Source: Candidatus Electrothrix aestuarii | GTDB lineage: Bacteria; Desulfobacterota; Desulfobulbia; Desulfobulbales; Desulfobulbaceae | Reading direction: 5' to 3' | Assembly (NCBI GenBank): GCA_032595685.2 | Contig: CP159373.1 | Span: forward strand, 827,001 to 891,000 | DNA length: 64,000 nt | Part shown: in pieces, positions 1 to 64,000 of the stretch | Numbering within the stretch: position 1 is the stretch's first letter | How the letters are laid out: each line of letters starts with the position of its first letter | Position numbers and translations under genes: made by a program | Notes under the pieces: model-generated | What the model was told of the DNA's origin: nothing | Seen by the model: the letters and a program-made list of their open reading frames with translations, nothing else | Databases searched by the model: none

Positions 1-910
1 CTGTTCCGCTGAAAACAGAACTATCCCCAAGGAACGACCACGTTCTGATATATCAATTATCTGTCTTAGAATGGGTGAATTCTTCGGCAAATCTGACCCT
101 GCGTATTTATTCAGCTCATCTATGAAAACAATAATTCTGGAAGGAATATTTTTCTCATTATCTGTGAGTTGCCCAAGCTTGAGATCATAAATTGTCCTGA
201 TCACATCGCCAAAAACAAAAGATTGCAAGTTTTCGTCAAGTTTTGCAATATCAACTACAAAGACCTCGTTTTCCTTAATCTTCTCCAATTCGGAACTCAG
301 TCGAACTTCGCCTCGTTCAGGTACCACCCGGTTTCCAAACATACTATTTTTCAGTGACTTGGAGATAATCCGCTTGAACTTTCTCCAGCTCTGCACGGTG
401 ATGTCCTTGTCAGGGCGACCACTGTTTGCCTTACCATATTCGCTGATTTCATTTTCCAGCCTATCCCAATCACGAATTCCCGCAAAGCTTCCTTGTCTTG
501 ACTGAATATAATGACACGCAGATTCCATTGTTCCTGTCGCATCTTCAATGTTTGCAAAAAGGAGATCCAGACTATCAAGATCTTCATCAAAAATGTACTT
601 ATAACGAAATCCTTTCTTCTCTTCTATCAGTTCATCAACATAATTTTTCTGGGCGTATGTGTTGGAAAAGTCTTCCTGCTCATACGGAAAAAAATATTTT
701 ACGTTTTCAAAAGGTTTCGGTTCAATACCAAGCTCCTCATATCGTTTGGCATCTGTTTCTGTAAATTGGTCAGAATCGGGTCTCTTGTCCAGCGTCAGCA
801 AATCTCGACCTTTAACGTTGATGACAACAAACGCAACCGATTCGTCACCAAACGGTTTGTCCTCTCCAATTTGGCTCATTCGATGCTGGATACCTTTTAA
901 CAAAAACATT
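1..910 (-). pseudogene. HerA-like ATPase, C-terminal part of a gene split by an insertion sequence (runs off left edge)
   Basis: The minus strand is open from about 910 to the window edge (about 303 codons). It encodes the C-terminal half of a DUF87/HerA-type P-loop ATPase. The Walker B region reads IIVFIDELNKYA and is followed by RGRSLGIVLFSAEQ, an arrangement typical of HerA-like hexameric translocases. The first residues (MFLLKGIQHRMSQ) are not a true start. They continue exactly from AKTSYAM, which ends the N-terminal part at 2204-2745. Removing the element at 911-2203 plus one target-site copy restores AKTSYAMFLLKGIQ in frame. HerA proteins translocate DNA and often partner NurA nucleases, and a NurA-like gene lies just upstream. 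As it stands the gene is interrupted and probably inactive. Confidence 0.8.
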
Positions 911-2203
911 GGAATGTAAAAAAAATAACTTCCCGATTTGCTCCACTGCTGTAAAATATCCTGTATTATGAAAACAGCACATTACACATCAGAAGTAGAG
1001 GAAGGCATGCAGCTATTTGCAGCAACACTTAATGAACGAGATTTTCGTCGCTATGCGGCAATCGAAGCTCTAAAGTTGGGGCACGGCGGTATTAGCTACA
1101 TTTCAAAGTTGTTATCCCTTGATCCCAAAACAATTTCTAAAGGAATCAAGGAGATTTTAAAAAAACATTAAATCATGAATATATCAGGAAGCCTGGAGGC
1201 GGTCGTTCGTATATTGATGAGAAATATCCCAATATTCACAAGGTTTTTCTGTCGATAATTAAAGAACATACCGCTGGATGCCCGATGAATGATGACATTC
1301 GCTGGACGTATCTAACCCACCACGAAATTGTCGAAAAATTAGCGAAGAAAAAAATCTTTATTAGCTCTCCCACTGTTGCTGATTTACTCAAGTTTCATGG
1401 CTTTAAAAAGCGTAAAATGAGCCAATGCAAGACAATCAAAGATGTTGAAAACAGAGATGAACAATTCATAAATATAGAGAGACTACGTAATATCTACACC
1501 CAAGCAGGAGAACCAGTTGTCAGTGTTGACAGCAAGAAAAAGGAACCGTTTGGCAGTTTGTATCGAGAAGGTGAAGTCTATTCAACAAGTTCCCCTGAAG
1601 TATATGATCATAGCTTTGCTTCCTTGCAAACCGGTTTATCCGTACCTCATGGCATTTTTGATATCAATAAAAATAAAGCATGTGTTAACATAGGGTTGTC
1701 TCGCGATACCGCCGAGTTTTTCTATGACAGTATGGTTTTGTGGTGGGAGACTTATGGAAAGATTGAGTACCCTGATGCTAGAAAATTGTTAATTCTTTGT
1801 GATGGTGGTGGTTCAAATGGTTGCAGACATTATGTTTTCAAGGAAGCTGTGCAAAAATTAGCCAATACGCTTGGTCTTAGTATTCGTATTGCCCATTATC
1901 CGGCCTATTGCTCAAAATATAACCCCATAGAACACAGGGTTTTCCCTCATATAACCAGAGCGTTATCCGGTGTTGTCCTGGATAGTGTACAGACAGTGAA
2001 ATCTTTGATTGAGAGTAGGGCAAAAACAAAAAAAGGTTTAGAAACCTACGTGAATATAGTGGATAAAATCTACGAAACGGGCAAAAAGGCGTCGGAGTTG
2101 TTTATGGAGAATATGCCTATCGTTTTTGACCAGTTCCTGCCGAAATGGAATTATAAGGCCGTGCCAGTTTTTTGAAATCGGGAAGTTATTATTTTTTTGT
2201 TCC
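911..2203 (+). mobile_element. ISAzo13-family insertion sequence, complete (about 1.29 kb)
   Basis: The element is bounded by imperfect inverted repeats of about 29 bp at 911-939 and 2175-2203. They share the core AATAACTTCCCGATTT and the outer tetramer GGAA. The target duplication is either ATT (908-910 and 2204-2206) or CATTG (907-911 and 2203-2207); the shared G makes the boundary ambiguous. The single transposase matches the ISAzo13 family. Insertion is within the minus-strand HerA-like gene, and excision with one duplicate removed restores that reading frame exactly, so the event looks recent. Confidence 0.88.
968..2175 (+). CDS. ISAzo13-family transposase, two frames joined by a probable -1 frameshift
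   Basis: The first frame (968-1171) ends KGIKEILKKH-stop. The second is open through 1285 to the stop at 2173-2175. The switch point is a run of seven A at 1159-1165 followed by C. A -1 slip there gives ILKKTLNHEYIRKPGGGRSY, which continues into the catalytic part without a gap. PGGGR, the ILCDGGGSNG stretch and the YNPIEHRVFPHI stretch are typical of the ISAzo13 (Rhodopirellula-type DDE) transposases. The product would be about 402 residues, the family's usual size. The poly-A run suggests programmed ribosomal or transcriptional slippage, but a simple inactivating indel is possible. The stop codon lies in the right inverted repeat. Confidence 0.82.
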
Positions 2204-2745
2204 ATTGCATATGATGTTTTGGCAGCAAGCCCGGAAATACCACTTATATTTAAATGCGCCCCCTCCGGTCCTATTAAAAATTTCCCGTTAAAATTAACCG
2301 GCAACAAAACCTGTTCATTTTTATTTTTCGAGTACATCTGGATATATCCACACGGCAACGCATTCTGCACATTCGCCAGTCCCAACGCCTCGCTAACCTC
2401 CTCGTTATTGGCGAGTCTTACTTGGCTGCCGTCTTGGACAGGTGTATAAATTGCTTTGGTATTCTTAACTACGCTGGCCTTAATATAGTTCATACCGACT
2501 CGTCGAGTTGGAGCGGGCGTATCGACCTCGCCGAAGTCGTTCGAAATAAAAGCTCCCATATATCCAGGTGTATCGGTGATATGATTTATTTCTTCAATAA
2601 CACCGTATGTCTTCGATCCCTTCAAATGCTCTACGACAACCACGTCAAATGGATCAAGGATGCATTCTGGGGATGTCCAGAAATAAAATTCATCAATGGT
2701 GGTCGGCTTGTTTTCAAGTGCTGTGACTTTTCCGATAACTTTCAT
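2204..2745 (-). pseudogene. HerA-like ATPase, N-terminal part of the split gene
   Basis: This part encodes residues 1-181 of the ATPase interrupted by the ISAzo13 element. An N-terminal beta-rich domain of the kind seen before the ATPase core in HerA proteins (about 1-150) is followed by KFLIGPEGAHLN and a Walker A-like segment GISGLAAKTS (169-178). Translation now runs into the element and continues for about 55 foreign residues to 2038. The start ATG at 2745 lies 14 bp downstream of the NurA-like gene's stop, indicating one operon. The rest of the protein is encoded at 1-910. Confidence 0.8.
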
Positions 2746-2759
2746 AATAGTTGGGCAGG

Positions 2760-3938
2760 TTAGAGGAGATGCATAATTACATGATCACTTAGACGACGGC
2801 TCTTCAAGCAACGTTCTGTCAAGTGTATCGGATATAGGTGGTTAGCCCATCGCTGATCACTTCCATAGCAGGTGGGATTGCGTTCCCAAACAATATGTGC
2901 TGAAATAGTGTTAATCTCATCACTCTCCAAACCATCCCTCACGGTTCTGTCATCCACTAAGAGCCTTTCAACTTTTACAACGCCATCAAAAGGACTTACA
3001 GTATGTTTAATATGACGAATCCTGACATACCAAGCAGCGAAATGAACTGCACCGCCTTCTCCAGTGGCAACATTCGATTTAAATTTAAAAGCAGGGGTAC
3101 GATGGTAGAGTGGAAGTTGTGCAATTAATGAGGCGTTCGATTTTCCCTTTTGATCGCAACTCTTTTCAGGATTAAATCTTTTGGAAACACCGATTACGCA
3201 ATTATAATTACTTTTCAACTGAGAAATATCCTTAAATGATCCCCGCTTAATATTTTTATATTCAAGAGAGCCATCTTTAATCAGCATGTTGCCTGGAGTT
3301 AAAACCCGTTCTTCTTTCACCAGCCAATTTACAAACTCTTTCTCCATACCCAGCATTTCATCATGCAGGTTAGAAATCGCCAGATCTGCATAATCTCTGC
3401 CACTCAAGTCAGGATAAGAAATGATTTTATAGAGAGAAAGATCAAGTCTTTTTAATGAGGATTCAGCATTAATTTTGTCACATAAATTTCTAAAAAAAAT
3501 ACTCTTTTTCCCCCCGTCCTGATCAGCAACTGAAGGAACAGCAAGTATTAGTCTATTATCAGTACGGAAATTCTTAATATATCCTTCGATATTACGCCGA
3601 CAACACGACGCACCGATTTGACCAAGCAATATTGGATAAACTCGATTATTGTATTCAATATCGTCTAACTTGTAGACTCGGCGAGAACCATCAAGAAAAA
3701 AAGAAAATAAGGGAACCTGTAGCTTAGAAATCGTCTCAACAGGCTTTCGTAAATCAATCCACTTTTTATGCCTTTCGGTTTCACCATACTTATCGAAAAC
3801 AAAATCTCTTTCTTTTTCATGGAAAGGCTCAGGCGCTAAGTCTGCTTCACAGCAATACCGATGAGTAGAATAGCTTTTCCCGTAAGTTTCTTGCTCAAAT
3901 ATTTTTAGAGGGCTTACCTCTTTTACCGTCCTTTTCAT
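2760..3938 (-). CDS. NurA-like nuclease domain protein, partner of the HerA-like ATPase
   Basis: The product is 392 residues. It shows two acidic signatures like those of NurA-fold nucleases: FFLDGSRRVY (Asp83) at the end of a hydrophobic strand and LIKDGSLEY (Asp222). The C-terminal part holds a conserved-looking YHRTPAF and HFAAWYVRI. NurA enzymes are manganese-dependent 5'-3' exo/endonucleases that act in complex with HerA hexamers. The gene sits directly upstream of the HerA-like gene on the same strand and follows the methyltransferase, which supports a three-gene DNA-processing or restriction operon. The family call rests on motif pattern and context, not on a profile search. No signal peptide or membrane segment is visible. 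Confidence 0.6.
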   Translation of the reverse strand: MKRTVKEVSPLKIFEQETYGKSYSTHRYCCEADLAPEPFHEKERDFVFDKYGETERHKKWIDLRKPVETISKLQVPLFSFFLDGSRRVYKLDDIEYNNRVYPILLGQIGASCCRRNIEGYIKNFRTDNRLILAVPSVADQDGGKKSIFFRNLCDKINAESSLKRLDLSLYKIISYPDLSGRDYADLAISNLHDEMLGMEKEFVNWLVKEERVLTPGNMLIKDGSLEYKNIKRGSFKDISQLKSNYNCVIGVSKRFNPEKSCDQKGKSNASLIAQLPLYHRTPAFKFKSNVATGEGGAVHFAAWYVRIRHIKHTVSPFDGVVKVERLLVDDRTVRDGLESDEINTISAHIVWERNPTCYGSDQRWANHLYPIHLTERCLKSRRLSDHVIMHLL

Positions 3939-3970
3939 CTTGAACTATCTAGCATAATGTTATTCGAAAA

Positions 3971-4078
3971 TTAACGATAAAAATCCCTCATCCCCTGCTG
4001 CGCCAGCACCAAAGCAGCAGTCTCCACCTTCGCCCTCAGAATACAGGGACTCAGAGATACTGTCAAAAACTCCATCTC
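3971..4078 (-). pseudogene. Remnant of a second rsmE 3' end
   Basis: The minus strand reads FLTVSLSPCILRAKVETAAL followed by VLAQQGMRDFYR-stop. It closely resembles the C-terminus of the intact rsmE at 5710-6435 (FATVSLGPRILRAETAALAA...VLAQQEMGNL). Nothing upstream continues the gene: the fragment abuts the 3' end of the methyltransferase gene after about 27 bp. The fragment is clearly diverged from the intact copy, with substitutions and a small indel, so it is not a recent perfect duplication. It may be a gene end displaced or carried in when the methyltransferase gene arrived. Confidence 0.7.
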
Positions 4079-4104
4079 GGGAATGTTCCCGTTTTGAACA
4101 GTGC

Positions 4105-5637
4105 CTATCCATTACCCCCAAGAACAGCATCGACAATGGCGTCAATTTCACAAGGATTAATTGACGTCTTTATCTCTTGTACCTGTTTCCCGATTTCCTT
4201 CACCTGTTTCCGTGTTGGAAATCTCATCACTCTAATTTCAGTAGCATTTACCTGCGTATTCCCCGAAATACACCTGAAATATTTATCCATAAAGGAAGAG
4301 TTAAAAACTGCTGCAAGACCATACGCTTCAAGGCTGGTTAAATTCTCTTCAGACAACCCGATATAATTTATCTTATTCCCGAAACCGATTACTCTACAAT
4401 CATGAGCATTTTCAAAGTGAACTCCGGAAACTAATCGACGTTTTTCATCTTTTGATGAAAAACGTTTTAACAAAACAAACGTCCCGTTTTTCATCGTATG
4501 TTTTTCATGCCCTTCATCAAGAATGAGCGACACGTCTTTTTTATGATTACCCGTCCATAGTGCTGTTAACGGAGTAACATTATGAGGACGATAAAGCGGT
4601 ACGGAATGCGGCAGGTTCGTTTCCTCCGAAATATACTTCCGAGCTCTATGCTCGACGACTCGACCTGTCGAAATGAAATAACCAGCACGCTCAAAAGTAG
4701 TTGGAAGAGTTTCAGCTAGCCGTAATATATCAGCTTCATTCGATGACTCAGGGATACGGATAATTCGCTGGTCATTTGAAGGATCAATAATAAGTTCAGA
4801 CGGGTATTGTTCTTCATCTGCGATATTGATATTGGCATCGCAGTCACTTGAACGAACAGTAACTCTTTTTTGCTTTTTTCCTTTAATAAAATGACAAATA
4901 ATATTTTCCTGAAGAACTGCGGAATGGCTATCTCTGAACACCTTATCACGATGTTTGAAAATATGTATCAGGTCGAGTGCCGATTCTGTTAACAAATATG
5001 ACCGGAACCCCTTGAAATATAATCCATTAGTAAAACTACGCGGTGTAATCGTTATCATCTGCCCCCCCTCTTTCATACATGCCATAACAATAGCCATGAA
5101 GGAAGCATAAATATTCGGATCACCATGATAAAGATCAGCCGCCACCTTTGCATAAGGCGACTTTGTCACACTACACTTAAAGTATGGAGGATTAATAACA
5201 GAAATATCAAAATCACGAGAAAGTGGCTCTTTATCCGGGCGTGCAAGAACAAAATCTTCGCAACGTATTTCAAAGCTGAATAATCTGTCTTGTCGGGTAA
5301 AGGTATCCTGCACGATCATTAAGGTTTGCTCTAGGTTCGGCAGGGCTTCACAATCCACTTCATAGAGCGTTGCGTGAACTGTTTTGTAACCAAGGTCTAA
5401 ACACCGTAAGGCAGCTGAAACCGTGAGTATGCCTGTTCCGGCCCCGGCATCTAATATGCGTACAGCTTTGGCTTTGCTCTTCGACTTACTTATCAAAGAA
5501 GCCATATACTCAGACACAACGGAGCCTGTAAAGAACTGCCCTAACGCTTTACGATCATCTAAAGACTTTTTTTGTAAAAATTCAGCCTGAAGACCGGCAA
5601 TATTATCTTTCGGCTCAAAGAGCGATTGCTGATACAA
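4105..5637 (-). CDS. N6-adenine DNA methyltransferase, Eco57I/gamma type
   Basis: The product is 510 residues. An N-terminal GQFFTG (33-38, motif X-like), the SAM-binding DAGAGTG (63-69, motif I) and catalytic NPPY (149-152, motif IV) appear in the order of gamma-class adenine methyltransferases such as the Eco57I and BsuBI/PstI groups. The C-terminal half (about 300-510) would be the target-recognition region. No classical restriction endonuclease is adjacent. Instead NurA-like and HerA-like genes follow on the same strand, so the enzyme probably protects self DNA in a defence or DNA-processing module, although a solitary or regulatory role is possible. The gene is flanked by the intact rsmE 3' end on one side and a second rsmE 3'-end remnant on the other. 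Confidence 0.85.
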   Translation of the reverse strand: MYQQSLFEPKDNIAGLQAEFLQKKSLDDRKALGQFFTGSVVSEYMASLISKSKSKAKAVRILDAGAGTGILTVSAALRCLDLGYKTVHATLYEVDCEALPNLEQTLMIVQDTFTRQDRLFSFEIRCEDFVLARPDKEPLSRDFDISVINPPYFKCSVTKSPYAKVAADLYHGDPNIYASFMAIVMACMKEGGQMITITPRSFTNGLYFKGFRSYLLTESALDLIHIFKHRDKVFRDSHSAVLQENIICHFIKGKKQKRVTVRSSDCDANINIADEEQYPSELIIDPSNDQRIIRIPESSNEADILRLAETLPTTFERAGYFISTGRVVEHRARKYISEETNLPHSVPLYRPHNVTPLTALWTGNHKKDVSLILDEGHEKHTMKNGTFVLLKRFSSKDEKRRLVSGVHFENAHDCRVIGFGNKINYIGLSEENLTSLEAYGLAAVFNSSFMDKYFRCISGNTQVNATEIRVMRFPTRKQVKEIGKQVQEIKTSINPCEIDAIVDAVLGGNG

Positions 5638-5709
5638 AGTTTTCCCTCTATCTCACATCATTTTCCAGTCGTTAGTTCCCGCCCTCAAAGAGGAAGTGAA
5701 AATGCTTTT

Positions 5710-6435
5710 TTAACGCAACGCGAGATTCCCCATCTCCTGCTGCGCCAGCACCACCGCAGCCAAGGCAGCAGTTTCCGCCCGCAAGATACGCGGCCCCAGC
5801 GAGACCGTTGCAAATCTGTCCTCCTCTGCATAGGCAACCTCATCAGGATGAAAACCACCCTCCGGCCCGATCAACACCAGCACGGGCTGTCCGTTGCCCA
5901 AGTCAAGAGCGGAAAAAGGCGTCCCCGCCTCGTTCTCCCAAGGCATGATCCTATGTCCCTCTTCCGGAAAGGGAATTTCTTTCAGGGCAACCGGCGCACA
6001 AATCTGCATCGGGATCGGCCTACGGCATTGCTTACAGGCCTCGAGCATAATCCGCTGCCAGCGTTCGAGCTGCTGCCCAGCCTTGCCCGGATTTTCACAG
6101 TAGCGGGTAATCACCGGAAGAAAGGTATGGACGCCGAGTTCCGTGGCCTTTTGCACTAACAGGTCCATCTTTTTTCCCTTCAGCACGGCCTGGGCCAGGG
6201 TCAGGGAAACGCCATCGTTGGAGGCATCCTGCCGGGACAGCACCTGAAAGACCACCTCTTTCGCACTGACCCGAGTAATCTCCCCGAAAACCACAGCCCC
6301 TCTGCCATCGAAAAGCTCAGCACTGTCACCAACCTGCATCCGCAGGACATTACGGATATGATGGGCCTCAGGCCCGGTGACCAGGACCAGCTCTTCCTCT
6401 TCCTGGACCACCGGATCATAAAAAAAACGTCGCAT
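5710..6435 (-). CDS. rsmE: 16S rRNA (uracil(1498)-N(3))-methyltransferase RsmE
   Basis: The 241-residue product starts MRRFFYDPVV, the usual RsmE N-terminus. An upstream in-frame methionine (6537) lies inside the Lys-rich tail of the preceding gene in another frame and is unlikely. AAGGAAAT before 6435 is a fair ribosome-binding site. An N-terminal PUA-like domain with GPEAHHIRNVLR (about 21-32) is followed by a SPOUT methyltransferase domain with LIGPEGGF and SLGPRILRAETA, the knotted SAM-binding region. It methylates U1498 of 16S rRNA in the cytoplasm. The gene begins 8 bp after the stop of the secreted-protein gene 6444-7016. Its 3' end adjoins the putative defence module, and a diverged copy of that end lies at 3971-4078. 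Confidence 0.93.
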   Translation of the reverse strand: MRRFFYDPVVQEEEELVLVTGPEAHHIRNVLRMQVGDSAELFDGRGAVVFGEITRVSAKEVVFQVLSRQDASNDGVSLTLAQAVLKGKKMDLLVQKATELGVHTFLPVITRYCENPGKAGQQLERWQRIMLEACKQCRRPIPMQICAPVALKEIPFPEEGHRIMPWENEAGTPFSALDLGNGQPVLVLIGPEGGFHPDEVAYAEEDRFATVSLGPRILRAETAALAAVVLAQQEMGNLALR

Positions 6436-6443
6436 AAAAAAGC

Positions 6444-7016
6444 TTATTTCCTTTTTGAACCTTTTTTCTTCGACCCTTTCTTCCTTTTCGACCCCTTCCT
6501 CTTTTTCGATCCCTTCTTTTTTGATCCTTTGGACCACCCTTGTTCAACATAGTGAACGATAATGGTGGGGATCTCATTTCGGAGAATCAGAAAAAATCTG
6601 GAACCGGGATAAATCTCATACGAGTTAAAAATAGCCTGCCACCCTCTGGAGTGGTGTTCTCTATAGCGCTGAAGAACCCGTTTGAGAGGGGCGCCAGTCA
6701 TATGAGAAAATTGCAACACAAGCAGGACATCAGCAGGGGACATCCGGCGCTTATGAATCAAGCGCCTAACTCTCTGCGCAGGTACCTGATAGGCATTGCA
6801 GAGATCCGTGATATAGACATCTAGTCGTACTTCGCTGACAGTGTTTAACTTTGTCAGGAACTGATCAAACTGGACATCGCCGGTGTTCATGACAACGGTG
6901 TTAACAGTATTAACGGTGTTGACCGTAACATTATTCGTGACTCGGGTTTGATTTGCCTGAGCAGAAAACACGCTAAGGATACAGAGCGACAGGGTGAACA
7001 ACACAATTTTTTTCAT
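6444..7016 (-). CDS. Secreted protein of unknown function with a Lys/Ser/Gly repeat tail
   Basis: The product is 190 residues. A clear signal peptide (MKKIVLFTLSLCILSVFSAQA, cleavage about residue 21) is followed by a low-complexity NTVNTVNTV stretch. A compact central domain of about 110 residues carries many Arg and aromatic residues. The last 35 or so residues are an almost pure tail of GSKKKGSKKRKGSKRKK-type repeats. Such tails commonly bind anionic polymers (nucleic acid, peptidoglycan, polysaccharide), but the partner cannot be told from sequence. I do not recognise the central domain. The tail makes the DNA A/G-rich, so repeat-length variation between strains is plausible. It lies just upstream of rsmE and may be cotranscribed. 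Confidence 0.7.
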   Translation of the reverse strand: MKKIVLFTLSLCILSVFSAQANQTRVTNNVTVNTVNTVNTVVMNTGDVQFDQFLTKLNTVSEVRLDVYITDLCNAYQVPAQRVRRLIHKRRMSPADVLLVLQFSHMTGAPLKRVLQRYREHHSRGWQAIFNSYEIYPGSRFFLILRNEIPTIIVHYVEQGWSKGSKKKGSKKRKGSKRKKGSKKKGSKRK

Positions 7017-7167
7017 TAGAATGACTCCTGAAGAATAAAAGTAAGGAAAAGAGAAAAAAGCCCCTTATGACGAGACACCATCCCTAAACAGCCCTAAACA
7101 TCCCTAAAGGGAGAGGGCTTCGGCACAACAACTTTTTTCCTCCACCTCTCCAAAATAGAACACAAAA

Positions 7168-7689
7168 TCACTGTCCGCCGCGCACCAGGCGGACCGCATA
7201 GTTAAAGCCGCAGGGGTAGATGTTGGAAAGGCCATTAGAGAAAATGACTCCCCACGCGCCACCCGAATTGCCAGCATCCAGAGACTCGGACCAGAGAGCT
7301 GAACTCGGCGTATTTGGGAAACGGGTAAGATTAATTGCAGGATCAGAGCATTGCTCCTCGACGATGGAGTGCAGCTCGTCGATATTAGGCAGCCGCCAGT
7401 CCTTGTAGCCAGCAAAACCGCCCTTGGCATTGATTGCACCAGGCTGCTGCAAAGCCCCCTGCCATGTGAAGTTACTTGGCGAGCTGGTCTTGCAGTTATC
7501 TTTCTCAGCCCCTTCAAGGCATTGCTTCCACATCAGGCCGGTTTTACTGTCCGTGATTGTGCCATCAAGGTTGTCAATCAGCTGACTGTCCGGGGTTGAG
7601 GCCGGAATGGACGTCGGTTTGCAAATCTGAGTAGCATGGGTGGTTGCGACGAAAAACATGCAGCAGAGTATCAAGAAAAATACTCGCAT
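7168..7689 (-). CDS. Secreted DUF1566 (Lcl C-terminal-like) protein
   Basis: The start MRVFFLILCCMFFVATTHA gives a standard signal peptide; the longer frame from 7737 would bury it, so 7689 is preferred. The mature part has LIDNLDGTITDSKTGLMWKQC, the W-x-G-A-L stretch, GYKDWRLPNIDELHSIV, ALWSES and an ending NYAVRLVRGGQ. These are hallmark motifs of the DUF1566/Lcl fold, found in exported lectin-like or adhesion proteins. Several cysteines (IC, QC, NC, QC, PC) could form disulfides after export. Function is unknown. A 5' structured region lies upstream at 7737-7786. Confidence 0.8.
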   Translation of the reverse strand: MRVFFLILCCMFFVATTHATQICKPTSIPASTPDSQLIDNLDGTITDSKTGLMWKQCLEGAEKDNCKTSSPSNFTWQGALQQPGAINAKGGFAGYKDWRLPNIDELHSIVEEQCSDPAINLTRFPNTPSSALWSESLDAGNSGGAWGVIFSNGLSNIYPCGFNYAVRLVRGGQ

Positions 7690-8048
7690 AATATGGCTCC
7701 TGGTTGAAAGAAAAAGGGGGAAGTATGGTTGTTGCAATAGTGCCGCGACGTAGGTCGCGTTTCAGATCCCCCTGCGTGCGCACTATCACCTTGCGGATTA
7801 AACAACGAAATACCTGACTACTACTGAAGCCCTACCGGGGACAGGCGGCCGGTCAAAGGAGAAACTGCACGGGCTGTCTATTTGAGCACTGGGGAAGACG
7901 CAGTGAAAAGAACGCTACCTAAGATTGGCAGACTGGCAAACGACAGAACTTTGGCGTACTGTTTTCGCGTTCCCTCCTCCTTATGTGATAACATAAATGC
8001 CGAACTGCCAGAAAATATTACCCTAGCCAACAATATAAAACAACGAAC
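7690..8048. other. Non-coding stretch between the DUF1566 gene and the yajC terminator, with one structured segment
   Basis: No convincing gene is present. Positions 7737-7786 form a closed structure: an outer stem ATAGTGC/GCACTAT encloses a CGCGAC-GTAG-GTCGCG hairpin. It lies about 48 bp upstream of the DUF1566 start on the minus strand, so it could be a 5' leader structure. The rest shows no recognisable signal. Confidence 0.35.
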
Positions 8049-8090
8049 AAAAAAACCGTAGCCCTGTATACCTACAGAAACTACGGCTTT
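8049..8090 (-). terminator. Rho-independent terminator of the tgt-yajC operon
   Basis: On the minus strand a stem AGCCGTAG/CTACGG is followed by a run of seven T (plus-strand A run at 8049-8055). The plus strand also has T-rich sequence after the stem, so it may work in both directions. It lies about 45 bp past the yajC stop. Confidence 0.75.
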
Positions 8091-8136
8091 TCTCTTCTTC
8101 ATACCCTATGAAGATGCATCAACACCCGCCGATGCC

Positions 8137-8478
8137 TCACCCTTTTTTCGCTGGGGCGGCCTGCTTGTCTTCCACCGGGGGAATGGGAGCAATATAGCCG
8201 CGATGGACCTTGATCCGGACCCCGTCCGTGATCTCCAGGGTCACGGCGCTGTCGGTTAAGCCAGTGATTTGCCCGTGGACACCGCCTCCGGTCATCACCT
8301 TATCCCCTTTTTTCAGGTTGGTGAGAAAATCCTGCTGCTCCTTGGCCTTCTTTTGCTGCGGACGAATAAGCAGAAAATAAAAAACAATAAAGATCAGGAT
8401 GAGCGGGATAAACTGGGCAATACCTCCTCCAGCTGGTCCTGCGGCTCCTGCTCCCTGTGCGTAGGCGACTCCAATCAT
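8137..8478 (-). CDS. yajC: Sec translocase accessory subunit YajC
   Basis: The 113-residue product has one N-terminal membrane segment (FIPLILIFIVFYFLLIRPQQKK) followed by KGDKVMTGGGVHGQI and a basic C-terminal tail, the standard YajC layout and length. YajC associates with SecDF in the inner membrane and supports protein export. It follows tgt on the same strand, the conserved tgt-yajC-secDF order of many proteobacteria. secD is not downstream here: a terminator follows. Confidence 0.93.
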   Translation of the reverse strand: MIGVAYAQGAGAAGPAGGGIAQFIPLILIFIVFYFLLIRPQQKKAKEQQDFLTNLKKGDKVMTGGGVHGQITGLTDSAVTLEITDGVRIKVHRGYIAPIPPVEDKQAAPAKKG

Positions 8479-8685
8479 GGAAATAAATCCTCCAAAGATA
8501 ATTCTTCTCGTGGTTATATGAAAGTGTCGGGAGAAAAATTCATTAGATCCTCCCGATAAACTTTCACTTTTTATTGTTCCGACCCAGAGGGCCGGAATAG
8601 GTATTTATATAAAAGTGTGGGCATCTCCCTTGAGTTACCCAATCTAACTTCCACTTTTTCCCACCCAGGAAGGGCGAAATGCATA

Positions 8686-9873
<1,188 letters not shown>

Positions 9874-9990
9874 TTAGCCTGTGCAGGGGAATGCGTCAAT
9901 AGAAAAAGAATTTCTTATTCCTGCACAGGAGGACTGATATATCTGTATTTTTCTAATTTTTCCAAATAAAATACATCCCCAAAAAGCCGG

Positions 9991-10046
9991 ATTCCGACCT
10001 GCTTTAAAAGCAAGATAAACGGCTTGCTTTTAAAACAGGTCGGAAT
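9991..10046. repeat. Long inverted repeat (24-bp arms, 8-nt loop) in the tgt / TPR divergent region
   Basis: Arms at 9991-10014 and 10023-10046 pair with one mismatch around loop ATAAACGG. No T tract follows on either strand, and the site lies between divergent gene starts, so a terminator is unlikely. It ends 29 bp before the GTG start of the TPR gene. It could be a leader hairpin, an operator or a small mobile repeat. Confidence 0.8.
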
Positions 10047-10075
10047 CTTTCCCAAAGTCGAGGAGGGATTACACT

Positions 10076-11311
10076 GTGTCGCAATATACTGTTCAGCTGT
10101 CACCAAAGGCATTTACCCAGCGCTTGGTTGTACAAAAGAAAAAATTTACCCAGGCAGTGACAACTGCTATGGAGCAACACGATGAAAGCAAAAGGGAAAG
10201 ACTCCAGCTTATGGTTGTCAGCCTGACTGAATCCCTGACCTTTATTAAACAAGGCTATAAGCAAGAGGTGACCTGTCGTAAGGGTGCCCTCATGGCCCTG
10301 AATAAAATGCAGAAGATGCTGGGGCCAGCCCTTTATAAACGGGCCGCAGAAAGCGTGTGTGTCAAGGACAGCACCTTGGACGCGGAGCAAATCCTTGACA
10401 AGGTGATCGGCAAGGGAGGAAAGGGTGGAGCCTTTGCCGCCTTTCACAGTGGCCGTCTGGCAGAGTGCCGCATGGATTTTCCCCGGGCAATGGTCCGCTT
10501 TGACAAGGCAGTGGAGCTGGATGGCGCTAATCCCCATTATCTTCAGGCAGCCGGTTTGCTGGCCCGCAAAATGTATCAGCATAAAAAATCCCTGATACGC
10601 TTTATGGCCCTGGAGAAGCTACTGGTCCGGATGGGCAAAGACTCAGTGGAACTGGCCATAGCCCGCAGAGAGGTTGCCTACAGTGCTGCCCTGTTCAGCC
10701 AGCATGCACAGGCTGATGCCTATTATAAAAAGGCTATAGCAAGCCTGACAAAACTCGCTGGCAAAGATCATCCTGAAATGGGGATTTGCTGGTATCAGGT
10801 CGGGCTGCTCAAGGAAAGCCAGGGACTTTATGAAGAGGCTGAGGAACCCTATAAAAAGGCGCTGACCATAATGGGTAAGGCTGGTGACGATATAACATTG
10901 GCCGGTATCCTGGATAAATTGGCCAGACTCCACATGGAGCTGGAAGGTGAACCCGATGCCATCCCCTTGTTCGAACGCCTTTTAAAGATCAAGAAAAACT
11001 CCCCAGCCCCTGACTTGGCCGGAATCATTATCATCTGTAATAATATCGGTGAGGCCTATCGGATCTGTGGCAAGTACGAGGAATCAGAAAAATATTACAA
11101 GCAGGCCCTGATTGTGACGCAAAAGTTGCGGGGCAAGGCCCATCCGGCGGTAGGGAGTATCTATCAGGAACTGGCCAAACTCTGTGAACGGCAGCGAAAG
11201 CCGGATGAGGTGAAAAAATATAATGAGATGGCAGCTGCAATCTTCCAACGAGTCCTGGAGGAGCAGGAGGCAGCTGCCGGAGGTGATAACGAGGGACGTC
11301 TGACCTTATAA
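10076..11311 (+). CDS. Cytoplasmic tetratricopeptide-repeat protein
   Basis: The 411-residue product starts at GTG behind the strong site GAGGAGGG. Residues about 125-395 consist of helical TPR-type repeats (e.g. AECRMDFPRAMVRFDKAVEL, QVGLLKESQGLYEEAEEPYK, NNIGEAYRICGKYEESEKYY). They resemble kinesin-light-chain/Tpr_12 units with paired Y-x-x-A motifs. The N-terminal 100 residues are Lys-rich and helical, and I do not recognise them. There is no signal peptide or membrane segment, so it likely acts as a cytoplasmic scaffold. A long inverted repeat precedes the gene and a hairpin follows it. Confidence 0.8.
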   Translation: MSQYTVQLSPKAFTQRLVVQKKKFTQAVTTAMEQHDESKRERLQLMVVSLTESLTFIKQGYKQEVTCRKGALMALNKMQKMLGPALYKRAAESVCVKDSTLDAEQILDKVIGKGGKGGAFAAFHSGRLAECRMDFPRAMVRFDKAVELDGANPHYLQAAGLLARKMYQHKKSLIRFMALEKLLVRMGKDSVELAIARREVAYSAALFSQHAQADAYYKKAIASLTKLAGKDHPEMGICWYQVGLLKESQGLYEEAEEPYKKALTIMGKAGDDITLAGILDKLARLHMELEGEPDAIPLFERLLKIKKNSPAPDLAGIIIICNNIGEAYRICGKYEESEKYYKQALIVTQKLRGKAHPAVGSIYQELAKLCERQRKPDEVKKYNEMAAAIFQRVLEEQEAAAGGDNEGRLTL

Positions 11312-11322
11312 TGCTTGGTGAC

Positions 11323-11347
11323 TAACCCGGCCTTTCAGACCGGGTTA
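11323..11347 (+). terminator. Hairpin after the TPR gene, possible terminator
   Basis: A perfect 8-bp stem TAACCCGG/CCGGGTTA with a 9-nt loop begins 12 bp past the stop. There is no clear T tract. It lies between convergent genes. Confidence 0.5.
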
Positions 11348-11385
11348 TGTACTCCCTTCGGGGCGCCTCTCACGCACTGGAAAAA

Positions 11386-11709
11386 TTAATCCACGTCCTC
11401 CATTGGCTTGCCACAGCAAACCGGCACAGAGTCACCGGGCTTGAGGTGAGAGTACTTATTACAAACCCGGCAAACAACTGTGCATTCTTCCTGCACCTTA
11501 TCATCGGTATACACGGTCTTTGCAGAAATACCCTCTACGACAAAACGAGCAACATTGCTCTTGGTCGGGATATATTCACCAATAGGTTCCATCCGTTTAT
11601 TATCCGCAATACAATCCACTAACAGACGCCAGAGAACCTCCATACCAGCAGTTTCCTGCGGGTTTTCCATCGTGAACTCAACAACATTTTTATCGATTGC
11701 AATCTTCAT
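11386..11709 (-). CDS. Small protein with C-terminal desulforedoxin-like iron site
   Basis: The 107-residue product starts at MKIAIDKNVV behind GGAGATG; the longer frame from 11778 lacks support. Residues 1-75 are a soluble alpha/beta domain I do not recognise (EFTMENPQETAGMEVLWRLLVDC). The tail has Cys80-x2-Cys83 and the pair Cys98-Cys99 in VPVCCGKPM. This closely mimics the FeCys4 site of desulforedoxin and of the N-terminal domain of the superoxide reductase at 13576-13950 (VLHT...LVCCGQPM). A rubredoxin-like electron carrier or redox sensor working with the flavodiiron oxidase upstream (gap 154 bp) is a reasonable inference. Iron binding is inferred, not shown. Confidence 0.7.
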   Translation of the reverse strand: MKIAIDKNVVEFTMENPQETAGMEVLWRLLVDCIADNKRMEPIGEYIPTKSNVARFVVEGISAKTVYTDDKVQEECTVVCRVCNKYSHLKPGDSVPVCCGKPMEDVD

Positions 11710-11863
11710 GGGACATCTCCTCTGCTGTGGTGAATAGAGCATCCTTCCCGCTCCTCTGAAGCGGGACAACAAAAACATGCACGTTAATCAATCGAATCCG
11801 CAGGAGTCACCCGGCATTTTCATACCTTTCATGCTTTCATGCCTTTCATATCAAAGGCGATGA

Positions 11864-13084
11864 TCAGATAACTTCCTCAACCTCTTTACCTTCCCGAATA
11901 TCAAGCAGGGCCTGACCTACAGTATGCCCCAGCTCTATACATTCTTTCAGGTGCTCGTGCTCCGGTACATACTGCACCTTTAAGCCTTTATGAACCAAGG
12001 TGAAGTTCATTTCCTTCATGGCTGTATTCATCAGCTTAACAGCCTCACCGGACCAACCGAATGAACCAAATGCAGCGCCGATCTTATTGGTTGGACGCAA
12101 CCCGCGCATGTACATCAAAAAACCGGCCATTCTCGGTAACATACCATTATTCAGAGTCGGACATCCCAGGATAATGGCACTGGCTTCAAGCACATCACAC
12201 ATGACATTACTGCGGTGATTCACCTGAAGGTTCAGGAGCTTATAATTAATTCCCTTATCCAGCAGCCCTGCCGCAATAGACTTAGCCATCATCTCGGTAG
12301 AATGCCACATGCTGTCATAGATAACCAGAGCCTTGCCGTTGCCCTCGTTTACACACCAACGGGAGTAGGCCTCCATAATCTTGCCGGGGTTTGTCCGCCA
12401 GACCACACCATGATCCGGGGCGATCATCTTGATGGGAAGCTGCATATCCTGAACCTGCTGAATGAGCTTTTTCACCAGCGGAGAGTACAGGGTCAGGATA
12501 TTGGCATAGTATTTTGTTGCCTCATACATCAGCACATCCTGATTCACCTCATCATCAAAGCGCTCGCTGGTGGCAAGATGCTCACCAAAGGCATCACTGG
12601 AAAAAAGGATCTGATCCTCTTTTATATAGGTGAACATGGAATCCGGCCAGTGCAGCATACGGGTTTCCACAAAGTTCAGGGTCTTTTCACCGAGACTCAG
12701 CTCTTCGCCTGGGGTGACAACATGATAGGGCCAATCTGCCTGGTGAAAATGCTTCATCAAGGCCTTATGTCCCATCTTGGAACAGATAACCTTTTCCGGC
12801 TCGATTTCCCGAATTACTTCAGGGAGAACACCGGAATGATCCATTTCCACATGGTTAACAACCATGTAATCAATCTTTTTCGGATCAATGATATTGCGGA
12901 TACGGTGCATCAGCTCACGACGATAGCCCTCTTTTACCGTATCAATCAACGTTACCTTTTCGTCAATAATCAAATAGGCATTATAGGTGGTACCACGTTC
13001 GGTGGAATAGCCGTGAAAGTCTCTGGTCATCCAATCAATAGCACCAACCCAGTATACATTTTTTGCGAGTTCAACGGGATTCAC
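11864..13084 (-). CDS. fprA: Flavodiiron protein, rubredoxin:oxygen oxidoreductase type (FprA)
   Basis: The product is 406 residues. The N-terminal metallo-beta-lactamase-like domain carries the diiron ligands HVEMDHSG (His78, Glu80, Asp82, His83), and SSDAFGEHLA and APDHGVVW supply the later Asp/His ligands. Residues about 250-395 form a flavodoxin domain (IYDSMWHSTEMMA, FMN phosphate loop; AAFGSFGWSGEAV). This family reduces O2 to water, or NO to N2O, in the cytoplasm of anaerobes, with electrons from rubredoxin. A rubredoxin gene is encoded just upstream at 13364-13522, so the partners are neighbours. It lacks extra C-terminal domains, as in Desulfovibrio ROO. Confidence 0.95.
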   Translation of the reverse strand: MNPVELAKNVYWVGAIDWMTRDFHGYSTERGTTYNAYLIIDEKVTLIDTVKEGYRRELMHRIRNIIDPKKIDYMVVNHVEMDHSGVLPEVIREIEPEKVICSKMGHKALMKHFHQADWPYHVVTPGEELSLGEKTLNFVETRMLHWPDSMFTYIKEDQILFSSDAFGEHLATSERFDDEVNQDVLMYEATKYYANILTLYSPLVKKLIQQVQDMQLPIKMIAPDHGVVWRTNPGKIMEAYSRWCVNEGNGKALVIYDSMWHSTEMMAKSIAAGLLDKGINYKLLNLQVNHRSNVMCDVLEASAIILGCPTLNNGMLPRMAGFLMYMRGLRPTNKIGAAFGSFGWSGEAVKLMNTAMKEMNFTLVHKGLKVQYVPEHEHLKECIELGHTVGQALLDIREGKEVEEVI

Positions 13085-13300
13085 AGGTCAATTCTCCTTT
13101 TAAATATTGGCATATACTCTATTAAAGTTTCTCAAATTTTAAGGTCAGACATAGGACATTATGCCTGTCCCTTTATAACCATTTATTTTCTATTTCTCAA
13201 ATTTCTAAACTTCGTTTGATAAAAATAAGGACAGAATAAGGGAAAGATACGTTTGAGATTTTCTTGTACTCCAGCGGCAAGAATACGTGCTACTTTTTTG

Positions 13301-13333
13301 TTGGCTTGGGAAGGATTACTCTACCCAAGCCAA
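13301..13333. terminator. Hairpin downstream of rubredoxin, possible terminator
   Basis: A 10-bp perfect stem TTGGCTTGGG/CCCAAGCCAA with a 13-nt loop sits 30 bp past the rubredoxin stop. No T tract follows on the minus strand, so termination is only plausible. Confidence 0.45.
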
Positions 13334-13363
13334 ACAAGGTCGGGATGGTCTGCAAAAAAAGGA

Positions 13364-13522
13364 TTATGCTACTTCAAAAGCGCCCTTGTCAGCGCCACAA
13401 ACCGGGCAAATCCACTCTTCCGGCACCTGATCCCAAGGGGTACCTGCCGCAACACCATTATCAGGATCCCCTACCTCTGGATCATAATCATACCCACAGA
13501 CATCACACGTATATTTATCCAT
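13364..13522 (-). CDS. rd: Rubredoxin
   Basis: This 52-residue gene is too short for the usual ORF cut-off. It begins [20 protein letters not shown] and holds both CxxCG knuckles, Cys6/Cys9 and Cys39/Cys42 ([12 protein letters not shown]), with the conserved [11 protein letters not shown] between them. Rubredoxin is a one-iron cytoplasmic electron carrier that feeds superoxide reductase, rubrerythrin and flavodiiron oxidase, all of which are encoded within 4 kb. It follows the superoxide reductase gene by 53 bp on the same strand, and the sequence GGAATTTCA before the start gives a weak ribosome-binding site. Confidence 0.97.
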
Positions 13523-13575
13523 TGAAATTCCCTCTACTTATTAAAGAAATCCACCGAATATTCAGTGCATCCTCA

Positions 13576-13950
13576 TTATGATTTCCACAGTCCGTGCAGA
13601 TTACAATAAGCCCGTGCAGTTACCGCCTCTGCATCTGTGCAGAAAACAGCCTCAGGAGCATCTCCCGGATTCAGATCCACCCGATACACCGCAGAACCCG
13701 TCACCAGCTCAATCCACTCTATCCAGTGTTTTTCTTCCATAGGATGTGCTACAGAACCGACAGTCACCTTATAGCCGCTGTCTGTCTTTTCCAGAACAGG
13801 AATATGTTTCTCCTGAGCCGCATCAACAGTATTCTCCGTCATTAACTCCATAGGCTGACCGCAACATACCAATTCACCGGCACCGGTATGCAGCACCTGA
13901 ACGATGTTACCGCATAAGGGACATTTATAGACTTCGTTCTTTTTGGTCAT
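13576..13950 (-). CDS. dfx: Desulfoferrodoxin, two-iron superoxide reductase
   Basis: The product is 124 residues. The desulforedoxin domain has Cys10, Cys13, Cys29 and Cys30 ([15 protein letters not shown]). The catalytic Fe(His)4Cys centre is His49 (EKHIPV), His69 (AHPMEEKHW), His75, Cys116 and His119 (YCNLHGLW), with Glu47 conserved. The enzyme reduces superoxide to hydrogen peroxide without making oxygen, using rubredoxin electrons. GGAGG precedes a double ATG (13953 and 13950), and the second gives the better spacing. It lies between the peroxiredoxin and rubredoxin genes on the same strand, so peroxide made here can be removed by the neighbour. Confidence 0.96.
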
Positions 13951-14060
13951 CATTATCCTCCGTTTTATACTGTTCGCTTTACTGTTAGCTACGGGATAGC
14001 AGGAAGACCTACCGCCTTCCTGCCGACATACACTATGACGCTCTATACTCCGACTGAGGA

Positions 14061-14654
14061 TCAACTCGCGTTTTTACTCAGATATTCGGCAACGCCCTCT
14101 GCTGTCGGGGTCATGGCATCTTCGCCTTCCTTCCAGTTGGCCGGACAGACATCGCCGTGGACTTCATGGAAAATCAGGGCATCAACCATTCGAAGCGCCT
14201 CTTCAACAGAACGGCCAAGGGGTAAATCATTGACAACAGCGTGCCGCACAACACCTTCCTTGTCAATTAGAAAAGTTCCGCGCAGGGCAACGCCCATATC
14301 CAGAAGCACTCCGTATTGACGAGATATTGTTTTGTCCAGGTCCGCAACCAAAGGATACTGAACTTCACCAATACCACCATTATTAATCGGGGTATTTCTC
14401 CATGCCCAATGACTGAATTGAGAGTCAATAGAAACGCCGATAACCTCACAATTCTTTTCACGAAATTTTGCTAAGGCCTTATCAAAAGCAATAATTTCCG
14501 AGGGACAGACAAAGGTAAAATCGAGAGGGTAAAAGAAAAGGACAACGTATTTACCACGGTAATCGGAAAGTTTGAAATCTTCCTTAAATGAGCCATCGCC
14601 CATAACCGCAGTTGCTGTAAAATCAGGGGCCTGCTTCGTAACTAATCTACACAT
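14061..14654 (-). CDS. Typical 2-Cys peroxiredoxin (AhpC/Prx1 group)
   Basis: The product is 197 residues. It has the peroxidatic Cys50 in [12 protein letters not shown] and the resolving Cys170 in HGDVCPANW, with the conserved Arg in [10 protein letters not shown]. It reduces hydrogen and alkyl peroxides in the cytoplasm through a Cys disulfide cycle. No AhpF-type reductase is nearby, so thioredoxin or a rubredoxin-based route must regenerate it. A near-consensus sigma-70 promoter lies 54 bp upstream (14708-14737) and probably serves prx-dfx-rd. Confidence 0.95.
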
Positions 14655-14707
14655 TATACAACCCTCCTTTATGGCGTATGTATTTCTTCTCCAAGAAATC
14701 AGGATGT

Positions 14708-14737
14708 ATTATAGACACTGTTTGTCATACAAGTCAA
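14708..14737 (-). promoter_or_regulatory. Sigma-70-type promoter of prx-dfx-rd
   Basis: The minus strand reads TTGACT, 18 nt, TATAAT. It ends about 53 bp upstream of the peroxiredoxin start. This is the best promoter match in the island. Confidence 0.7.
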
Positions 14738-14759
14738 CCTGAACCCGGAGTTTTTTATC

Positions 14760-14807
14760 AATATCTCCTTGAAAAGCGCGCTCTTCAGCGCTCCCCAAGG
14801 AGATATT
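14760..14807. repeat. Nested hairpin between rbr and prx
   Basis: Outer arms AATATCTCCTTG (14760-14771) and CAAGGAGATATT (14796-14807) pair perfectly. Inside, AGCGC/GCGCT forms a second stem. T6 before and A8 after extend the pairing rather than giving a U tract. It lies past the rbr stop and upstream of the prx promoter, so it may end rbr transcription or act as a protective structure. Confidence 0.6.
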
Positions 14808-14923
14808 ATCAACAAAAAAAACAGTCCTGTTGAAAGAACAGAGAAATAAAATTTTCTATTTCCCTTTATCGAACGGCAAGTTTCGGCACCATGAAGATTT
14901 TTCTCTCCATTGCGCCCATCCTC

Positions 14924-15499
14924 TTACCAATTTTCAGAAAGGAGCTCAAAATAGCTTTGTGGGTGGGAACAGGCTGCACATTTCTGTGGAGCCTCTTGGC
15001 TCTCTTGTAAAAAACCGCATTTTGTACAGTACCAAGTCACTGTCTCGCTACGCTTAAAGACTTTTCCTTCTTTCAGATTGGCGATAAAAGTCCGGTACTG
15101 TTTTGCATGCTGCTTCTCTGCTCTGGCAATGGCCATAAAGATATCAGCAATAGAGGAAAAGCCTTCCTCCTTGGCAATTTTGGCAAAATCTGGATACATC
15201 TCCATATATTCATGCTCTTCCCCGGCAGCTGCTGATTCCAGGTTTTCCATTGTCGTGCCAAGGGCTCCGGCAGGAAAGGAGGCCTGCACTTCAACCTCTC
15301 CGCCCTCAAGCAGCTTAAACAAAGTTTTGGCGTGGGCACGCTCCTGCTCAGCAGTTCTATCAAAAATATTGGCAATCTGCACCAAACCTTCTTTTCTGGC
15401 CACTTTAGCCGCATATGAATAACGGTTCCTGGCCTGGGATTCTCCAGCAAATGCGGTCAGAATATTCTTCTCTGTCTGGGAACCTTGTAATGCAGTCAT
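14924..15499 (-). CDS. rbr: Rubrerythrin
   Basis: The product is 191 residues. The N-terminal ferritin-like four-helix domain carries diiron ligands in FAGESQARNRYSYAA, EQERAHAKTL, EEHEYMEMYP and AEKQHAKQY. The C-terminal rubredoxin domain has WYCTKCGF and QKCAACSHP. Rubrerythrin reduces hydrogen peroxide to water in anaerobes and takes electrons from rubredoxin. The gene starts 22 bp after the PerR-like regulator on the same strand, the classic perR-rbr arrangement, so it is probably derepressed by peroxide. Confidence 0.96.
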   Translation of the reverse strand: MTALQGSQTEKNILTAFAGESQARNRYSYAAKVARKEGLVQIANIFDRTAEQERAHAKTLFKLLEGGEVEVQASFPAGALGTTMENLESAAAGEEHEYMEMYPDFAKIAKEEGFSSIADIFMAIARAEKQHAKQYRTFIANLKEGKVFKRSETVTWYCTKCGFLQESQEAPQKCAACSHPQSYFELLSENW

Positions 15500-15520
15500 G
15501 GTTTGATTATCTCCTTTTAG

Positions 15521-16180
15521 TTATAATGCTGCTTTTCCAGCTTCTGTTATTTCGTATTTGCAGCGCACTGGGCTTGTTACAAAACCCTTCTTTTTCAAGG
15601 CAGTCAGCTGACAACTGATCTGCTTAGGATCCATAGAGGTTGCAGCAGCAATATCCTTATTGGCACAGACTTCATCCGACTTTACCAATGCCTCAAGGAC
15701 TTTTCGTTGCTTATCACTCAATCCTGCTTTTTTACAGGAGCTCTTTCCACATCCTCCTTCACAATCTCCCTTATTTGCCTGCTTCTTTTTATTCTTGGCC
15801 TGACACTTCGGACAAACACCGAAAAATTCCACACGGCAACCGGAAATCTTGTATCCTTGGCTTTCCTCTTCTTTTAAAGTGATCAAGCGCCGCTGATCAA
15901 ACTTAATATCATCAACACGACGACATTGCACACAAAAAATATGGTCGTGCTGCTCAATTTCTTTATCAAATCTCTTTTGACGCCCGCTGATTTCCAGTTT
16001 CCTGATCATTCCTGCTTCAGATAGGATCTCAAGATTCCTATATACGGTCGCCAAACTAATGCGCGGCAATTTTTTCTTGATTCGCTCATACAGCGCGTCA
16101 GCAGTTGGATGATTATGGCAATTTCCAAGCTCTTCAAGAATCAATTCACGTTGATGGGTCATTCGTAAGATATCTTTCAT
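15521..16180 (-). CDS. Fur/PerR-type regulator fused to a second C-terminal winged-helix domain
   Basis: The product is 219 residues; a normal Fur or PerR has about 140-150. Residues 1-130 are a complete Fur-family protein: DNA-binding helix ISLATVYRNLEILSEAGMIRK (41-61), metal site HDH (78-80), and structural zinc cysteines 83/86 and 123/126. A Lys- and Cys-rich linker (Cys140, Cys144, Cys149; CEGGCGKSSC) joins it to a second domain (154-219) with helix-turn-helix character (DIAAATSMDPKQISCQLTALKKKGF). Immediately downstream is rbr, so PerR-like peroxide sensing is the likely role. I infer that the extra domain adds DNA contacts and that the linker cysteines may be redox-active or bind metal. 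A run TTAGTTATTATTATTTTC upstream could hold an operator. Confidence 0.88.
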   Translation of the reverse strand: MKDILRMTHQRELILEELGNCHNHPTADALYERIKKKLPRISLATVYRNLEILSEAGMIRKLEISGRQKRFDKEIEQHDHIFCVQCRRVDDIKFDQRRLITLKEEESQGYKISGCRVEFFGVCPKCQAKNKKKQANKGDCEGGCGKSSCKKAGLSDKQRKVLEALVKSDEVCANKDIAAATSMDPKQISCQLTALKKKGFVTSPVRCKYEITEAGKAAL

Positions 16181-16427
16181 CGGATCACCTGCTGTTAGTT
16201 ATTATTATTTTCTTAAGGTAATTAAGAATTATTCCTGCGTCAAGAGTAATATTCAATCTACAGGACATTTCACAAGATGACCCGCAAAAAACAATTAAGC
16301 TACAACAGCATGATAACTCCAGACAAATAACAAGAGCGGATGATAGACCAACAACGGTATATCTACAAGAAAAAATATTTCTCTGCAGAAAAAGAAAGAA
16401 GAAGAAGTTCTACGGGCAGGACGCCCC
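16181..16427. promoter_or_regulatory. Upstream region of the PerR-like gene
   Basis: With the cspA terminator this forms a 336-bp gap without a gene. The 60 bp nearest the regulator start are A/T-rich (TTATTATTATTTTCTTAAGG, TAATTAAGAATTATT) and resemble Fur/PerR operator composition, but no exact palindrome is evident. The rest shows nothing recognisable. Confidence 0.35.
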
Positions 16428-16470
16428 AAAAAGATGAGTCAAGAGTGCAAGGACATGCATTCTTGACTCA
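16428..16470 (-). terminator. Rho-independent terminator of cspA
   Basis: On the minus strand a 15-bp stem (16435-16449 with 16456-16470, one mismatch) with a 6-nt loop is followed by TCTTTTT. A weaker hairpin (AAAAGCTTCC/GGGAAGGCTTT) lies between it and the cspA stop. Confidence 0.85.
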
Positions 16471-16516
16471 GGAAAGCCTTCCCGAAAAGGAAGCTTTTCA
16501 TCTTGAAAGCAGGATA

Positions 16517-16717
16517 CTACTGAGCAGTAACATTTTCTGCGGCAGGCCCTTTGGCACCGTCAACGACATCGAAACTCACCCGCTGACCTTCCTGCAAACT
16601 TCTGAATCCATCGGCTCGAATTGCAGAGTGATGAACAAACACATCTGATCCACCATCTTGCTCAATAAAACCGAAACCCTTAGAATCATTAAACCATTTA
16701 ACTGTCCCTTCTGCCAT
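16517..16717 (-). CDS. cspA: Cold-shock domain protein
   Basis: The 66-residue product starts [20 protein letters not shown]. It has RNP1 (KGFGFI) and RNP2 (VFVHHSAI), ends AAENVTAQ and is standard CspA length. It binds single-stranded nucleic acid and melts RNA structure. The longer frame from 16756 is not needed. The 300 bp upstream is gene-free and could carry the long 5' leader common to csp mRNAs. A strong terminator follows. Confidence 0.95.
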
Positions 16718-17025
16718 TGTGATACTCCTTGCTACGCGGTTTCCTTGCGAAACCATTTAAAAAAAACGGATTCCTTTTACGAAGTCCTTGGTGCAGCCTG
16801 CAATCCAGCCTGCGGTTTACAATGTCTTTCTACAGCCAACGCCGCAAAATTATCAGTACCGATGTCTTATCATATATAAGCTGGCAAAAAAAAAGACAAG
16901 CATTATTTTTACGTAACCAACCAAAAACACTCGAAAGATCCTACGGTTTTCACGAATTTTCTTTGTGCCACAAGAAGATTTCAACACTCCTAAAAAAGAA
17001 AAAAATGGCATTTTTTCGAAACAGC
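16718..17025. other. Gene-free region between cspA and the RND pump gene
   Basis: About 308 bp. It probably contains the cspA promoter and leader and the 3' trailer of the RND gene. I see no coding signal and no clear terminator hairpin. Confidence 0.4.
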
Positions 17026-20000
17026 TCAGTCCCTGTCCATCTGATTCACCCTCCGGGCAGCGGCTGGTTCCACCGCCTCACGCTCCAGCCAGATACCGGT
17101 TTGCAGCCGACCGATCACTCTGCGCCCGTCATTGACAATAGCCAAGAGGCTGGGAATAAGTACCAAGGTCAGGACTGTTGAGCCAACAACCCCGCCAGCC
17201 AGCGATAAGGCCATAGGAATAAGAAACTGGGCCTGCATGTCGGTCTCCAGGATCAATGGAGCCAAACCGCCCACCGTCGAAACGGAGGTGAGGAGAATGG
17301 CCCGAAAACGACGCGCACCTCCCTTGGTCACCGCATTGAAAAAGGACATACCTTCGGCAAGGTTCTCATTAATGCGCTCAATCAGGACGATGGCATCATT
17401 CACCACCACCCCGGTGAGAGCGACCATACCGAACATGGACATCATAGAAAGATCATAGCCCAACGCAAGGTGGGAAAGAATGGCCCCGATAATACCAAAG
17501 GGAATACTCACCAGAATAACCAAAGGCTGGATATAAGAACGAAAAATCGTGGCCACAATAACAAAAATACCCAGTATGGCCAGAGGGACAGTCACCTTGA
17601 GCGGGGCAAAAGACTCCCGCATATTCTTCTTTTCCCCTTGACTGGAAACGTGTAGCCCTGGGAATTGGGTTTCAAGCTGCCGAGAGAAAACAGCCAGATC
17701 AGCAAAGACCTCTTGAGCATTCGCCCTTTTGGAGTCCACATCTGCTGTCACAGCGACCCGGCGCATCCCATCGGTACGGGTAATAGTGGAAAAGCCCGGC
17801 CCGAAGGCCATATCTGCAACCGAGAGCAGAGGGACTTCCTGACCAGCAGAGGTACGGATGCGCATCTGCTGAAAATCAGTCACTCTGCTTCGTTCATCCT
17901 GCGTATAACGCACCTTCACCCGGATATCGTCCTCGCCCCGCTGTACCCGAAAGGCCTCTCTTCCGTAGAAACCAGCATTGACCTGTCTGGCCAAATCCTC
18001 TACAGTCAGCCCCAATGCCCTGGCTTCCGGCTTCAGGGTCAGGCGAAATTCATTTTTTCCCGGAGAATTATCAGAACGTATCTGAATCACGCCACTATAC
18101 CTGCGTAATTTATCCTGGAGCTGTTCAGAGGCAGCAATGATATCCTCCATCCTGTTTCCCTGTATCCAAAACTCCAGCTCAGCACCACCAGGCCCGTGCG
18201 ACTCGCCTTCAAAGGTCAGGGACTTTGCTCCAGGCAGAGAACCTATTTCCTCCTCCCAGGCAATCAGAAGATCGTTGGAATGCACCCCCCGCTCTTCTGC
18301 CGGGAGCATGATGAACTGAACCGAGCCCAGATGTGAGCCCTTTTGCCCCCGTTGCTGTGAACTCAGACTTTGGCCAATCAGGACCATACGCTGCTCAACA
18401 AGCGGCTTTCCACTCACCGTTTTGGTCCGTCCAGACACCTGTAGAAAGGCCTGTTCAATCTTTTGTAAGGCCTGATGAGTAACATCCACAGGCGTTCCTT
18501 CGGGAAAAGAGAGGTTAGCTGTTGCCACAAAGCTATCTGTTTTTGGAAAAACCTGAAACTTCACCAATCCTCCCTTCACAAGCCCCACAGCCAGCAAGAG
18601 CGTAGCAATAGAAATGGCGAAAAATATATATCGCCAGGTCAATGCCCAAGAGAGAAAGGGAAGGTAAATTCGCTGAATGAATAAATCAAGTGCTGCCTGC
18701 ACCGTCCTCTGAAGCAAGTGCAGAGGATTCCATTTTTGGACAGGACGATTCAGATCAGGAAGATGACTCAGGTGTGCGGGCAAAAGAAAGAGGCTCTCCC
18801 AGAGAGAAACCAGCAAACTAGCAATAACAACTGTTGGCAGGATCTCGATAAACTTACCCATAACTCCACCGACAAAGGCCAGCGGGATAAAGGCCACGAC
18901 TGTGGTCGTTATTGCAGCAAGCACCGGCATAGCCACCTCGGCCACGCCTTCAACAGCAGCCCTTAGAGGCCCCTGCCCTTTTCTCCGGTGAACATAGATA
19001 GCCTCGCCCACCACGATGGCGTCATCTACCACAATACCGAGCACCATGATAACTCCGAACAGGGAAATCATGTTCATGGTCTCGCCCATGTACCAGAGGA
19101 TAAACATGGCCCCAGACAGAGAGATAGGAATCCCCATGCCGCTCCAGAAGGCCAGCCGCAGGTCAAGAAACAGCCAGAGCAGACAGAACACCAGGATTAA
19201 CCCCACCATCCCGTTCCTTGTCAGCAGGTTGATGCGGGCCCGCAGGGCAGTGGTATTGTCATAAAATTTTTCCAGATGTACGCCCGCTGGCAGCTGAGCC
19301 TGCTTTTCATCCACATACTGCTGCACAGTATCTGCAATGTGAATAGAATCTTCTTCCTCGGTTTTAAAGACCATAACAAAGGCTGCAGGCTCACCGTTGA
19401 CCTCCGAAATAATCGGGTCTTCGGTAAAGCCATCGCGGATGGTTGCCAGCTGCCCCAATCTGAGCAGCCGCCCAGAATCGTTTGCCAGCACCACGATCTC
19501 GACAAGCTCCTCTCCGGTGTACTTCCGCCCCACGGTACGGAGCCGAATCTCCTCTTCTTCCGTGCGCAGGGTTCCACCATGCAGATTAATACTGGATCGA
19601 CGTACCGCTTCAGAGACCTGACTAAAGGTCAGGCCATAGCGACGGAGCTGCTCTTCAGAGACCTCTATGGAAATCTCGTAATCCCTGGTTCCAAAGGTAT
19701 CCACCTGGGAAATACCATCCAAGGCGCGGATCTCATCCTTCAGACGTTCTGCCTCTGCCTTGAGCTGTTTCTCCGACATCTCACCGGATAAGGCCAGCAG
19801 CACCACAGGATTGCGCATGGTGACCTCGGTGACCACCGGTTTTTCTGCATCAAGCGGAAAGGTGGAGATGGCATCGACATTAGACTTCACATCATCAAGG
19901 ACCTCACTCATGTCACTCCCTTCCAGCACATCTACCAAGGCTGTGCCGATATTTTCAGCAGAGGTGGTGGTAATCTGCTTGATGCCCTCAATGCCCTCCA

Positions 20001-20214
20001 GGGCCTCCTCAATTTTGAGGACAATACCCTCCTCCACCTCTTCTGGATCAGCACCGGGATAGGCGACCTGGATGAGTATCTTATCAACGGAAAACTCGGG
20101 AAAATTCTCCCTCCGCATGGACGAGAGGGCCATAGCTCCGCCCACCATGATCATGAGCAGGACAATATTGGCAAAGACCGTGTTATTTGCAAAGGCGGCA
20201 AGAAGCTTTTTCAT
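17026..20214 (-). CDS. RND-family efflux transporter, inner-membrane pump (AcrB/HAE-1 type)
   Basis: The 1062-residue product is a proton-driven tripartite efflux pump subunit. After an N-terminal helix come the porter domain with VAYPGADPEEVEE, a helix bundle (about 335-540) with the GIVVDDAIVVGEAI segment (paired Asp of the proton relay), a second porter domain, and the second helix bundle with ALTGVVVNDAIVLIERIN. Internal duplication is clear. The start codon overlaps the adaptor gene stop by 4 bp (20211-20214), so the two are translationally coupled. No TolC-type outer-membrane gene is in the window. Drug or hydrophobe export is likely and the substrate is unknown; the VV(N/D)DAI motifs argue against a heavy-metal (CzcA-type) pump only weakly. 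Confidence 0.93.
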   Translation of the reverse strand: MKKLLAAFANNTVFANIVLLMIMVGGAMALSSMRRENFPEFSVDKILIQVAYPGADPEEVEEGIVLKIEEALEGIEGIKQITTTSAENIGTALVDVLEGSDMSEVLDDVKSNVDAISTFPLDAEKPVVTEVTMRNPVVLLALSGEMSEKQLKAEAERLKDEIRALDGISQVDTFGTRDYEISIEVSEEQLRRYGLTFSQVSEAVRRSSINLHGGTLRTEEEEIRLRTVGRKYTGEELVEIVVLANDSGRLLRLGQLATIRDGFTEDPIISEVNGEPAAFVMVFKTEEEDSIHIADTVQQYVDEKQAQLPAGVHLEKFYDNTTALRARINLLTRNGMVGLILVFCLLWLFLDLRLAFWSGMGIPISLSGAMFILWYMGETMNMISLFGVIMVLGIVVDDAIVVGEAIYVHRRKGQGPLRAAVEGVAEVAMPVLAAITTTVVAFIPLAFVGGVMGKFIEILPTVVIASLLVSLWESLFLLPAHLSHLPDLNRPVQKWNPLHLLQRTVQAALDLFIQRIYLPFLSWALTWRYIFFAISIATLLLAVGLVKGGLVKFQVFPKTDSFVATANLSFPEGTPVDVTHQALQKIEQAFLQVSGRTKTVSGKPLVEQRMVLIGQSLSSQQRGQKGSHLGSVQFIMLPAEERGVHSNDLLIAWEEEIGSLPGAKSLTFEGESHGPGGAELEFWIQGNRMEDIIAASEQLQDKLRRYSGVIQIRSDNSPGKNEFRLTLKPEARALGLTVEDLARQVNAGFYGREAFRVQRGEDDIRVKVRYTQDERSRVTDFQQMRIRTSAGQEVPLLSVADMAFGPGFSTITRTDGMRRVAVTADVDSKRANAQEVFADLAVFSRQLETQFPGLHVSSQGEKKNMRESFAPLKVTVPLAILGIFVIVATIFRSYIQPLVILVSIPFGIIGAILSHLALGYDLSMMSMFGMVALTGVVVNDAIVLIERINENLAEGMSFFNAVTKGGARRFRAILLTSVSTVGGLAPLILETDMQAQFLIPMALSLAGGVVGSTVLTLVLIPSLLAIVNDGRRVIGRLQTGIWLEREAVEPAAARRVNQMDRD

Positions 20215-21431
20215 TCTTCTCCTGCCTCCTTTTGAACTGACTGAAGGACAGGTTGAACAGACTCGGCAGGCTCAAGGATATTGACCAAACTATTTTCCAG
20301 AGGATTTTCCAAGCGGGTGATAATCACTTGTTCGCCTTCTTCCAGGCCTCCTGTCACATAGGTCGTGCCTTGCTCGGTTCGAGCCGCCGCCACCTTGCGA
20401 GTGTGCAGTCGACCATCCTCAACAACATAGACAGTCTGTTCAAAGCTCACTGCGGCCCTTGGGAGGGCAAAGGCCCTTTCCAGAGAATGGCCTTCAATAT
20501 CCACCCGGCAAAACATCCCCTGCACCAGAGGGAAGGGAGCACCTTTTTCCGGCTGCAAGCGAATCGCCACGGTCAGGCTTCTGGTCTGAGCATCAAAACG
20601 GACCACTCGATCAAGAAGACCCTGGGCGCGCACGCTTTCCCGTTCCGTCCAGGTAACAGTGCAATCTGTTTTCTCAGGGAGCCCAAACCAGGATTGACCA
20701 TCATTCTTTGCCTGAAAACGAAGCCATTGCACCGCATCACGGCTATCCAAAGGCACCTGTACTTCAAGATCACTGTCACTGGTAAGGGTGAGGAGATTTT
20801 TACCCAAGGTCACATATTCTCCCTGATCCACAAAGAGTTCCGTGATACGACCGGTAAAGGGGGCCCGGATAACGCAGCGGCTGAGCTGGAGTTTTGTCTG
20901 ATCTATAGTTTGTTTGATCTGGATGATCTGATTATTTATGGCGTTGACGGCCTGCTCACCCTTTTCCACAGTAGACTGGGTCCCTACCTTTTTCTTGGAG
21001 TAGAGATTACTGACCCGCGCATATTCCTTCCGGGCAAGCTCAAGGTCGCGAACCAGACTCTTCAGACGGGCCTGGGCACTTTCCAGGTCCAAACGAAAAT
21101 CCTGTTCATTAATCTTATACAGGATCTCATCTTTCTGGATAATCGCTCCGACCTGGAGATCCTTATGGGCAAAGAGAACACGCCCACCGACTTCAGCAGG
21201 CAAGGTTACCTCAGTGCGCGAGACCACCTCCCCATAGCCGGAAACGACAATTGGAACCGTTTTCGCCTGGACCTGAACCACCCGAACAGGTAGTGCGGGC
21301 TCCTTTCTCTCCACCTTTTGCGGTGCTTTCTTCATTCCCTTGAGCTTCTTCATACCGATGAACCCACCGGCAAGAATCAGCAGACAGAGAACAATCCGCA
21401 CGAAAACTAAAGCTATTTTTTTCATTTCCAT
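20211..21431 (-). CDS. RND periplasmic adaptor (membrane fusion protein)
   Basis: The product is 406 residues. An N-terminal signal-anchor (KKIALVFVRIVLCLLILAGG, 3-22) precedes a Lys-rich linker. The lipoyl/hairpin part follows (VSGYGEVVSRTEVTLPAEVG; LKSLVRDLELARKEYARVSN coiled coil; RCVIRAPFTGRITELFVDQG) and then the beta-barrel and proximal domains. It bridges the RND pump to an outer-membrane channel. It is first in a two-gene operon with the pump. No lipobox cysteine is visible, so it is tethered by the helix rather than lipid. Confidence 0.92.
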   Translation of the reverse strand: MEMKKIALVFVRIVLCLLILAGGFIGMKKLKGMKKAPQKVERKEPALPVRVVQVQAKTVPIVVSGYGEVVSRTEVTLPAEVGGRVLFAHKDLQVGAIIQKDEILYKINEQDFRLDLESAQARLKSLVRDLELARKEYARVSNLYSKKKVGTQSTVEKGEQAVNAINNQIIQIKQTIDQTKLQLSRCVIRAPFTGRITELFVDQGEYVTLGKNLLTLTSDSDLEVQVPLDSRDAVQWLRFQAKNDGQSWFGLPEKTDCTVTWTERESVRAQGLLDRVVRFDAQTRSLTVAIRLQPEKGAPFPLVQGMFCRVDIEGHSLERAFALPRAAVSFEQTVYVVEDGRLHTRKVAAARTEQGTTYVTGGLEEGEQVIITRLENPLENSLVNILEPAESVQPVLQSVQKEAGEE

Positions 21432-21589
21432 ATGCCTTTTTTCTCTCCAAAGGAGTCTCTAACATCACTGGGTAGCTGTCTTTTTGCGCTGGCTCCACCA
21501 TACCTAAAATATGCATAAACAACAACGGACGGAAAGGATTTCTCCAGTCGACGCGCTTCTTTCTCCAACAATATTCACACAGATCCCTA

Positions 21590-21618
21590 TTGACAATCAG
21601 GCTCCGGCACTGTTACCT
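21590..21618 (+). promoter_or_regulatory. Promoter-like element A, similar to two other elements in the window
   Basis: TTGACAATCAGG followed by CACTGTTAC: TTGACA, a 17-nt spacer, then TTACCT. TTGACA is 92 nt upstream of the ATG at 21682. Similar elements occur at 22343 and 37980. Confidence 0.55.
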
Positions 21619-21681
21619 TCCTTTAATGATCAGTGATATTAAACCCTTCCCTTACAAAACGCCTTAAAGAGAGAAGACAAG

Positions 21682-22254
21682 ATGCCACCACTACAATACG
21701 TTAGCCGCCTTAACAGGACATTCTATCTTCACGAAGGCGTGACAAAAACCGGGAAACCTCGTTATTACCTCTCACTGAAAAACGAAGGAAAGCTCCTTGA
21801 CACGATGCCGGAAGGCTTCGAGATCTATGAGAACCCCGATGGACAGGTTTACTGTCGGAAGGTACCTAAAAAGATCATTACCGACGAGGAAGTCGCTATC
21901 GTGGAGCAAGGCATGAAGCGCTTCTCAAAGGTCGAGTATTATACAATCGATGTACGACAAAAAACAATCTCTGTATTCATATCGAATCAGGATACAGACC
22001 GCCTTCTGGAGATTATCAGCCCCGGAAGAGAGCAAGAAGAAGCCCGAAGTATCCTGATGCAAGCCATCAGCTATTCACCGTATATGGAGTTTGTCTTGAC
22101 CGATGACAAGGAACGTCTGTTTACAGTTCGAAGGTATTGCTTCCTGGGATCAGTGGATGATTGGATAGATATCGGGGAGCCGGACAGGCTTGATGAGCTG
22201 GTGGAAGAGTATGTTCGACATTTAGGTCAAGACTCATACTACGATTTGTATTAG
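21682..22254 (+). CDS. Conserved-looking hypothetical protein (190 aa)
   Basis: I do not recognise a named family. The N-terminus (FYLHEGVTKTGKPRYYLSLK, LLDTMPEGFEIYENPDGQVY, KIITDEEVAIVEQG) has the look of a conserved domain seen in uncharacterised bacterial proteins that describe a lysine-rich KTGKPRY loop. The acidic C-terminus (DELVEEYVRHLGQDSYYDLY) is soluble. No signal peptide or membrane helix is present. GAGAGAAG precedes the ATG. The gene is preceded by promoter-like element A. It lies in an accessory region with two other small orphan genes. Confidence 0.6.
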   Translation: MPPLQYVSRLNRTFYLHEGVTKTGKPRYYLSLKNEGKLLDTMPEGFEIYENPDGQVYCRKVPKKIITDEEVAIVEQGMKRFSKVEYYTIDVRQKTISVFISNQDTDRLLEIISPGREQEEARSILMQAISYSPYMEFVLTDDKERLFTVRRYCFLGSVDDWIDIGEPDRLDELVEEYVRHLGQDSYYDLY

Positions 22255-22342
22255 CATGCTCTGGTATTGATCGAAACAGAAAGCTTGTTCGGGGAAGTTG
22301 TGGTGAGCTTGTAGTATTCCCAGGGGGGCATGCAACTCTCTG

Positions 22343-22371
22343 TTGACAATCAGGTTTCATCGCTGTTACTG
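22343..22371 (+). promoter_or_regulatory. Promoter-like element B, similar to elements A and C
   Basis: TTGACAATCAGG followed by CGCTGTTACTG, again with a 17-nt spacer. It lies exactly 92 nt upstream of the ATG at 22435, the same distance as element A. Confidence 0.55.
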
Positions 22372-22434
22372 TGCAGATAAATATAATACAGGAATATTCC
22401 TGATAATCAGGTTAGCTATCAAGGGAGAGTAAGT

Positions 22435-22734
22435 ATGATGAGGTTGGAACGTCAACAAGAATATGAGAAATTCATAAAAGACAAAGGTGTTGGTTCAAAT
22501 GATGTTGTCGCTGATTCAGTTAAGTCATATGTATCGTATCTGAACAGTGTATCAAAACATTTAAACATTAAAGTCGGGCCATCTACACTTGCAAGTGATG
22601 ATGATATTCAAAATATTGCTAAATGCCTAGAAGGAAAGGTATCTGATAAAACTATAAATAACTACAAGTCTGCCATGAAGCGATATATCGAAATGGTCGA
22701 AACATTACCACAATCCCCCTCAACACCCGCATAA
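22435..22734 (+). CDS. Small hypothetical protein (99 aa), possibly a SAM-like core-binding fold
   Basis: The product is helical and soluble: SVKSYVSYLNSVSKHLNI, DIQNIAKCLEGKVSDKTINN and YKSAMKRYIEMVE. The ending resembles the N-terminal core-binding domain of tyrosine recombinases, but no catalytic domain follows and the protein ends at a natural stop. It could be a stand-alone DNA-binding domain or a fragment. GGGAGAG upstream is a fair ribosome-binding site; ATG 22435 and 22438 are alternatives. Promoter-like element B precedes it. Confidence 0.5.
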   Translation: MMRLERQQEYEKFIKDKGVGSNDVVADSVKSYVSYLNSVSKHLNIKVGPSTLASDDDIQNIAKCLEGKVSDKTINNYKSAMKRYIEMVETLPQSPSTPA

Positions 22735-22788
22735 AATCATCTCCACGACCCGTCCACCACCTCCTCCCACCCCCTCATCTCCCCCGCT

Positions 22789-22920
22789 ACCATACAGGTA
22801 AGCCCCAAGGACTTACCTAGGTAAGTCTGCCAGTACCATATAGGTAAGTCCCCAAGACATACCCAGGTAAGTCCGTCGGTACCATATAGGTAAGTCCCGG
22901 AGACATACCCGTATGACACC
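22789..22920. repeat. Three tandem copies of a 46-bp repeat
   Basis: Units begin ACCATA at 22789, 22835 and 22881 and share ACCATAtAGGTAAGTCC and ACATACCC with scattered changes. The first unit contains the palindrome ACTTACCTAGGTAAGT. The array sits in the 356-bp gene-free stretch between 22735 and 23090, upstream of the DUF4469-type gene. There are too few units, and no spacers, for a CRISPR. Confidence 0.85.
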
Positions 22921-23003
22921 GGCTGCGCAACCCCTGTTCCACTCTCCCGCCCGCCGCGATCCGTACCCTTCGCCAGAAATATGCAATAATTGCCGCTATT
23001 TTC

Positions 23004-23032
23004 TTGACAAAGACCATTCCACTCCGTATGGT
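23004..23032 (+). promoter_or_regulatory. Sigma-70-like promoter of the DUF4469-type gene
   Basis: TTGACA, 17-nt spacer, TATGGT, ending 58 bp before the ATG at 23091. The gene has a good site AAAGGAGG. Confidence 0.5.
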
Positions 23033-23090
23033 GATCAATCAGACGAATTATCAAGGAGCATCAATATCTTAAAGCCCAAAGGAGGACAGT

Positions 23091-24167
23091 ATGGCACCTA
23101 TTCAGTATCGGATTGAGCCCAATCCCATGACCACACCCGGATCCTACAAACTCCGCTTCATTCCTCAAGGGATCAACGGCTACGACGAAGTTGCCGCAGC
23201 CGTTGCCCTGAAGAACCCCAACTGGCCCGCAGACATGGTCAAGGCTATACTCAAGGCCGGTAATGAGGAAATTCAGGACATGAACACCAACGGATTCCAG
23301 GTCACCTACGAAGACGCCTTCACCTTTCGTCCTACCTTCCATGCCCGTCTGGACAGCCCGGACGACCCGCTACCGCCGATGGATGAACTCCTGCGGATCA
23401 AGGTCTCGGCCTCGCGTCCCCTTGTCAAGGCTGTGCAGCAGGACGCGCATCTGGAACGGGTGGAACCAAAAGAAAAGGCCCCGGTTATCCTGTCCGCCGA
23501 AGACACCAATCTGGAGCTGAACGATGTGCTCAACCCCAACGGCGTACTCCGCCTCAACGGGACCAATCTCCTCTTTGACCGGAAAGATGCGGACTGCGGC
23601 TGTCTCATCGAAGGAACCCGCAGCGGCGAGGCCCGGCAGAACCAATTCGCCTCCATCTCCAACACCGAGGTTCTGCTGGTGCCGCACATCCCGGCCCAGG
23701 ACGCACCGTGGAACAACGAATACACCGTCTCCCTGCGCACCCGCTATACCGAACACGGCTCCATACGCACCGGCACGTACGGTCGCAGACTGCGCTCGCC
23801 CCTGGTACTGGGCAGCCTCGGCAACCCTGAAACACCGGAAGTCGGCATCCTGACCGGCAATGCCCCGGCCCCGTATGTGATGGCTACTTCCGCCGAAATG
23901 ACGGCGGCTGAACAGATCCGTATCCAGGCTGTCTTTAATCTGACTGACAACCGCCTTACGCTGAGTTTGCAGGCTATGGAAAAACGCGGTATTGCAGGCG
24001 ATCCGATCACCGTGCCCGGTAACGGCACCTACACCCTGCCCGGCTTCAGCGGTTCCGCCGTCACCAGCCTCACTGTGCGGGTGGATAATTACACTGATCT
24101 TGCATCCCTGATCCGCAGCAGCTATAACGGCAGGATGGTGGATATTTTGGACCTTACTGTTGCTTAG
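23091..24167 (+). CDS. HU-like DNA-binding domain / DUF4469-type protein
   Basis: The product is 358 residues. The N-terminal part (YRIEPNPMTTPGSYKLRFIP, YDEVAAAVALKNPNWPADMV, FQVTYEDAFTFRP) matches the layout of an HU/IHF-related DNA-binding domain found before DUF4469. The middle has a VILSAEDTNLELNDVLNPNG beta segment and the C-terminus an Ig-like region (DNRLTLSLQAMEKRG, YTLPGFSGSAVTSLTVRVDN). Such proteins occur near nucleoid or type VI-like accessory loci but have no established role. No signal peptide, so it is cytoplasmic. Two decayed copies of its 3' end lie downstream (25219-25400 and 26023-26099). Third-position G/C is higher than in the neighbouring small genes. Confidence 0.65.
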   Translation: MAPIQYRIEPNPMTTPGSYKLRFIPQGINGYDEVAAAVALKNPNWPADMVKAILKAGNEEIQDMNTNGFQVTYEDAFTFRPTFHARLDSPDDPLPPMDELLRIKVSASRPLVKAVQQDAHLERVEPKEKAPVILSAEDTNLELNDVLNPNGVLRLNGTNLLFDRKDADCGCLIEGTRSGEARQNQFASISNTEVLLVPHIPAQDAPWNNEYTVSLRTRYTEHGSIRTGTYGRRLRSPLVLGSLGNPETPEVGILTGNAPAPYVMATSAEMTAAEQIRIQAVFNLTDNRLTLSLQAMEKRGIAGDPITVPGNGTYTLPGFSGSAVTSLTVRVDNYTDLASLIRSSYNGRMVDILDLTVA

Positions 24168-24208
24168 TTAAGCAACGCTTCTTTAACTCAACAAAACAGG
24201 AGACAACA

Positions 24209-25159
24209 ATGAAATCGACTTTGATTTCCCTTGCACTTACTCTCGGCTGCTGCACCCTTGCTTTTGCAGCACCGCCGGGCAATGTGATGCCGAGCAGTGA
24301 GCGCCCTATCGTTCGTCCTGCTCGGGATGGCCTTATGACGCTATCTCAACTCTTTAAATGCGGTCCGGGGTTTACCACCTATTCGGTAAAATCGTTAAGC
24401 GGTGTCAGCGGGGACGGGGTACGTTGCGTGAAATTCCACAACACCCAAACAATTGACGGAAAACTTACCGGTGTCTACTGGTACGGGGAAGGACAATGGA
24501 ATGGCAAGACATATCGTCATATCGGCTATACTTATCCGTTTGCATTCTGTCCTGATGCCGGAGGAAATTGTCCGCCTCAATATCGTTCTTATGCGGCAGA
24601 TATTTCAGGCAACGGTGAGAATTCAGGAGGCGAATTCAGTAACCTTACGCTGACATCTCTGGACGGCAATGCGCGTATCCGCGTAACTGGCGGTTGGAAT
24701 GAAGAATGGATTCGGGAGCCGAGCGGACATACAGCCACATACAGCAGTAAATTGAAGCCTGTCACAACTTGCGGCCCACATTTTAGCAAGGCATCTGTTG
24801 CTGATATCAATGGTTCTACAGCTGGTGGAACAGGTGTACGTTGCTTGGCAAGCGGTCCTGATGGCTTTTTCGGTTTCATCTGGTATGGGGAAGGGCAATG
24901 GAACGGAAAGAAGTACCGTCACCTGGGTTTTACCAACAATTTTTCAAACCAAGGTTCAGGCAAAGCTACTGCGGCGGATATCTGCAATAACTCGGCCTTC
25001 TTCTGCGGCCAAACAGCAGCAGGAGGACTGAATATCAAACAGGATCCGACAGCATGTGATGCGAACAACAAGTTCAAAATGAACTATGTTGTCACCGGCA
25101 ACTGGAAGGAACGCTGGAATGGTACGGACTCGGTTGAATGTCCTTCTGTGATAAGATAA
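24209..25159 (+). CDS. Secreted protein with two tandem copies of an unrecognised Cys/Trp domain
   Basis: The product is 316 residues, with a signal peptide (MKSTLISLALTLGCCTLAFA). Two repeats of about 130 residues follow. They start FKCGPGFTTYSVKSLSG and TTCGPHFSKASVADING and share GVRC, then a near-identical WYGEGQWNGKxYRHxG core, and each ends in NWxExW (GGWNEEWIRE, GNWKERWNG). The paired cysteines suggest disulfides in the periplasm or outside the cell. I do not recognise the domain. It has a good site (ACAGGAGAC) and lies downstream of the DUF4469-type gene by 41 bp, so the two may be cotranscribed. Confidence 0.75.
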   Translation: MKSTLISLALTLGCCTLAFAAPPGNVMPSSERPIVRPARDGLMTLSQLFKCGPGFTTYSVKSLSGVSGDGVRCVKFHNTQTIDGKLTGVYWYGEGQWNGKTYRHIGYTYPFAFCPDAGGNCPPQYRSYAADISGNGENSGGEFSNLTLTSLDGNARIRVTGGWNEEWIREPSGHTATYSSKLKPVTTCGPHFSKASVADINGSTAGGTGVRCLASGPDGFFGFIWYGEGQWNGKKYRHLGFTNNFSNQGSGKATAADICNNSAFFCGQTAAGGLNIKQDPTACDANNKFKMNYVVTGNWKERWNGTDSVECPSVIR

Positions 25160-25175
25160 CAACATAAAGAAGCAC

Positions 25176-25208
25176 GGCAGCTCAGGTCTTAGACGAAACT
25201 GGGCTGCC
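25176..25208 (+). terminator. Hairpin after the repeat-domain gene, putative terminator
   Basis: Stem GGCAGCTCAG/CTGGGCTGCC with one mismatch begins 17 bp after the stop. A pyrimidine-rich stretch (CTCTTTCTC) follows after a few bases. Confidence 0.5.
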
Positions 25209-25218
25209 TACATTCTCT

Positions 25219-25400
25219 TTCTCAACACCCATTACACTGAACACGGCTTAATACGCAACGGCACCTATACCCTGCCCGGCCTCAGTGGTTCCGCCGTCAC
25301 CAGCCTGACCGTGCGGGTGGATAACTACGCCGACCTCGTTTCCCTGATCCGCAGCGGCTATCACGGCAGGATGGTGGATATTCTGGTGATGGGGATGTAG
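25219..25400 (+). pseudogene. DUF4469-type gene 3' fragment with an internal deletion
   Basis: It reads HYTEHGLIRNGTYTLPGLSG then VTSLTVRVDNYADLVSLIRS and ends VDILVMGM-stop. This is the end of the gene at 23091-24167, but TEHGSIRTGTY is joined directly to GTYTLPG: about 260 bp was lost between two copies of the sequence coding GTY. No start codon or upstream part remains. Confidence 0.85.
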
Positions 25401-25516
25401 GGATACGTTCCATCTTTCCTTTCATAACAAACAAACTCCTTCCACATGGAAGGCCTTATAGAAACTTTTACCTGCTTTATTCAGCACATCAATTTTAACA
25501 AACACGAGGTATTGAA

Positions 25517-25948
25517 ATGATAAAAAAATTATCGACTGCCCTGATCGGAGCACTGTTCTTTACAGCAATTGCTTTCTCTGAAAACGACGGACAAGCATCA
25601 AGCAAGGACACCAATCAACCTACAGTGGAAAGCCAAGGCGAATTATTACCCTATAGCGACTCTTGGCAAATTAAATTCAGCAAACCCATGTCAGCGGATA
25701 CGGTTATCATTGGGAACGTCAACCTTTATATCGTAGGAGCTTCAGCTGGAAGTCTTGGGAACAAAAACCTTGCAAATGATATATTAGAAGCATGTGGATG
25801 GAGCTATGAGACAAAAACAAACCTATTGACGATCCGGTGCGCAGAACATGTTCCAGAATGCGCGTCCTGTGCCTTAGAGTTGGAGTTTACGGACAAGATA
25901 AAAGATGCCGATGGCAATAAGCTCATTCCTAATATATTTGAACTATAG
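25517..25948 (+). CDS. Small secreted protein with a bacterial Ig-like (SbsA-type) fold
   Basis: The product is 143 residues, with a signal peptide (MIKKLSTALIGALFFTAIAFS). The mature region has WQIKFSKPMSADTVIIGNVN and ends LELEFTDKIKDADGNKL. This pairing of F-S-K-P-M and D-x-x-G-N is typical of Big_5/SbsA-like Ig domains in surface and exported proteins. Three cysteines (HVPECASCAL plus ACGW and TIRC) are unusual for this fold. It is alone between the DUF4469 remnants, and its role is unknown. Confidence 0.65.
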   Translation: MIKKLSTALIGALFFTAIAFSENDGQASSKDTNQPTVESQGELLPYSDSWQIKFSKPMSADTVIIGNVNLYIVGASAGSLGNKNLANDILEACGWSYETKTNLLTIRCAEHVPECASCALELEFTDKIKDADGNKLIPNIFEL

Positions 25949-26353
25949 TACTCCACAGCCCCATTGATAACCGTTTCGCATTCCTTTTGCACATTGTGAT
26001 AGGAATTCTTACAGCAAAGCGGGAATAACTACGATGATCTATCTCATGTCACTGATCTGCAGTAACTATCACGGCAGGATCGTGGATGTGGGGATGTAGA
26101 AAAGGGGGAAGGTACTGGATTCCCAACCCCTTCACACTGAATCCTTTTTACCCAGTCAAAGAAAGCAACTGCTCCCTTCTGATACAACACAAAAAGAAAA
26201 AGCAACATCCGTCACCCTCCCTTCAACAATCCATCCCCTACAAAACAGCATATCTCATCTATAACACGAAAGATTATCAATAACAAAAAACATCCTCTCC
26301 TATCCCCTCTCCCTCCTCCCCCTGACAACGTTCTTTCTATTCCCACAAAAAAC
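25949..26353. other. Non-coding stretch with a second DUF4469 remnant
   Basis: Apart from the fragment at 26023-26099 there is no credible gene. The sequence from 26150 to 26340 is C/A-rich low complexity (runs of CCCTC and AAAAAG) with no coding pattern. Confidence 0.4.
26023..26099 (+). pseudogene. Second, more decayed DUF4469 3'-end remnant
   Basis: AATAACTACGATGATCTATC corresponds to the DNYADLVSL stretch of the 25219-25400 copy, and AACTATCACGGCAGGATCGT through GGGGATGTAG matches its last codons. There is an in-frame stop and an 11-bp loss. It shows the end of this gene has been copied at least twice in 3 kb. Confidence 0.7.
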
Positions 26354-26383
26354 TTGACTTTTTTACCCACCATCCCTGATTAT
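26354..26383 (+). promoter_or_regulatory. Promoter of the riboswitch transcript
   Basis: TTGACT, 18-nt spacer, GATTAT (overlapping TATATA). It ends about 50 bp before the riboswitch core. Confidence 0.5.
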
Positions 26384-26429
26384 ATAAACATGGGTTGAGC
26401 CTGAGCGCCCCCTGCTTTCCACATAAAAC

Positions 26430-26512
26430 CGGAAAGCTGACAAAGCCACAGCCGTCGTGAGACGGTGTCGGAAAGCCACGGATCTCTGGGGAGGAGACCG
26501 CCGGGTTGCCAC
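26430..26512 (+). ncRNA. GEMM-I riboswitch (cyclic-di-GMP or cyclic GMP-AMP class)
   Basis: The core shows the three elements of the GEMM-I fold: hairpin CCGTC-GTGA-GACGG with a GNRA tetraloop, then GGAAAGCCACGG, then a second stem GGATCTC...GAGACC, and the closing CCGGGTTGCC. Known c-di-GMP members read ACGCAAAGCC at the junction, while Geobacter-type cGAMP members read GCGGAAAGCC. This one has GTCGGAAAGCC, closer to the latter. The ligand-deciding position on the 5' strand (G or A) cannot be fixed because the 5' strand AAAGCCACAGCC has an indel relative to both. It lies about 320 bp upstream of the PhnD-like gene on the same strand. No typical terminator stem follows directly. Confidence 0.7.
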
Positions 26513-26832
26513 CTTGTACATCTATCTGAACATGTCGAATACAATCTCAATATATAAGGATATATGCCCGTCCCAATATCTGGACAGAGGACGACTGACC
26601 CTTTCAGCTTGAATTTTTCCTCCCTCGCCCGTTCAAGCCGAACGAACACAAGGCGACCGTTGGCCTTACGGCTCAAACAAATGAAGATAATAACATATTT
26701 TTATTCTTTACTGGAAGGAACCCAGAGCTGACCTGAGGACTATGCTATCTTAAGCCAAAGAGAATAAGCCACCCTTCAGGTGGTAGCGCTCAAAGACGGA
26801 GTCATTTTCAGAAGAAAAAAAAGGAGGGAGTT
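26513..26832. other. Leader between riboswitch and the PhnD-like gene
   Basis: About 320 bp without a supported gene. It contains AAGGC/GCCTT and CCACC/GGTGG hairpins and ends in the strong site AAAGGAGGGAGTT before ATG 26833. It probably is the riboswitch expression platform and 5' UTR. Confidence 0.4.
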
Positions 26833-27735
26833 ATGATAAAAAAGCTTTTGGCAGCACTCACCCTGCTGCTCTTCTTCATCGTACCAAGCTTTGCCGCACA
26901 AAAAAGCACGAACGAAACAGTTAAAATAGGCATTCTTTCCTGGAACGGCCCGCTGGGCTTTAAGAAAAGCTGGGAAGGTATTGAAAAATATCTTAGTAAA
27001 GAGATCGGAAGGCCCTTTGAGCTGGTGCCCCTGGAGTTCAAAGAAGTTCTGCCCGCAGTACGCCAGGGCACAGTGGAATTTTTCACTGCTGACCCATCGA
27101 TGTTCATCAGCGCCAAGACAAAGTACGGAGCTGAGGAAATCCTGACCATGAAGCTTATTAATGCGGATTCTGTGGGTGCGGTCATCTTTACAAAAAAAGA
27201 TAACGACAAGGTAAGCCAGCTCCCCGACCTGAGGGGAAAAAAGTTCGGCGCCTTACACCGCTGGTCCTTCGGAGGCTGGCAGATGGCGGAAAAAGAATTC
27301 CGTGATGCCGGTATTGACCCCTACCCCTTTCTTCACACCCTCCGTTTTTTTGACAAACCCGATGCAGTGGTGCGGGCCGTCCTGAGCGGACAGGTCGACG
27401 CGGGTACTATCCCGGCCAGTATTCTGGAACGAATGGCCCGGACAGGAGCGATAAAAATGCGGGATGTAAAATTCCTCAACCAAAAAGATTACCCTGATTT
27501 CCCCTATGCTTGTTCCACCGAGCTTTACCCAGGTTTTCCCCTGGCCAAAACAGCCGCTGTCGGGCATACCCTGGCTCACGAGGTCGCCGATGCGCTCAAG
27601 GCGCTGAAGCCTGGAGATAAAATCCTGAAAGCTGCCCGGATCACAGGTTGGGTTGATCCGCTTGACTATACAGATTTAGAGGTCGTTCAATCACAGCTCA
27701 GAGGCGGTGGCTATACGGGACGACGACCGCATTAA
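26833..27735 (+). CDS. PhnD/transferrin-fold periplasmic substrate-binding protein
   Basis: The product is 300 residues, with a signal peptide (MIKKLLAALTLLLFFIVPSFAA). The mature protein follows the PhnD-like pattern: VKIGILSWNGP, KSWEGIEKYLSKEIGRPFEL, VEFFTADPSMFI, GAVIFTKKDN, LRGKKFGALHRWSFGGWQMA and VVRAVLSGQVDAGTIPASIL. No permease or ATPase gene is nearby, so it likely serves as a sensor or ligand-binding component rather than in uptake; the same fold occurs in sensor kinases. It is encoded behind a GEMM-I riboswitch, so expression should respond to a cyclic dinucleotide. It lies 12 bp upstream of the large membrane protein gene, likely cotranscribed. Confidence 0.8.
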   Translation: MIKKLLAALTLLLFFIVPSFAAQKSTNETVKIGILSWNGPLGFKKSWEGIEKYLSKEIGRPFELVPLEFKEVLPAVRQGTVEFFTADPSMFISAKTKYGAEEILTMKLINADSVGAVIFTKKDNDKVSQLPDLRGKKFGALHRWSFGGWQMAEKEFRDAGIDPYPFLHTLRFFDKPDAVVRAVLSGQVDAGTIPASILERMARTGAIKMRDVKFLNQKDYPDFPYACSTELYPGFPLAKTAAVGHTLAHEVADALKALKPGDKILKAARITGWVDPLDYTDLEVVQSQLRGGGYTGRRPH

Positions 27736-27747
27736 TCAGGTGTTGCC

Positions 27748-30700
27748 ATGAAGTACCAGTTATTTTCATCCGGACGCTTACTTGCCGGATCTGAAGAAAA
27801 AAAGAGCATTGCTCGGATTCAGCGCATAAGCAAGCTTTCAGCGGAGCAGATCCGGAAATCGCTACTCAATGGCAAGCCGAAAAAACTGCTCGCTTCCGAT
27901 GATAAAGAAAAAATAAAAAGAGCTGCCCTGGCTTTTCACAAAGCGGGCCTGGAAGTGAAGGTCCAAATCAGCCAAGCCCCTGCCCACGCTCCCCCGGCAG
28001 AGGCGAAAAAAAATGACGACCCCGGTAACATCGCGCCGAATAAAGAAAAAGGCCCACCCGAGAAGGTACGGATCGACACTGTACCGCACTCTACTGCCTC
28101 CCGCCGCACAAAGAAAAAAAGATCTTATGCTCGCTGCCTCCTCTCCTTTCTCCTTTTCCTGATCATCCTGGTCGGCGGAGCAAGTGGCTATGCCTGGTAC
28201 TGGCTGCACCGTCCCCTGCCCGCAGGTGTTCTTGCTGCGGAGCAGGCCCTGTTTGATGGCAATCTGATCATCGCAGGCCTGATTGATGTGAAAAAACTCA
28301 CTCTGCTGGAGCGCTACTGGTTTGGCGAACTGGATCCTCAGGCCCTGCCTTTGGAGACCCGTCAACAAGGACTGCTCAACAATCTCCTCTCCGGTCCTCC
28401 CAAATTTCGGGAAAATCTGAGCCATATCTTCTACGCCACCAGCATGCCTCCAGGTCAGGAACAGGGGACCCAGATACTCCTTCTGACCGGAAAATTCGAC
28501 GCGCAAACCTTACTTAAGACGCTGGGAAAATCTTTTAAGACCGAACAAATCGATACAAAGCGCTGGCAGCTCACTCCGTTATCCCCAGCTGATTCAAGCG
28601 CCGCCAACGCCGCCTGTGCGGACAAGACACCACAAAATACGGGTACCGCTTCCAGGCAACTCTATATCCACATTACCCCGGATCGCGTCATGCTCTTCAG
28701 CGACCTCCCCTATGCCGAGCATATCTGGGAACGCCTTTCCTCTGGTCAGCAGGCCGAACAGGACCCCAGCCGCTGGCAACATTACCGGCAAGGAAAATTC
28801 ATCAGCTTTATGCTGATCAGACCGGGCCAGACGAGCAAGGCCATCGGCGGGATACCGGGTCTCATGGCGCAGGGCGCGCTGACCAACACACCGCAGGTTC
28901 AGGAGATTGCTCTGGGACTGGAAGCCGATCCTCGCAAAGGAGGCCTCAATACCAATCTCCATGTAAACAGCAAGGATGCAACCTGGAATGCCTCCACCGC
29001 AACTGGCATACAACAAAAAATAAACGCACTGCAACAAGACAGGCGTTCCACCACGCCAACCCTGGCAGCTGTTCTTGCCCGGATCAAACCGAGCAGTGGC
29101 AGCAATGGCTTGGATATTGATGTTCGCGTAGATTCACAGCTTCTGGATGATCTCGTCACTGTGCTGCAAGAGGGCATCAACAGCATTTTTATGGGTATGT
29201 CGGAAGGAAATACCAATGGAGGAGAAAACTCTGAACAAATCAACGAGAAGCCAGCCACGTATCAGAACATCGACCTGAAGACATTGCCGGATTATCGTAA
29301 CGACGCCTTCCAATCCGAGCCGCCCCTGTTTATTGATGGTCCTTTTGCCGTGGATCTCAAATCCATCTCCCCTGATAAAGCCGGGATCATGAATCTCAAG
29401 CTTGAAGGCAAGGTCCAGCTCCCTGAAAATACCAGTGACAGCTTCAATACCACAGGAAAACTCACCATGCAGATTCTCTCTGTCCAGGATACTTCGGGGC
29501 AGGAACTGCTCAGGGATGAACATTGCATGAGTCGTAGCGAGCTCTCCGGCCTCAGTCCCAACCATGAGCCGGAGAGCAATACGATCTCTTGGCAGGATCA
29601 AAGCAGAGTTCAGAAACATGTCCGGCTCAAAGCAGATACCCCTGTTGAGCAGCTGCATAAGATCACTGGCCAGATCAGCTTTTCCGTCCCCACCCGAGTA
29701 CGCAAAATCTCCGTTCCCCTTCGGGCTGGAGAGGTTGTCGAGCAGGCAGGACTCCGCTTTTATCTCAACAGCATCAAAAAGAATGCTATCACGTACCAGA
29801 TTTCAGGGAACACCAGCCGTTTACTGGAAATCAGGGGCCTGAATAAAGCGGGCCAGGTGCTTCAACAGGGCTGGCTCATAGGTGACCAAAACAAAGGGCG
29901 GGCCACGCAAAATTTTTCTGGCCAGATAGAAGGATTGGAGATCTTTATTGCAGAGAATTTCTTTGAGAAAAAGAGCAAATTTGCGCTGAGCAACCTTTTC
30001 CAAGCCAAGGCCGCAGACAAAAAAGGCAAGGAGCCTGCTTGGTTTGCGCCCGAAAAAATCGATCTGAAAGACTGGAACGCCTATAAAAAACTCAACCTGA
30101 AGAAACTCCTCATCAATCCTGAAAAGGACTGGTATCTCAGCAACAAACAGACCAAGCCTATTGCTGAGGGCAGCTGGTCACCAATCCGCCTCTTCATCAC
30201 CCATACCCCGAAAGAATGGGGCAATAACCCCATAGCGCATCTCTATTTCCCGCAGCTGCAAGACCTGCCAGGAGTGCTCTCAGGGCTCAGCTCCCGGATT
30301 GAGGTACCTGCGCCCAAGGAGGGGCCCAAACTACGCTATCATCAGACCAGCTATTGGTATAATTCAACAACGGGCGAGATCCTCCAGAAACATCTTGTAC
30401 AAGGCAAGCCCTTTGCCCTGAACAGCTTTCCCCTGATAACCGGCCTTGCGGAGAAGCAGAAACTTGACCGACTCAAGGGCGAACTCATTTTTCGCCTCCC
30501 GCAGAAGACCCAGGTGGAACAATTCGCTCTGAAGGAGCTCTGGGCAGGCCAGAGCAAGGAAGGCATTACCGTGACCCTCACAGAGGTAGGCAGGGGAACA
30601 TTTCCCGGCTACAGCCTGAAGGTAGAAGGAGCCCTTGAAAAGCTGGTCAACCTGCACGGGATTGGAGCAGACGACGAACGGGTACTTGCCTCACCGATTA

Positions 30701-30837
30701 ACTTCCAGGAAGGTGGTTATTGGACGATGACTCTGCCCTTTGGTCGGGGCATAGAAAATATCGAACTGGTGATTGCTACTGAACAGAAAGTCTTGCACTA
30801 CCCTTTTGATTTCAAGGCAAAGTATCCGAAAGAATAA
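27748..30837 (+). CDS. Large single-pass membrane protein of unknown function (1029 aa)
   Basis: Residues 1-75 resemble the small domain that precedes DUF805/TM2-type membrane regions (FSSGRLLAGSEEKKSIARIQ, ...FHKAGLEVKV). A charged linker leads to one transmembrane helix (LLSFLLFLIILVGGASGYAWYW, about 132-153). The remaining 870 residues would be periplasmic. They contain a beta-rich array with repeated KLE/LKI-type strands, several KxxVPLRAGE- and TRVRKISVP-like edges and a C-terminal IENIELVIATEQKVLHYPF. I do not recognise an enzyme motif. Membership of one operon with the PhnD-like protein and control by the riboswitch suggest a cell-envelope role. The function is unknown. Confidence 0.7.
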   Translation: MKYQLFSSGRLLAGSEEKKSIARIQRISKLSAEQIRKSLLNGKPKKLLASDDKEKIKRAALAFHKAGLEVKVQISQAPAHAPPAEAKKNDDPGNIAPNKEKGPPEKVRIDTVPHSTASRRTKKKRSYARCLLSFLLFLIILVGGASGYAWYWLHRPLPAGVLAAEQALFDGNLIIAGLIDVKKLTLLERYWFGELDPQALPLETRQQGLLNNLLSGPPKFRENLSHIFYATSMPPGQEQGTQILLLTGKFDAQTLLKTLGKSFKTEQIDTKRWQLTPLSPADSSAANAACADKTPQNTGTASRQLYIHITPDRVMLFSDLPYAEHIWERLSSGQQAEQDPSRWQHYRQGKFISFMLIRPGQTSKAIGGIPGLMAQGALTNTPQVQEIALGLEADPRKGGLNTNLHVNSKDATWNASTATGIQQKINALQQDRRSTTPTLAAVLARIKPSSGSNGLDIDVRVDSQLLDDLVTVLQEGINSIFMGMSEGNTNGGENSEQINEKPATYQNIDLKTLPDYRNDAFQSEPPLFIDGPFAVDLKSISPDKAGIMNLKLEGKVQLPENTSDSFNTTGKLTMQILSVQDTSGQELLRDEHCMSRSELSGLSPNHEPESNTISWQDQSRVQKHVRLKADTPVEQLHKITGQISFSVPTRVRKISVPLRAGEVVEQAGLRFYLNSIKKNAITYQISGNTSRLLEIRGLNKAGQVLQQGWLIGDQNKGRATQNFSGQIEGLEIFIAENFFEKKSKFALSNLFQAKAADKKGKEPAWFAPEKIDLKDWNAYKKLNLKKLLINPEKDWYLSNKQTKPIAEGSWSPIRLFITHTPKEWGNNPIAHLYFPQLQDLPGVLSGLSSRIEVPAPKEGPKLRYHQTSYWYNSTTGEILQKHLVQGKPFALNSFPLITGLAEKQKLDRLKGELIFRLPQKTQVEQFALKELWAGQSKEGITVTLTEVGRGTFPGYSLKVEGALEKLVNLHGIGADDERVLASPINFQEGGYWTMTLPFGRGIENIELVIATEQKVLHYPFDFKAKYPKE

Positions 30838-30855
30838 AGCGAGGCTAGAGAGAGC

Positions 30856-31884
30856 CTATTGGACCGGATTCTCGCGCAACCATTCCTTTAATCTGCGAAA
30901 CGCCTGCTCTTCCAGATCTGCACAGATCCTCATTCTCTCGGCCATAGCCGGGTAGGTATCATCGGCAGTTCCCCGGCCCTTACAGATCCTGGCGGCCATC
31001 ACGGCAAACTGCCGCCAGCGATCTCCTGCCTCGGTAAAAAGGCTTGCGGCCTCAAGCAAGGCCTGATCCTGAAGCAGCTTACCGCTCTCCTGGAGAAAAG
31101 CTGCATACATAAAGCGAAAGCCACCACCACCGGTACCTATTTCCTCCTGCATCCGCACAGTATGCCCGAGATGCAGTTCTGCGCTCTCCTTGCCCAGGCG
31201 TTCCGGCCAACGCTCCAGCCTACCGGCCAAAAAGCGTATTCCTCGCACTCCTATCAATGGAAAAGGACTGCCGAGCATCATGCGGCAAACCGAATGAATC
31301 CCCTGCCGAATAAGGGCTGGCATATCCAAATGCTTTGGGGCCTGGCTGAGATAGTACATCTTGCCTTTCGGGGCTAAGGCACCGGCAGCAAATCGAGCCC
31401 GGGCTAAATCCACAGCAGGACAGCGCACCGGCTGGGGAAAGACCGGATCACTGATCAGATAGTCATCCCCCTCTTTGCCATAGACCACCAGGTTATGGGC
31501 ATTGAAGTGAAAGCGCAAGGCCCTGGGAAAATAGGGCAGCCAATAGACACCGGTCTGCAAGCCAACCGGGATGGAGTCAGCCAAGGCCGCATCCAGTTCC
31601 GCCATTGCCTGCTCCTGACTTCTGAAGCGTTTTTCAAACATCCTGATACCGGGAACCTTGCTCAAACGCTTGAGGATATGACCAGCCGCAGCACGATAGG
31701 TCACCAAGGGCAAGCCGTTCAGGCGAATAAAAGGAAAATAGCCGAAGAACAGCCCGCCACCAATTCCGAAGGTCATGGCCTCGGAAAGCTTGATACCGTG
31801 CCAGTTCAGGAGGTTCGCAGCTGCACCGCTTTCGCAATGGGCGGACTGGGTATGGGGAAAATCAATCAATAACTTGGCTTGCAT
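30856..31884 (-). CDS. BtrH N-terminal domain protein (cysteine-peptidase-like fold)
   Basis: The product is 342 residues. The N-terminus FPHTQSAHCESGAAANLLNW (His16-Cys17) with GIGGGLFFGY and later FHFNAHNLVVYGKEGDDYLI is the BtrH N-terminal signature, followed by a DUF4872-like helical half. BtrH transfers an acyl group from an acyl carrier protein in butirosin synthesis; homologues in other bacteria are mostly uncharacterised and probably act as acyltransferases or amidases with a Cys nucleophile. It ends an apparent minus-strand operon after a polysaccharide deacetylase and a PagL-like gene, so acylation or deacylation of an envelope molecule is a reasonable inference. No signal peptide is seen. 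Confidence 0.75.
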   Translation of the reverse strand: MQAKLLIDFPHTQSAHCESGAAANLLNWHGIKLSEAMTFGIGGGLFFGYFPFIRLNGLPLVTYRAAAGHILKRLSKVPGIRMFEKRFRSQEQAMAELDAALADSIPVGLQTGVYWLPYFPRALRFHFNAHNLVVYGKEGDDYLISDPVFPQPVRCPAVDLARARFAAGALAPKGKMYYLSQAPKHLDMPALIRQGIHSVCRMMLGSPFPLIGVRGIRFLAGRLERWPERLGKESAELHLGHTVRMQEEIGTGGGGFRFMYAAFLQESGKLLQDQALLEAASLFTEAGDRWRQFAVMAARICKGRGTADDTYPAMAERMRICADLEEQAFRRLKEWLRENPVQ

Positions 31885-31938
31885 AGACTTTTTCTTTTCA
31901 GGAATGGAGCAGCGGAGGTCTTCTGGTTCTCTTCTGGC

Positions 31939-32370
31939 TCAAAGGGATGACAGCTGCTTATAAACCGGCTCTTTGAGAAGCCCCTGGGCCAGATCTTCAG
32001 AGGAGACAAGAAAGACCTTGGCATACTTATCAAGGGTTTTCGGTCCCAGGCGACGAAAGATGAAGGGAACAAGATGGAGGCGAACAAGGCAACGGACCTG
32101 TCCAGTATACTGAGCCAGAAGGCCTGTGTCCATCTGATTAGCAACCATATAATAATGCAGGCAGCTCACCCGTCCTTGAGCTATCCGTTCCTTGGAGGCG
32201 GCAATATGCTGCTCTATTTCCACCCAGGCCTGACGGTTGACCACATTGACCGGTTGCCAGACAGAGCCGGAGAGCAATTCCTGCTCGCCCTGCTCATCCG
32301 CAACATAACTGACCGTATGCAGGCCGCCGGTAACGCTTTCTTCTTCTGTGTCGTTCCATTCCTGCTTCAT
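31939..32370 (-). CDS. Hypothetical protein paired with the BtrH-like gene
   Basis: The product is 143 residues. The N-terminal 40 are acidic; the rest is helical (WVEIEQHIAASKERIAQGRV, CLHYYMVANQMDTGLLAQYT) with an ending L..YAKVFLVSSEDLAQGLL. I do not recognise the family, but a short protein with a Y-Y-M-x-x-x-Q-M motif beside a BtrH-like gene suggests a dedicated partner. The start is directly next to the PagL-like stop (no gap), which fits a translationally coupled operon. There is no export signal. Confidence 0.6.
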   Translation of the reverse strand: MKQEWNDTEEESVTGGLHTVSYVADEQGEQELLSGSVWQPVNVVNRQAWVEIEQHIAASKERIAQGRVSCLHYYMVANQMDTGLLAQYTGQVRCLVRLHLVPFIFRRLGPKTLDKYAKVFLVSSEDLAQGLLKEPVYKQLSSL

Positions 32371-32979
32371 TCAGAAGGTCACTCCTACCAAGAGCTTAAA
32401 GGCGTTGAGGGGATCATTGGGATCCTCGCTGCCGTTATTGGAGATGTGGTGGAAGCGGGATTCCATGAGCAGTTTCCGATCGCCTTTCCAGGCATACTCC
32501 AGCCCAAGACCGAATTGATAATTCCCGTTCAGATCGGCGCCCATACCAGGGATATCAGCAAAATTATACACCGGCCCGCCGCCGCCGAACAGGTAAGGCT
32601 GCCAGACAGGGTCTGCGGTGAAAGTATAGGCACCAAGGAAGTTGATGCCCAACATTACCGATTCGTCAGGGCTGACCACCAGAGAAAGCGGCACTTCGAG
32701 AAAGATGGAGTGAAAGCCCTTGTACCAGCCAGATCCCATATCATCAATGATCCGATGATTATAGCGGGGGATCAGCTCCAAGGTCGTTACTCGCTCTTCA
32801 GTCTCTCCCCAGCCTGGTACGGATTGCCCATAGCCACCAAGGAATACCCGGCTATCTCGGGAAAAATCTAAGGGATCAACAAGTTCGGCGGCGTTGGTCT
32901 TTCCCGTACCTAATATGGTTGTGGCAGCAAGGCAACACAGAATAGACAAGGGACGAAGGAACTGCATATATTTTTTCAT
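32371..32979 (-). CDS. PagL-like lipid A 3-O-deacylase (outer-membrane beta barrel)
   Basis: The product is 202 residues, with a signal peptide (MKKYMQFLRPLSILCCLAAT...NAAEL). A series of amphipathic strands follows (VTTLELIPRYNHRI, FLEVPLSLVVSP, YQFGLGLEYAW). The C-terminus RFHHISNNGSEDPND holds the His-x-Ser-Asn motif of the PagL/acyloxyacyl hydrolase family (His178, Ser180), and the last residue is Phe (LVGVTF), the usual barrel-end signal. PagL removes the 3-O acyl chain of lipid A in the outer leaflet. The start at 32979 puts the signal peptide first; the frame to 33060 lacks support. It is in an operon with the neighbours below. Confidence 0.8.
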   Translation of the reverse strand: MKKYMQFLRPLSILCCLAATTILGTGKTNAAELVDPLDFSRDSRVFLGGYGQSVPGWGETEERVTTLELIPRYNHRIIDDMGSGWYKGFHSIFLEVPLSLVVSPDESVMLGINFLGAYTFTADPVWQPYLFGGGGPVYNFADIPGMGADLNGNYQFGLGLEYAWKGDRKLLMESRFHHISNNGSEDPNDPLNAFKLLVGVTF

Positions 32980-33076
32980 AACAGTCTCTGGCAAAATGGG
33001 GTGGCAGAAAAAAGACGTTGACCGAACTGACTTCGATCTTAGCATAGCAGCATTATTCAAAACAGCGACAAAAAAG

Positions 33077-33898
33077 TCAACAAGGTCCCGAGGGGGTTAA
33101 TCCCTTTTCCAAGTGCATCACCGGCCTCTGCAGGGCCTCTTCCATCGGAATCACCCTGCATTTACCCGTCAAACGCTGAAATAACAGATCGAATTCCGTA
33201 CATAACAAGGCACTCTCTTTCTTCTGAAAGGTCGGGAGGTCGTGAAGCATGATAATATCCCCCGGACGAACTTTGCGCATAATTTTATCTGCAAGCCCGA
33301 CAATCTGGCGATTACCCCGATCAAGGGCCCGGCAGCTGTAATTCACCGCGAGCAGCCCTTCCTGCTCTAAGACCTTTTTCAGGCGTGGTCCGGTAATGCC
33401 GACCGGCGGACGAAACAACAAGGGACGAACACCGGCGCTGACCAGCACCTCCTGGGTTCTGTGCAGATCTTGCTGAATGCTCTCCGTGCTGCGCAACATG
33501 AGGAAATAATCATGATCCCAGCTATGATGAGCAATGCTGTGGCCTGCGGCCAGGATCTGAGCAATCAGCTCAGGATGCTCAGCAGCTTTTTTTCCGATAA
33601 CAAAAAATGTTGCGGGCAAAGCATAGTGGGCAAGGAGGTCCAGCAGGATGGGGGTGAATTCCGGGGAGGGACCATCATCAAAGGTCAGGACAATGCCTTC
33701 CGTCCCTGGCTTTGCCCTGCTGATAACAGGCAGGAAAAAACTGATTCCCGGAAAGAATGGCGCAAGGAAACAGAGGAGCAGGAAGATCGATAAAGGGACA
33801 AGGGCCAGGGTTGGAAAAATAAAAAAGCAGAGTACAGCCGACAACAGAGCGACGATGCCGGTTTTTTCGGCCTTACAAAGCTTGGCAGGAATCAACAT
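33077..33898 (-). CDS. Polysaccharide deacetylase, membrane-anchored (NodB domain)
   Basis: The product is 273 residues. Two hydrophobic segments (about 15-58) precede the NodB domain: VLTFDDGPSP (Asp74, Asp75), HSIAHHSWDHD (His125, His129; the metal triad), FRPPVGITG and DIIMLHD. The enzyme removes acetyl or fatty acyl groups from glycans (chitin, peptidoglycan, lipopolysaccharide). It heads the cluster with the PagL-like, 143-aa and BtrH-like genes (97-bp gap), consistent with surface polysaccharide or lipid A remodelling. The catalytic domain probably faces the periplasm. Confidence 0.88.
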   Translation of the reverse strand: MLIPAKLCKAEKTGIVALLSAVLCFFIFPTLALVPLSIFLLLCFLAPFFPGISFFLPVISRAKPGTEGIVLTFDDGPSPEFTPILLDLLAHYALPATFFVIGKKAAEHPELIAQILAAGHSIAHHSWDHDYFLMLRSTESIQQDLHRTQEVLVSAGVRPLLFRPPVGITGPRLKKVLEQEGLLAVNYSCRALDRGNRQIVGLADKIMRKVRPGDIIMLHDLPTFQKKESALLCTEFDLLFQRLTGKCRVIPMEEALQRPVMHLEKGLTPSGPC

Positions 33899-33959
33899 CG
33901 GCTGTTACGGAAGTATATCAATACGGGAAACTGGAAAAATATCAACAGCGAGGCAAGAC

Positions 33960-33994
33960 AAAAAAAACCGGGCAACGTGATCACACGCGCCCGG
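33960..33994 (-). terminator. Rho-independent terminator of the two-CW gene
   Basis: On the minus strand CCGGGC/GCCCGG closes a 14-nt loop and is followed by eight T. It lies 25 bp past the stop of the gene at 34019. Confidence 0.8.
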
Positions 33995-34018
33995 CAGATT
34001 AAAAACCAAAGAGAAGGA

Positions 34019-34297
34019 CTATACAACAACAAGCAGCTCTGTATCTTCTTCTACCATCTGGTAAAAATCACATTCGCGGCATTTATTAAATTCTTCAATC
34101 ACGCAGCCGAAGGTCCCCTCGGAAAGATAAGCAGAGGCCACAACCCAACAGCAGCGCCCTCCGTTCTTTCCACCATGAATCCCATCAGCTCGCTCATCAA
34201 GTGCGGCGGGGCATACTCCAAGGAGTACGGAATTTCTACCACCCAGCTCTCTGCCGCAGTCTTTAAACTCCCAGCAGTTTACATGTTCCCTGTCCAT
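34019..34297 (-). CDS. Two-CW domain protein (Cys-rich, about 92 aa)
   Basis: The product shows NCWEFKDCGRELGG, then CPA, then GGKNGGRCCWVVA and a final NKCRECDFY. The two Cys-Trp pairs (CW...CCW) and the closing CxxCDF are the hallmarks of the small two-CW family common in deltaproteobacterial anaerobes. The eight cysteines suggest a zinc or iron-sulfur site. Function is unknown; the family often sits near regulators or sensor kinases. It is single, with its own terminator. Confidence 0.75.
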   Translation of the reverse strand: MDREHVNCWEFKDCGRELGGRNSVLLGVCPAALDERADGIHGGKNGGRCCWVVASAYLSEGTFGCVIEEFNKCRECDFYQMVEEDTELLVVV

Positions 34298-34551
34298 AAA
34301 TTACCCTCCCTGCCGAAAGCGAAAAAATTATCGAGTTAAATCAAGTTCAAAAAAATATACCTCTCATTATTTGCAGTATAATTATTTGTACCACACTTTG
34401 CAAGCAAAAAGCTTCCGTCAACCTTCTTTTTTTCGTGCCACAATGTATTATATCCGCTTGACACATAGTATTTATTGAACAACCAGAACGCACATGCACT
34501 CCCATGCGATCTGGGAAGAGAAAAAAAAACACCCCCCTCCAGTTCAAAAGT

Positions 34552-36129
34552 TTACACAGGTGAGTAATCTTCAAAGCCATCCACAGCAACAGTGTACTCA
34601 GGGTCTTCAATGATATCGACCTGAATAAGCTTATCGGCCTTATGGATGAGCTTACGACAATCAGGACTCAGGTGCTGCAAACTGATGTTTTTGCCAGCCT
34701 GCTCATATTTCTGGGCCAATTTATTAATGGCTTCAATACCAGAATGGTCGGCAACCCGGGATTCCTTAAAATCGATAATGATCTCATCAGGGTCGTTTTC
34801 CACATCAAACTTACTGTTGAACATCTGGACCGAACCAAAGAAGAGTGGCCCGAATATCTCATAATGCTTGACCCCGTTTTCATCAATACGCTTTCGCGCC
34901 CGAATGCGAATGGCATTCTCCCAGGCAAAAACCAAGGCAGAAACAACAACCCCGGCAAGGACAGCAATAGCCAGATCAAAGACCACGGTTAAGACGGTGA
35001 CCAGGAGGATAACCAGGGCATCAGACAGAGGAATCTTATCAAGAACCCCAAAGGTGCTCCAGGCAAAGGTTCCAAGAACAACCATAAACATCAGGCCAAC
35101 CAGGGCTGCCACCGGAATCATCCCGATATATGTGGAACCAAAGAGGATAAACATAAGCAGGGATAAGGCTGCCACAATTCCAGATAAGCGCCCTCGCCCA
35201 CCGGATTTAATATTAATGATGCTCTGGCCGATCATGGCGCAACCGCCCATGCCACCCAGAAAGCCGTTCACCATATTTGCTACCCCCTGAGCAATGCTTT
35301 CCTTATTGGCATTGCCATGCGTATTCGTCAGCTCATCAATAAGATTCAAGGTCATCAGGGATTCAATCAAGCCAACAGAGGCAATAATTGCCGCATAAGG
35401 AAAGATAAAATAGAGCGTTTCCAGGGTGAAAGGTACAGCCGGAACATGGAAGACCGGCAAGCCCGCCTTAATACCCTCACCACCTTTTGCCTGGACAAAG
35501 GAGAGCACCGTCTCGGTCTCAATTCCGGTGAAAATAACCAGCAAGGCCACCGTAATGATAGCCACCAAGGCGGCTGGCACCTTGGTCGTGAACTTGGGCA
35601 GGAGATAGAGTATAGCCATAGTAAGGCCAACAAGCCCCAACATGGTATAGAGAGGAGTGCCCTGCATCCACGCACCGCCCGCCTTAAACATCTCCAGCTG
35701 GGCAAGGAAGATAACGATGGCCAGGCCATTGACAAAGCCCATCATAACTGGATGCGGGATCAAGCGAACAAATTTGCCAAATCGAAAAACGCCAGCCAGC
35801 ATCTGGAGCACACCGACAAGCAGCAGGGTGACAAAGAGGTATTGCAGACCAGCGCCCTCCCCTCCCATCTCAGCACCTGTTTTAACCAAGGAAACCATCA
35901 CAACGGCTGTGGCACCGGTTGCACCGGAGATCATCCCTGGGCGGCCCCCGATCACTGAGGTTACCAGGCCCATCATGAAGGCCCCGTACAGCCCAACGAT
36001 CGGCGATATACCGGCAATAAAGGCAAAGGCGACGGCCTCCGGGACGAGGGCGATAGCGACCGTCAATCCAGAAAGGACATCGTCTTTTATTGAACCTCTT
36101 TTATGCTCTATGAACTTAAATCTCTTCAT
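34552..36129 (-). CDS. SulP-family anion transporter with STAS domain
   Basis: The product is 525 residues with 11-12 predicted membrane segments. The N-terminus SIKDDVLSGLTVAIALVPEA followed by VAFAFIAGISPIVGLY is the SulP signature. A cytosolic STAS domain (VQMFNSKFDVENDPDEIIID, SRVADHSGIEAINKLAQKYE) ends the protein. SulP members carry sulfate, bicarbonate or other anions, driven by Na+ or H+. The compact size and the GGMGGCAMIGQS stretch resemble BicA-like bicarbonate or Na-coupled members. Sulfate uptake would also suit a sulfate reducer. The gene stands alone. Confidence 0.93.
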   Translation of the reverse strand: MKRFKFIEHKRGSIKDDVLSGLTVAIALVPEAVAFAFIAGISPIVGLYGAFMMGLVTSVIGGRPGMISGATGATAVVMVSLVKTGAEMGGEGAGLQYLFVTLLLVGVLQMLAGVFRFGKFVRLIPHPVMMGFVNGLAIVIFLAQLEMFKAGGAWMQGTPLYTMLGLVGLTMAILYLLPKFTTKVPAALVAIITVALLVIFTGIETETVLSFVQAKGGEGIKAGLPVFHVPAVPFTLETLYFIFPYAAIIASVGLIESLMTLNLIDELTNTHGNANKESIAQGVANMVNGFLGGMGGCAMIGQSIINIKSGGRGRLSGIVAALSLLMFILFGSTYIGMIPVAALVGLMFMVVLGTFAWSTFGVLDKIPLSDALVILLVTVLTVVFDLAIAVLAGVVVSALVFAWENAIRIRARKRIDENGVKHYEIFGPLFFGSVQMFNSKFDVENDPDEIIIDFKESRVADHSGIEAINKLAQKYEQAGKNISLQHLSPDCRKLIHKADKLIQVDIIEDPEYTVAVDGFEDYSPV

Positions 36130-36250
36130 CTTTCTTTACATCCATCTCCTTCATGCGTCATATAAGCATAGACCGGCATAAACAAGCTGAACCACTCCTG
36201 TGTTTTGGTTTTTTAAAAATACAAAAATTGTAACTACTCAGCCCAAAGAA

Positions 36251-36285
36251 AAAGGCCGCTTTCAGAGATGATGAAAACGGCCTTT
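36251..36285 (-). terminator. Terminator inside the end of IS66 element 1
   Basis: Minus strand AAAGGCCG, 19-nt loop, CGGCCTTT with following TTCTTT. It lies just past the transposase stop and could also stop readthrough from outside. Confidence 0.65.
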
Positions 36286-36293
36286 CCTGCTTT

Positions 36294-37798
36294 TTATGCT
36301 GCTGTGGGAATAAAAGGATTTCCGAGGAAAGCATCCCTGATAGCCTCGAAAATGTTTTTCGAATTTTTACGGGCTGTGGAGATATATCCCCGGATGCTGG
36401 CGAACCGTTCCGCGCCTTCAAATGTTCGGAAGCAGCCGGAAACCTTCTGCTTGACCTTCATCATGCGGGCATCTCTTTCGGCCGCGTTGTTGTCGAACGG
36501 CACCCGGAAATCGTACATGAAGGCGAGGGTTTCAGTTTTGTAATCCCGAAGCCTTGTCAGCAGGTTAAGCGGAGGGGTCTTCTTCACCCGTCCTCTTTTT
36601 TTCTCTTTCGGTGGAGTAAAGGGATTGTCTGCAAAGCCCCGGCAGATGATTTCATCGTACCGCCGCTCGAAGTTTTCGATCTCCTCCGACCCGAAGCCGT
36701 CCCGATCCGGTTTGAGTTTTTCCACCTCCGCCTTGATCTCAAGCAGCAGGTCGGCCATGTTTCCGGACCATGTCTGTCCGTACTGTTCTTCGATGAATTT
36801 TAGCTCGCGAAGGTGGTGCGAGTTGCACAATCCATGACGGCAGTTTGTATATACGAAGTACGACTTCCAGTGATCATGCAGCATCGTTCCTTTGAATTCG
36901 CTGAGGATTCCGGCTGCATCCATCGCTTCTTTCCCCGTTTTTCATGCACATTATAATGCGTGAGGAGGCCCGACGAAGCCACATGCAGCCAATGGAGTTT
37001 TCCTTTGACACGCAGTCCGGTTTCGTCCGCATTCAGTATTTCGGCATGACGGAGAAGCTCCGCCGTCACCTCGTTTGAGGGACGAACGCACTCGGAAAGC
37101 TCTTCAGATGCCTTGAGCAGCGAACCCTCTGAAATTCTGTGCCCGGTCAGATCCTCTATAACCTGTACAGTGCGTTCAAGAGGAATATGGTGCTGGTTTC
37201 CGAAATACGTCGCCCAAGTTTTTATGCCTATGCCGTATCGAACGCCCCGCTCGACGTTTTCCGGGAATTCTCCCCGGTTTTCCGTGCCGCAGCCGGGACA
37301 GATCTTTATCTCCGCCCGGTGCGCGGTCACTTCGATCCGAATCGCCGGAATATCATAAACCTGCCGCTCTTCCTCTCCGACGGCAACTACGTCCTCAAGC
37401 GACATCCCGCACTCTGCACATTCCTCGGGTTTATACGTTTCCGTATGATCCGGGTTTTCAGAGCGCTCAAGAGTGTGCCCTTTATGACCGGGCTGCCCAC
37501 CGTTCGGCTTTTGGCCGGATTTCCTCAGGCTTTCGGTTCTATTCGGTTTGTTGTATCCGTCGCTTGAAGGCGGTTTCCCGCTGTTGCGACTATTTTTCGA
37601 CAGCCGGGCCTGCAAATCCTTCAACATCCCTGCCTGCTTTTCCAGCTGAACGGCAAGTTCTTCAACCTGCGCGGTTACGCTGTCGAACAGTGCGACGACA
37701 GCTTCTTCTCCTTCCGCGAAGGCCTTACGGATTGCTTTATGATCGGGAATACTGAAATTCATAGAGGAAGAATAATCTTCATTCAATGAGTCTGTCAA
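36294..37798 (-). pseudogene. IS66-type transposase TnpC of element 1, frameshifted
   Basis: Two frames together give a full TnpC. The N-terminal frame (37798 down to about 36915) has the coiled-coil start, the LSKNSRNSGKPPSSDG motif, a C-x2-C...C-x2-C zinc site (ECAECGMS, ICPGCGTE) and the catalytic ILNADETGLRV. The C-terminal frame has MDAAGILSEFKGTMLHDHWK, CNSHHLREL and VPFDNNAAERDARM. The family sequence would read HEKRGKEAMDA across the join. One G is missing from the run CGGGG at about 36,917, so the gene is broken unless a -1 slip rescues it. Confidence 0.85.
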
Positions 37799-37979
37799 GA
37801 GGCTTGAAGCAGGGCTGAGTAGTTACCAAAAATTGTAACATCGGCGTAAAGGGGCTGTTTATAGCATTTATTCGCCCTCAAGGGAATGATTCTTTTTGGT
37901 GATAGAGGGAGGTTCCCGGCAAAAGGAACACAATGGGGGAGCAGGTGGTCTTGATCAGAGAAAGGAAGGCAACGCACTG

Positions 37980-38008
37980 TTGACAAACAGGATTCGTTGC
38001 TGGTACGG
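37980..38008 (+). promoter_or_regulatory. Promoter-like element C, similar to elements A and B
   Basis: TTGACAAACAGGATTC with TGCTGGTAC follows the same pattern (17-nt spacer). It lies 96 nt upstream of the ATG at 38076. Confidence 0.45.
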
Positions 38009-38075
38009 TGCGAATTAACAACATCATATCAGCTGTTATCAGATGTCCTCTCGTAATCAATAGTTCGACGGAACA

Positions 38076-38357
38076 ATGAAAATTCCTTTACCAAAGCCTT
38101 TGGTCGATGCTCAGAAAAAAGGCATTGAGTATTTCATGGGTGAATATTGCGAGTGGAAGCTGCAAATTGAGGAATCACCAAAATTCATCGAAGATACTGT
38201 TGGATCTCCGGTGTGTGTCTTTGCAAACAATGGGTTCGGCGACTACCTTTTTTTAAAAAAGAAACCCGATAACAGAGGGTACGATGAAAAGGCTTTTGAG
38301 TTCTTTCACGAAACACCAGAGGAGAGCGTTCGGCATTCATCCGTAACTTCTCAATAA
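38076..38357 (+). CDS. Small SMI1/KNR4-like (SUKH-type) protein with its last residues replaced by an IS
   Basis: The product is 93 residues. The segment VCVFANNGFGDYLFLKKKPD and AFEFFHETPE follow the SUKH/SMI1 pattern seen in toxin-immunity proteins (N-G-x-G-D-x-x-F and x-H-E). The IS66 element 2 begins at 38343, so the natural tail HSSFLTNC became HSSVTSQ. Joining 38342 to 40135 restores the original stop. Only the last four or so residues changed, so the protein may still fold. No toxin is visible next to it. It is preceded by promoter-like element C. Confidence 0.6.
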   Translation: MKIPLPKPLVDAQKKGIEYFMGEYCEWKLQIEESPKFIEDTVGSPVCVFANNGFGDYLFLKKKPDNRGYDEKAFEFFHETPEESVRHSSVTSQ

Positions 38358-40126
38358 CTGCTGGTAACCAGCAAAAAAAGATACACTACTCCATTGAATA
38401 GGCAGAGGGGAACAATGTCTTCAGGGAATATTCAGCGATATTATCCAGGAGCAGTACTTGCTGCCTGTTCAATAATGTGAGGCAAAGGCGGGATAGCATT
38501 TTTACCGGAAAGTCGGTCCTCAATATACTGCCAAAAAGATATCCCCAATTTGTGACATGTTTTCTTGATACTTGCAAATGTGTCTCTACAACGACGACCG
38601 TTTTCACTCCGGGTGCTGCCACTGACTTTGCGTTTTTTTACATATTCGCGGATGTCATTTTCACTGAGATTGTTATGAAGGGGAATCTCTGGTCTGTCGA
38701 GAACCAAGAGGAGTTCCGACTTGTTTTTATGCAGACGCTGAAGAGCCTGATTAAGGGTTTCAAAGTCTGTTTTCTGGGTAAAAATTGTTTCAAACTCTTT
38801 ATCCAACCGATTTTGTTCTTTTTGGCTTGGTGATTCTGTGTAATTTTTCAGCTCGCCATAAAACTTCCAGATTTGTTGACGAACTTCCTCAAGTATTTGG
38901 CGCTTCTCGTTGCTGGGAGCAATTATTTTGGCTAATGTTCGTTCAGCGTGAATCCAGCAAAGTGCGTGGTTGAGTATGTTGAATTGACCTGCATCATCGC
39001 TGACAATGACGAGGTTTCTGGGGATATGGGAAAGAACACAACCAAAAAGTGCTCCTTCCGTTGCGATTTGGATGTGCCGAGGCTTGATAATCCCCAACTC
39101 TTTGAGGTGTTGCTCCCACTGCTCTGCATCCATAAATTCCTTGACCGGATGATTACGCAGGAGAGACAACGGTGACTTCGGAAGGCGCTTTTGTTTCATA
39201 TATTCAAAGGCATCTTCATTGAGCAGATAATCAGACGCCCCAGCTCGAAGGAGACTGAGGAAATTGATCCGGCTTTTGCTTTCAGTACTCTCAAACCATG
39301 CAAAGAAATCATTTCCTATATGAGTGCAGTAGCCATTTTTGCCATTATGACGAGCGCCTGTGTCGTCACAGTTTACATGGGAGGATGAACGAAGGCCAGC
39401 TGAGAGAATTGCATCTTTCTCATTATGGAAAGGCTCTTTGTTTTCGATGAGGATATTATTCAGCTGCCCGGATGAGATATCCACTCCCCACTCAAGAAGT
39501 TGCTCCAGAAGTAACGGTTGCGTGACATGACAATGATGGTATTGATGGAGAATAAATGTTCTGAGAGTATTGTCGAAATGACCATCAATTTCAGGCGGTA
39601 GTTGTCCTGAAATTGTCTTACCTTCTGGAGTTACCCACTGTTCGAGCAAATAGCAGGTGTTATGAACGGATATTTTCAATCCCTGGACAGTGTAAGATTT
39701 GAGACCGTTAAATTTAGACCCTGGCGGAATCGACTCAGGCTTAATGCGCTTTTTTTTGTGTATCTTCAGGTTGGCTGTCTTTTTCTTTTTGGCAGAGCCT
39801 GGACGTTTGCCGCTATTCTTTTTTTGACCTTCTTTTGATAGCTTGCTGGGGGATATTTTGGGTTTTGGCTTCTGCTTTTTTAACCGGGCAATCTCATCTT
39901 TGAGTTGCTGAATCTGCTCTTTCTGGAGAGTAATTGTTGCAATATGTTGCTCAAGCAGTTCCAGTAAAATGGACACACTGGGATTTTGCCGGTCTGAATC
40001 TGGAAGATTCTGCTTGATTTGCTCTAAGGTAGTCGTCGCCATAACTGGAAATTATACATAATCAGACGATTAATGCTCTGATTTTTTGAGCCTCAAAATG
40101 CCCACCAGCGCTTATTGAGAAGTTAC
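38343..40126 (-). mobile_element. IS66-family element 2, complete, 8-bp target duplication
   Basis: Ends GTAACTTCTCAATAA (from 38343) and its complement (to 40126) are inverted repeats; both begin GTAA like element 1. Duplicated target ATTCATCC lies at 38335-38342 and 40127-40134. It carries one long, intact transposase gene. It inserted into the 3' end of the small SUKH-like gene. Confidence 0.95.
38441..40042 (-). CDS. IS66-type transposase TnpC of element 2 (533 aa, intact)
   Basis: A single uninterrupted frame fills the element. The N-terminal coiled coil (QKEQIQQLKDEIARLKKQKP) is followed by a Lys-rich basic stretch (KKKKTANLKIHKKKRIKPES), a beta domain with QLPPEIDGHFDN, a catalytic HVNCDDTGARHNG, the insertion domain, ALCWIHAERTLAKI and the final NNLSENDIREYVKKRKVSGS. 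This is the Asp/Asp/Glu layout of IS66 transposases. It lacks obvious tnpA and tnpB helpers. It looks functional, unlike element 1. Confidence 0.92.
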   Translation of the reverse strand: MATTTLEQIKQNLPDSDRQNPSVSILLELLEQHIATITLQKEQIQQLKDEIARLKKQKPKPKISPSKLSKEGQKKNSGKRPGSAKKKKTANLKIHKKKRIKPESIPPGSKFNGLKSYTVQGLKISVHNTCYLLEQWVTPEGKTISGQLPPEIDGHFDNTLRTFILHQYHHCHVTQPLLLEQLLEWGVDISSGQLNNILIENKEPFHNEKDAILSAGLRSSSHVNCDDTGARHNGKNGYCTHIGNDFFAWFESTESKSRINFLSLLRAGASDYLLNEDAFEYMKQKRLPKSPLSLLRNHPVKEFMDAEQWEQHLKELGIIKPRHIQIATEGALFGCVLSHIPRNLVIVSDDAGQFNILNHALCWIHAERTLAKIIAPSNEKRQILEEVRQQIWKFYGELKNYTESPSQKEQNRLDKEFETIFTQKTDFETLNQALQRLHKNKSELLLVLDRPEIPLHNNLSENDIREYVKKRKVSGSTRSENGRRCRDTFASIKKTCHKLGISFWQYIEDRLSGKNAIPPLPHIIEQAASTAPG

Positions 40127-40454
40127 ATTCATCCTTTCTAACTAATTGTTAATAAAGACTTTAATTTTTCAAGTTTTACAAAAAATCTGCAAAACACAAA
40201 ACTGTTTAATTTTAGATGGTTACCTGAATTCTTGACAACTTTCAAACAAATTATTGAGCAAAATAATAAGTTTTTTATGCAAATTTTGAAAAAATGGCAA
40301 ATAACCGAAGCTCCCATTTCAGCAACATCCCATAACATCCTATAATTACTGGGCTGTCAATATTTGTCAATTCGAGTATTTACAGGCGGTTACAAGATGT
40401 CAGATGTAAATATCTAATAATAATTATATTTTCTGAATCTAAAAACTGAACGCT
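40127..40454. other. A/T-rich gene-free stretch right of IS66 element 2
   Basis: About 330 bp. It starts with the restored tail of the small SUKH-like gene (TTTCTAACTAATTGTTAA, 40135-40152) and then is A/T-rich with no supported gene. An ORF on the minus strand at 40138-40338 has no coding pattern. The junction with the broken group II intron is near 40455. Confidence 0.5.
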
Positions 40455-40886
40455 CTCCACAATCCGCTGGCCGGATTCCACCGCCTGACGTTGACTACGT
40501 CCGGGACGAAAACCAAAGCTGTGATCAGAAAATCCCGGATCAAGTATGGGCTCCAAAAGCTGTTTGATCGTCGCATGAACAACCCTGTCTTTTACGCAGG
40601 GTACCCCAAGCAAACGAACACCTGCACCTTTGCCCGGCTTGGGTATTTCAACCCGTTGCACCGGACTCGGTTTATACCTCCAGCCTGCAAGTTCTTCCGC
40701 AAGCTGTTCTATCTCTTCTTTCAGGCTGCTGCCGAATTCTTCGACCGTTACCCCGTCTACTCCCGGGGAGCCGCCATTCTTCTTCACTGCCTTGAAACCT
40801 GCACGCAAAAATCGCACGTCGCAGAGTTTCTCAAAGAGACTTCTTTCATCAACAAACAGTTCCCTTTGTCTCATTTCACCTTCCAT
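40455..40886 (-). pseudogene. Group II intron reverse transcriptase, N-terminal fragment
   Basis: It encodes residues 1-144: the RT0-RT3 region with NGGSPGVDGVTVEEF, ELAGWRYKPSPVQRVEIPKP, GVRLLGVPCVKDRVVHATIK and DHSFGFRPGRSQRQAV. The catalytic YADD motif, maturase X and endonuclease domains are absent. From about 40455 the frame continues for 24 unrelated residues to 40380. It is a deletion relic. Confidence 0.85.
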
Positions 40887-41548
40887 TTTGCGCTGTTATT
40901 TCATCACTCCGCACAGTCTCTGTTGTCATCGGAAGTATACGTATCCGCTTCAAAGACAGTTCCTACGGCTGAGCTCATAACAACATCTATTCTGAGAGTC
41001 CGGTTCTGATAACATGTTCCGCCCTTCGGCTCCGGCATTGCTGCCACTTTCCGATAGTTTTACCCTCAGATACGTCACCGCATCCTTATCGGCTATCGAT
41101 TTTACGCCTACTATGGCTTCATCTGAAAACCCTCTGTCCATAACAGAAACATTGCTGCTCCGCTTAGGGCACGGCTGTCGCAGTTACAAACGGCCCAGCA
41201 TACAGACGGCTCTTCACCGGGTAAGATCACGAGCTTTCATTGCCCACCCACCTCCTCTACTCTACGGAATACGGAAAGGATATCGGGCTTCGGCAGTCGA
41301 GGTTGCCTCGCCCTTGCCGTAAAGCCTACCAGAGGTTCGCACCGAGCTTGGGTGACAAGTTTGATTCAGGCTTCCTTCAGATCCGTCATTGGCTCACAGT
41401 TACCGGGTTATCCCTCCTCGGGCAGCTCCTGTGAGTTTCTTCAGGCACCCTTGGAGTCTGCGCTTACCTGCCATCATCTACATATTCCCTCCTTTCAGGG
41501 GTTATGGCTGGACTTCCACCAGCTAGTTCGTGACCATGCCGGTCACAC
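40455..41548 (-). mobile_element. Group II intron, 5' two-thirds only, inserted in a transposase gene
   Basis: On the minus strand the intron begins at 41548 with GTGTGACCGGC, the usual 5' end of bacterial group II introns. The conserved ACTAGCTGGTGGAAGTCCAG and a Shine-Dalgarno-like GAAAGGAGGG stretch follow. The ORF in domain IV starts at 40886 and breaks off near 40455. Domains V and VI and the 3' exon are missing, so splicing is not possible. Confidence 0.85.
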
Positions 41549-42490
41549 CTCACGTTTAGCGCATAAGTCCAGCGTATGCTGCTTCATCGGTGAATCCGGC
41601 ACTGCTTTTTCAGTCCACTCCCTTAATCGCCGTAAACGTTGTGCAAATGTGGCCTTAGTCGGTGCGCGGTAAGCCTCCCATACCTTCGACTTGATTGGCT
41701 CAAACCATTCTTTCAAGCCTTTTGTCGCCCGGTCGCGAATCTTCAGAAAGGCGTGTAGAAAGCACAGAATTACAAACACTCCGGGAAACAGATACAGCCA
41801 AGCCTTTTGGGTTGGCGACCAACCGTCAGTATTCACTGTGAATGGCGAGTAATCCAACTTCACTGCTTTCGCCTCTTGTGCAAAAACACCGTATGCCTTG
41901 GTCAAATCCAGTTGTGACGCAGACTTTGCGACAGATGCTCCAAGAATGCAACCTGCTCCTACTGTCATCGCTATATAGCGACGATTCCCATTGAGCCAGG
42001 TATGCTTTTCATCGGCAAGCAAATCTTGCGGCAGCTTTTGCGGGTCTTTCACTGTTGTGCCAGTCACGCTGAAATTGCCTAAGCTGGCTTCGGCACGGTA
42101 CCAGAACATGTCGTTGTGTCCAAACACATACGTCAAACCCCAAAACGGCACACCGAACCGCCGTAGAAACAATACTTTTTCCATTTCTGCAGTAAGCCCC
42201 CGCATATAAGGCATCACAAATGACGGCGCAATTGTAAACACCCGCTTATCTGCCGTCTTAAGCTGAATCCGGCGGCAGCATAAGCCCAACTTGCTTGACT
42301 TTTGGGTAAAGCCATTCAGCACATAGCCATGCATCATTTCCTCAGGAAAAAGCTCCGGGTATTGACTGTAAAGTTTGTCTATCTGCGCTTTCGCTACATC
42401 CTTATCAGACAGGAACAGCTCATATTCTGTTTGCTCAAAAGGTAGTCTGATTGTGTGATACCCTTTGGTTGGTTTCTCTGTTATACTCAT
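41549..42490 (-). pseudogene. DDE transposase gene truncated by the group II intron
   Basis: About 314 codons remain. The region LGNFSVTGTTVKDP, then VNTDGWSPTQKAWLYLFPGV and the CFLHAFLKIRDR motif (Cys-x2-His after the second Asp) match the IS256/Mutator-like DDE fold. The 5' exon ends in GCTAAACGTGAG, and the intron provides the last Val and stop. The 3' part of the gene is missing on the other side of the truncated intron. I cannot assign a named IS family or find its end repeats. A conserved start lies at 42490. Confidence 0.7.
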
Positions 42491-42589
42491 CTTTACCTGT
42501 CCTTTTTTCGTGGTTATTGCAGTCGGGGAGTAACTTCTACTACAATAATTTAGTCATAAAGACAGGATTCACAAGTTTGGCTATTTTTA

Positions 42590-42943
42590 GTGATCAACAG
42601 AAAACGTTATAAACAGGAATTATGGTCGAATGGAAACAAGGTTGACGAATATGACTCATGCCCAGGATATTTTACTGATGACCAGGATCGTTCTGCTCCT
42701 GAGGGTGGGGATGCAAAACTACTTGCTGAGCTCATGGGCAATGGTGAAAATATAGAAGCCATTGAAAAAGTATTAAAAGAGACCACCGGCGAAAAAGGGT
42801 ATATTTTTACTGTAGAACGGCATGATGCATTAGTAAAAGCTGTCGGGCTACCAACTTATTCTGTCGGTTATGGTTTTCGTTATATATTAGGTGGAGATAT
42901 CCCACCAGATGTTAAAGAAGAAAGCGTAATCAGGTGCTGCTGA
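42590..42943 (+). CDS. Hypothetical protein (117 aa), 5' end uncertain
   Basis: The start is GTG 42590 without a good ribosome-binding site, so the gene may have lost its 5' end to the adjacent transposon. The rest is well-formed and soluble: CPGYFTDDQDRSAPEGGDAK, IEAIEKVLKETTGEKGYIFT and VGYGFRYILGGDIPPDV. I do not recognise a family. A hairpin terminator follows at 42954. Confidence 0.5.
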   Translation: MINRKRYKQELWSNGNKVDEYDSCPGYFTDDQDRSAPEGGDAKLLAELMGNGENIEAIEKVLKETTGEKGYIFTVERHDALVKAVGLPTYSVGYGFRYILGGDIPPDVKEESVIRCC

Positions 42944-42953
42944 CAATCCAAGA

Positions 42954-42988
42954 AACCGGGTTTGGGGGAAAGGTTACCAAACTCGGTT
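42954..42988. terminator. Hairpin between the hypothetical gene and the AraC gene (convergent)
   Basis: Stem AACCGGGTTTGG/CCAAACTCGGTT (one mismatch) with an 11-nt loop, placed between convergent stops. No U tract is seen. Confidence 0.55.
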
Positions 42989-43003
42989 ATCTCAAACCCA
43001 CAC

Positions 43004-44029
43004 CTACCGTATCTCCTTCCTCGCCTCAACAGGCGTCTTCCCAGACCAGCGCTTAAAGGCCTTTCGGAACCCCCGATCACTCTCAAAACCCAGCCGAAAG
43101 GATACCTCATCAATACTGAGGCTCTTATCCGCCAGCATCCCCATTGCATTCACATAGCGCACCTCCCCCAACAGATTCGCTGGCGTAACCCCCTCCGGCA
43201 TACGCCGCCGTAAGGTACAGGTGCTCATCCCCATACTCCGGGCCAAACCATCCACCGAATAATCGCCCTTCATAGCATTACACATAGCTACCCGGCGGAT
43301 ATCCGCAAGACCATCGGCCCGGTCCAAACCGAGCTCCTGGCGAAGGCGTTGCAGCCGCTGCTCCAGCGACGAACGCATCTCCTGCCCCCCTCTCTTATTG
43401 GAGCGCTTCTTCAGTTCATGGCTACTGAACACCAGCGCATTAAATTCCGCCCCAAAACTCACAGGCACACCGAAAAATTCCCTATAGGTGGCAACTGGTC
43501 CCCGAGCCCTATGACGAAACTGTACCCGAGTCAATAAGCCCTCACCAAAACATTCCCGAGTGATTCGTGCCCCGATACCGAGCCCGATTTCTGCACTCAT
43601 TCCCTGATCCACATCGCTCAGGGGTTGGCGGGTACGAAAAAAGGTCTCTTGCGAACCGGAAATAGCCCTGATCTCAAGGCGATCAGCAAAGAGATCGCAA
43701 TGATTGACAAAGATATCCAGCATGCTCTGTGCATCAGGCGCACGTAGAAAGAGCTGTCCTGGCGTACCGAAATAGGACATCGGGGCAACCCGCGCCAATT
43801 CCAAAGCCACGTTCCGTTTCGGGAACTTTCTGATCAGCATCTGGAAAAACTTTTCAAAAAATTCTTCCGGCAGGTAATTTTCAGGATCAATAAGTCGACC
43901 AGGGTCGATATTTGTTTCCTTACTAATGTATTCGACAGACAAACCAAGATACGCAGCAAAAAAAACAGTAACGGTCCCCATACTGCTGAGGATGCGGTAT
44001 TCCTGAGGTATTTCACGGGGAGACGGCAT
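43004..44029 (-). CDS. AraC-family transcriptional regulator (OruR/ToxR-like arabinose-binding-type N-domain)
   Basis: The product is 341 residues. The N-terminal 200 residues follow the Arabinose_bd/OruR-type effector domain (VEYISKETNIDPGRLIDPEN, VALELARVAPMSYFG, REFFGVPVSFGAEFNALVFS). The C-terminal double helix-turn-helix is complete: DYSVDGLARSMGMSTCTLRR and SIDEVSFRLGFESDRGFRKA then FKRWSGKTPVEARK. Such proteins activate catabolic or virulence genes on ligand binding. No obvious target operon is adjacent. Confidence 0.92.
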   Translation of the reverse strand: MPSPREIPQEYRILSSMGTVTVFFAAYLGLSVEYISKETNIDPGRLIDPENYLPEEFFEKFFQMLIRKFPKRNVALELARVAPMSYFGTPGQLFLRAPDAQSMLDIFVNHCDLFADRLEIRAISGSQETFFRTRQPLSDVDQGMSAEIGLGIGARITRECFGEGLLTRVQFRHRARGPVATYREFFGVPVSFGAEFNALVFSSHELKKRSNKRGGQEMRSSLEQRLQRLRQELGLDRADGLADIRRVAMCNAMKGDYSVDGLARSMGMSTCTLRRRMPEGVTPANLLGEVRYVNAMGMLADKSLSIDEVSFRLGFESDRGFRKAFKRWSGKTPVEARKEIR

Positions 44030-44315
44030 ACATTTTCCCTCACAAATAATCTGATATCTCTCTCCTTCTTCCCTTGACGAGAAAGTTCCGCTTTTTGCAG
44101 CTTCAGATCATAGAAAATGACCACAAAATCACGTAATCTTTAAATATAGAGAGAAGAAAGAACAAATTAATCAAGACGACTTCCGGGATATTTTTCCAGC
44201 AAAAGGAAAAGAACGGCCCGAAAAAATAACAAGACAATACGTCATTATACCAGACAGTTTTTCAATTGATGATCTGAAAATTTCATCAGGAAAAACAAAA
44301 CAGGGAGGATACGCT

Positions 44316-44456
44316 ATGATTTCCCGAGATGCTGTACGAATATTAATGCTTAGCCCACTCTATTTCCATCTTAATGCCCGGCAACGCCTCAACCTTGTAA
44401 GAGAATATAGCCTGGCTATGAATAGTTTTTCTCTGACCACAGAAAAAAAAACATGA
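44316..44456 (+). CDS. Small conserved-looking protein (46 aa)
   Basis: ATG follows the site AGGGAGGATACGCT. The sequence starts MISRDAVRILMLSPLYFHLN and continues with a basic ARQRLNLVREY helix. It is too short for most gene finders. The gene lies 94 bp upstream of the radical-SAM-like/CAP fusion on the same strand, so it may be part of that transcript. Function unknown. Confidence 0.6.
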   Translation: MISRDAVRILMLSPLYFHLNARQRLNLVREYSLAMNSFSLTTEKKT

Positions 44457-44550
44457 CCATAAGACATTAATTTTTCCCCATGAGGACATGGACGAAGGAA
44501 AAAATTAAACAACGCTTTCATAGATGAGCAAATAAAAAAAGGAGGTCACT

Positions 44551-45750
44551 ATGAATTCAAGCCCTGAAATATCTCTTATTGACCTATTCCTGACATTGCC
44601 CTGTACATGCACAAACAGTACACTGGAGGTGAACAGTAATCCGCGCAGGATGTCTCCCCGCACCCTGGACCGGGCCATTGACTGGATTGCCGGACATGCC
44701 ACACAGAATGTACAGCTTGTTTTTCGAGGCAGCGAGGATCCTTCTCTGGCCCTGGACCTGATAGAACGAGCAGCCTCCCGCTGCCAAAAATGGGAGATCT
44801 GTCATCCGGTACATTTTACACTTATTGTCGTCATCCATTCCCTGGACCTTGATGAGCAGCTTGCCGCCCAACTTACGTCCTGGAATGTTGAGTACCTGTT
44901 TTCCTGCGATGAACACGGGACACGTCATGATGAGCCCCGGGGAGGCAAATGCATTGATAACCTGGTTGATGTTATGGACAGTCACATTATGCAGACTCGG
45001 CTTTCTATCAATCCAGAAGGAAAGGTATTTACCTGCCCACCCATGACCTTCCTGCCCAAACAGGACGGACTTTTGCTCGGTGAACTCGGCGATGTATTCA
45101 AGGGGGATGATATTGAGAAGAACCTAAAGACTTTTCAAGAGGAACTGGAGGAGGGGAAAAATAAGGAAGAGGCAACAAGCTGCCAACATTTGAGAAAAAA
45201 ATCTCCCCTGGCTATGGGGGCAATCGGAGTGCTCTGCGTTCTGTTGTCTTTACCGCTGTCTTTACCGATAAGCACGACAGTGGCTGAAGTAAGGCCCCAT
45301 GGCGTCGACTCTGTTGCCATGACGATCGCTCATAATCAATGGCGCGTGCAGGTTCATGCCCCTGCCCTGATCTGGTCTGACACCTTGGCAACCAGTGCCC
45401 TGAATTGGTCCGAACAGCTGGCAGCAGATGGTTGCCTGATGAAACACAGCACCGGCGGCAGCTATGGAGAAAATATCTATTGGGCAAGCCCTCTGTCCTT
45501 CTCTGATGGAACAAGGATCGTGCAGGGAATAAAGGACCAGGATGTGGTTGACGCCTGGGGAAGTGAGATCACCTTTTACGACTATGCATCAAACAGCTGC
45601 AAGGGCGGCGTCTGCGGCCATTACACCCAAATGGTTTGGAAGGACACGCGAGAGATGGGTTGCGGAATGACAGTGTGCGGCGACCAGGAACAGATCTGGG
45701 TATGCCAGTATTCCCCTGCCGGGAATATGATGGGGCAAAGGCCGTATTAA
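44551..45750 (+). CDS. Fusion of a cysteine-less radical-SAM-like domain to a secreted CAP (SCP/PR-1) domain
   Basis: The product is 399 residues; AAAGGAGG precedes the ATG. Residues 1-200 have the skeleton of a radical SAM/SPASM maturase: MSPRTLDRAIDWIAGH, QLVFRGSEDPSLALDLIERA, RHDEPRGG and LSINPEGKVFTCPP with LGELGDVF. The N-terminal CxxxCxxC cluster motif is absent (LPCTCTNST), so the fold is probably catalytically dead. One membrane helix follows (about 219-241). The C-terminus (260-399) is a complete CAP domain: HNQWRVQVHAPALIW, SYGENIYW, GHYTQMVWKDTREMGCG and WVCQYSPAGN. The CAP domain would lie outside the membrane. An unusual fusion. Confidence 0.8.
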   Translation: MNSSPEISLIDLFLTLPCTCTNSTLEVNSNPRRMSPRTLDRAIDWIAGHATQNVQLVFRGSEDPSLALDLIERAASRCQKWEICHPVHFTLIVVIHSLDLDEQLAAQLTSWNVEYLFSCDEHGTRHDEPRGGKCIDNLVDVMDSHIMQTRLSINPEGKVFTCPPMTFLPKQDGLLLGELGDVFKGDDIEKNLKTFQEELEEGKNKEEATSCQHLRKKSPLAMGAIGVLCVLLSLPLSLPISTTVAEVRPHGVDSVAMTIAHNQWRVQVHAPALIWSDTLATSALNWSEQLAADGCLMKHSTGGSYGENIYWASPLSFSDGTRIVQGIKDQDVVDAWGSEITFYDYASNSCKGGVCGHYTQMVWKDTREMGCGMTVCGDQEQIWVCQYSPAGNMMGQRPY

Positions 45751-45787
45751 ATCCGGGAGGGAAGACAGGGACACTTTTTCACGAAGC

Positions 45788-47197
45788 TCAGAAATATATC
45801 CCTTTGACTTCCTCCTCCTGCTCTTCATGATAACCGGCCAAAATGCGCTTAGCCATTTCCCAGGCCTGTTTATGCATATCATTAATCCCGATCCCCTGCC
45901 AGCCAAAGCCACAGAGATGCAGATTTTTATGCGTGTCCAGCACCTGCCGTCGCCAGTCCAGCAGCGCAGGATATCCCTCTTCTAATTGGGGAATACCATA
46001 GTTAGGACGCAAAACTCGACTGAATACCGGTGGTTCGGGCAGATCTATAAGCTGCTTCAGATCCTCATAGACCTTTTCCACCAATTCCTCATCACTCAAG
46101 TCAAGCCGCTCAGGATGCCTGCGCCCGCCAACCAGGGCCTCCATAAGGGCATGTCCTTCAGGTGCCCTTCCTGGAAACATATGTGACGAAAATAAGGCAC
46201 CCAGGGCAAAACGATGTTCTTGCTCCGGGGCAAGATAGCCAAAGCCAAAGGGGATATCTGCCTTATCGGTAAAACCAAGGGCTACAGTGGCAATTCGAGC
46301 CTCAGGAATCTGGGCACAAGGAGGAGCAGGGAGCTCGCTCCCTTCAAGCAACTTCAAGCAGCTATTCACCGGCAGGGCAATAATCAGGTGACGGGCATGC
46401 AACTCCAGCTGGCCGGTTCTTACCAGCCAGCCCTTATCGACCTGGGCGATAGAACGGGCTGCGGTCCGATACATAACCTCCTGATTAGGAATCAGCTTGG
46501 CAGCCATTGCCTGAGGCAGGCGTGCCATTCCCGCCTTAAAGCTGGTCATGGAAGGCAGGCCTTTTTTCTTTCCACTCTCTTTGCCACGCTCCTTACGGGC
46601 TGCCCACAGCTTCCGCACCGCCCCTTTCAACACCGAGCCGTGCGCCTGCTCTAAATTATGCAGACCGGGCATAACCGCTTCCAGCTTCAGCCGTTCAATA
46701 TCACCGGCATAGGTGCCGGTAAAAACAGCATCGGCAAAAGGCAGCAAGGATTTACCAAAACGATGCTCCATCCATTGCGCCACCGTGGGTTCATCAGCAA
46801 GGGGCTTTTTCCAGAGATCAGCAAGAACCCGGAGCTTGGCCGTCCAGGGCACCAGAGGCGCCTTAAGAATTTTTCCTGGACTCTGGGGAATGAGCTGCAG
46901 TTTTCCATCCAGACAGATATAACGAACAAACTCCGATAAAGGGGCCTTCTCAACCTCCTCAACCAGACCAGCCTCATGGACGAGGACCCGGCTTTCCAGG
47001 GCATTGTCGAGGAATCCATGTGCCCCGCCCTCAGCAAGATAGCCCTCCTCAATATGCGATCGGACAGCACCTCCGGGATGATCTCCCTGTTCGATAATCA
47101 GTAAAGAGATATTCGGCTCTTTATGTTTCAGAAAGGTAGCAGCTGCCAGCCCGGACAGACCGGCACCGATAATTAAGACATCAGCAGATGATTGCAT
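45788..47197 (-). CDS. hemY: Protoporphyrinogen oxidase (HemY/HemG, oxygen-dependent type)
   Basis: The product is 469 residues. An N-terminal FAD-binding GxGxxG (LIIGAGLSGLAAATFLK) is followed by GGAVRSHIEEGYLAEGGAHG (substrate side), the FTGTYAGDIERLKLEAVMPG segment typical of PPO, and a C-terminal LHLCGFGWQGIGINDMHKQA dinucleotide motif. It oxidises protoporphyrinogen IX to protoporphyrin IX in haem synthesis, and haem is needed by cytochromes such as the kinase nearby. Homologues in anaerobes may use other electron acceptors. Confidence 0.85.
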   Translation of the reverse strand: MQSSADVLIIGAGLSGLAAATFLKHKEPNISLLIIEQGDHPGGAVRSHIEEGYLAEGGAHGFLDNALESRVLVHEAGLVEEVEKAPLSEFVRYICLDGKLQLIPQSPGKILKAPLVPWTAKLRVLADLWKKPLADEPTVAQWMEHRFGKSLLPFADAVFTGTYAGDIERLKLEAVMPGLHNLEQAHGSVLKGAVRKLWAARKERGKESGKKKGLPSMTSFKAGMARLPQAMAAKLIPNQEVMYRTAARSIAQVDKGWLVRTGQLELHARHLIIALPVNSCLKLLEGSELPAPPCAQIPEARIATVALGFTDKADIPFGFGYLAPEQEHRFALGALFSSHMFPGRAPEGHALMEALVGGRRHPERLDLSDEELVEKVYEDLKQLIDLPEPPVFSRVLRPNYGIPQLEEGYPALLDWRRQVLDTHKNLHLCGFGWQGIGINDMHKQAWEMAKRILAGYHEEQEEEVKGIYF

Positions 47198-47352
47198 AAT
47201 GATGGACCATAAAGCTATTCTTGCTCGTGATTCATATATTCACGATAATATTGACACGGATGATATGCAGGACAAGATCAAAACATTATACCAGGGTCTA
47301 TGAAAGGTCAAGGAGGAACCTGAAACAGCTCAGGAGTCCAGAGACAAAACTT

Positions 47353-50058
47353 CTACTCCTCTCCTTCTCCCGTTTCCCCCTCCTTGCCCTTACTCTTGCC
47401 CTTACTCTTGCCCAAAGCCTTCCAGACACTGGCAGACAATTTATTCCTGAGCACTGGCTTCATTAAATACTCTTTAACACCAAGGGTCTTGGCCTTTTCC
47501 TCGTTCATCATCTCACTGAAACCGGTGCATAAAATAATGGGCAAATCCGGTCGTTGCTGCAAAATCTTTTTTGCCAGCTCTATTCCGGTCATCTTAGGCA
47601 TAGCCATATCAGTGATAATAAGGTCAACGTCTTCTGGCTGTTGACTAAAAAGCTCCCAAGCCGCGAGACTGTCCGTTTCCGTGGTCACCGTATACCCAAG
47701 CTGCATCAACATATAGCGGGTAATGTCAACAACGGCCTGTTCATCATCAACGACAAGGATATGCTCTGTTCCTCGTTCTCCTCGGCTCGCCCCAAGAGAC
47801 AGGCTATCCTCCTGCTCATTTTTTTCATGAAAACGAGGAAAATAGATCCGAAAAGTAGTCCCCTGTTCTGACTCAGAGTAGACAGATATCGCCCCCTTAT
47901 GTTCACAGACAATAGCATGCACTGTGGCAAGGCCCAATCCTGTTCCGCCCTGTTCCTTTTTGGTTGTAAAATAGGGCTCATAAATTTTCTCTATGAATTC
48001 CGGAGCGATTCCGCAGCCGGTATCACTTACCTCCAGCATAATATATGGCCCAGGCCGTAATCCATAGACTATATCTTCAGCAGTCAGGACAAGGGGACGC
48101 ATGGCAACGCCTAAGGTTCCGCCGGTTTCCATCATGGCCTGATAGGCATTGGTACAGAGATTCACCACCACCTGATGGATCTGGGTAGGATCAGCCATGA
48201 TCTTGCCGCAAGAATTATCAATGCACTGTTTGATCTCAATAGAAGCCGGGATAGAGGAGCGAAGGAGCTTTAAGGCCTCTTTAACGATAAGATGTGGTTC
48301 CACTGGCTGCAGTGTTTGATCAGCTTGCCTGCTGAAGCCGAGAATCTGCTGGACCAAGTCTCTTGCCCGAAGCGCAGCATTGTATATCTGCTGGGCCTGA
48401 AAGCTCTCCACCGAGCCCTCAGACAGGCTTTCGCTCAATATTTCTGCATAGCCCATAATGGGAGACAGAATATTATTAAAATCATGGGCAATGCCACCGG
48501 CAAGGGTACCGATCGCCTCCATTTTCTGGGCCTGACGGATTTTGGACTCCAGCAGTTTTTGCTCGGAAATATTCTTGGCAAAGCAAACAACGGCCGTCAC
48601 CGCACCGGCCTCATCAAAAAGAGGGGCTGAAGATACCAAAAAGAAATTTGCATGCTCATTATCCTGGTGTTTTATCTGGCAGGATAATGTTTTTTTCTCC
48701 TGTATGGATCGGAGAGCTGGACAGCCATCACAGGGAAAAGAGGCCTCACGGAAGATCTCAAAACAATGCATTCCTACAAGTCCCCCAGGCTCGGCATTGA
48801 AAAACTGCTCCGCTGCTCTGTTCGCGCGCAATACCCGCAGGGTGGGATCGAGGAAAAAGATTATTTCATTAATCGCATCAAAGGTCCGTTGCCATTCATC
48901 ACGGGCCTGGGCAATCAGCCGTACAGCCTCCTTTCGCTCACTAATATCCCGAACATTTATTATCCGGCGTTCTTTCTTTCCATCACTACCAGCAACAAAG
49001 GTTATATTTACCTCGACAGGAAAACTCTCCCCGGTTTTGCGGGTATGGCGGGTCTCAAAAATATGCGATTCATCGCCTTCAAGTACTTGCAGCTGCTCTG
49101 TAATTGCATCCTGCAAATCTTCCTCAACCAGACTGAGATAGGGTTTGCCCACCAATTCATCAGGTTGGAAGCTATGTATTCCGGCAAAAGCCGGATTCAG
49201 TACATCCAGAGAAAATCCTCCTGACTTACTCAGAGCAAGGCCGCATTGAGCATGTTCAAAAACATCAGCCCATCTTTCCAGCTCTGCCTCATGTTCCATT
49301 CTTTCCTGAAGTCGGCTCTGCATCTTTCTGAGGAAAAAATAGAAAACAGGGAGCAACACCAGCCAAAGCAGGGCATACACCCAACACATCTGTCGGATCA
49401 CCTCATTACTGGATTGCTGAAAAGACGCTAAAGGCAAAGAGATTCCTACTCCGCCACGAATATCCCCTTCCTTATACCCCTGCTTGGCATGACATTTCAG
49501 GCAATCAGCTTGCGCAATCATAGGGCACATAAGACGCAGATAGGGCTGCCCTTCTATCTCTGTATACTCAAGAACCTCCTTAACGCCCTGCTCAAAGGCT
49601 TGCAGCGCCTTTGTCTCCCAGGCATCGGGTGCATTCTCCGGGTTCAAATATTGCAAACTGGTAATACGTCCTTTCACCCCGTACAGATCCTCAAACTGAT
49701 TCATCATCTGATGCAGCATATAAGCCGGGTTCATCAGGGTGAGCTTTTTACCGGAAGGCGTCGTAATATCCCTTTCTGGAATATGGCTCAGGTTCGGATT
49801 TGGCGGAGTGTCCTCCGTGACAGGCACATAAACGCCTCCATGCGAAGAAGCCCAAAAACGAAAGGCCTGATCCTTATTAAAATGGGACCGCGCCTCATTC
49901 TCTACCAATTCTGTGAGCTGGCGGCGCTCCACATGGATGCTCCAGGCCAGAGACAGGGCAATCAGGCCTGTCCAGAGCATGAGACCTGAGAGGCCTAAAA
50001 GATACAATGTCTTATAAGGGGATGATTGCATATCGACTGTTGGACTCTTACTGACCAT
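47353..50058 (-). CDS. Hybrid sensor histidine kinase with haem-binding Tll0287-like domain
   Basis: The product is 901 residues. Order: one TM helix (17-40); periplasmic Tll0287/DUF3365-like domain with the c-type haem motif DCLKCH (Cys186, Cys189, His190); a second TM helix (about 218-240); two PAS domains (about 270-390, 400-500); HisKA with AGGIAHDFNNILSPIMGYAE; HATPase with IHQVVVNLCTNAYQAM, DTGCGI and GTGLGLATVH; then a C-terminal receiver domain (ILVVDDEQAVVDIT, VDLIITDMAMPKMTG). It likely senses redox or gases. The tail SKGKSKGKEGETGEGEE is low-complexity. No partner regulator gene is beside it. Confidence 0.92.
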   Translation of the reverse strand: MVSKSPTVDMQSSPYKTLYLLGLSGLMLWTGLIALSLAWSIHVERRQLTELVENEARSHFNKDQAFRFWASSHGGVYVPVTEDTPPNPNLSHIPERDITTPSGKKLTLMNPAYMLHQMMNQFEDLYGVKGRITSLQYLNPENAPDAWETKALQAFEQGVKEVLEYTEIEGQPYLRLMCPMIAQADCLKCHAKQGYKEGDIRGGVGISLPLASFQQSSNEVIRQMCWVYALLWLVLLPVFYFFLRKMQSRLQERMEHEAELERWADVFEHAQCGLALSKSGGFSLDVLNPAFAGIHSFQPDELVGKPYLSLVEEDLQDAITEQLQVLEGDESHIFETRHTRKTGESFPVEVNITFVAGSDGKKERRIINVRDISERKEAVRLIAQARDEWQRTFDAINEIIFFLDPTLRVLRANRAAEQFFNAEPGGLVGMHCFEIFREASFPCDGCPALRSIQEKKTLSCQIKHQDNEHANFFLVSSAPLFDEAGAVTAVVCFAKNISEQKLLESKIRQAQKMEAIGTLAGGIAHDFNNILSPIMGYAEILSESLSEGSVESFQAQQIYNAALRARDLVQQILGFSRQADQTLQPVEPHLIVKEALKLLRSSIPASIEIKQCIDNSCGKIMADPTQIHQVVVNLCTNAYQAMMETGGTLGVAMRPLVLTAEDIVYGLRPGPYIMLEVSDTGCGIAPEFIEKIYEPYFTTKKEQGGTGLGLATVHAIVCEHKGAISVYSESEQGTTFRIYFPRFHEKNEQEDSLSLGASRGERGTEHILVVDDEQAVVDITRYMLMQLGYTVTTETDSLAAWELFSQQPEDVDLIITDMAMPKMTGIELAKKILQQRPDLPIILCTGFSEMMNEEKAKTLGVKEYLMKPVLRNKLSASVWKALGKSKGKSKGKEGETGEGEE

Positions 50059-50172
50059 GCCGGATTATAAAAAATATTCTTTTTCCATACACTTCATTAC
50101 CAGAAGGAGACAAGCAAAAAGTGCGTTCGCCCTGGCGCCCGTAACCAGTCCCTTCCCACGCCTATCAGTATC

Positions 50173-50201
50173 TTGACAGCAGGCTAATCATGCTTACTAT
50201 T
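50173..50201 (+). promoter_or_regulatory. Promoter-like element upstream of htpG
   Basis: TTGACA, 17-nt spacer, ACTATT. It is 93 bp upstream of the ATG at 50294. A heat-shock sigma-32 box is not obvious. Confidence 0.4.
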
Positions 50202-50293
50202 GGGTTTTATCAGAGAAATAATAGTTGTATCTAACCATAAAAATCAGAAACCGTGAACCATTAAAAAAATACTCTATCAGAAGGTTACCCATC

Positions 50294-52177
50294 ATGAGTA
50301 CACAGGTTGAAACCAAACAATTTCAGGCAGAGACCCGCAAGGTTCTCGACATCGTCATCAATTCTCTCTACACTGAGCGCGACATCTTTGTCCGCGAGCT
50401 GGTTTCCAACGCCTCAGATGCCTTGGAAAAATTCCGCCACCTTTCCCTCACAGAGCAACCGGAATTTGATGCCCATGTCCCGTTGGAAATCAATATCGAC
50501 TGTGATGATAAGAAACACACCCTGACTATTACCGATACCGGTATCGGCATGACAGCCCAGGAACTGGAGGAAAACCTGGGAACCATCGCCCATTCCGGTT
50601 CTGGAAAATTCGTGGAAGAATTGGCAGAAGCCGCTAAAAAGGATGTCAGCCTGATCGGTCAATTTGGCGTGGGGTTTTATTCTGCCTTTATGGCAGCAAA
50701 AACAGTTACCGTACAAACTCGTTCCTGGGACGGCAGCGAGGGTCATGAGTGGCACTCTGACGGCAACGGTACCTATAGCATCCAGCCCTGCGAAGGTCTG
50801 CACCGGGGAACTAAAATTATCATTGAGCTAAAAGACGATGCAGAAGAGTACGGGCAAAAGTTTACCTTAGAGCGCATCATAAAACAATACTCCACCTTTA
50901 TTCCCTTTCCAGTAAAAGTGGAAGGAAATAAAGTTAATACTGTAGAAGCGATCTGGAGCCGCTCCAAAAGCGAGATCACTGAAGAAGAATACAACGAATT
51001 CTATAAGTTCGTTGGCAATGCCTATGATGAGCCCATTCATCGTCTCCATTTTTCTGCTGATGCACCGCTGGCCATCAATGCCCTGCTCTTTGTTCCCAAA
51101 GAAAATTTCGAAACCCTGGGCATGGGTCGCATGGAACCCGGCGTGAACCTCTACTGCCAGAAGGTACTGATTGATCAGCACAGCAAAAATATTCTGCCCG
51201 AGTGGTTGCGTTTTATCAAGGGTGTGGTGGATTCCGAAGATTTGCCGCTGAATATCTCCCGTCAGTCGCTCCAGGATAACGCCCTGGTCATGAAACTGCG
51301 CAAAGTTATCACCAAACGCTTCCTCAAGTACATGGCAGAGGAAGCAAAAAAAGACAACGACAAGTATCTGGAGTTTTGGAAGACCTTTGGTTTTTTCCTC
51401 AAAGAGGGCGTCACCTCAGATTTTGAATATCAGAAAGAGTTGTCAGCACTGTTGCGCTTTGAATCATCTGCCACCGAGGCAGGTAACATGACCTCTTTAC
51501 AGGAATATGTGGACCGAATGAAAGAGGGGCAAGACGAGATCTACTACATCAACGGTCCCAGCAGGGGCGCCATCGAGAATGGTCCCTATGTAGAGATGTT
51601 CAAAAAACGGGATATTGAGATCCTCTACACCTTAGAGCCTATTGATGACTTTGTTCTCTCACACTTAGGTGAGTTTGAGGGTAAGAAACTTCTTTCTGCT
51701 GACCGGGCTGACCTCCGCTTGCCGGAAAGCACCGAGAAAAACGATGAGACCCAGGATGACGCAGGTGAGGAGAAACTGGCAGAGGCTGTCCAGACTTCAC
51801 TCTGTAAATGGATGAAGGAGGTTCTGGGCGATAAGGTCAAGGAAGTAAAATCATCCACCCGCCTGGTGGATAGCCCGGCCATGATCGTTAATGCTGACGC
51901 CTACATGACCTCCTCAATGGAGCGTATCCTGGCGGCCCAAGGCAAGAGCGGAAAGGATAATCCGATGATGATGACCGGAAAAAAAGAAATGGAAATCAAC
52001 CCGGCCAGCTCATTGATCAAGAAGATGGCAGATCTGCGCAGCAAGGATCAGGACTTTGCCAAGGAGATAGCAGAACAGATCTATGATAATGCCATGATTC
52101 AGGCTGGGTTAGTTATTGATCCACAGGAGATGGTGAACCGCAACTATCGCATCCTGGAGCGGATGTCAGGGCAGTAA
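50294..52177 (+). CDS. htpG: Molecular chaperone HtpG (bacterial Hsp90)
   Basis: The 627-residue product starts MSTQVETKQFQAETRKVLDI; the longer frame from 50225 is unlikely and AGAAGG lies upstream. The N-terminal GHKL ATPase shows ELVSNASDALEKF, DTGIGMT, GTIAHSGSGKFV and IGQFGVGFYSAFM. The middle domain has LPLNISRQSLQDN with the catalytic Arg. The C-terminal dimer domain is complete, and there is no MEEVD tail, as expected for bacteria. It acts in the cytosol. A hairpin between it and the convergent gene serves as terminator. Confidence 0.97.
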   Translation: MSTQVETKQFQAETRKVLDIVINSLYTERDIFVRELVSNASDALEKFRHLSLTEQPEFDAHVPLEINIDCDDKKHTLTITDTGIGMTAQELEENLGTIAHSGSGKFVEELAEAAKKDVSLIGQFGVGFYSAFMAAKTVTVQTRSWDGSEGHEWHSDGNGTYSIQPCEGLHRGTKIIIELKDDAEEYGQKFTLERIIKQYSTFIPFPVKVEGNKVNTVEAIWSRSKSEITEEEYNEFYKFVGNAYDEPIHRLHFSADAPLAINALLFVPKENFETLGMGRMEPGVNLYCQKVLIDQHSKNILPEWLRFIKGVVDSEDLPLNISRQSLQDNALVMKLRKVITKRFLKYMAEEAKKDNDKYLEFWKTFGFFLKEGVTSDFEYQKELSALLRFESSATEAGNMTSLQEYVDRMKEGQDEIYYINGPSRGAIENGPYVEMFKKRDIEILYTLEPIDDFVLSHLGEFEGKKLLSADRADLRLPESTEKNDETQDDAGEEKLAEAVQTSLCKWMKEVLGDKVKEVKSSTRLVDSPAMIVNADAYMTSSMERILAAQGKSGKDNPMMMTGKKEMEINPASSLIKKMADLRSKDQDFAKEIAEQIYDNAMIQAGLVIDPQEMVNRNYRILERMSGQ

Positions 52178-52195
52178 GAAAGATAATCAACCAAG

Positions 52196-52223
52196 AAGGG
52201 CACAGCAGAAATGCCGTGCCCTT
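52196..52223. terminator. Hairpin after htpG (convergent genes)
   Basis: Stem AAGGGCAC/GTGCCCTT closes a 12-nt loop. It is 18 bp after the stop; T tract absent. Confidence 0.55.
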
Positions 52224-52267
52224 ACAACTAATTCCGTTACAGGCGTAAGAAAGAGCTCAAATCCCAA

Positions 52268-53338
52268 TCAAAGAAGCCCTAACAACATGTAGACCGGTAC
52301 GAGGTTCGTCGTATCTCTCGGTTCCAGAACTGCATCAATCCCAGCATCTTCTACACTGACAGTAGTAGCAGTGCTAAAATTTGATTGATTATCATACCAT
52401 TCGGTCATACCACTCCCGGTTCCGTCGCCTTCACTCTCATGGAATTGCACCTTCAGATTCATTCCAAATGGTAACCCTGTTACAGTATAGGCACCACCAC
52501 TATCTACAGCTGTTATTGTAAAGCCCAGAAGAACTGTAGAGTCTGTCGCGTCGAAAACCTTAACCAGAGCCCCCTCAATTCCTCCGTTCACATCACTGAC
52601 CTGCCCTGAGATTTCACCTCCCAATGTAAGCGCAGCATCTATACCAGTCGTTGTTCCTCCCGCAACAACAGACACGGACGTGGCAGATAACTGAATAAAC
52701 TCATCATCATACCATTCTGTTACATAACCTGTTCCATAGGCCCAAAAACGAATATCATAGTTCCCCCCAGGTAGACCTTGCAGGGTATAAGCACCTGTAG
52801 TGCTATCTACTGTAGCGTATGTTACCCAGTCTAAGGAATCCGCGACATATGCCTGGACATAGACTGGTGAAGAGGGGGAGCCGTCAGAAAAGGTAACAGT
52901 GCCTGTAATGGTAGCACCTGTGGCTAACTGCACAATACCCACATCAGCAGTCGGCGATGCCGCTGTTAAGGAGAGCTCCTGTGCTCCTGTAAAATCGGAG
53001 CTGTTATTGTACCACTCTTCAACGTGATTCGTTCCAGTGGTTACAAAACGTACCTTATAAGTTTGCTCAAGTGGCAATCCGTTAATTGTAAAAGTTCCAG
53101 CTTCATTTTCAGGAGTATTCGGATCATCCGAAGCAGTTGAAATTAGCCCTCCCACAGCATTGTATTCATCATCGATCAAATATGCCCCAACACGTATTCC
53201 TGCTAGGGGCTCACCTGAAGAATTCTGAACAACTCCTGAAATAGATCCTGTCGTTGCTACACTTTCTCCGACAAAAACAAGGCCAAAAACTAATAATAGT
53301 ATGAGCTGCCTCAAGCAATACGCCATTTTTTTTTTCAT
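52268..53338 (-). CDS. Secreted protein with four carboxypeptidase-regulatory-like (CnaB/SdrB-type) repeats
   Basis: The product is 356 residues, with a signal peptide (KKKMAYCLRQLILLLVFGLVFVGESVA). Repeats of about 80 residues begin TGSISGVVQNSSGEPLAGIR, ATITGTVTFSDGSPSSPVYV and GGEISGQVSDVNGGIEGALV and share Y-x(2)-F/W-x-ATGT or EWYDDEF-type edges, each with an E-W-Y-N/D-D/N motif. This is a surface or extracellular scaffold. The last residues (NLVPVYMLLGLL) form a short hydrophobic tail like the one in the protein at 53915. It is last in the cluster below the S26-type peptidase. Confidence 0.75.
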   Translation of the reverse strand: MKKKMAYCLRQLILLLVFGLVFVGESVATTGSISGVVQNSSGEPLAGIRVGAYLIDDEYNAVGGLISTASDDPNTPENEAGTFTINGLPLEQTYKVRFVTTGTNHVEEWYNNSSDFTGAQELSLTAASPTADVGIVQLATGATITGTVTFSDGSPSSPVYVQAYVADSLDWVTYATVDSTTGAYTLQGLPGGNYDIRFWAYGTGYVTEWYDDEFIQLSATSVSVVAGGTTTGIDAALTLGGEISGQVSDVNGGIEGALVKVFDATDSTVLLGFTITAVDSGGAYTVTGLPFGMNLKVQFHESEGDGTGSGMTEWYDNQSNFSTATTVSVEDAGIDAVLEPRDTTNLVPVYMLLGLL

Positions 53339-53429
53339 GTCTCCCCCTAAATATTTTTACTAAAATAAAAATTTTTCCTTCCTTTAAATTATAATGAGAA
53401 AAAAGAGACTTGCAAAGCAAATAAACATT

Positions 53430-53918
53430 TTAGCCAAGAGGAGGGATAAACGAACAAAGAAGCTTTCTAAAAGGCGTTCTCTGCTGACGAAGAGCAAAAA
53501 ACACCAGCGTATACCAAACAAAAAAACGGGATCTTACGCGCTCTACAGGACACTGTAAATTAATATTTTTCTGTTCTCCCCGAACAATATGCCATACACA
53601 GCCTAAGACCTGATGAGCAGGAATGGCAGGATCAAAACGGGCACAGGAATCGCCCCTTGTCTGAAAAAAGAGAACATTATCTTTATAATAACGTCTATGC
53701 AAACGATGCAAAAGAGGATTTCCATGCTTATCACAGCACAGCAATATATCGCCAATTTTAATTTTTTTTCGAGTAATTGGCACTATCTCAACCAGCTCAT
53801 TTCCCTGCAACAAAGGCCTCATTGACCTTCCAGACACCCGAATACGTACTGACATTCCCTGCTCCAAAAGGAAACGTATACAATCAAGGGCGCCAGCTTC
53901 GCGAATACCGATTCTCAT
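53430..53918 (-). CDS. S24/S26-type (signal peptidase-like) peptidase
   Basis: The product is about 162 residues from ATG 53918; its start overlaps the upstream gene stop by 4 bp (53915-53918), so translation is coupled. The active-site serine lies in VSGRSMRPLLQGN (Ser32). The following strand is ELVEIVPITRKKIKIGDILL and the later LLHRLHRR carries histidines where ER/SipW-type signal peptidases use a Ser-His pair instead of Ser-Lys. A C-terminal hydrophobic stretch (FFVWYTLVFFALRQ) may anchor it. Placed within the radical SAM/PqqD cluster, it could trim the modified peptide or a secreted partner. Confidence 0.7.
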   Translation of the reverse strand: MRIGIREAGALDCIRFLLEQGMSVRIRVSGRSMRPLLQGNELVEIVPITRKKIKIGDILLCCDKHGNPLLHRLHRRYYKDNVLFFQTRGDSCARFDPAIPAHQVLGCVWHIVRGEQKNINLQCPVERVRSRFFVWYTLVFFALRQQRTPFRKLLCSFIPPLG

Positions 53919-54547
53919 GGAATTGGTCGCCCAATGATAGCAGGCATAAATAACAACCACTGGAATCCCGAGCTCACTTTGACATCATCAAGTTGCCACC
54001 ACCAAGGGGTAGAGGCTGTATAGCGAAAACGAATACGAACATCCGACTGTCCATCGACAAGAGAACTTATATCAATACTCGCAGCCTGAGGCCCCAAAAG
54101 ATCATTCGTATCCGCAGGTTGCCAATCCACAGTTGTCCAAACCCCTCCTCCACCAACCGACACCTGAACGAGAAAAACATTTTCAGTATCAACAGATTCA
54201 GTATAACCATCATAGCTAAAAGAAAGCTGGGTACCGTGCAATGTAGAGCAGTCTAAGGCGGGTGTATCAAGAGAGGTATCAACGGAGGAACTTTCGCAGG
54301 TATCATGGCTATTGGCAAAGGCAAAACAGCCTTCCCCGCCCGTTGTATTTTCCCTGTCACTGTCAAAAATCCACTCACAGCCATCACTATGATTGGTCAC
54401 AGTCCATCCATCAGGAGTTCCAGGACAAGAAGAAAAGGTTTCGCTCACAACAACAGTAGCAAAAGAATTCTCTACAAATAAAAGAAATAATAGCAGCTGA
54501 AAGATGTTCGTAATTATTTTCTTCCACATAGATTCAGGATTCTTCAT
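53915..54547 (-). CDS. Secreted jelly-roll (MAM/concanavalin-like) protein
   Basis: The product is 210 residues. A signal peptide (MWKKIITNIFQLLLFLLFVENSFA) leads to VVVSETFSSCPGTPDGWTVT, WIFDSDRENTTGGEGCFAFA, LSFSYDGYTESVDTENVFL and VRIRFRYTASTPWWWQLDDV. This is the beta-sandwich of exported peptidase-associated (MAM-like) domains. The C-terminus SSGFQWLLFMPAIIGRPIP is a short hydrophobic motif that could be a sorting signal. It is cotranscribed with the S26-type peptidase. Confidence 0.75.
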   Translation of the reverse strand: MKNPESMWKKIITNIFQLLLFLLFVENSFATVVVSETFSSCPGTPDGWTVTNHSDGCEWIFDSDRENTTGGEGCFAFANSHDTCESSSVDTSLDTPALDCSTLHGTQLSFSYDGYTESVDTENVFLVQVSVGGGGVWTTVDWQPADTNDLLGPQAASIDISSLVDGQSDVRIRFRYTASTPWWWQLDDVKVSSGFQWLLFMPAIIGRPIP

Positions 54548-54592
54548 TTTTCTATCACTCGCTTATTTCTGTACCTTTTGCTTTCCACTCGT

Positions 54593-55495
54593 TTACAGCT
54601 CTGCCGCTAGACGCTCCACAGCGTAAACTGCACTCTCATCAGGACGAAATGCAAGTTCATACATCGCCACATCTTGGGCTAATGTCTCACATATACTGAT
54701 CCCCTTATCAGCCCATTCCTGACCATACCAAGGAATAGAAGCCGTCTGCAATAACGACTTCAGTCCGATTGCTGGTTCCAGCTGGCATATCTTTGTTTCT
54801 AGAGACTGACGAAGAAAAACGAGTGCATCAAGAGGAGCAGAATTATTGGAGGCAATATCCCCCTCTCCCCTCCAAGGGGTCCCCCAGACATGCCACCTCT
54901 TTTCTTGCAAGCGAAGAATCAGACGTTCCTCACTGAACAAACGAATATGCGGATCTTGCAACAGAAGTTGACCCAAGGTGGATTTACCCGTGCCAGATGG
55001 TGCCGCAAAAACAATACCTTTCCCTTGAATTTTTCCGCCAGCGGCATGAATTATTATGCCCTGGTTATTAAGGACGGTATGCTTCAATAAAAACTGATTA
55101 AAGGCGAGCTCGTCTCTATCAACAACGGGCTTATGTGAGGAGGGAAAATTCTTTACATGAAGGCTACAGGAAAAACGGGAAAAATCAGGGTTTGCCAATA
55201 TAGTCCACAGGAGTTTTTCACGACAAATTGTTCCATAAATATCTTGCTGATAGCCTGAAGGGACACCATAAAAATCTGAACGACCAGCCGAAAACAGCCT
55301 TTCCCGAGCGACACAAGCACTGTTATCCACAAAAGGTGATATGGATATATCGACATGAGGTGTAGAATTAGCGGGCAAAACCTTACCAATAAAATTCTCC
55401 GATTTCACAGAAGAGCCTTCACCCTGAGAATGCTTAAAAGAGGACGAGACTCTAAGAGTGAGGCCGCCGACCGTACAAATTTCCTTACTCTGCAT
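54593..55495 (-). CDS. HPr-kinase-like protein of a radical-SAM peptide cluster
   Basis: The product is 300 residues. GIIIHAAGGKIQGKGIVFAA PSGTGKS contains a Walker A P-loop (166-172) preceded by HAAG, the HprK-like arrangement; RLFSEERLILRL and the GTPWRGEGDIASN stretch follow. HprK-like proteins in PqqD/radical SAM clusters, such as ScmC-type proteins, are thought to phosphorylate or chaperone a peptide. The family call rests on motifs. It follows the candidate precursor by 154 bp and precedes the secreted jelly-roll gene by 45 bp. Confidence 0.75.
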   Translation of the reverse strand: MQSKEICTVGGLTLRVSSSFKHSQGEGSSVKSENFIGKVLPANSTPHVDISISPFVDNSACVARERLFSAGRSDFYGVPSGYQQDIYGTICREKLLWTILANPDFSRFSCSLHVKNFPSSHKPVVDRDELAFNQFLLKHTVLNNQGIIIHAAGGKIQGKGIVFAAPSGTGKSTLGQLLLQDPHIRLFSEERLILRLQEKRWHVWGTPWRGEGDIASNNSAPLDALVFLRQSLETKICQLEPAIGLKSLLQTASIPWYGQEWADKGISICETLAQDVAMYELAFRPDESAVYAVERLAAEL

Positions 55496-55649
55496 TATGC
55501 ATGATTTTGACTGTCCAAATACGTCTTCTACTTAGGATTCACCAAACGCTGATTGGTCAAGTTGTTCATTACTGCTCAGTCTTCAGGCGCCCACTCCTAG
55601 CAAAGAGCTCCTAAAAAAATATTTACAGCTTCGCCTCAGCAATAAATAA

Positions 55650-55823
55650 TCACGAAAAACCAGTATCAGGAATAACACACGTTGATCCTTGAATAGGAGC
55701 ACTGCAACCTCCTAGCACTTGGTCTGCAAATAAAGTAACCTTCCCCATTATAGGTTTCTCATATATTTTCTTTGAATCGCGCATATACTGCTTAGACGAT
55801 TTCTTTTCTTTCTTTTCAGCCAT
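55650..55823 (-). CDS. Candidate ribosomal precursor peptide (57 aa)
   Basis: Below usual ORF cut-offs. The peptide starts MAEKKEKKSSKQYMRDSKKI (basic leader), then YEKPIMGKVTLFADQVLGGC (positions 21-40) and a 17-residue tail SAPIQGSTCVIPDTGFS. Leader-type KP...KVTLFADQVLGGC resembles leaders of PqqD-bound radical SAM substrates, and the GGC junction looks like a cleavage site. Cys40 and Cys49 could be modified. It lies between the radical SAM gene (60-bp gap) and the kinase gene; AAAAGGA precedes the ATG. That it is the substrate is inferred from position and design only. Confidence 0.65.
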   Translation of the reverse strand: MAEKKEKKSSKQYMRDSKKIYEKPIMGKVTLFADQVLGGCSAPIQGSTCVIPDTGFS

Positions 55824-55882
55824 TTCCTTATATCCTTTTCACTTATAATTACTTTGCAAAACGAGCTATTAGCCAAGTAACA

Positions 55883-57007
55883 TTAACGACACTTCGTGTA
55901 ATCACAATAAAAAGAAGGCACCTCTTCGAGGCAACCCGATTCAAGCAAAAAACTACTTGGACATCCTGTACATTTTTTTCTCTCTACACAACTCGTACAG
56001 ATAAAATTGCTCGTCACTCTTTGTTGGTCAATCTGCTCACTCAAGCTCTCCCAGCTACTGAGTAGCTTGTTATCTTTCTTTAAAAGATCAACAAATGGAT
56101 AAAGAGTAATTATACAAGGTTGCATCCTTCCATATGGTGTAATGTGAAAGGAGGATCTACCTGCTGCACACTTGTACAGTCTTGTTGTTTTTTTTAGCAA
56201 AGGCTTATGAAGAGATAATTGCCGTATCTTCTCTTTGAGAATCTTATCACCATGATCTATAGCTACAGCCTGCTGAGGGGAAATCCGAAAACGCAAGGTT
56301 TCCTGCAACCCTAACTTCTTTACCCCTTTTTTGCTATTAAGGGCTCCTCCATTATCATCATTTGGTAACGCTGGAAGTATTGCACAATCATGACGAAACC
56401 CCACACCCATTTTTTGAACAAGATTACGAATAGCTGGCATCTCCTGATAATTCAGACTCATAACCATCGTTTTCAAACGAAGGCGATTTTTACTCTGAAG
56501 AAGACGGGCAACACCGTTCATGCATGCTGCAAAAGATCCTTTTTGCTGGGTTATAGATTCAAAGGTTATTTCTGTTGCCCCATAGAGTGTGACTTCGATA
56601 ATCCGGGGGGGATATTTAATAAAGGAGTTAACTATCTCATCAGTTATAAGGCTACCATTACAATAAACAGAAACCAATAATCCACGGTGAACAGCATACT
56701 CATAAATTCTGACAAAGTCGGGGCGTAGCATAGGGTCCCCGCCTGTTAACGTCAGAAATAAGGTCCCGGCATCAACCAGTTCATCAAGCAAAGAGAGTAT
56801 TTTTTCTGTATCAAGCTCTTTACTGCGATGCTTATGAATAGCTTCCTGGTCCCCGAGATAACAGTGAACACAGCGAAAATTACAGCGATGCGTTAACTCT
56901 AAAGTAACTGTAAGGGGAATACCTCTTTGAGCTGCACGATTGAGAAAATGATCAATATCACTGGACGCTAGCCAGGAGCAACCATGTTGAATATCTTCTG
57001 CCATCAA
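55883..57007 (-). CDS. Radical SAM/SPASM peptide-modifying enzyme
   Basis: The product is 374 residues. The radical SAM cluster motif is THRCNFRCVHCYLGD (Cys42, Cys46, Cys49). LTLTGGDPMLRPDF (GGDP in the fold's GGEP position), LLVSVYCNGSLI and EVTLYGATEITFESIT follow. The C-terminal SPASM region is rich in cysteine (YKCAAGRSSFHITPYGRMQP C, SCVERKKCTGCPSS, FYCDYTKC) and would bind one or two extra 4Fe-4S clusters. Such enzymes form carbon-carbon or thioether bonds in ribosomal peptides. Its start overlaps the PqqD-like stop (57004-57007), so the two are coupled. Confidence 0.92.
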   Translation of the reverse strand: MMAEDIQHGCSWLASSDIDHFLNRAAQRGIPLTVTLELTHRCNFRCVHCYLGDQEAIHKHRSKELDTEKILSLLDELVDAGTLFLTLTGGDPMLRPDFVRIYEYAVHRGLLVSVYCNGSLITDEIVNSFIKYPPRIIEVTLYGATEITFESITQQKGSFAACMNGVARLLQSKNRLRLKTMVMSLNYQEMPAIRNLVQKMGVGFRHDCAILPALPNDDNGGALNSKKGVKKLGLQETLRFRISPQQAVAIDHGDKILKEKIRQLSLHKPLLKKTTRLYKCAAGRSSFHITPYGRMQPCIITLYPFVDLLKKDNKLLSSWESLSEQIDQQRVTSNFICTSCVERKKCTGCPSSFLLESGCLEEVPSFYCDYTKCR

Positions 57008-57300
57008 GTTTCAGCTACTATTAATCCGGCATCTGCAAAATCACGGACAATTTCGAGAAGGTCAGACTCAATGATTTCACTTGGAGCCTCATATTCTTCT
57101 TTCATCTGCTCATGTATTTCAGCGAGAGAGTTCTCACCATTCAATGCCTGCCAAATATAGCTACCTGCATCGTTCAGAGTATACAACTCATCCATTGAGG
57201 CTAAATCCCCAGAGATAGGCACCAGCAGGGTTTCCCCCATTACTGTCCGCGTGACAATATTTTCTGCTTGCCTCAACACACTGGTAAGCTGGATATCCAT
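57004..57300 (-). CDS. PqqD-like peptide chaperone
   Basis: The product is 98 residues. The layout VTRTVMGETLLVPISGD...LYTLNDAGSYIWQALNGENS then LAEIHEQMKEEYEAPSE and VRDFADAGLIV is the PqqD winged-helix fold with the N-terminal beta hairpin that binds leader peptides and hands them to radical SAM partners. It is first in the minus-strand operon that continues with the radical SAM, precursor and kinase genes. The gene for the giant surface protein upstream ends in its own terminator, so this operon probably has its own promoter. Confidence 0.88.
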   Translation of the reverse strand: MDIQLTSVLRQAENIVTRTVMGETLLVPISGDLASMDELYTLNDAGSYIWQALNGENSLAEIHEQMKEEYEAPSEIIESDLLEIVRDFADAGLIVAET

Positions 57301-57347
57301 ATCTCAATACTCTCACACATGCGATTTATACTTACAATAATATAATG

Positions 57348-57375
57348 GGGTGAAGAATCCTTGAATCCTTCACCC
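57348..57375 (-). terminator. Terminator of the giant SdrD/C25 gene
   Basis: Minus strand GGGTGAAG, 12-nt loop, CTTCACCC, followed by CATTATATTATTG. It lies 18 bp past the stop and separates the giant gene from the PqqD operon. Confidence 0.65.
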
Positions 57376-57392
57376 GACAAGAGGAGGCCTAC

Positions 57393-60300
57393 TTAATTCT
57401 GATGAGGTACCAACGTAGCTGGGTCCCCAAGAAGGTTATAGATATTCAACAGCTCCAAATGAACGCCCTGCTGGCCGTAGTGCTTCTTAGCCTGCTTGAC
57501 AGCATCACCAAGCCGTTGATTCCCTGGCTCAAATAAACTTGTGTAAAAGCCTTCTGCCATGACATCCGTCATATTGTTGAGTGATGTTCCGCTTGCGCCA
57601 AAAAAGCCCACAGCAGAACCACCAGCCTGCAGGACTGCCGCCTCACCAAGACTATCCATTGCCGGATAGCCATAGCTCGCTGCGGAGCAAGACATACTTA
57701 CCATCAGCATGGGTGCTCCCAACTCAATGTTTCCCAGCTCTGACGAGGCTAACAAAGCACTTGTCTTGCCAAGACCTACCATAGAACTATGCCCGATATA
57801 ATGCATAATTCCCGTTCCTTCCTGCAGGGCATTCACAATCTGAGTATGGGTCGTACTGATATCATCTGAAGAACTCACAGACAAACGCTTAACAGCTGTT
57901 TTACCAGCAACCAAGGCCTCGACCTTTTCTGCGCTGGCCTGGAAATCGCCTCCTCTATCAGAGCGATCATTAATCAGCGTAGTTGTCAAAGCTCCGCTAT
58001 TCTCAAATTGTTCGTAGGTTATCAGTTTATCAATATAGTTGTCAAGTTCGACTGTATTGACGGTCGGGATCCTTCCAAGAGCAAACTCAGGTATTCCATC
58101 ATTTCCAACAACATCTGCAAAAACATTGTCACTGGGGAAATAACCATCCTCTGTACGAACCTGGAGACTTGGTACCGTGGGATATCCATAGCCAAGGTAA
58201 TTTTTATAGTCATATGAACCATCGCCAATCAACACGACATAACGTGGAGCAACAGTCCAGTTTTCATACGCATAGGCAAGGAAATCGCGCAATACTTCTG
58301 GAGCAGCCAAACTTGCACTGAATTCATCCTGAATATCCTCAATATCCACCACCATTGGGGTCAGACCTTGCGTTGCCCGATAATCCGCAAGACGTTGTGC
58401 AGAATCGAGCAGATGTGATGAAGTGATGATCAGGTAATCTGCCTGATTGCCTGTATTGCGCAGGTCAGATGAACTATCAACAGTCAGAGTGCCAGAGACC
58501 GACTCACCCAGATTCTCGGTCAGAAAATAGGAGTGACCTGGCTCCGTCAGCACAGTAATCGTATAATCACCAGCTTCATCCTTGCCAGGAAGGGTCCTGA
58601 CTCGTTTCGGTGCGTTTGGATCTGTTATGTCAAGAACCAGTACATTACTCTTTGTCAATCCAGAGACAGTAATGGAATCATTCTGTTCGGCGTTGAAGAA
58701 CAGTTCTCCGTTGATAGCCTCGTAGCTCCGACCATAGTCTATCTCGAACGATTCAATATAAATAAAGGAGTAGGAAACACCGCTATTCAGCTGAGCAATA
58801 AGCTGGATTTCATTATCGCCATCCTGTAATTCCATCGCATCGACTTCAGCCTGGAAGCGATAATCACCTTTTTCAGACCATTCAGCCACCCCGATCTCAC
58901 TGCCGTTCAGCAGCACGCGAACACTGTACGGTGCCAACTCATCGGAGTTACCACTCATAATACCAACCAGATTCACGGTAACTGTTGCTTTCCCTAAGCC
59001 GGTAGCCCTTGGTGTTGCAACAGTATGTGTAAATGTATCTTTAGAACCAGGAGCATACAGATAATCCCAGGCCCAGAAATCACTCACAGGTTTATTGATA
59101 TACATCTGAAATGGATACTGATTTTCCTCAAACTGCTTATGGCTAACAAAAGACTGTGCATGATTTACACTCGTCTTTGCCCTTTTTGCGGTATTCTTCA
59201 CCTTTGCTCCAGGGGCACCCAATTGCAGTAAGTAGACATTCTGACCAATATCATTTCGTTCAGGGGCCTGACCATAAAACCAGAGTCCCGAGCCTGTATT
59301 GGCGGTAATCACCGGTATCGTCTCACCCGCTAAGGTGACCAGACACAGCTTAGCCTTCAGATACTGCGCTACCTGTGCCTCGGAAAAACCAGATGCTGTT
59401 GCTAACTCAGTAGCAGTTAAATATACTAAGCCCTTGTTGCTGACAGGTATCTTCAGAGTATTTCCAGTGACACTGGCCTGCACAGTTGCAAGCTGACGTA
59501 CGGCCTGATTTCGTGCGGCAAAGCGTCGCAACTGTTTTTTCGAGTAGGCCTTGTTTGCCAGTGAATACCCCTCAGGCCCATCATCTACTAATTGCTTCGC
59601 GGGAAGCAAAGTCTGAGCCTGTACAGTGTACGGACCAGAAACAGTGCCCTGAGCATTAGCAGCCACTTCAACAACGCGGTAGGTATAGTTCATACCAGGT
59701 GTTGCTGTCTTATCGACATAGCGATAAGTGCCTCCATGAGGCGGCATTAACAGGCCAGGAAGGATCTCTGTATTCACAGTTTGATACTGACCAGTCTGCT
59801 CGTTGAGTCGCTCCAGCATAAAACCAATGGTTCCGATTTCACTGGCGGTCTTCCACTCCAGCACAGTTTGATCTTTTCCATTAACGTAAGCCTTAAAGGA
59901 GCTCACTATTGCGTAGGTGGGGATAGGCTCTAAATATCCAAAATCCACATCAAGATATTCTGTAGAAACAGAGGGATCAGTTGTCAACTTATACAAGGGA
60001 TTATTATTAACAGAGTCAAAAGTTGTGCCAGGAGGAACACTCGCCTGTGTATAGATATCCAAGACTCCGTTTTCATCTGTTACCTCTACCGTATAGGTAC
60101 CTTGAGGTAAATCCGGGAAAAGGTAATTCCCGTCACTGTCCGTAACATCCACGGCAATAATTTTTCCGTCCGAGTCTTTCAGTGCAATGGTGACACCAGG
60201 TATTCCATTCTCTCCCTCATCCTGAATTCCATCTCCATCAGCGTCAATCCAGACAAGATCGCCAATGTCAGAAGTGCCAGTCTCTGGGAACTCATAGCCG

Positions 60301-63300
60301 AAATCGGCTGTCAATATTGTCTGACCCGCTGCAAGAGAAACCATTGTGCTGTTATCCTTTGTCGCATCAGGGTCACCGGTTTGTGTCGTACCACTTGGAG
60401 GATCAACAACCACGATTGTATAATCACCCGCACTGAGACCGGTAAAGCTATAGCTCCCATCAGGTGCTGTGGTTGTTGTCTCGCAAGTAGAAGAAGGTGT
60501 ACAAGTTCCATCCCGCAGTTCAATGGTAATGCCACCAATCCCCGACTCTCCCATATCCTGCACACCATCACCATCGGCATCATTCCAAATACGGTCACCG
60601 ATGGTGCCGGTGGTGAGTGGGGTCGTTGCGGTAGTATACCAGAAATCCGCATCAAGATGAACAGTACCTGGTTCCGTAATATTTATCGTGGTTTTCCCAT
60701 CTGCTGTGGTATCTGGATCATAGAGAATATTATATGTATCTGTATAGGTAGGCGGAAATTCTTTAACCACCACTGTATATTCACCCGTTCCGACACCGGT
60801 GAACAGATAATGACCGTCAGTATCGGTCACTGCGGTCGGACAGTCCACACCGGCATTGCAATATTTGTTCTGCAATTCCACAACCACGCCGACTACAGGC
60901 TCATCCGTCACACCGTCACCATCCGAATCAAGCAGAATAGTGTCGCCAATAGTACTGAGTGCCGCCAGATTAAAGAGATAATCCTCCACCTCACCGTCAT
61001 AGGCAATACCCTTAAAGGCTATTGTAGGAACAGGAGGTTTTTCTGGAAACAAACGGAACCGAGCATAGCCGGGCGCCTTAAAGTTACCATCTCCATCAAA
61101 CGCTGTCCCAGGTATATCAAATGGCACACATGACGTAAGCATAGACGTTCCATCATCGTTAGGCAGCACAACCTGCCCACCAATCACCTCGTAGGAAATA
61201 ATCATCTCTCCAGAACCACTCAGCGACCCGTCTCCATTAAAATCCAGCCAGCCGACTAACCAGCCGTCACCAACCGCCGTCACTTCAACAGCACCACCTG
61301 CTGAGCTCCAGGAATCCGTATTAGAGGTACTAGAAAGACAATCTGGATTAACGGGAACGATTCCGTCATCAATGTCAGCATTGGCATCAATAGAAGGCTT
61401 ACCATCTGCCTCAACAGTCACTGTGGAGCCAAGATACAAATTAGGTGTTACAACATGCCGAGCACCATCAATGTCCAAAGTTGTTTCAAAAGGTAAGGGC
61501 AAATCACCAAAATCAAACGAGGCTGTCAGCTCAAAGGCAAAGTCAAGCCCTGCCGTAGTGGTAGAGCTAGGACTGATACTCTGCCAGGTTGAAGTAGTAT
61601 ATCCGTCAGTGTCTGTATACTCTTTCAATGTTGTTGCAGGAGTATCAGCAAGATCTGTTGTTAAACTGAGAAGATCTGCCGGAGCCTCAAGAGAGACCAA
61701 ATAACTTTCATTACTTTCGCTGACTGAAGGCAGGCCGGTAAATGAATAATCACCGTTGGAATCCGTCACCGTCTGGGTTATCGGAACCAGCTCACCGGCA
61801 TCAACATTCCCGTCATTATTTGCATCCGTCCATTTGGACACATAGACCGTTGTGCCCGTATATGCAGTTTCCGTACTCGAATCAATACCGTTCGTCGCAT
61901 TCAAACCTGTACCGCAATACCCGTCTCCTCCGGTTGTTCCTTCGAGGCAGACTGTACCGCTGAGGTCATTGACCGGCGGGAATTTAAATCCCATATCGGC
62001 ATCATCAATAGGGTCTGAGCCAAGAGTTAGCTCAATACTGCTGTCCAAGGCTCCACTGTCGTGGCCGTTATAAGACGGGGTCAATGTACCGTATTCCGTC
62101 GGAAAATCATTAGAATCGACTGTTATGGTATAACTTCCACTGTTCAATACAATCTCATTACCGTTCAGATCCGTTGCTCCCTTGACAAAGTAATAATTGC
62201 CGTTCTCATCGGTCTCAACAATATAGGTATTTGTACCATCTGAGAGCGTGACCGTCACATTGGCCAGCGGCAAATCACCTTCTTCCATCGGGCTGCCGTC
62301 GCCGTCCATGTCAATAAAAAGCTGGTCGCCGATGAACAGAGGCGGTTCATAACCGAAATCCGCGCCCATGTAGCTGTTGCCGTTGACAGCCACACCATGC
62401 TGATTGTCGCAAATATCGCCAGCAGCGGGGCATACATCACCGTCCGCGTCAGGGTCAGCAGTTATCTGAGGATCACCCGGAATTGTGCCAACTTTAACAA
62501 CATAATTGCCATCTGGCAGGCCGGGGAATAAATAACTGCCATCTGTGCCGGTTGCAGTTGAAGCGTAAGGAGTTGCAGAAACTGGCTCGCCAATGTCCCA
62601 GCGGCCATCACCGTCAGTATCCGTGAAGGTGAACAGTTCAACCATCACATTTTCTATTCCCGGCTCATTGCTGCCCTGCGTACCGTCACCATTAACATCC
62701 CAATAGACAGAATCACCGATCGCGCCAGTGGGGGTGAAGCCGAAGTCGTTTCCTGTACTTGCCGTGGAGCCGGTAAGGGCTTGTTCAAAATACCGATATG
62801 TACCTGCATCCTCTCCGGTTGTCGGTGCATAAATATCACCGCCAAGCCCTTGAGGCAAATTCGTATCTGTTTCACTGACCGCCACCCGGTACGTACCGTT
62901 AGGCAGCTCACCGAAGTAATACGACCCCACCGGATCAGCAGTTCCGTCGCCGTCTACATCAACTGTACCGTCCGATGCCGTCTGACTGTCTACGTCAAGC
63001 CATGTTATTCCGTTGTCCGGAGTCCACTGCAAGGTCACTGTGACATCGCCAATGCCTGCTTCAGCACTGCTGTTCTTGGTTGTATCGCCATCAAGATCAG
63101 TCCAGACCAAGCCGCTGATAGAATTTTCTGCCTGCGGAGGCTGAAAGCCGAAATCAAGGTTATTGACATTACCGGAGGTAACATCGGCCTTGCCGTCGCT
63201 GTCGCATTGCGTGCCGACACATACGCCGCCGCCCGGAGCAACATCAGGATCTTCTATCTGCTGATACGTGGTTATCGGGGTGTCGTCGACCACGACGATG

Positions 63301-64000
63301 AAATTCTGCGAAGGCAGATTAGGGAAGGAATACGAACCGTCCGGATTAGTGGTCACGCTGGTGTACAGTGCATCCGTGCCCTCGTCAACCACGCCGTCGC
63401 CGTCTTCATCCTGATACAGATAGACCGTCAGACCTGCTACACCCAGCTCATTCGCGCTTTGAGTGCCGTCGCCATCCAGGTCGTAGTAGACCTTGCCGTC
63501 AATCTGACGACCCTCATTGGGAGCCTCATAGCCGAAGTCACGATCAACGAGAAATTGACCGTTATAGGCAGTGAAACGGATATACTCATCAGGTGTGTCA
63601 CTGCCGGGCGGGTTAACTTCTCCGTTTGCAGCTTCATAAACAGCCGTCCAGGAACCGGAAGACAAGGCCCCTGTAGCACCTGTGTCTCCTTCAGCAGGAA
63701 TATTGGTCAGCACATTAATTGCGTAGCATTGTCCATCGGTCAGTTCAGTGAACTGGTAAAAACCATCAGCATCAGTTACGACAGTTGCGGCTATTGAATC
63801 AGCACCTTGTCCGTTGCCTCCAAAGTCACAATCATTACCGAGATCAATAAGCTCTACTGTGATACCGCTCAGGTATTCACCGGATAGATCAGCAGAAAGA
63901 GAGCTGTTGATGTCTTCCCAGATATGCCCTGACACTGAGCCGGGCACACCTCCGTAGCCGAAATCTATATTGGAAGCATCATCGTAGGTTCCTGTCCCTC
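57393..64000 (-). CDS. Giant surface protein: SdrD B-type repeats, GEVED-like domain and gingipain-type (C25) peptidase (N-terminus beyond the right edge)
   Basis: At least 2200 residues; the frame is open through the window edge, so the N-terminus is missing. Counting from 63947, about nine Ca-binding SdrD B-like modules follow one another, with starts such as IDGKVYYDLDGDGTQSANEL, GDRIWNDADGDGVQDMGESG and GDLVWIDADGDGIQDEGENG. A GEVED-type DFGDLPLPFETTLDIDGARH domain is inserted between repeats 6 and 7. Near residue 1400 a fibronectin-like TASEIGTIGFMLERLNEQTG appears, and the last 330 residues form a C25 peptidase: VLIGDGSYDYKNYLGYGYPT, catalytic His in GIMHYIGHSSMVGLG and Cys in MVSMSCSAASYG (132 and 98 residues from the end). 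A secreted, calcium-stiffened protease. Confidence 0.85.
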   Translation of the reverse strand, partial: GTGTYDDASNIDFGYGGVPGSVSGHIWEDINSSLSADLSGEYLSGITVELIDLGNDCDFGGNGQGADSIAATVVTDADGFYQFTELTDGQCYAINVLTNIPAEGDTGATGALSSGSWTAVYEAANGEVNPPGSDTPDEYIRFTAYNGQFLVDRDFGYEAPNEGRQIDGKVYYDLDGDGTQSANELGVAGLTVYLYQDEDGDGVVDEGTDALYTSVTTNPDGSYSFPNLPSQNFIVVVDDTPITTYQQIEDPDVAPGGGVCVGTQCDSDGKADVTSGNVNNLDFGFQPPQAENSISGLVWTDLDGDTTKNSSAEAGIGDVTVTLQWTPDNGITWLDVDSQTASDGTVDVDGDGTADPVGSYYFGELPNGTYRVAVSETDTNLPQGLGGDIYAPTTGEDAGTYRYFEQALTGSTASTGNDFGFTPTGAIGDSVYWDVNGDGTQGSNEPGIENVMVELFTFTDTDGDGRWDIGEPVSATPYASTATGTDGSYLFPGLPDGNYVVKVGTIPGDPQITADPDADGDVCPAAGDICDNQHGVAVNGNSYMGADFGYEPPLFIGDQLFIDMDGDGSPMEEGDLPLANVTVTLSDGTNTYIVETDENGNYYFVKGATDLNGNEIVLNSGSYTITVDSNDFPTEYGTLTPSYNGHDSGALDSSIELTLGSDPIDDADMGFKFPPVNDLSGTVCLEGTTGGDGYCGTGLNATNGIDSSTETAYTGTTVYVSKWTDANNDGNVDAGELVPITQTVTDSNGDYSFTGLPSVSESNESYLVSLEAPADLLSLTTDLADTPATTLKEYTDTDGYTTSTWQSISPSSTTTAGLDFAFELTASFDFGDLPLPFETTLDIDGARHVVTPNLYLGSTVTVEADGKPSIDANADIDDGIVPVNPDCLSSTSNTDSWSSAGGAVEVTAVGDGWLVGWLDFNGDGSLSGSGEMIISYEVIGGQVVLPNDDGTSMLTSCVPFDIPGTAFDGDGNFKAPGYARFRLFPEKPPVPTIAFKGIAYDGEVEDYLFNLAALSTIGDTILLDSDGDGVTDEPVVGVVVELQNKYCNAGVDCPTAVTDTDGHYLFTGVGTGEYTVVVKEFPPTYTDTYNILYDPDTTADGKTTINITEPGTVHLDADFWYTTATTPLTTGTIGDRIWNDADGDGVQDMGESGIGGITIELRDGTCTPSSTCETTTTAPDGSYSFTGLSAGDYTIVVVDPPSGTTQTGDPDATKDNSTMVSLAAGQTILTADFGYEFPETGTSDIGDLVWIDADGDGIQDEGENGIPGVTIALKDSDGKIIAVDVTDSDGNYLFPDLPQGTYTVEVTDENGVLDIYTQASVPPGTTFDSVNNNPLYKLTTDPSVSTEYLDVDFGYLEPIPTYAIVSSFKAYVNGKDQTVLEWKTASEIGTIGFMLERLNEQTGQYQTVNTEILPGLLMPPHGGTYRYVDKTATPGMNYTYRVVEVAANAQGTVSGPYTVQAQTLLPAKQLVDDGPEGYSLANKAYSKKQLRRFAARNQAVRQLATVQASVTGNTLKIPVSNKGLVYLTATELATASGFSEAQVAQYLKAKLCLVTLAGETIPVITANTGSGLWFYGQAPERNDIGQNVYLLQLGAPGAKVKNTAKRAKTSVNHAQSFVSHKQFEENQYPFQMYINKPVSDFWAWDYLYAPGSKDTFTHTVATPRATGLGKATVTVNLVGIMSGNSDELAPYSVRVLLNGSEIGVAEWSEKGDYRFQAEVDAMELQDGDNEIQLIAQLNSGVSYSFIYIESFEIDYGRSYEAINGELFFNAEQNDSITVSGLTKSNVLVLDITDPNAPKRVRTLPGKDEAGDYTITVLTEPGHSYFLTENLGESVSGTLTVDSSSDLRNTGNQADYLIITSSHLLDSAQRLADYRATQGLTPMVVDIEDIQDEFSASLAAPEVLRDFLAYAYENWTVAPRYVVLIGDGSYDYKNYLGYGYPTVPSLQVRTEDGYFPSDNVFADVVGNDGIPEFALGRIPTVNTVELDNYIDKLITYEQFENSGALTTTLINDRSDRGGDFQASAEKVEALVAGKTAVKRLSVSSSDDISTTHTQIVNALQEGTGIMHYIGHSSMVGLGKTSALLASSELGNIELGAPMLMVSMSCSAASYGYPAMDSLGEAAVLQAGGSAVGFFGASGTSLNNMTDVMAEGFYTSLFEPGNQRLGDAVKQAKKHYGQQGVHLELLNIYNLLGDPATLVPHQN

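Follow-up and report, generated by a model that had tools for sequence, protein, structure and literature searches.

Lasso peptide clusters carry an asparagine-synthetase-like macrocyclase (C) and a transglutaminase-like B2 protease as hallmarks, and sactipeptides and ranthipeptides are defined by a thioether that links a Cys to an alpha carbon or a side-chain carbon. The maturases AlbA, SkfB and PapB of the latter are SPASM radical SAM enzymes that act on Cys-containing precursors. The phosphorylated lasso clusters (ThcoK, SyanK, BsfK) encode a PqqD-like RRE protein and an HprK-related kinase; they have a YxxP-type leader motif (YxxPxL, as given in a section heading) and kinases that phosphorylate a precursor Ser, mostly the C-terminal one (PMC10368454). 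According to the same source, all lasso kinase targets reported before BsfK were C-terminal Ser residues, the target of BsfK is an internal Ser, and BsfK is accelerated by the RRE protein and does not accept the core alone as a substrate (PMC10368454). HprK-like, PqqD-like and radical SAM/SPASM proteins are also combined in SynChlorMet (ScmC, ScmD, ScmE, ScmF), known here from NCBIfam only, and a PqqD-family chaperone with a radical SAM/SPASM protein in GeoRSP, likewise an NCBIfam entry.

The window, a stretch of 64,000 nucleotides from the chromosome of a cable bacterium (Candidatus Electrothrix group), holds a gene run that shares some of these features, with every gene named on the minus strand (Table 1). 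Its core set is a PqqD protein, a radical SAM/SPASM enzyme, a peptide of 50-66 aa and an HprK-like kinase, often followed by the gene of an S26-type Ser-His peptidase. All genes of the initial annotation (PqqD, radical SAM/SPASM, 57-aa peptide, HprK-like, jelly-roll, S26-type) are present. That list was incomplete, as the upstream C25 protein, the commonest exported partner of the cluster, had been missed; the run is longer than first described, since this frame and the CarboxypepD_reg gene at the other end also recur with it in relatives. Of the two 4-bp start/stop overlaps proposed, the one between the S26-type gene and the jelly-roll stop (ATGA) holds with ATG 53918, the most likely start. 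The other depends on the start of the radical SAM gene: TTG 57007 creates it, and ATG 57004, the alternative, corresponds to an M2 that is conserved in the alignment.

Table 1. Features of the locus in window coordinates, with the matches that define them.
Feature	Size	Position	Strand	Basis
Exported CarboxypepD_reg-repeat protein, tail LVPVYMLLGLL	356 aa	52268..53338	-	PF13620, 7.4e-15
S26/S24-type serine peptidase, Ser32-His71	162 aa	53430..53918	-	Alignment and model fold
Exported choice-of-anchor J (jelly-roll) protein, tail FQWLLFMPAIIG	210 aa	53915..54547	-	NCBIfam NF038128, 46.4 bits (cut-off 30)
HprK-like kinase	300 aa	54593..55495	-	Alignment, AlphaFold model match
Precursor peptide	57 aa	55650..55823	-	Alignments and peptide-only search
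Radical SAM/SPASM enzyme	374 aa (373 from ATG 57004)	55883..57007	-	Pfam PF04055, 6e-20
PqqD-family protein (RRE type)	98 aa	57004..57300	-	Pfam PF05402, 4e-15
Intergenic hairpin (C25 gene/PqqD), candidate attenuator or terminator	12-bp stem	57348..57375	-	z -1.95; consensus match only
Giant exported C25 protein, C-terminal part	3400-codon frame	57393..64000, off window edge	-	Pfam SdrD_B, 2.8e-92; Peptidase_C25 (PF01364), 8.9e-71

In contrast to the phosphorylated lasso clusters, the locus has a radical SAM/SPASM enzyme, a Cys-containing core, an S26-type peptidase and, in many relatives, a C25 protein; neither the lasso macrocyclase nor the B2 protease is among the listed Pfam and NCBIfam matches of the eight window proteins between 52268 and 63947, and no exporter was recognised among the eight proteins scanned. 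SynChlorMet differs in having two radical SAM genes, where the window has one. ScmC is the best NCBIfam match of the window kinase (6e-9), and all four models stay far under their cut-offs in the window (ScmC 35.6 of 125 bits, ScmD 22.8 of 100, ScmE 64.6 of 400, ScmF 66.9 of 400), as they do for the radical SAM enzymes and kinases of four other loci. A SynChlorMet assignment of sister loci was also rejected: at L112 and L129, the pair examined, the proteins fall far below the NCBIfam cut-offs. A kinase gene and a C-terminal Ser set the locus apart from sactipeptide and ranthipeptide clusters; the maturase models listed match the window enzyme below cut-off (AlbA 72 of 850 bits, PapB 61 of 340), and the enzymes of four other loci give the same result. 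The GeoRSP models remain under cut-off as well (15.5 of 100 and 66.3 of 400 bits). We found no named peptide family that the cluster fits. Among the papers listed in literature searches that covered few subscription journals, none was found to describe the gene set, PMC10368454 and PMC4289311 included, and term look-ups gave no match in PMC11976967, PMC13047784 and PMC10885120.

The peptide has the layout of a precursor, with a leader containing Y21xxP24 and L31FADQVL37, followed by C40, C49 and the C-terminal S57. Across 41 aligned rows Y21, P24, L31 and C40 are invariant, at 21-46% identity to the window peptide among relatives. The distance from the Tyr to the first Cys is 20-22 residues in 43/43 rows, although the pattern permitted 16-23 (the doubtful L124 and L128 are left out here and retained in the 45-row Ser count below); the part following this Cys varies in sequence and spans 13-30 residues. 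The FADQVLGGC region, whose loss from orthologues had been set beforehand as the test of the precursor call, is kept: close relatives retain it as LxADxVL..C, and distant ones have a looser version. The postulated GGC junction is not conserved, only its Cys. A lipoprotein signal (LGGC) was ruled out, as the residues preceding the Cys vary and no hydrophobic stretch is visible ahead of it.

Ser is the last residue in 44 of 45 distinct peptide rows, and all six Ser codons are used for it among 44 locus rows; one copy ends in Ala. The same ending was found in 12 later peptides (L077, L078, L106, two in L050 and seven from the peptide-first search), giving 56/57 peptides overall compared to 13/159 other genes in 37 of the same loci. 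The calls at L077, L124 and L128 are weak. Out of 17 small ORFs bearing the motif, L078 and L106 were chosen for their position and pattern, and the remaining 15 were judged chance. Pfam and NCBIfam gave no family name for 41 of the 45 peptides (all except L080, L092, L124 and L128) and only scattered matches, the best being DARPP-32 in two members (1.8e-4).

Relatives were surveyed from the side of the radical SAM enzyme (169 relatives, of which the best 80 were kept) and from the peptide side. Clusters are scattered over about ten other phyla. A peptide is present by profile in 36 of the 80 enzyme-relative loci; of these 36, an HprK gene lies within 5 kb in 33, a PqqD gene within 3 kb in 33 and an S26-type gene within 9 kb on either strand in 26. 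When searched with the peptide profile alone, radical SAM and HprK kinase genes adjoin the peptide at 7/7 new places. This result and the kept position and pattern point to conservation beyond chance. The retained FADQVLGGC region supports the earlier proposal that the peptide is the substrate. A conserved gene-encoded precursor with a conserved leader and a variable core beside modifying enzymes corresponds to a RiPP cluster.

We consider it reasonably probable that the locus makes a member of a widespread, unnamed family of RiPP-like peptides, whose product would be RRE-guided, radically modified and phosphorylated at its last Ser, taken together with the steps proposed in the following. The sequence shows directly which genes are present, in what order, how they are conserved and which residue patterns they carry; the reactions, the export route and the role are predictions from them.

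Both the PqqD protein and the radical SAM enzyme belong to types that mature peptides. NCBIfam lasso and PQQ PqqD models match the former below cut-off only. The enzyme shows the CX3CX2C motif and SPASM cysteines of its superfamily, with C42xxxC46xxC49 and C280, C298, C337, C340, C346, C349 and C368 invariant in 13 aligned sequences including the window; the nearest solved structures are PqqE and SkfB. PADLOC viperin matches for the enzyme were taken as superfamily-level and four other proteins gave no match; anti-phage defence was rejected. Judged from practice in lasso systems and the narrow spacing, the PqqD protein would first bind the YxxP leader. The enzyme would then modify the core with its Cys residues; the likeliest change is a crosslink, such as a thioether, that starts at a conserved Cys.

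No Pfam family matches the kinase over cut-off, and its NCBIfam matches, ScmC and HprK_rel_A (7.5e-7), are both below. Its AlphaFold model (pLDDT 90.7) has PEPCK as top match (1.8e-6), followed by HPr kinase/phosphatase (2.6e-5), with modest TM-scores. H150, S167, G170, K171 and T173 are invariant in 29 aligned rows. Compared to the residues listed for BsfK (H148-G163-G166-G168-K169-S170-D186-D187; PMC10368454), the His and the P-loop Lys are kept in 29/29 rows and the two Asp in 18; six rows have Glu-Glu and five a mixed pair. The main caution lies here, since the window kinase has Glu-Glu in place of this Asp-Asp, which occurs in no cable-bacteria row. Kinases with Asp-Asp include those of L061 (Desulfobacteraceae) and L063 (CSSED10-310). 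The proposal that the kinase phosphorylates the peptide can be refined: by analogy with the lasso kinases of PMC10368454, the target is probably the near-invariant C-terminal Ser. Of the steps proposed, this phosphorylation, with the leader still attached, is the one we would back most firmly. At L070 and L082 the peptides end in GS and no HprK was found in the DNA examined, even at relaxed thresholds.

For the S26-type peptidase, S32, M33, H71, R72, G89 and D90 are invariant in 20 aligned rows. The Ser-Met-x-Pro box, whose Pro occurs in 90% of rows or more, the His-Arg box and a signal-peptidase fold place it in S26. Its model (pLDDT 91.5) has a single match below 0.001, to a chain of the human signal peptidase complex (7.7e-4); SpsB and the C-terminal domain of the lambda repressor are matched as well. 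The NCBIfam signal peptidase I model TIGR02228 matches below cut-off. This enzyme, or another, might remove the leader, perhaps after a V/T-L pair 16-17 residues from the Tyr; in the window peptide, spacing like that of lasso precursors would put the cut behind L37.

The product may then work together with exported proteins of the cell surface, in many loci a large gingipain-like C25 cysteine peptidase, which could process it, be its target or display it. The C25 protein has an N-terminal hydrophobic signal (outside the window, judged by eye), SdrD_B/CarboxypepD_reg repeats and a C-terminal C25 cysteine peptidase domain with HYIGHSS and VSMSCS in the translation; a His motif pattern matches 20/28 relatives. 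SdrD_B repeats occur in 10/27 loci tested with Pfam and are not general. C25, PqqD, radical SAM, one to two peptide and HprK genes are found in 10/10 cable-bacteria loci (the window and nine close loci, L034-L042), and the C25 gene adjoins PqqD in all ten. It lies beside the cluster in 2/7 peptide-found loci. In the enzyme-found set, counted with our own profile, a same-strand C25 gene lies within 9 kb in 29/36 loci with a profile peptide versus 0/44 without (Fisher p 1.6e-15, uncorrected for relatedness); Pfam exceeded its cut-off in all 27 of these 29 loci tested (L054 and L056 were outside the test). In a quick tree all 30 peptide- and C25-bearing enzyme rows fall into one 38-row clade (SH-aLRT 97).

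This association would also suit a locus that pairs a protease with a dedicated RiPP regulator, in which the modified peptide inhibits or activates C25 or serves as its pro-peptide. The C25 gene ends at most 400 bases from PqqD in 21/29 C25 loci, overlapping it by four bases in L052 and one in L072, and the C25 domain is constant while the repeats vary. However, C25 is absent from five of the seven peptide-first places in the stretch examined (two of the five near contig ends), the C25 protein is exported whereas no signal peptide is evident in the precursor, and in the window a hairpin separates the two genes; we regard such a regulator as rather unlikely. It is quite unlikely that the peptide instead gives rise to a small redox or metal cofactor, as the precursors of PQQ and mycofactocin do. 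A PqqD protein with a SPASM enzyme is the PQQ pairing, PqqE and SkfB are the nearest solved relatives and the system is present in 7/8 genomes of the window's genus, but a cofactor precursor is expected to keep its donor residues, in contrast to the variable region after the Cys, and such a scheme accounts for neither the kinase nor the C-terminal Ser. Very improbable is a surface-protein sorting system with C25 as a PorU-like sortase and the peptide or phosphate as a tag on the exported jelly-roll and CarboxypepD_reg proteins: the C25 part has a sub-threshold match to the NCBIfam PorU model (196 bits, cut-off 420) and a tail like FNWLLFLPAI is common to the jelly-roll proteins and some of the CarboxypepD_reg proteins encoded here and in related loci, but its DNA pattern, which does not cover the FMP variant of the window, gave four hits genome-wide versus four in the reversed control and no convincing gene, so that it was dropped, and a CarboxypepD_reg protein near 2.79 Mb ends in LVPILQLLLL with no PqqD match nearby.

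If the cluster does make a crosslinked phosphopeptide, two RiPP logics would be joined, the chemistry of radical SAM/SPASM enzymes and the phosphorylation of a precursor Ser by an HprK-type kinase. The phosphorylation site would then be predictable from sequence alone. For genome mining, the rule would be YxxP, 20-22 residues to a Cys, Ser as last residue and an adjacent HprK gene. In cable bacteria this would be a conserved surface-linked system, for which the recurring C25 protein suggests a testable envelope function. Only tentatively do we extend this to an undescribed RiPP class, found in about ten further phyla, of radically crosslinked peptides with a phosphate on an obligatory C-terminal Ser, often made beside a large exported C25 protease; near-universal in cable bacteria, they could help the filaments to build or guard their envelope.

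The other exported proteins are more restricted. The CarboxypepD_reg protein is an accessory present in 8/10 cable-bacteria loci. The jelly-roll protein, previously seen as a defining part, is a cable-bacteria accessory: its gene occurs in 6/10 of these loci, and its profile matches 3 of the best 80 of 169 enzyme-relative loci, all three in the window's genus.

The window, at bases 827001-891000 on a single contig of 5.11 Mb, carries the locus on the minus strand in the order C-terminal part of a giant protein with a gingipain-like cysteine peptidase (C25) domain, PqqD, radical SAM/SPASM enzyme, 57-aa peptide, HprK-like kinase, choice-of-anchor J protein, S26-type peptidase and CarboxypepD_reg protein. 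The frame of the giant protein comprises 3400 codons; a hydrophobic signal, recognised by eye, stands at the N-terminus and is followed by SdrD_B and CarboxypepD_reg repeats and finally by the C25 domain. A hairpin with a 12-bp stem separates the C25 gene from PqqD, so that the two may differ in expression.

Positions of features in the window, including two Rfam matches
Feature	Position	Strand
Giant C25 protein, C-terminal part	57393 to window edge and beyond	-
Exported protein with short hydrophobic tail	53915-54547	
Exported protein with short hydrophobic tail	52268-53338	
Group II intron, D1-D4 part (Rfam)	41226-41399	-
c-di-GMP-I riboswitch (Rfam)	26435-26513	+

The C25 gene, PqqD, the radical SAM gene, at least one peptide and HprK were present in all ten cable-bacteria loci compared, the window and nine close relatives (L034-L042). 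An S26-type gene was found in nine of them, the exception being L040, where the contig stops earlier, a CarboxypepD_reg protein in eight and a jelly-roll protein in six; four loci encode two peptides. The exported proteins of these ten loci tend to end in short hydrophobic tails resembling FNWLLFLPAI or LIPVYMLL, and a CarboxypepD_reg protein elsewhere in the window's genome (near G000:C1:2790000) ends in LVPILQLLLL. A profile built on the peptide matched seven of the eight genomes of the window's genus, the eighth being 69% complete, three Electronema-genus genomes, and 15 of 140 related genomes overall. A further Electronema-genus genome (G034) gave no enzyme match at 1e-20. Of 395 genomes drawn evenly from the phylum, 7 matched, the window's genome counted. 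The system is thus near-universal in the window's genus and found only here and there in the rest of the phylum. Both the peptide and HprK occur twice in one Electronema-genus locus (L037 / L054). A more distant locus that combines PqqD, radical SAM, HprK and S26-type genes (L050; also L048) belongs to another family of the order; it shows no C25 match and encodes two Ser-ending peptides (near 1813 and 2342). Genome G007 has the same gene set at a second site.

Relatives at larger distance were sought by an enzyme-alignment scan of one genome per species (84,980 species), by which 169 were confirmed and the best 80 kept. Among these 80, 36 loci have a peptide by profile. In these 36, with counts by locus limited by possible chimeric MAG contigs, HprK lies within 5 kb in 33 and PqqD within 3 kb in 33. 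Within 9 kb, 26 have an S26-type gene on one strand or the other and 29 a C25 gene on the same strand. None of the 44 loci without a profile peptide has a same-strand C25 gene; one (L114) shows a weak match on the opposite strand. In 21 of the 29 C25 loci the distance from the end of the C25 gene to PqqD is at most 400 bases, and Pfam Peptidase_C25 scored above cut-off in all 27 tested. SdrD_B repeats occur in 10 of these 27; the remaining proteins, some cut by contig ends, have DUF11-like, CBM_6, GEVED, CshA or Lamin Tail repeats or none that could be seen. More than 100 residues follow the C25 domain in several proteins from Verrucomicrobiota, Kiritimatiellota and Lentisphaerota records. The C25 gene lies on the opposite strand in L092 and after the kinase in L074, and the C25 protein of L108 contains carbohydrate-binding modules.

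In a quick maximum-likelihood tree, all 30 enzyme rows with peptide and C25, the window's included, fall into one clade of 38 rows (SH-aLRT 97). All rows of this clade have a peptide if those of L077 (relaxed search, E 0.03) and L078 (motif) are included; outside it, L106 has a peptide by motif and that of L128 is doubtful. This clade, with nearly all peptide loci, bears the record labels Thermodesulfobacteriota, Chloroflexota, Kiritimatiellota, Lentisphaerota, Verrucomicrobiota and CSSED10-310, and further Planctomycetota, Acidobacteriota, Aminicenantes, Myxococcota and Elusimicrobiota. A deep branch of the enzyme clade (L093, L108 and L118, from Verrucomicrobiota, Kiritimatiellota and Lentisphaerota records) shows a peptide type GDEVLAGSCKD...C...C..GS; in L093 and L118, two additional genes separate C25 from PqqD.

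Because these 80 loci had been reached through the enzyme, a second search was begun from the peptide as an independent test. In the 395 genomes of the phylum it revealed seven new places in six genomes, all seven with a radical SAM gene (within about 0.7 kb) and HprK (within about 2 kb) close by, which confirms that the peptide belongs to the system; in one, PqqD and radical SAM lie between peptide and HprK. An S26-type gene accompanied five, PqqD as called four and C25, in the stretch read, two, pointing to C25 as a common, non-obligatory partner; two of the five places lacking it (L190, L193) are near contig ends. The radical SAM frames are short in L188 and L189 (214 and 233 aa) and run off the contig in L190, and the kinase match of L188 is weak (1.3e-7). 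L188 and L189, two places in one genome, may be decayed or misassembled copies; the L188 kinase frame is also short.

Y21, P24, L31 and C40 are invariant in 41 aligned peptides and C49 nearly so. From Tyr to the first Cys, ends included, all 43 rows count 20-22 residues (the pattern permitted 16-23), with 13-30 residues after this Cys and Lys directly following it in 27. Of 45 distinct rows, 44 have Ser at the C-terminus; adding twelve later-found peptides makes this 56 of 57, the sole exception being Ala in the first peptide of the two-copy locus L037 / L054. All six Ser codons are used for it, indicating that the residue rather than the DNA is kept; among other genes from 37 of these loci, 13 of 159 end in Ser. 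Lasso-like leaders place Tyr at -17. At this spacing the 43 rows show 27 V, 8 T and 2 I, then 34 L and 6 M, before the cut, suggesting that cleavage after a V/T/I-L/M pair might fit.

All 13 aligned radical SAM sequences keep CX3CX2C and seven Cys of the SPASM region, and PqqE and SkfB are the nearest solved relatives. For the window's enzyme and four distant relatives no NCBIfam cut-off was reached among the best 25 matches listed; the name SynChlorMet is taken from NCBIfam only. Ser32, Met33, His71, Arg72, Gly89 and Asp90 of the S26-type protein are kept in 20 of 20 rows, and its model resembles signal-peptidase and repressor folds. When its relatives were scanned for hydropathy by a simple method, only one fused frame had a segment above 2.0, and thus no strong membrane anchor was seen. 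The kinase model resembles PEPCK and HPr kinase/phosphatase folds, with His150 and the P-loop kept (29 rows); the acid pair after the P-loop is Asp-Asp in 18, Glu-Glu in 6 and mixed in 5.

According to one report, HprK homologues of lasso clusters phosphorylate the precursor while the leader is still attached, with help from the RRE protein; the kinase sites reported before the lasso kinase BsfK were all C-terminal Ser, and the leaderless core peptide is no substrate for BsfK (PMC10368454). An RRE-type protein, a YxxP leader and HprK are common to those clusters and the present family, in which the C-terminal Ser is kept while the core drifts. Phosphorylation of this Ser by the HprK-like kinase would be the most economical reading. 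We further infer, with confidence falling in this order, a radical SAM step, a trimming step and a role for the C25 protein. This explanation is weakened by the Glu-Glu pair of the window's kinase, shared with L052, L053, L055, L056 and L064. The peptide-first test gave C25 at a low rate and the C25 repeats vary, which also weakens the case; counting against it are the peptides of L070 and L082, which end in GS with no HprK found, and that no exporter was recognised among the scanned proteins.

We place the locus among the probable RiPP clusters, as a gene set for which a literature search below whole-text level returned no published description and whose peptides (41 compared) received no convincing Pfam or NCBIfam name. 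The main text of one cable-bacteria paper (PMC11976967) contains no mention of PqqD, C25, carboxypeptidase, SPASM or peptidase, and that of another (PMC13047784) none of PqqD, C25, carboxypeptidase, radical, RiPP or surface protein.

In the sister group, twelve loci (L085, L086, L088, L091, L095, L101, L102, L107, L112, L116, L126 and L129) encode a fusion protein of 625-720 aa in which an N-terminal radical SAM part is joined to an HprK-like kinase at the C-terminus. The L112 and L129 proteins reached no NCBIfam cut-off. Most of the twelve have PqqD, S26-type and additional radical SAM genes nearby, and two carry archaeal record labels (L095, Methanothrix; L129, Methanomicrobiales).
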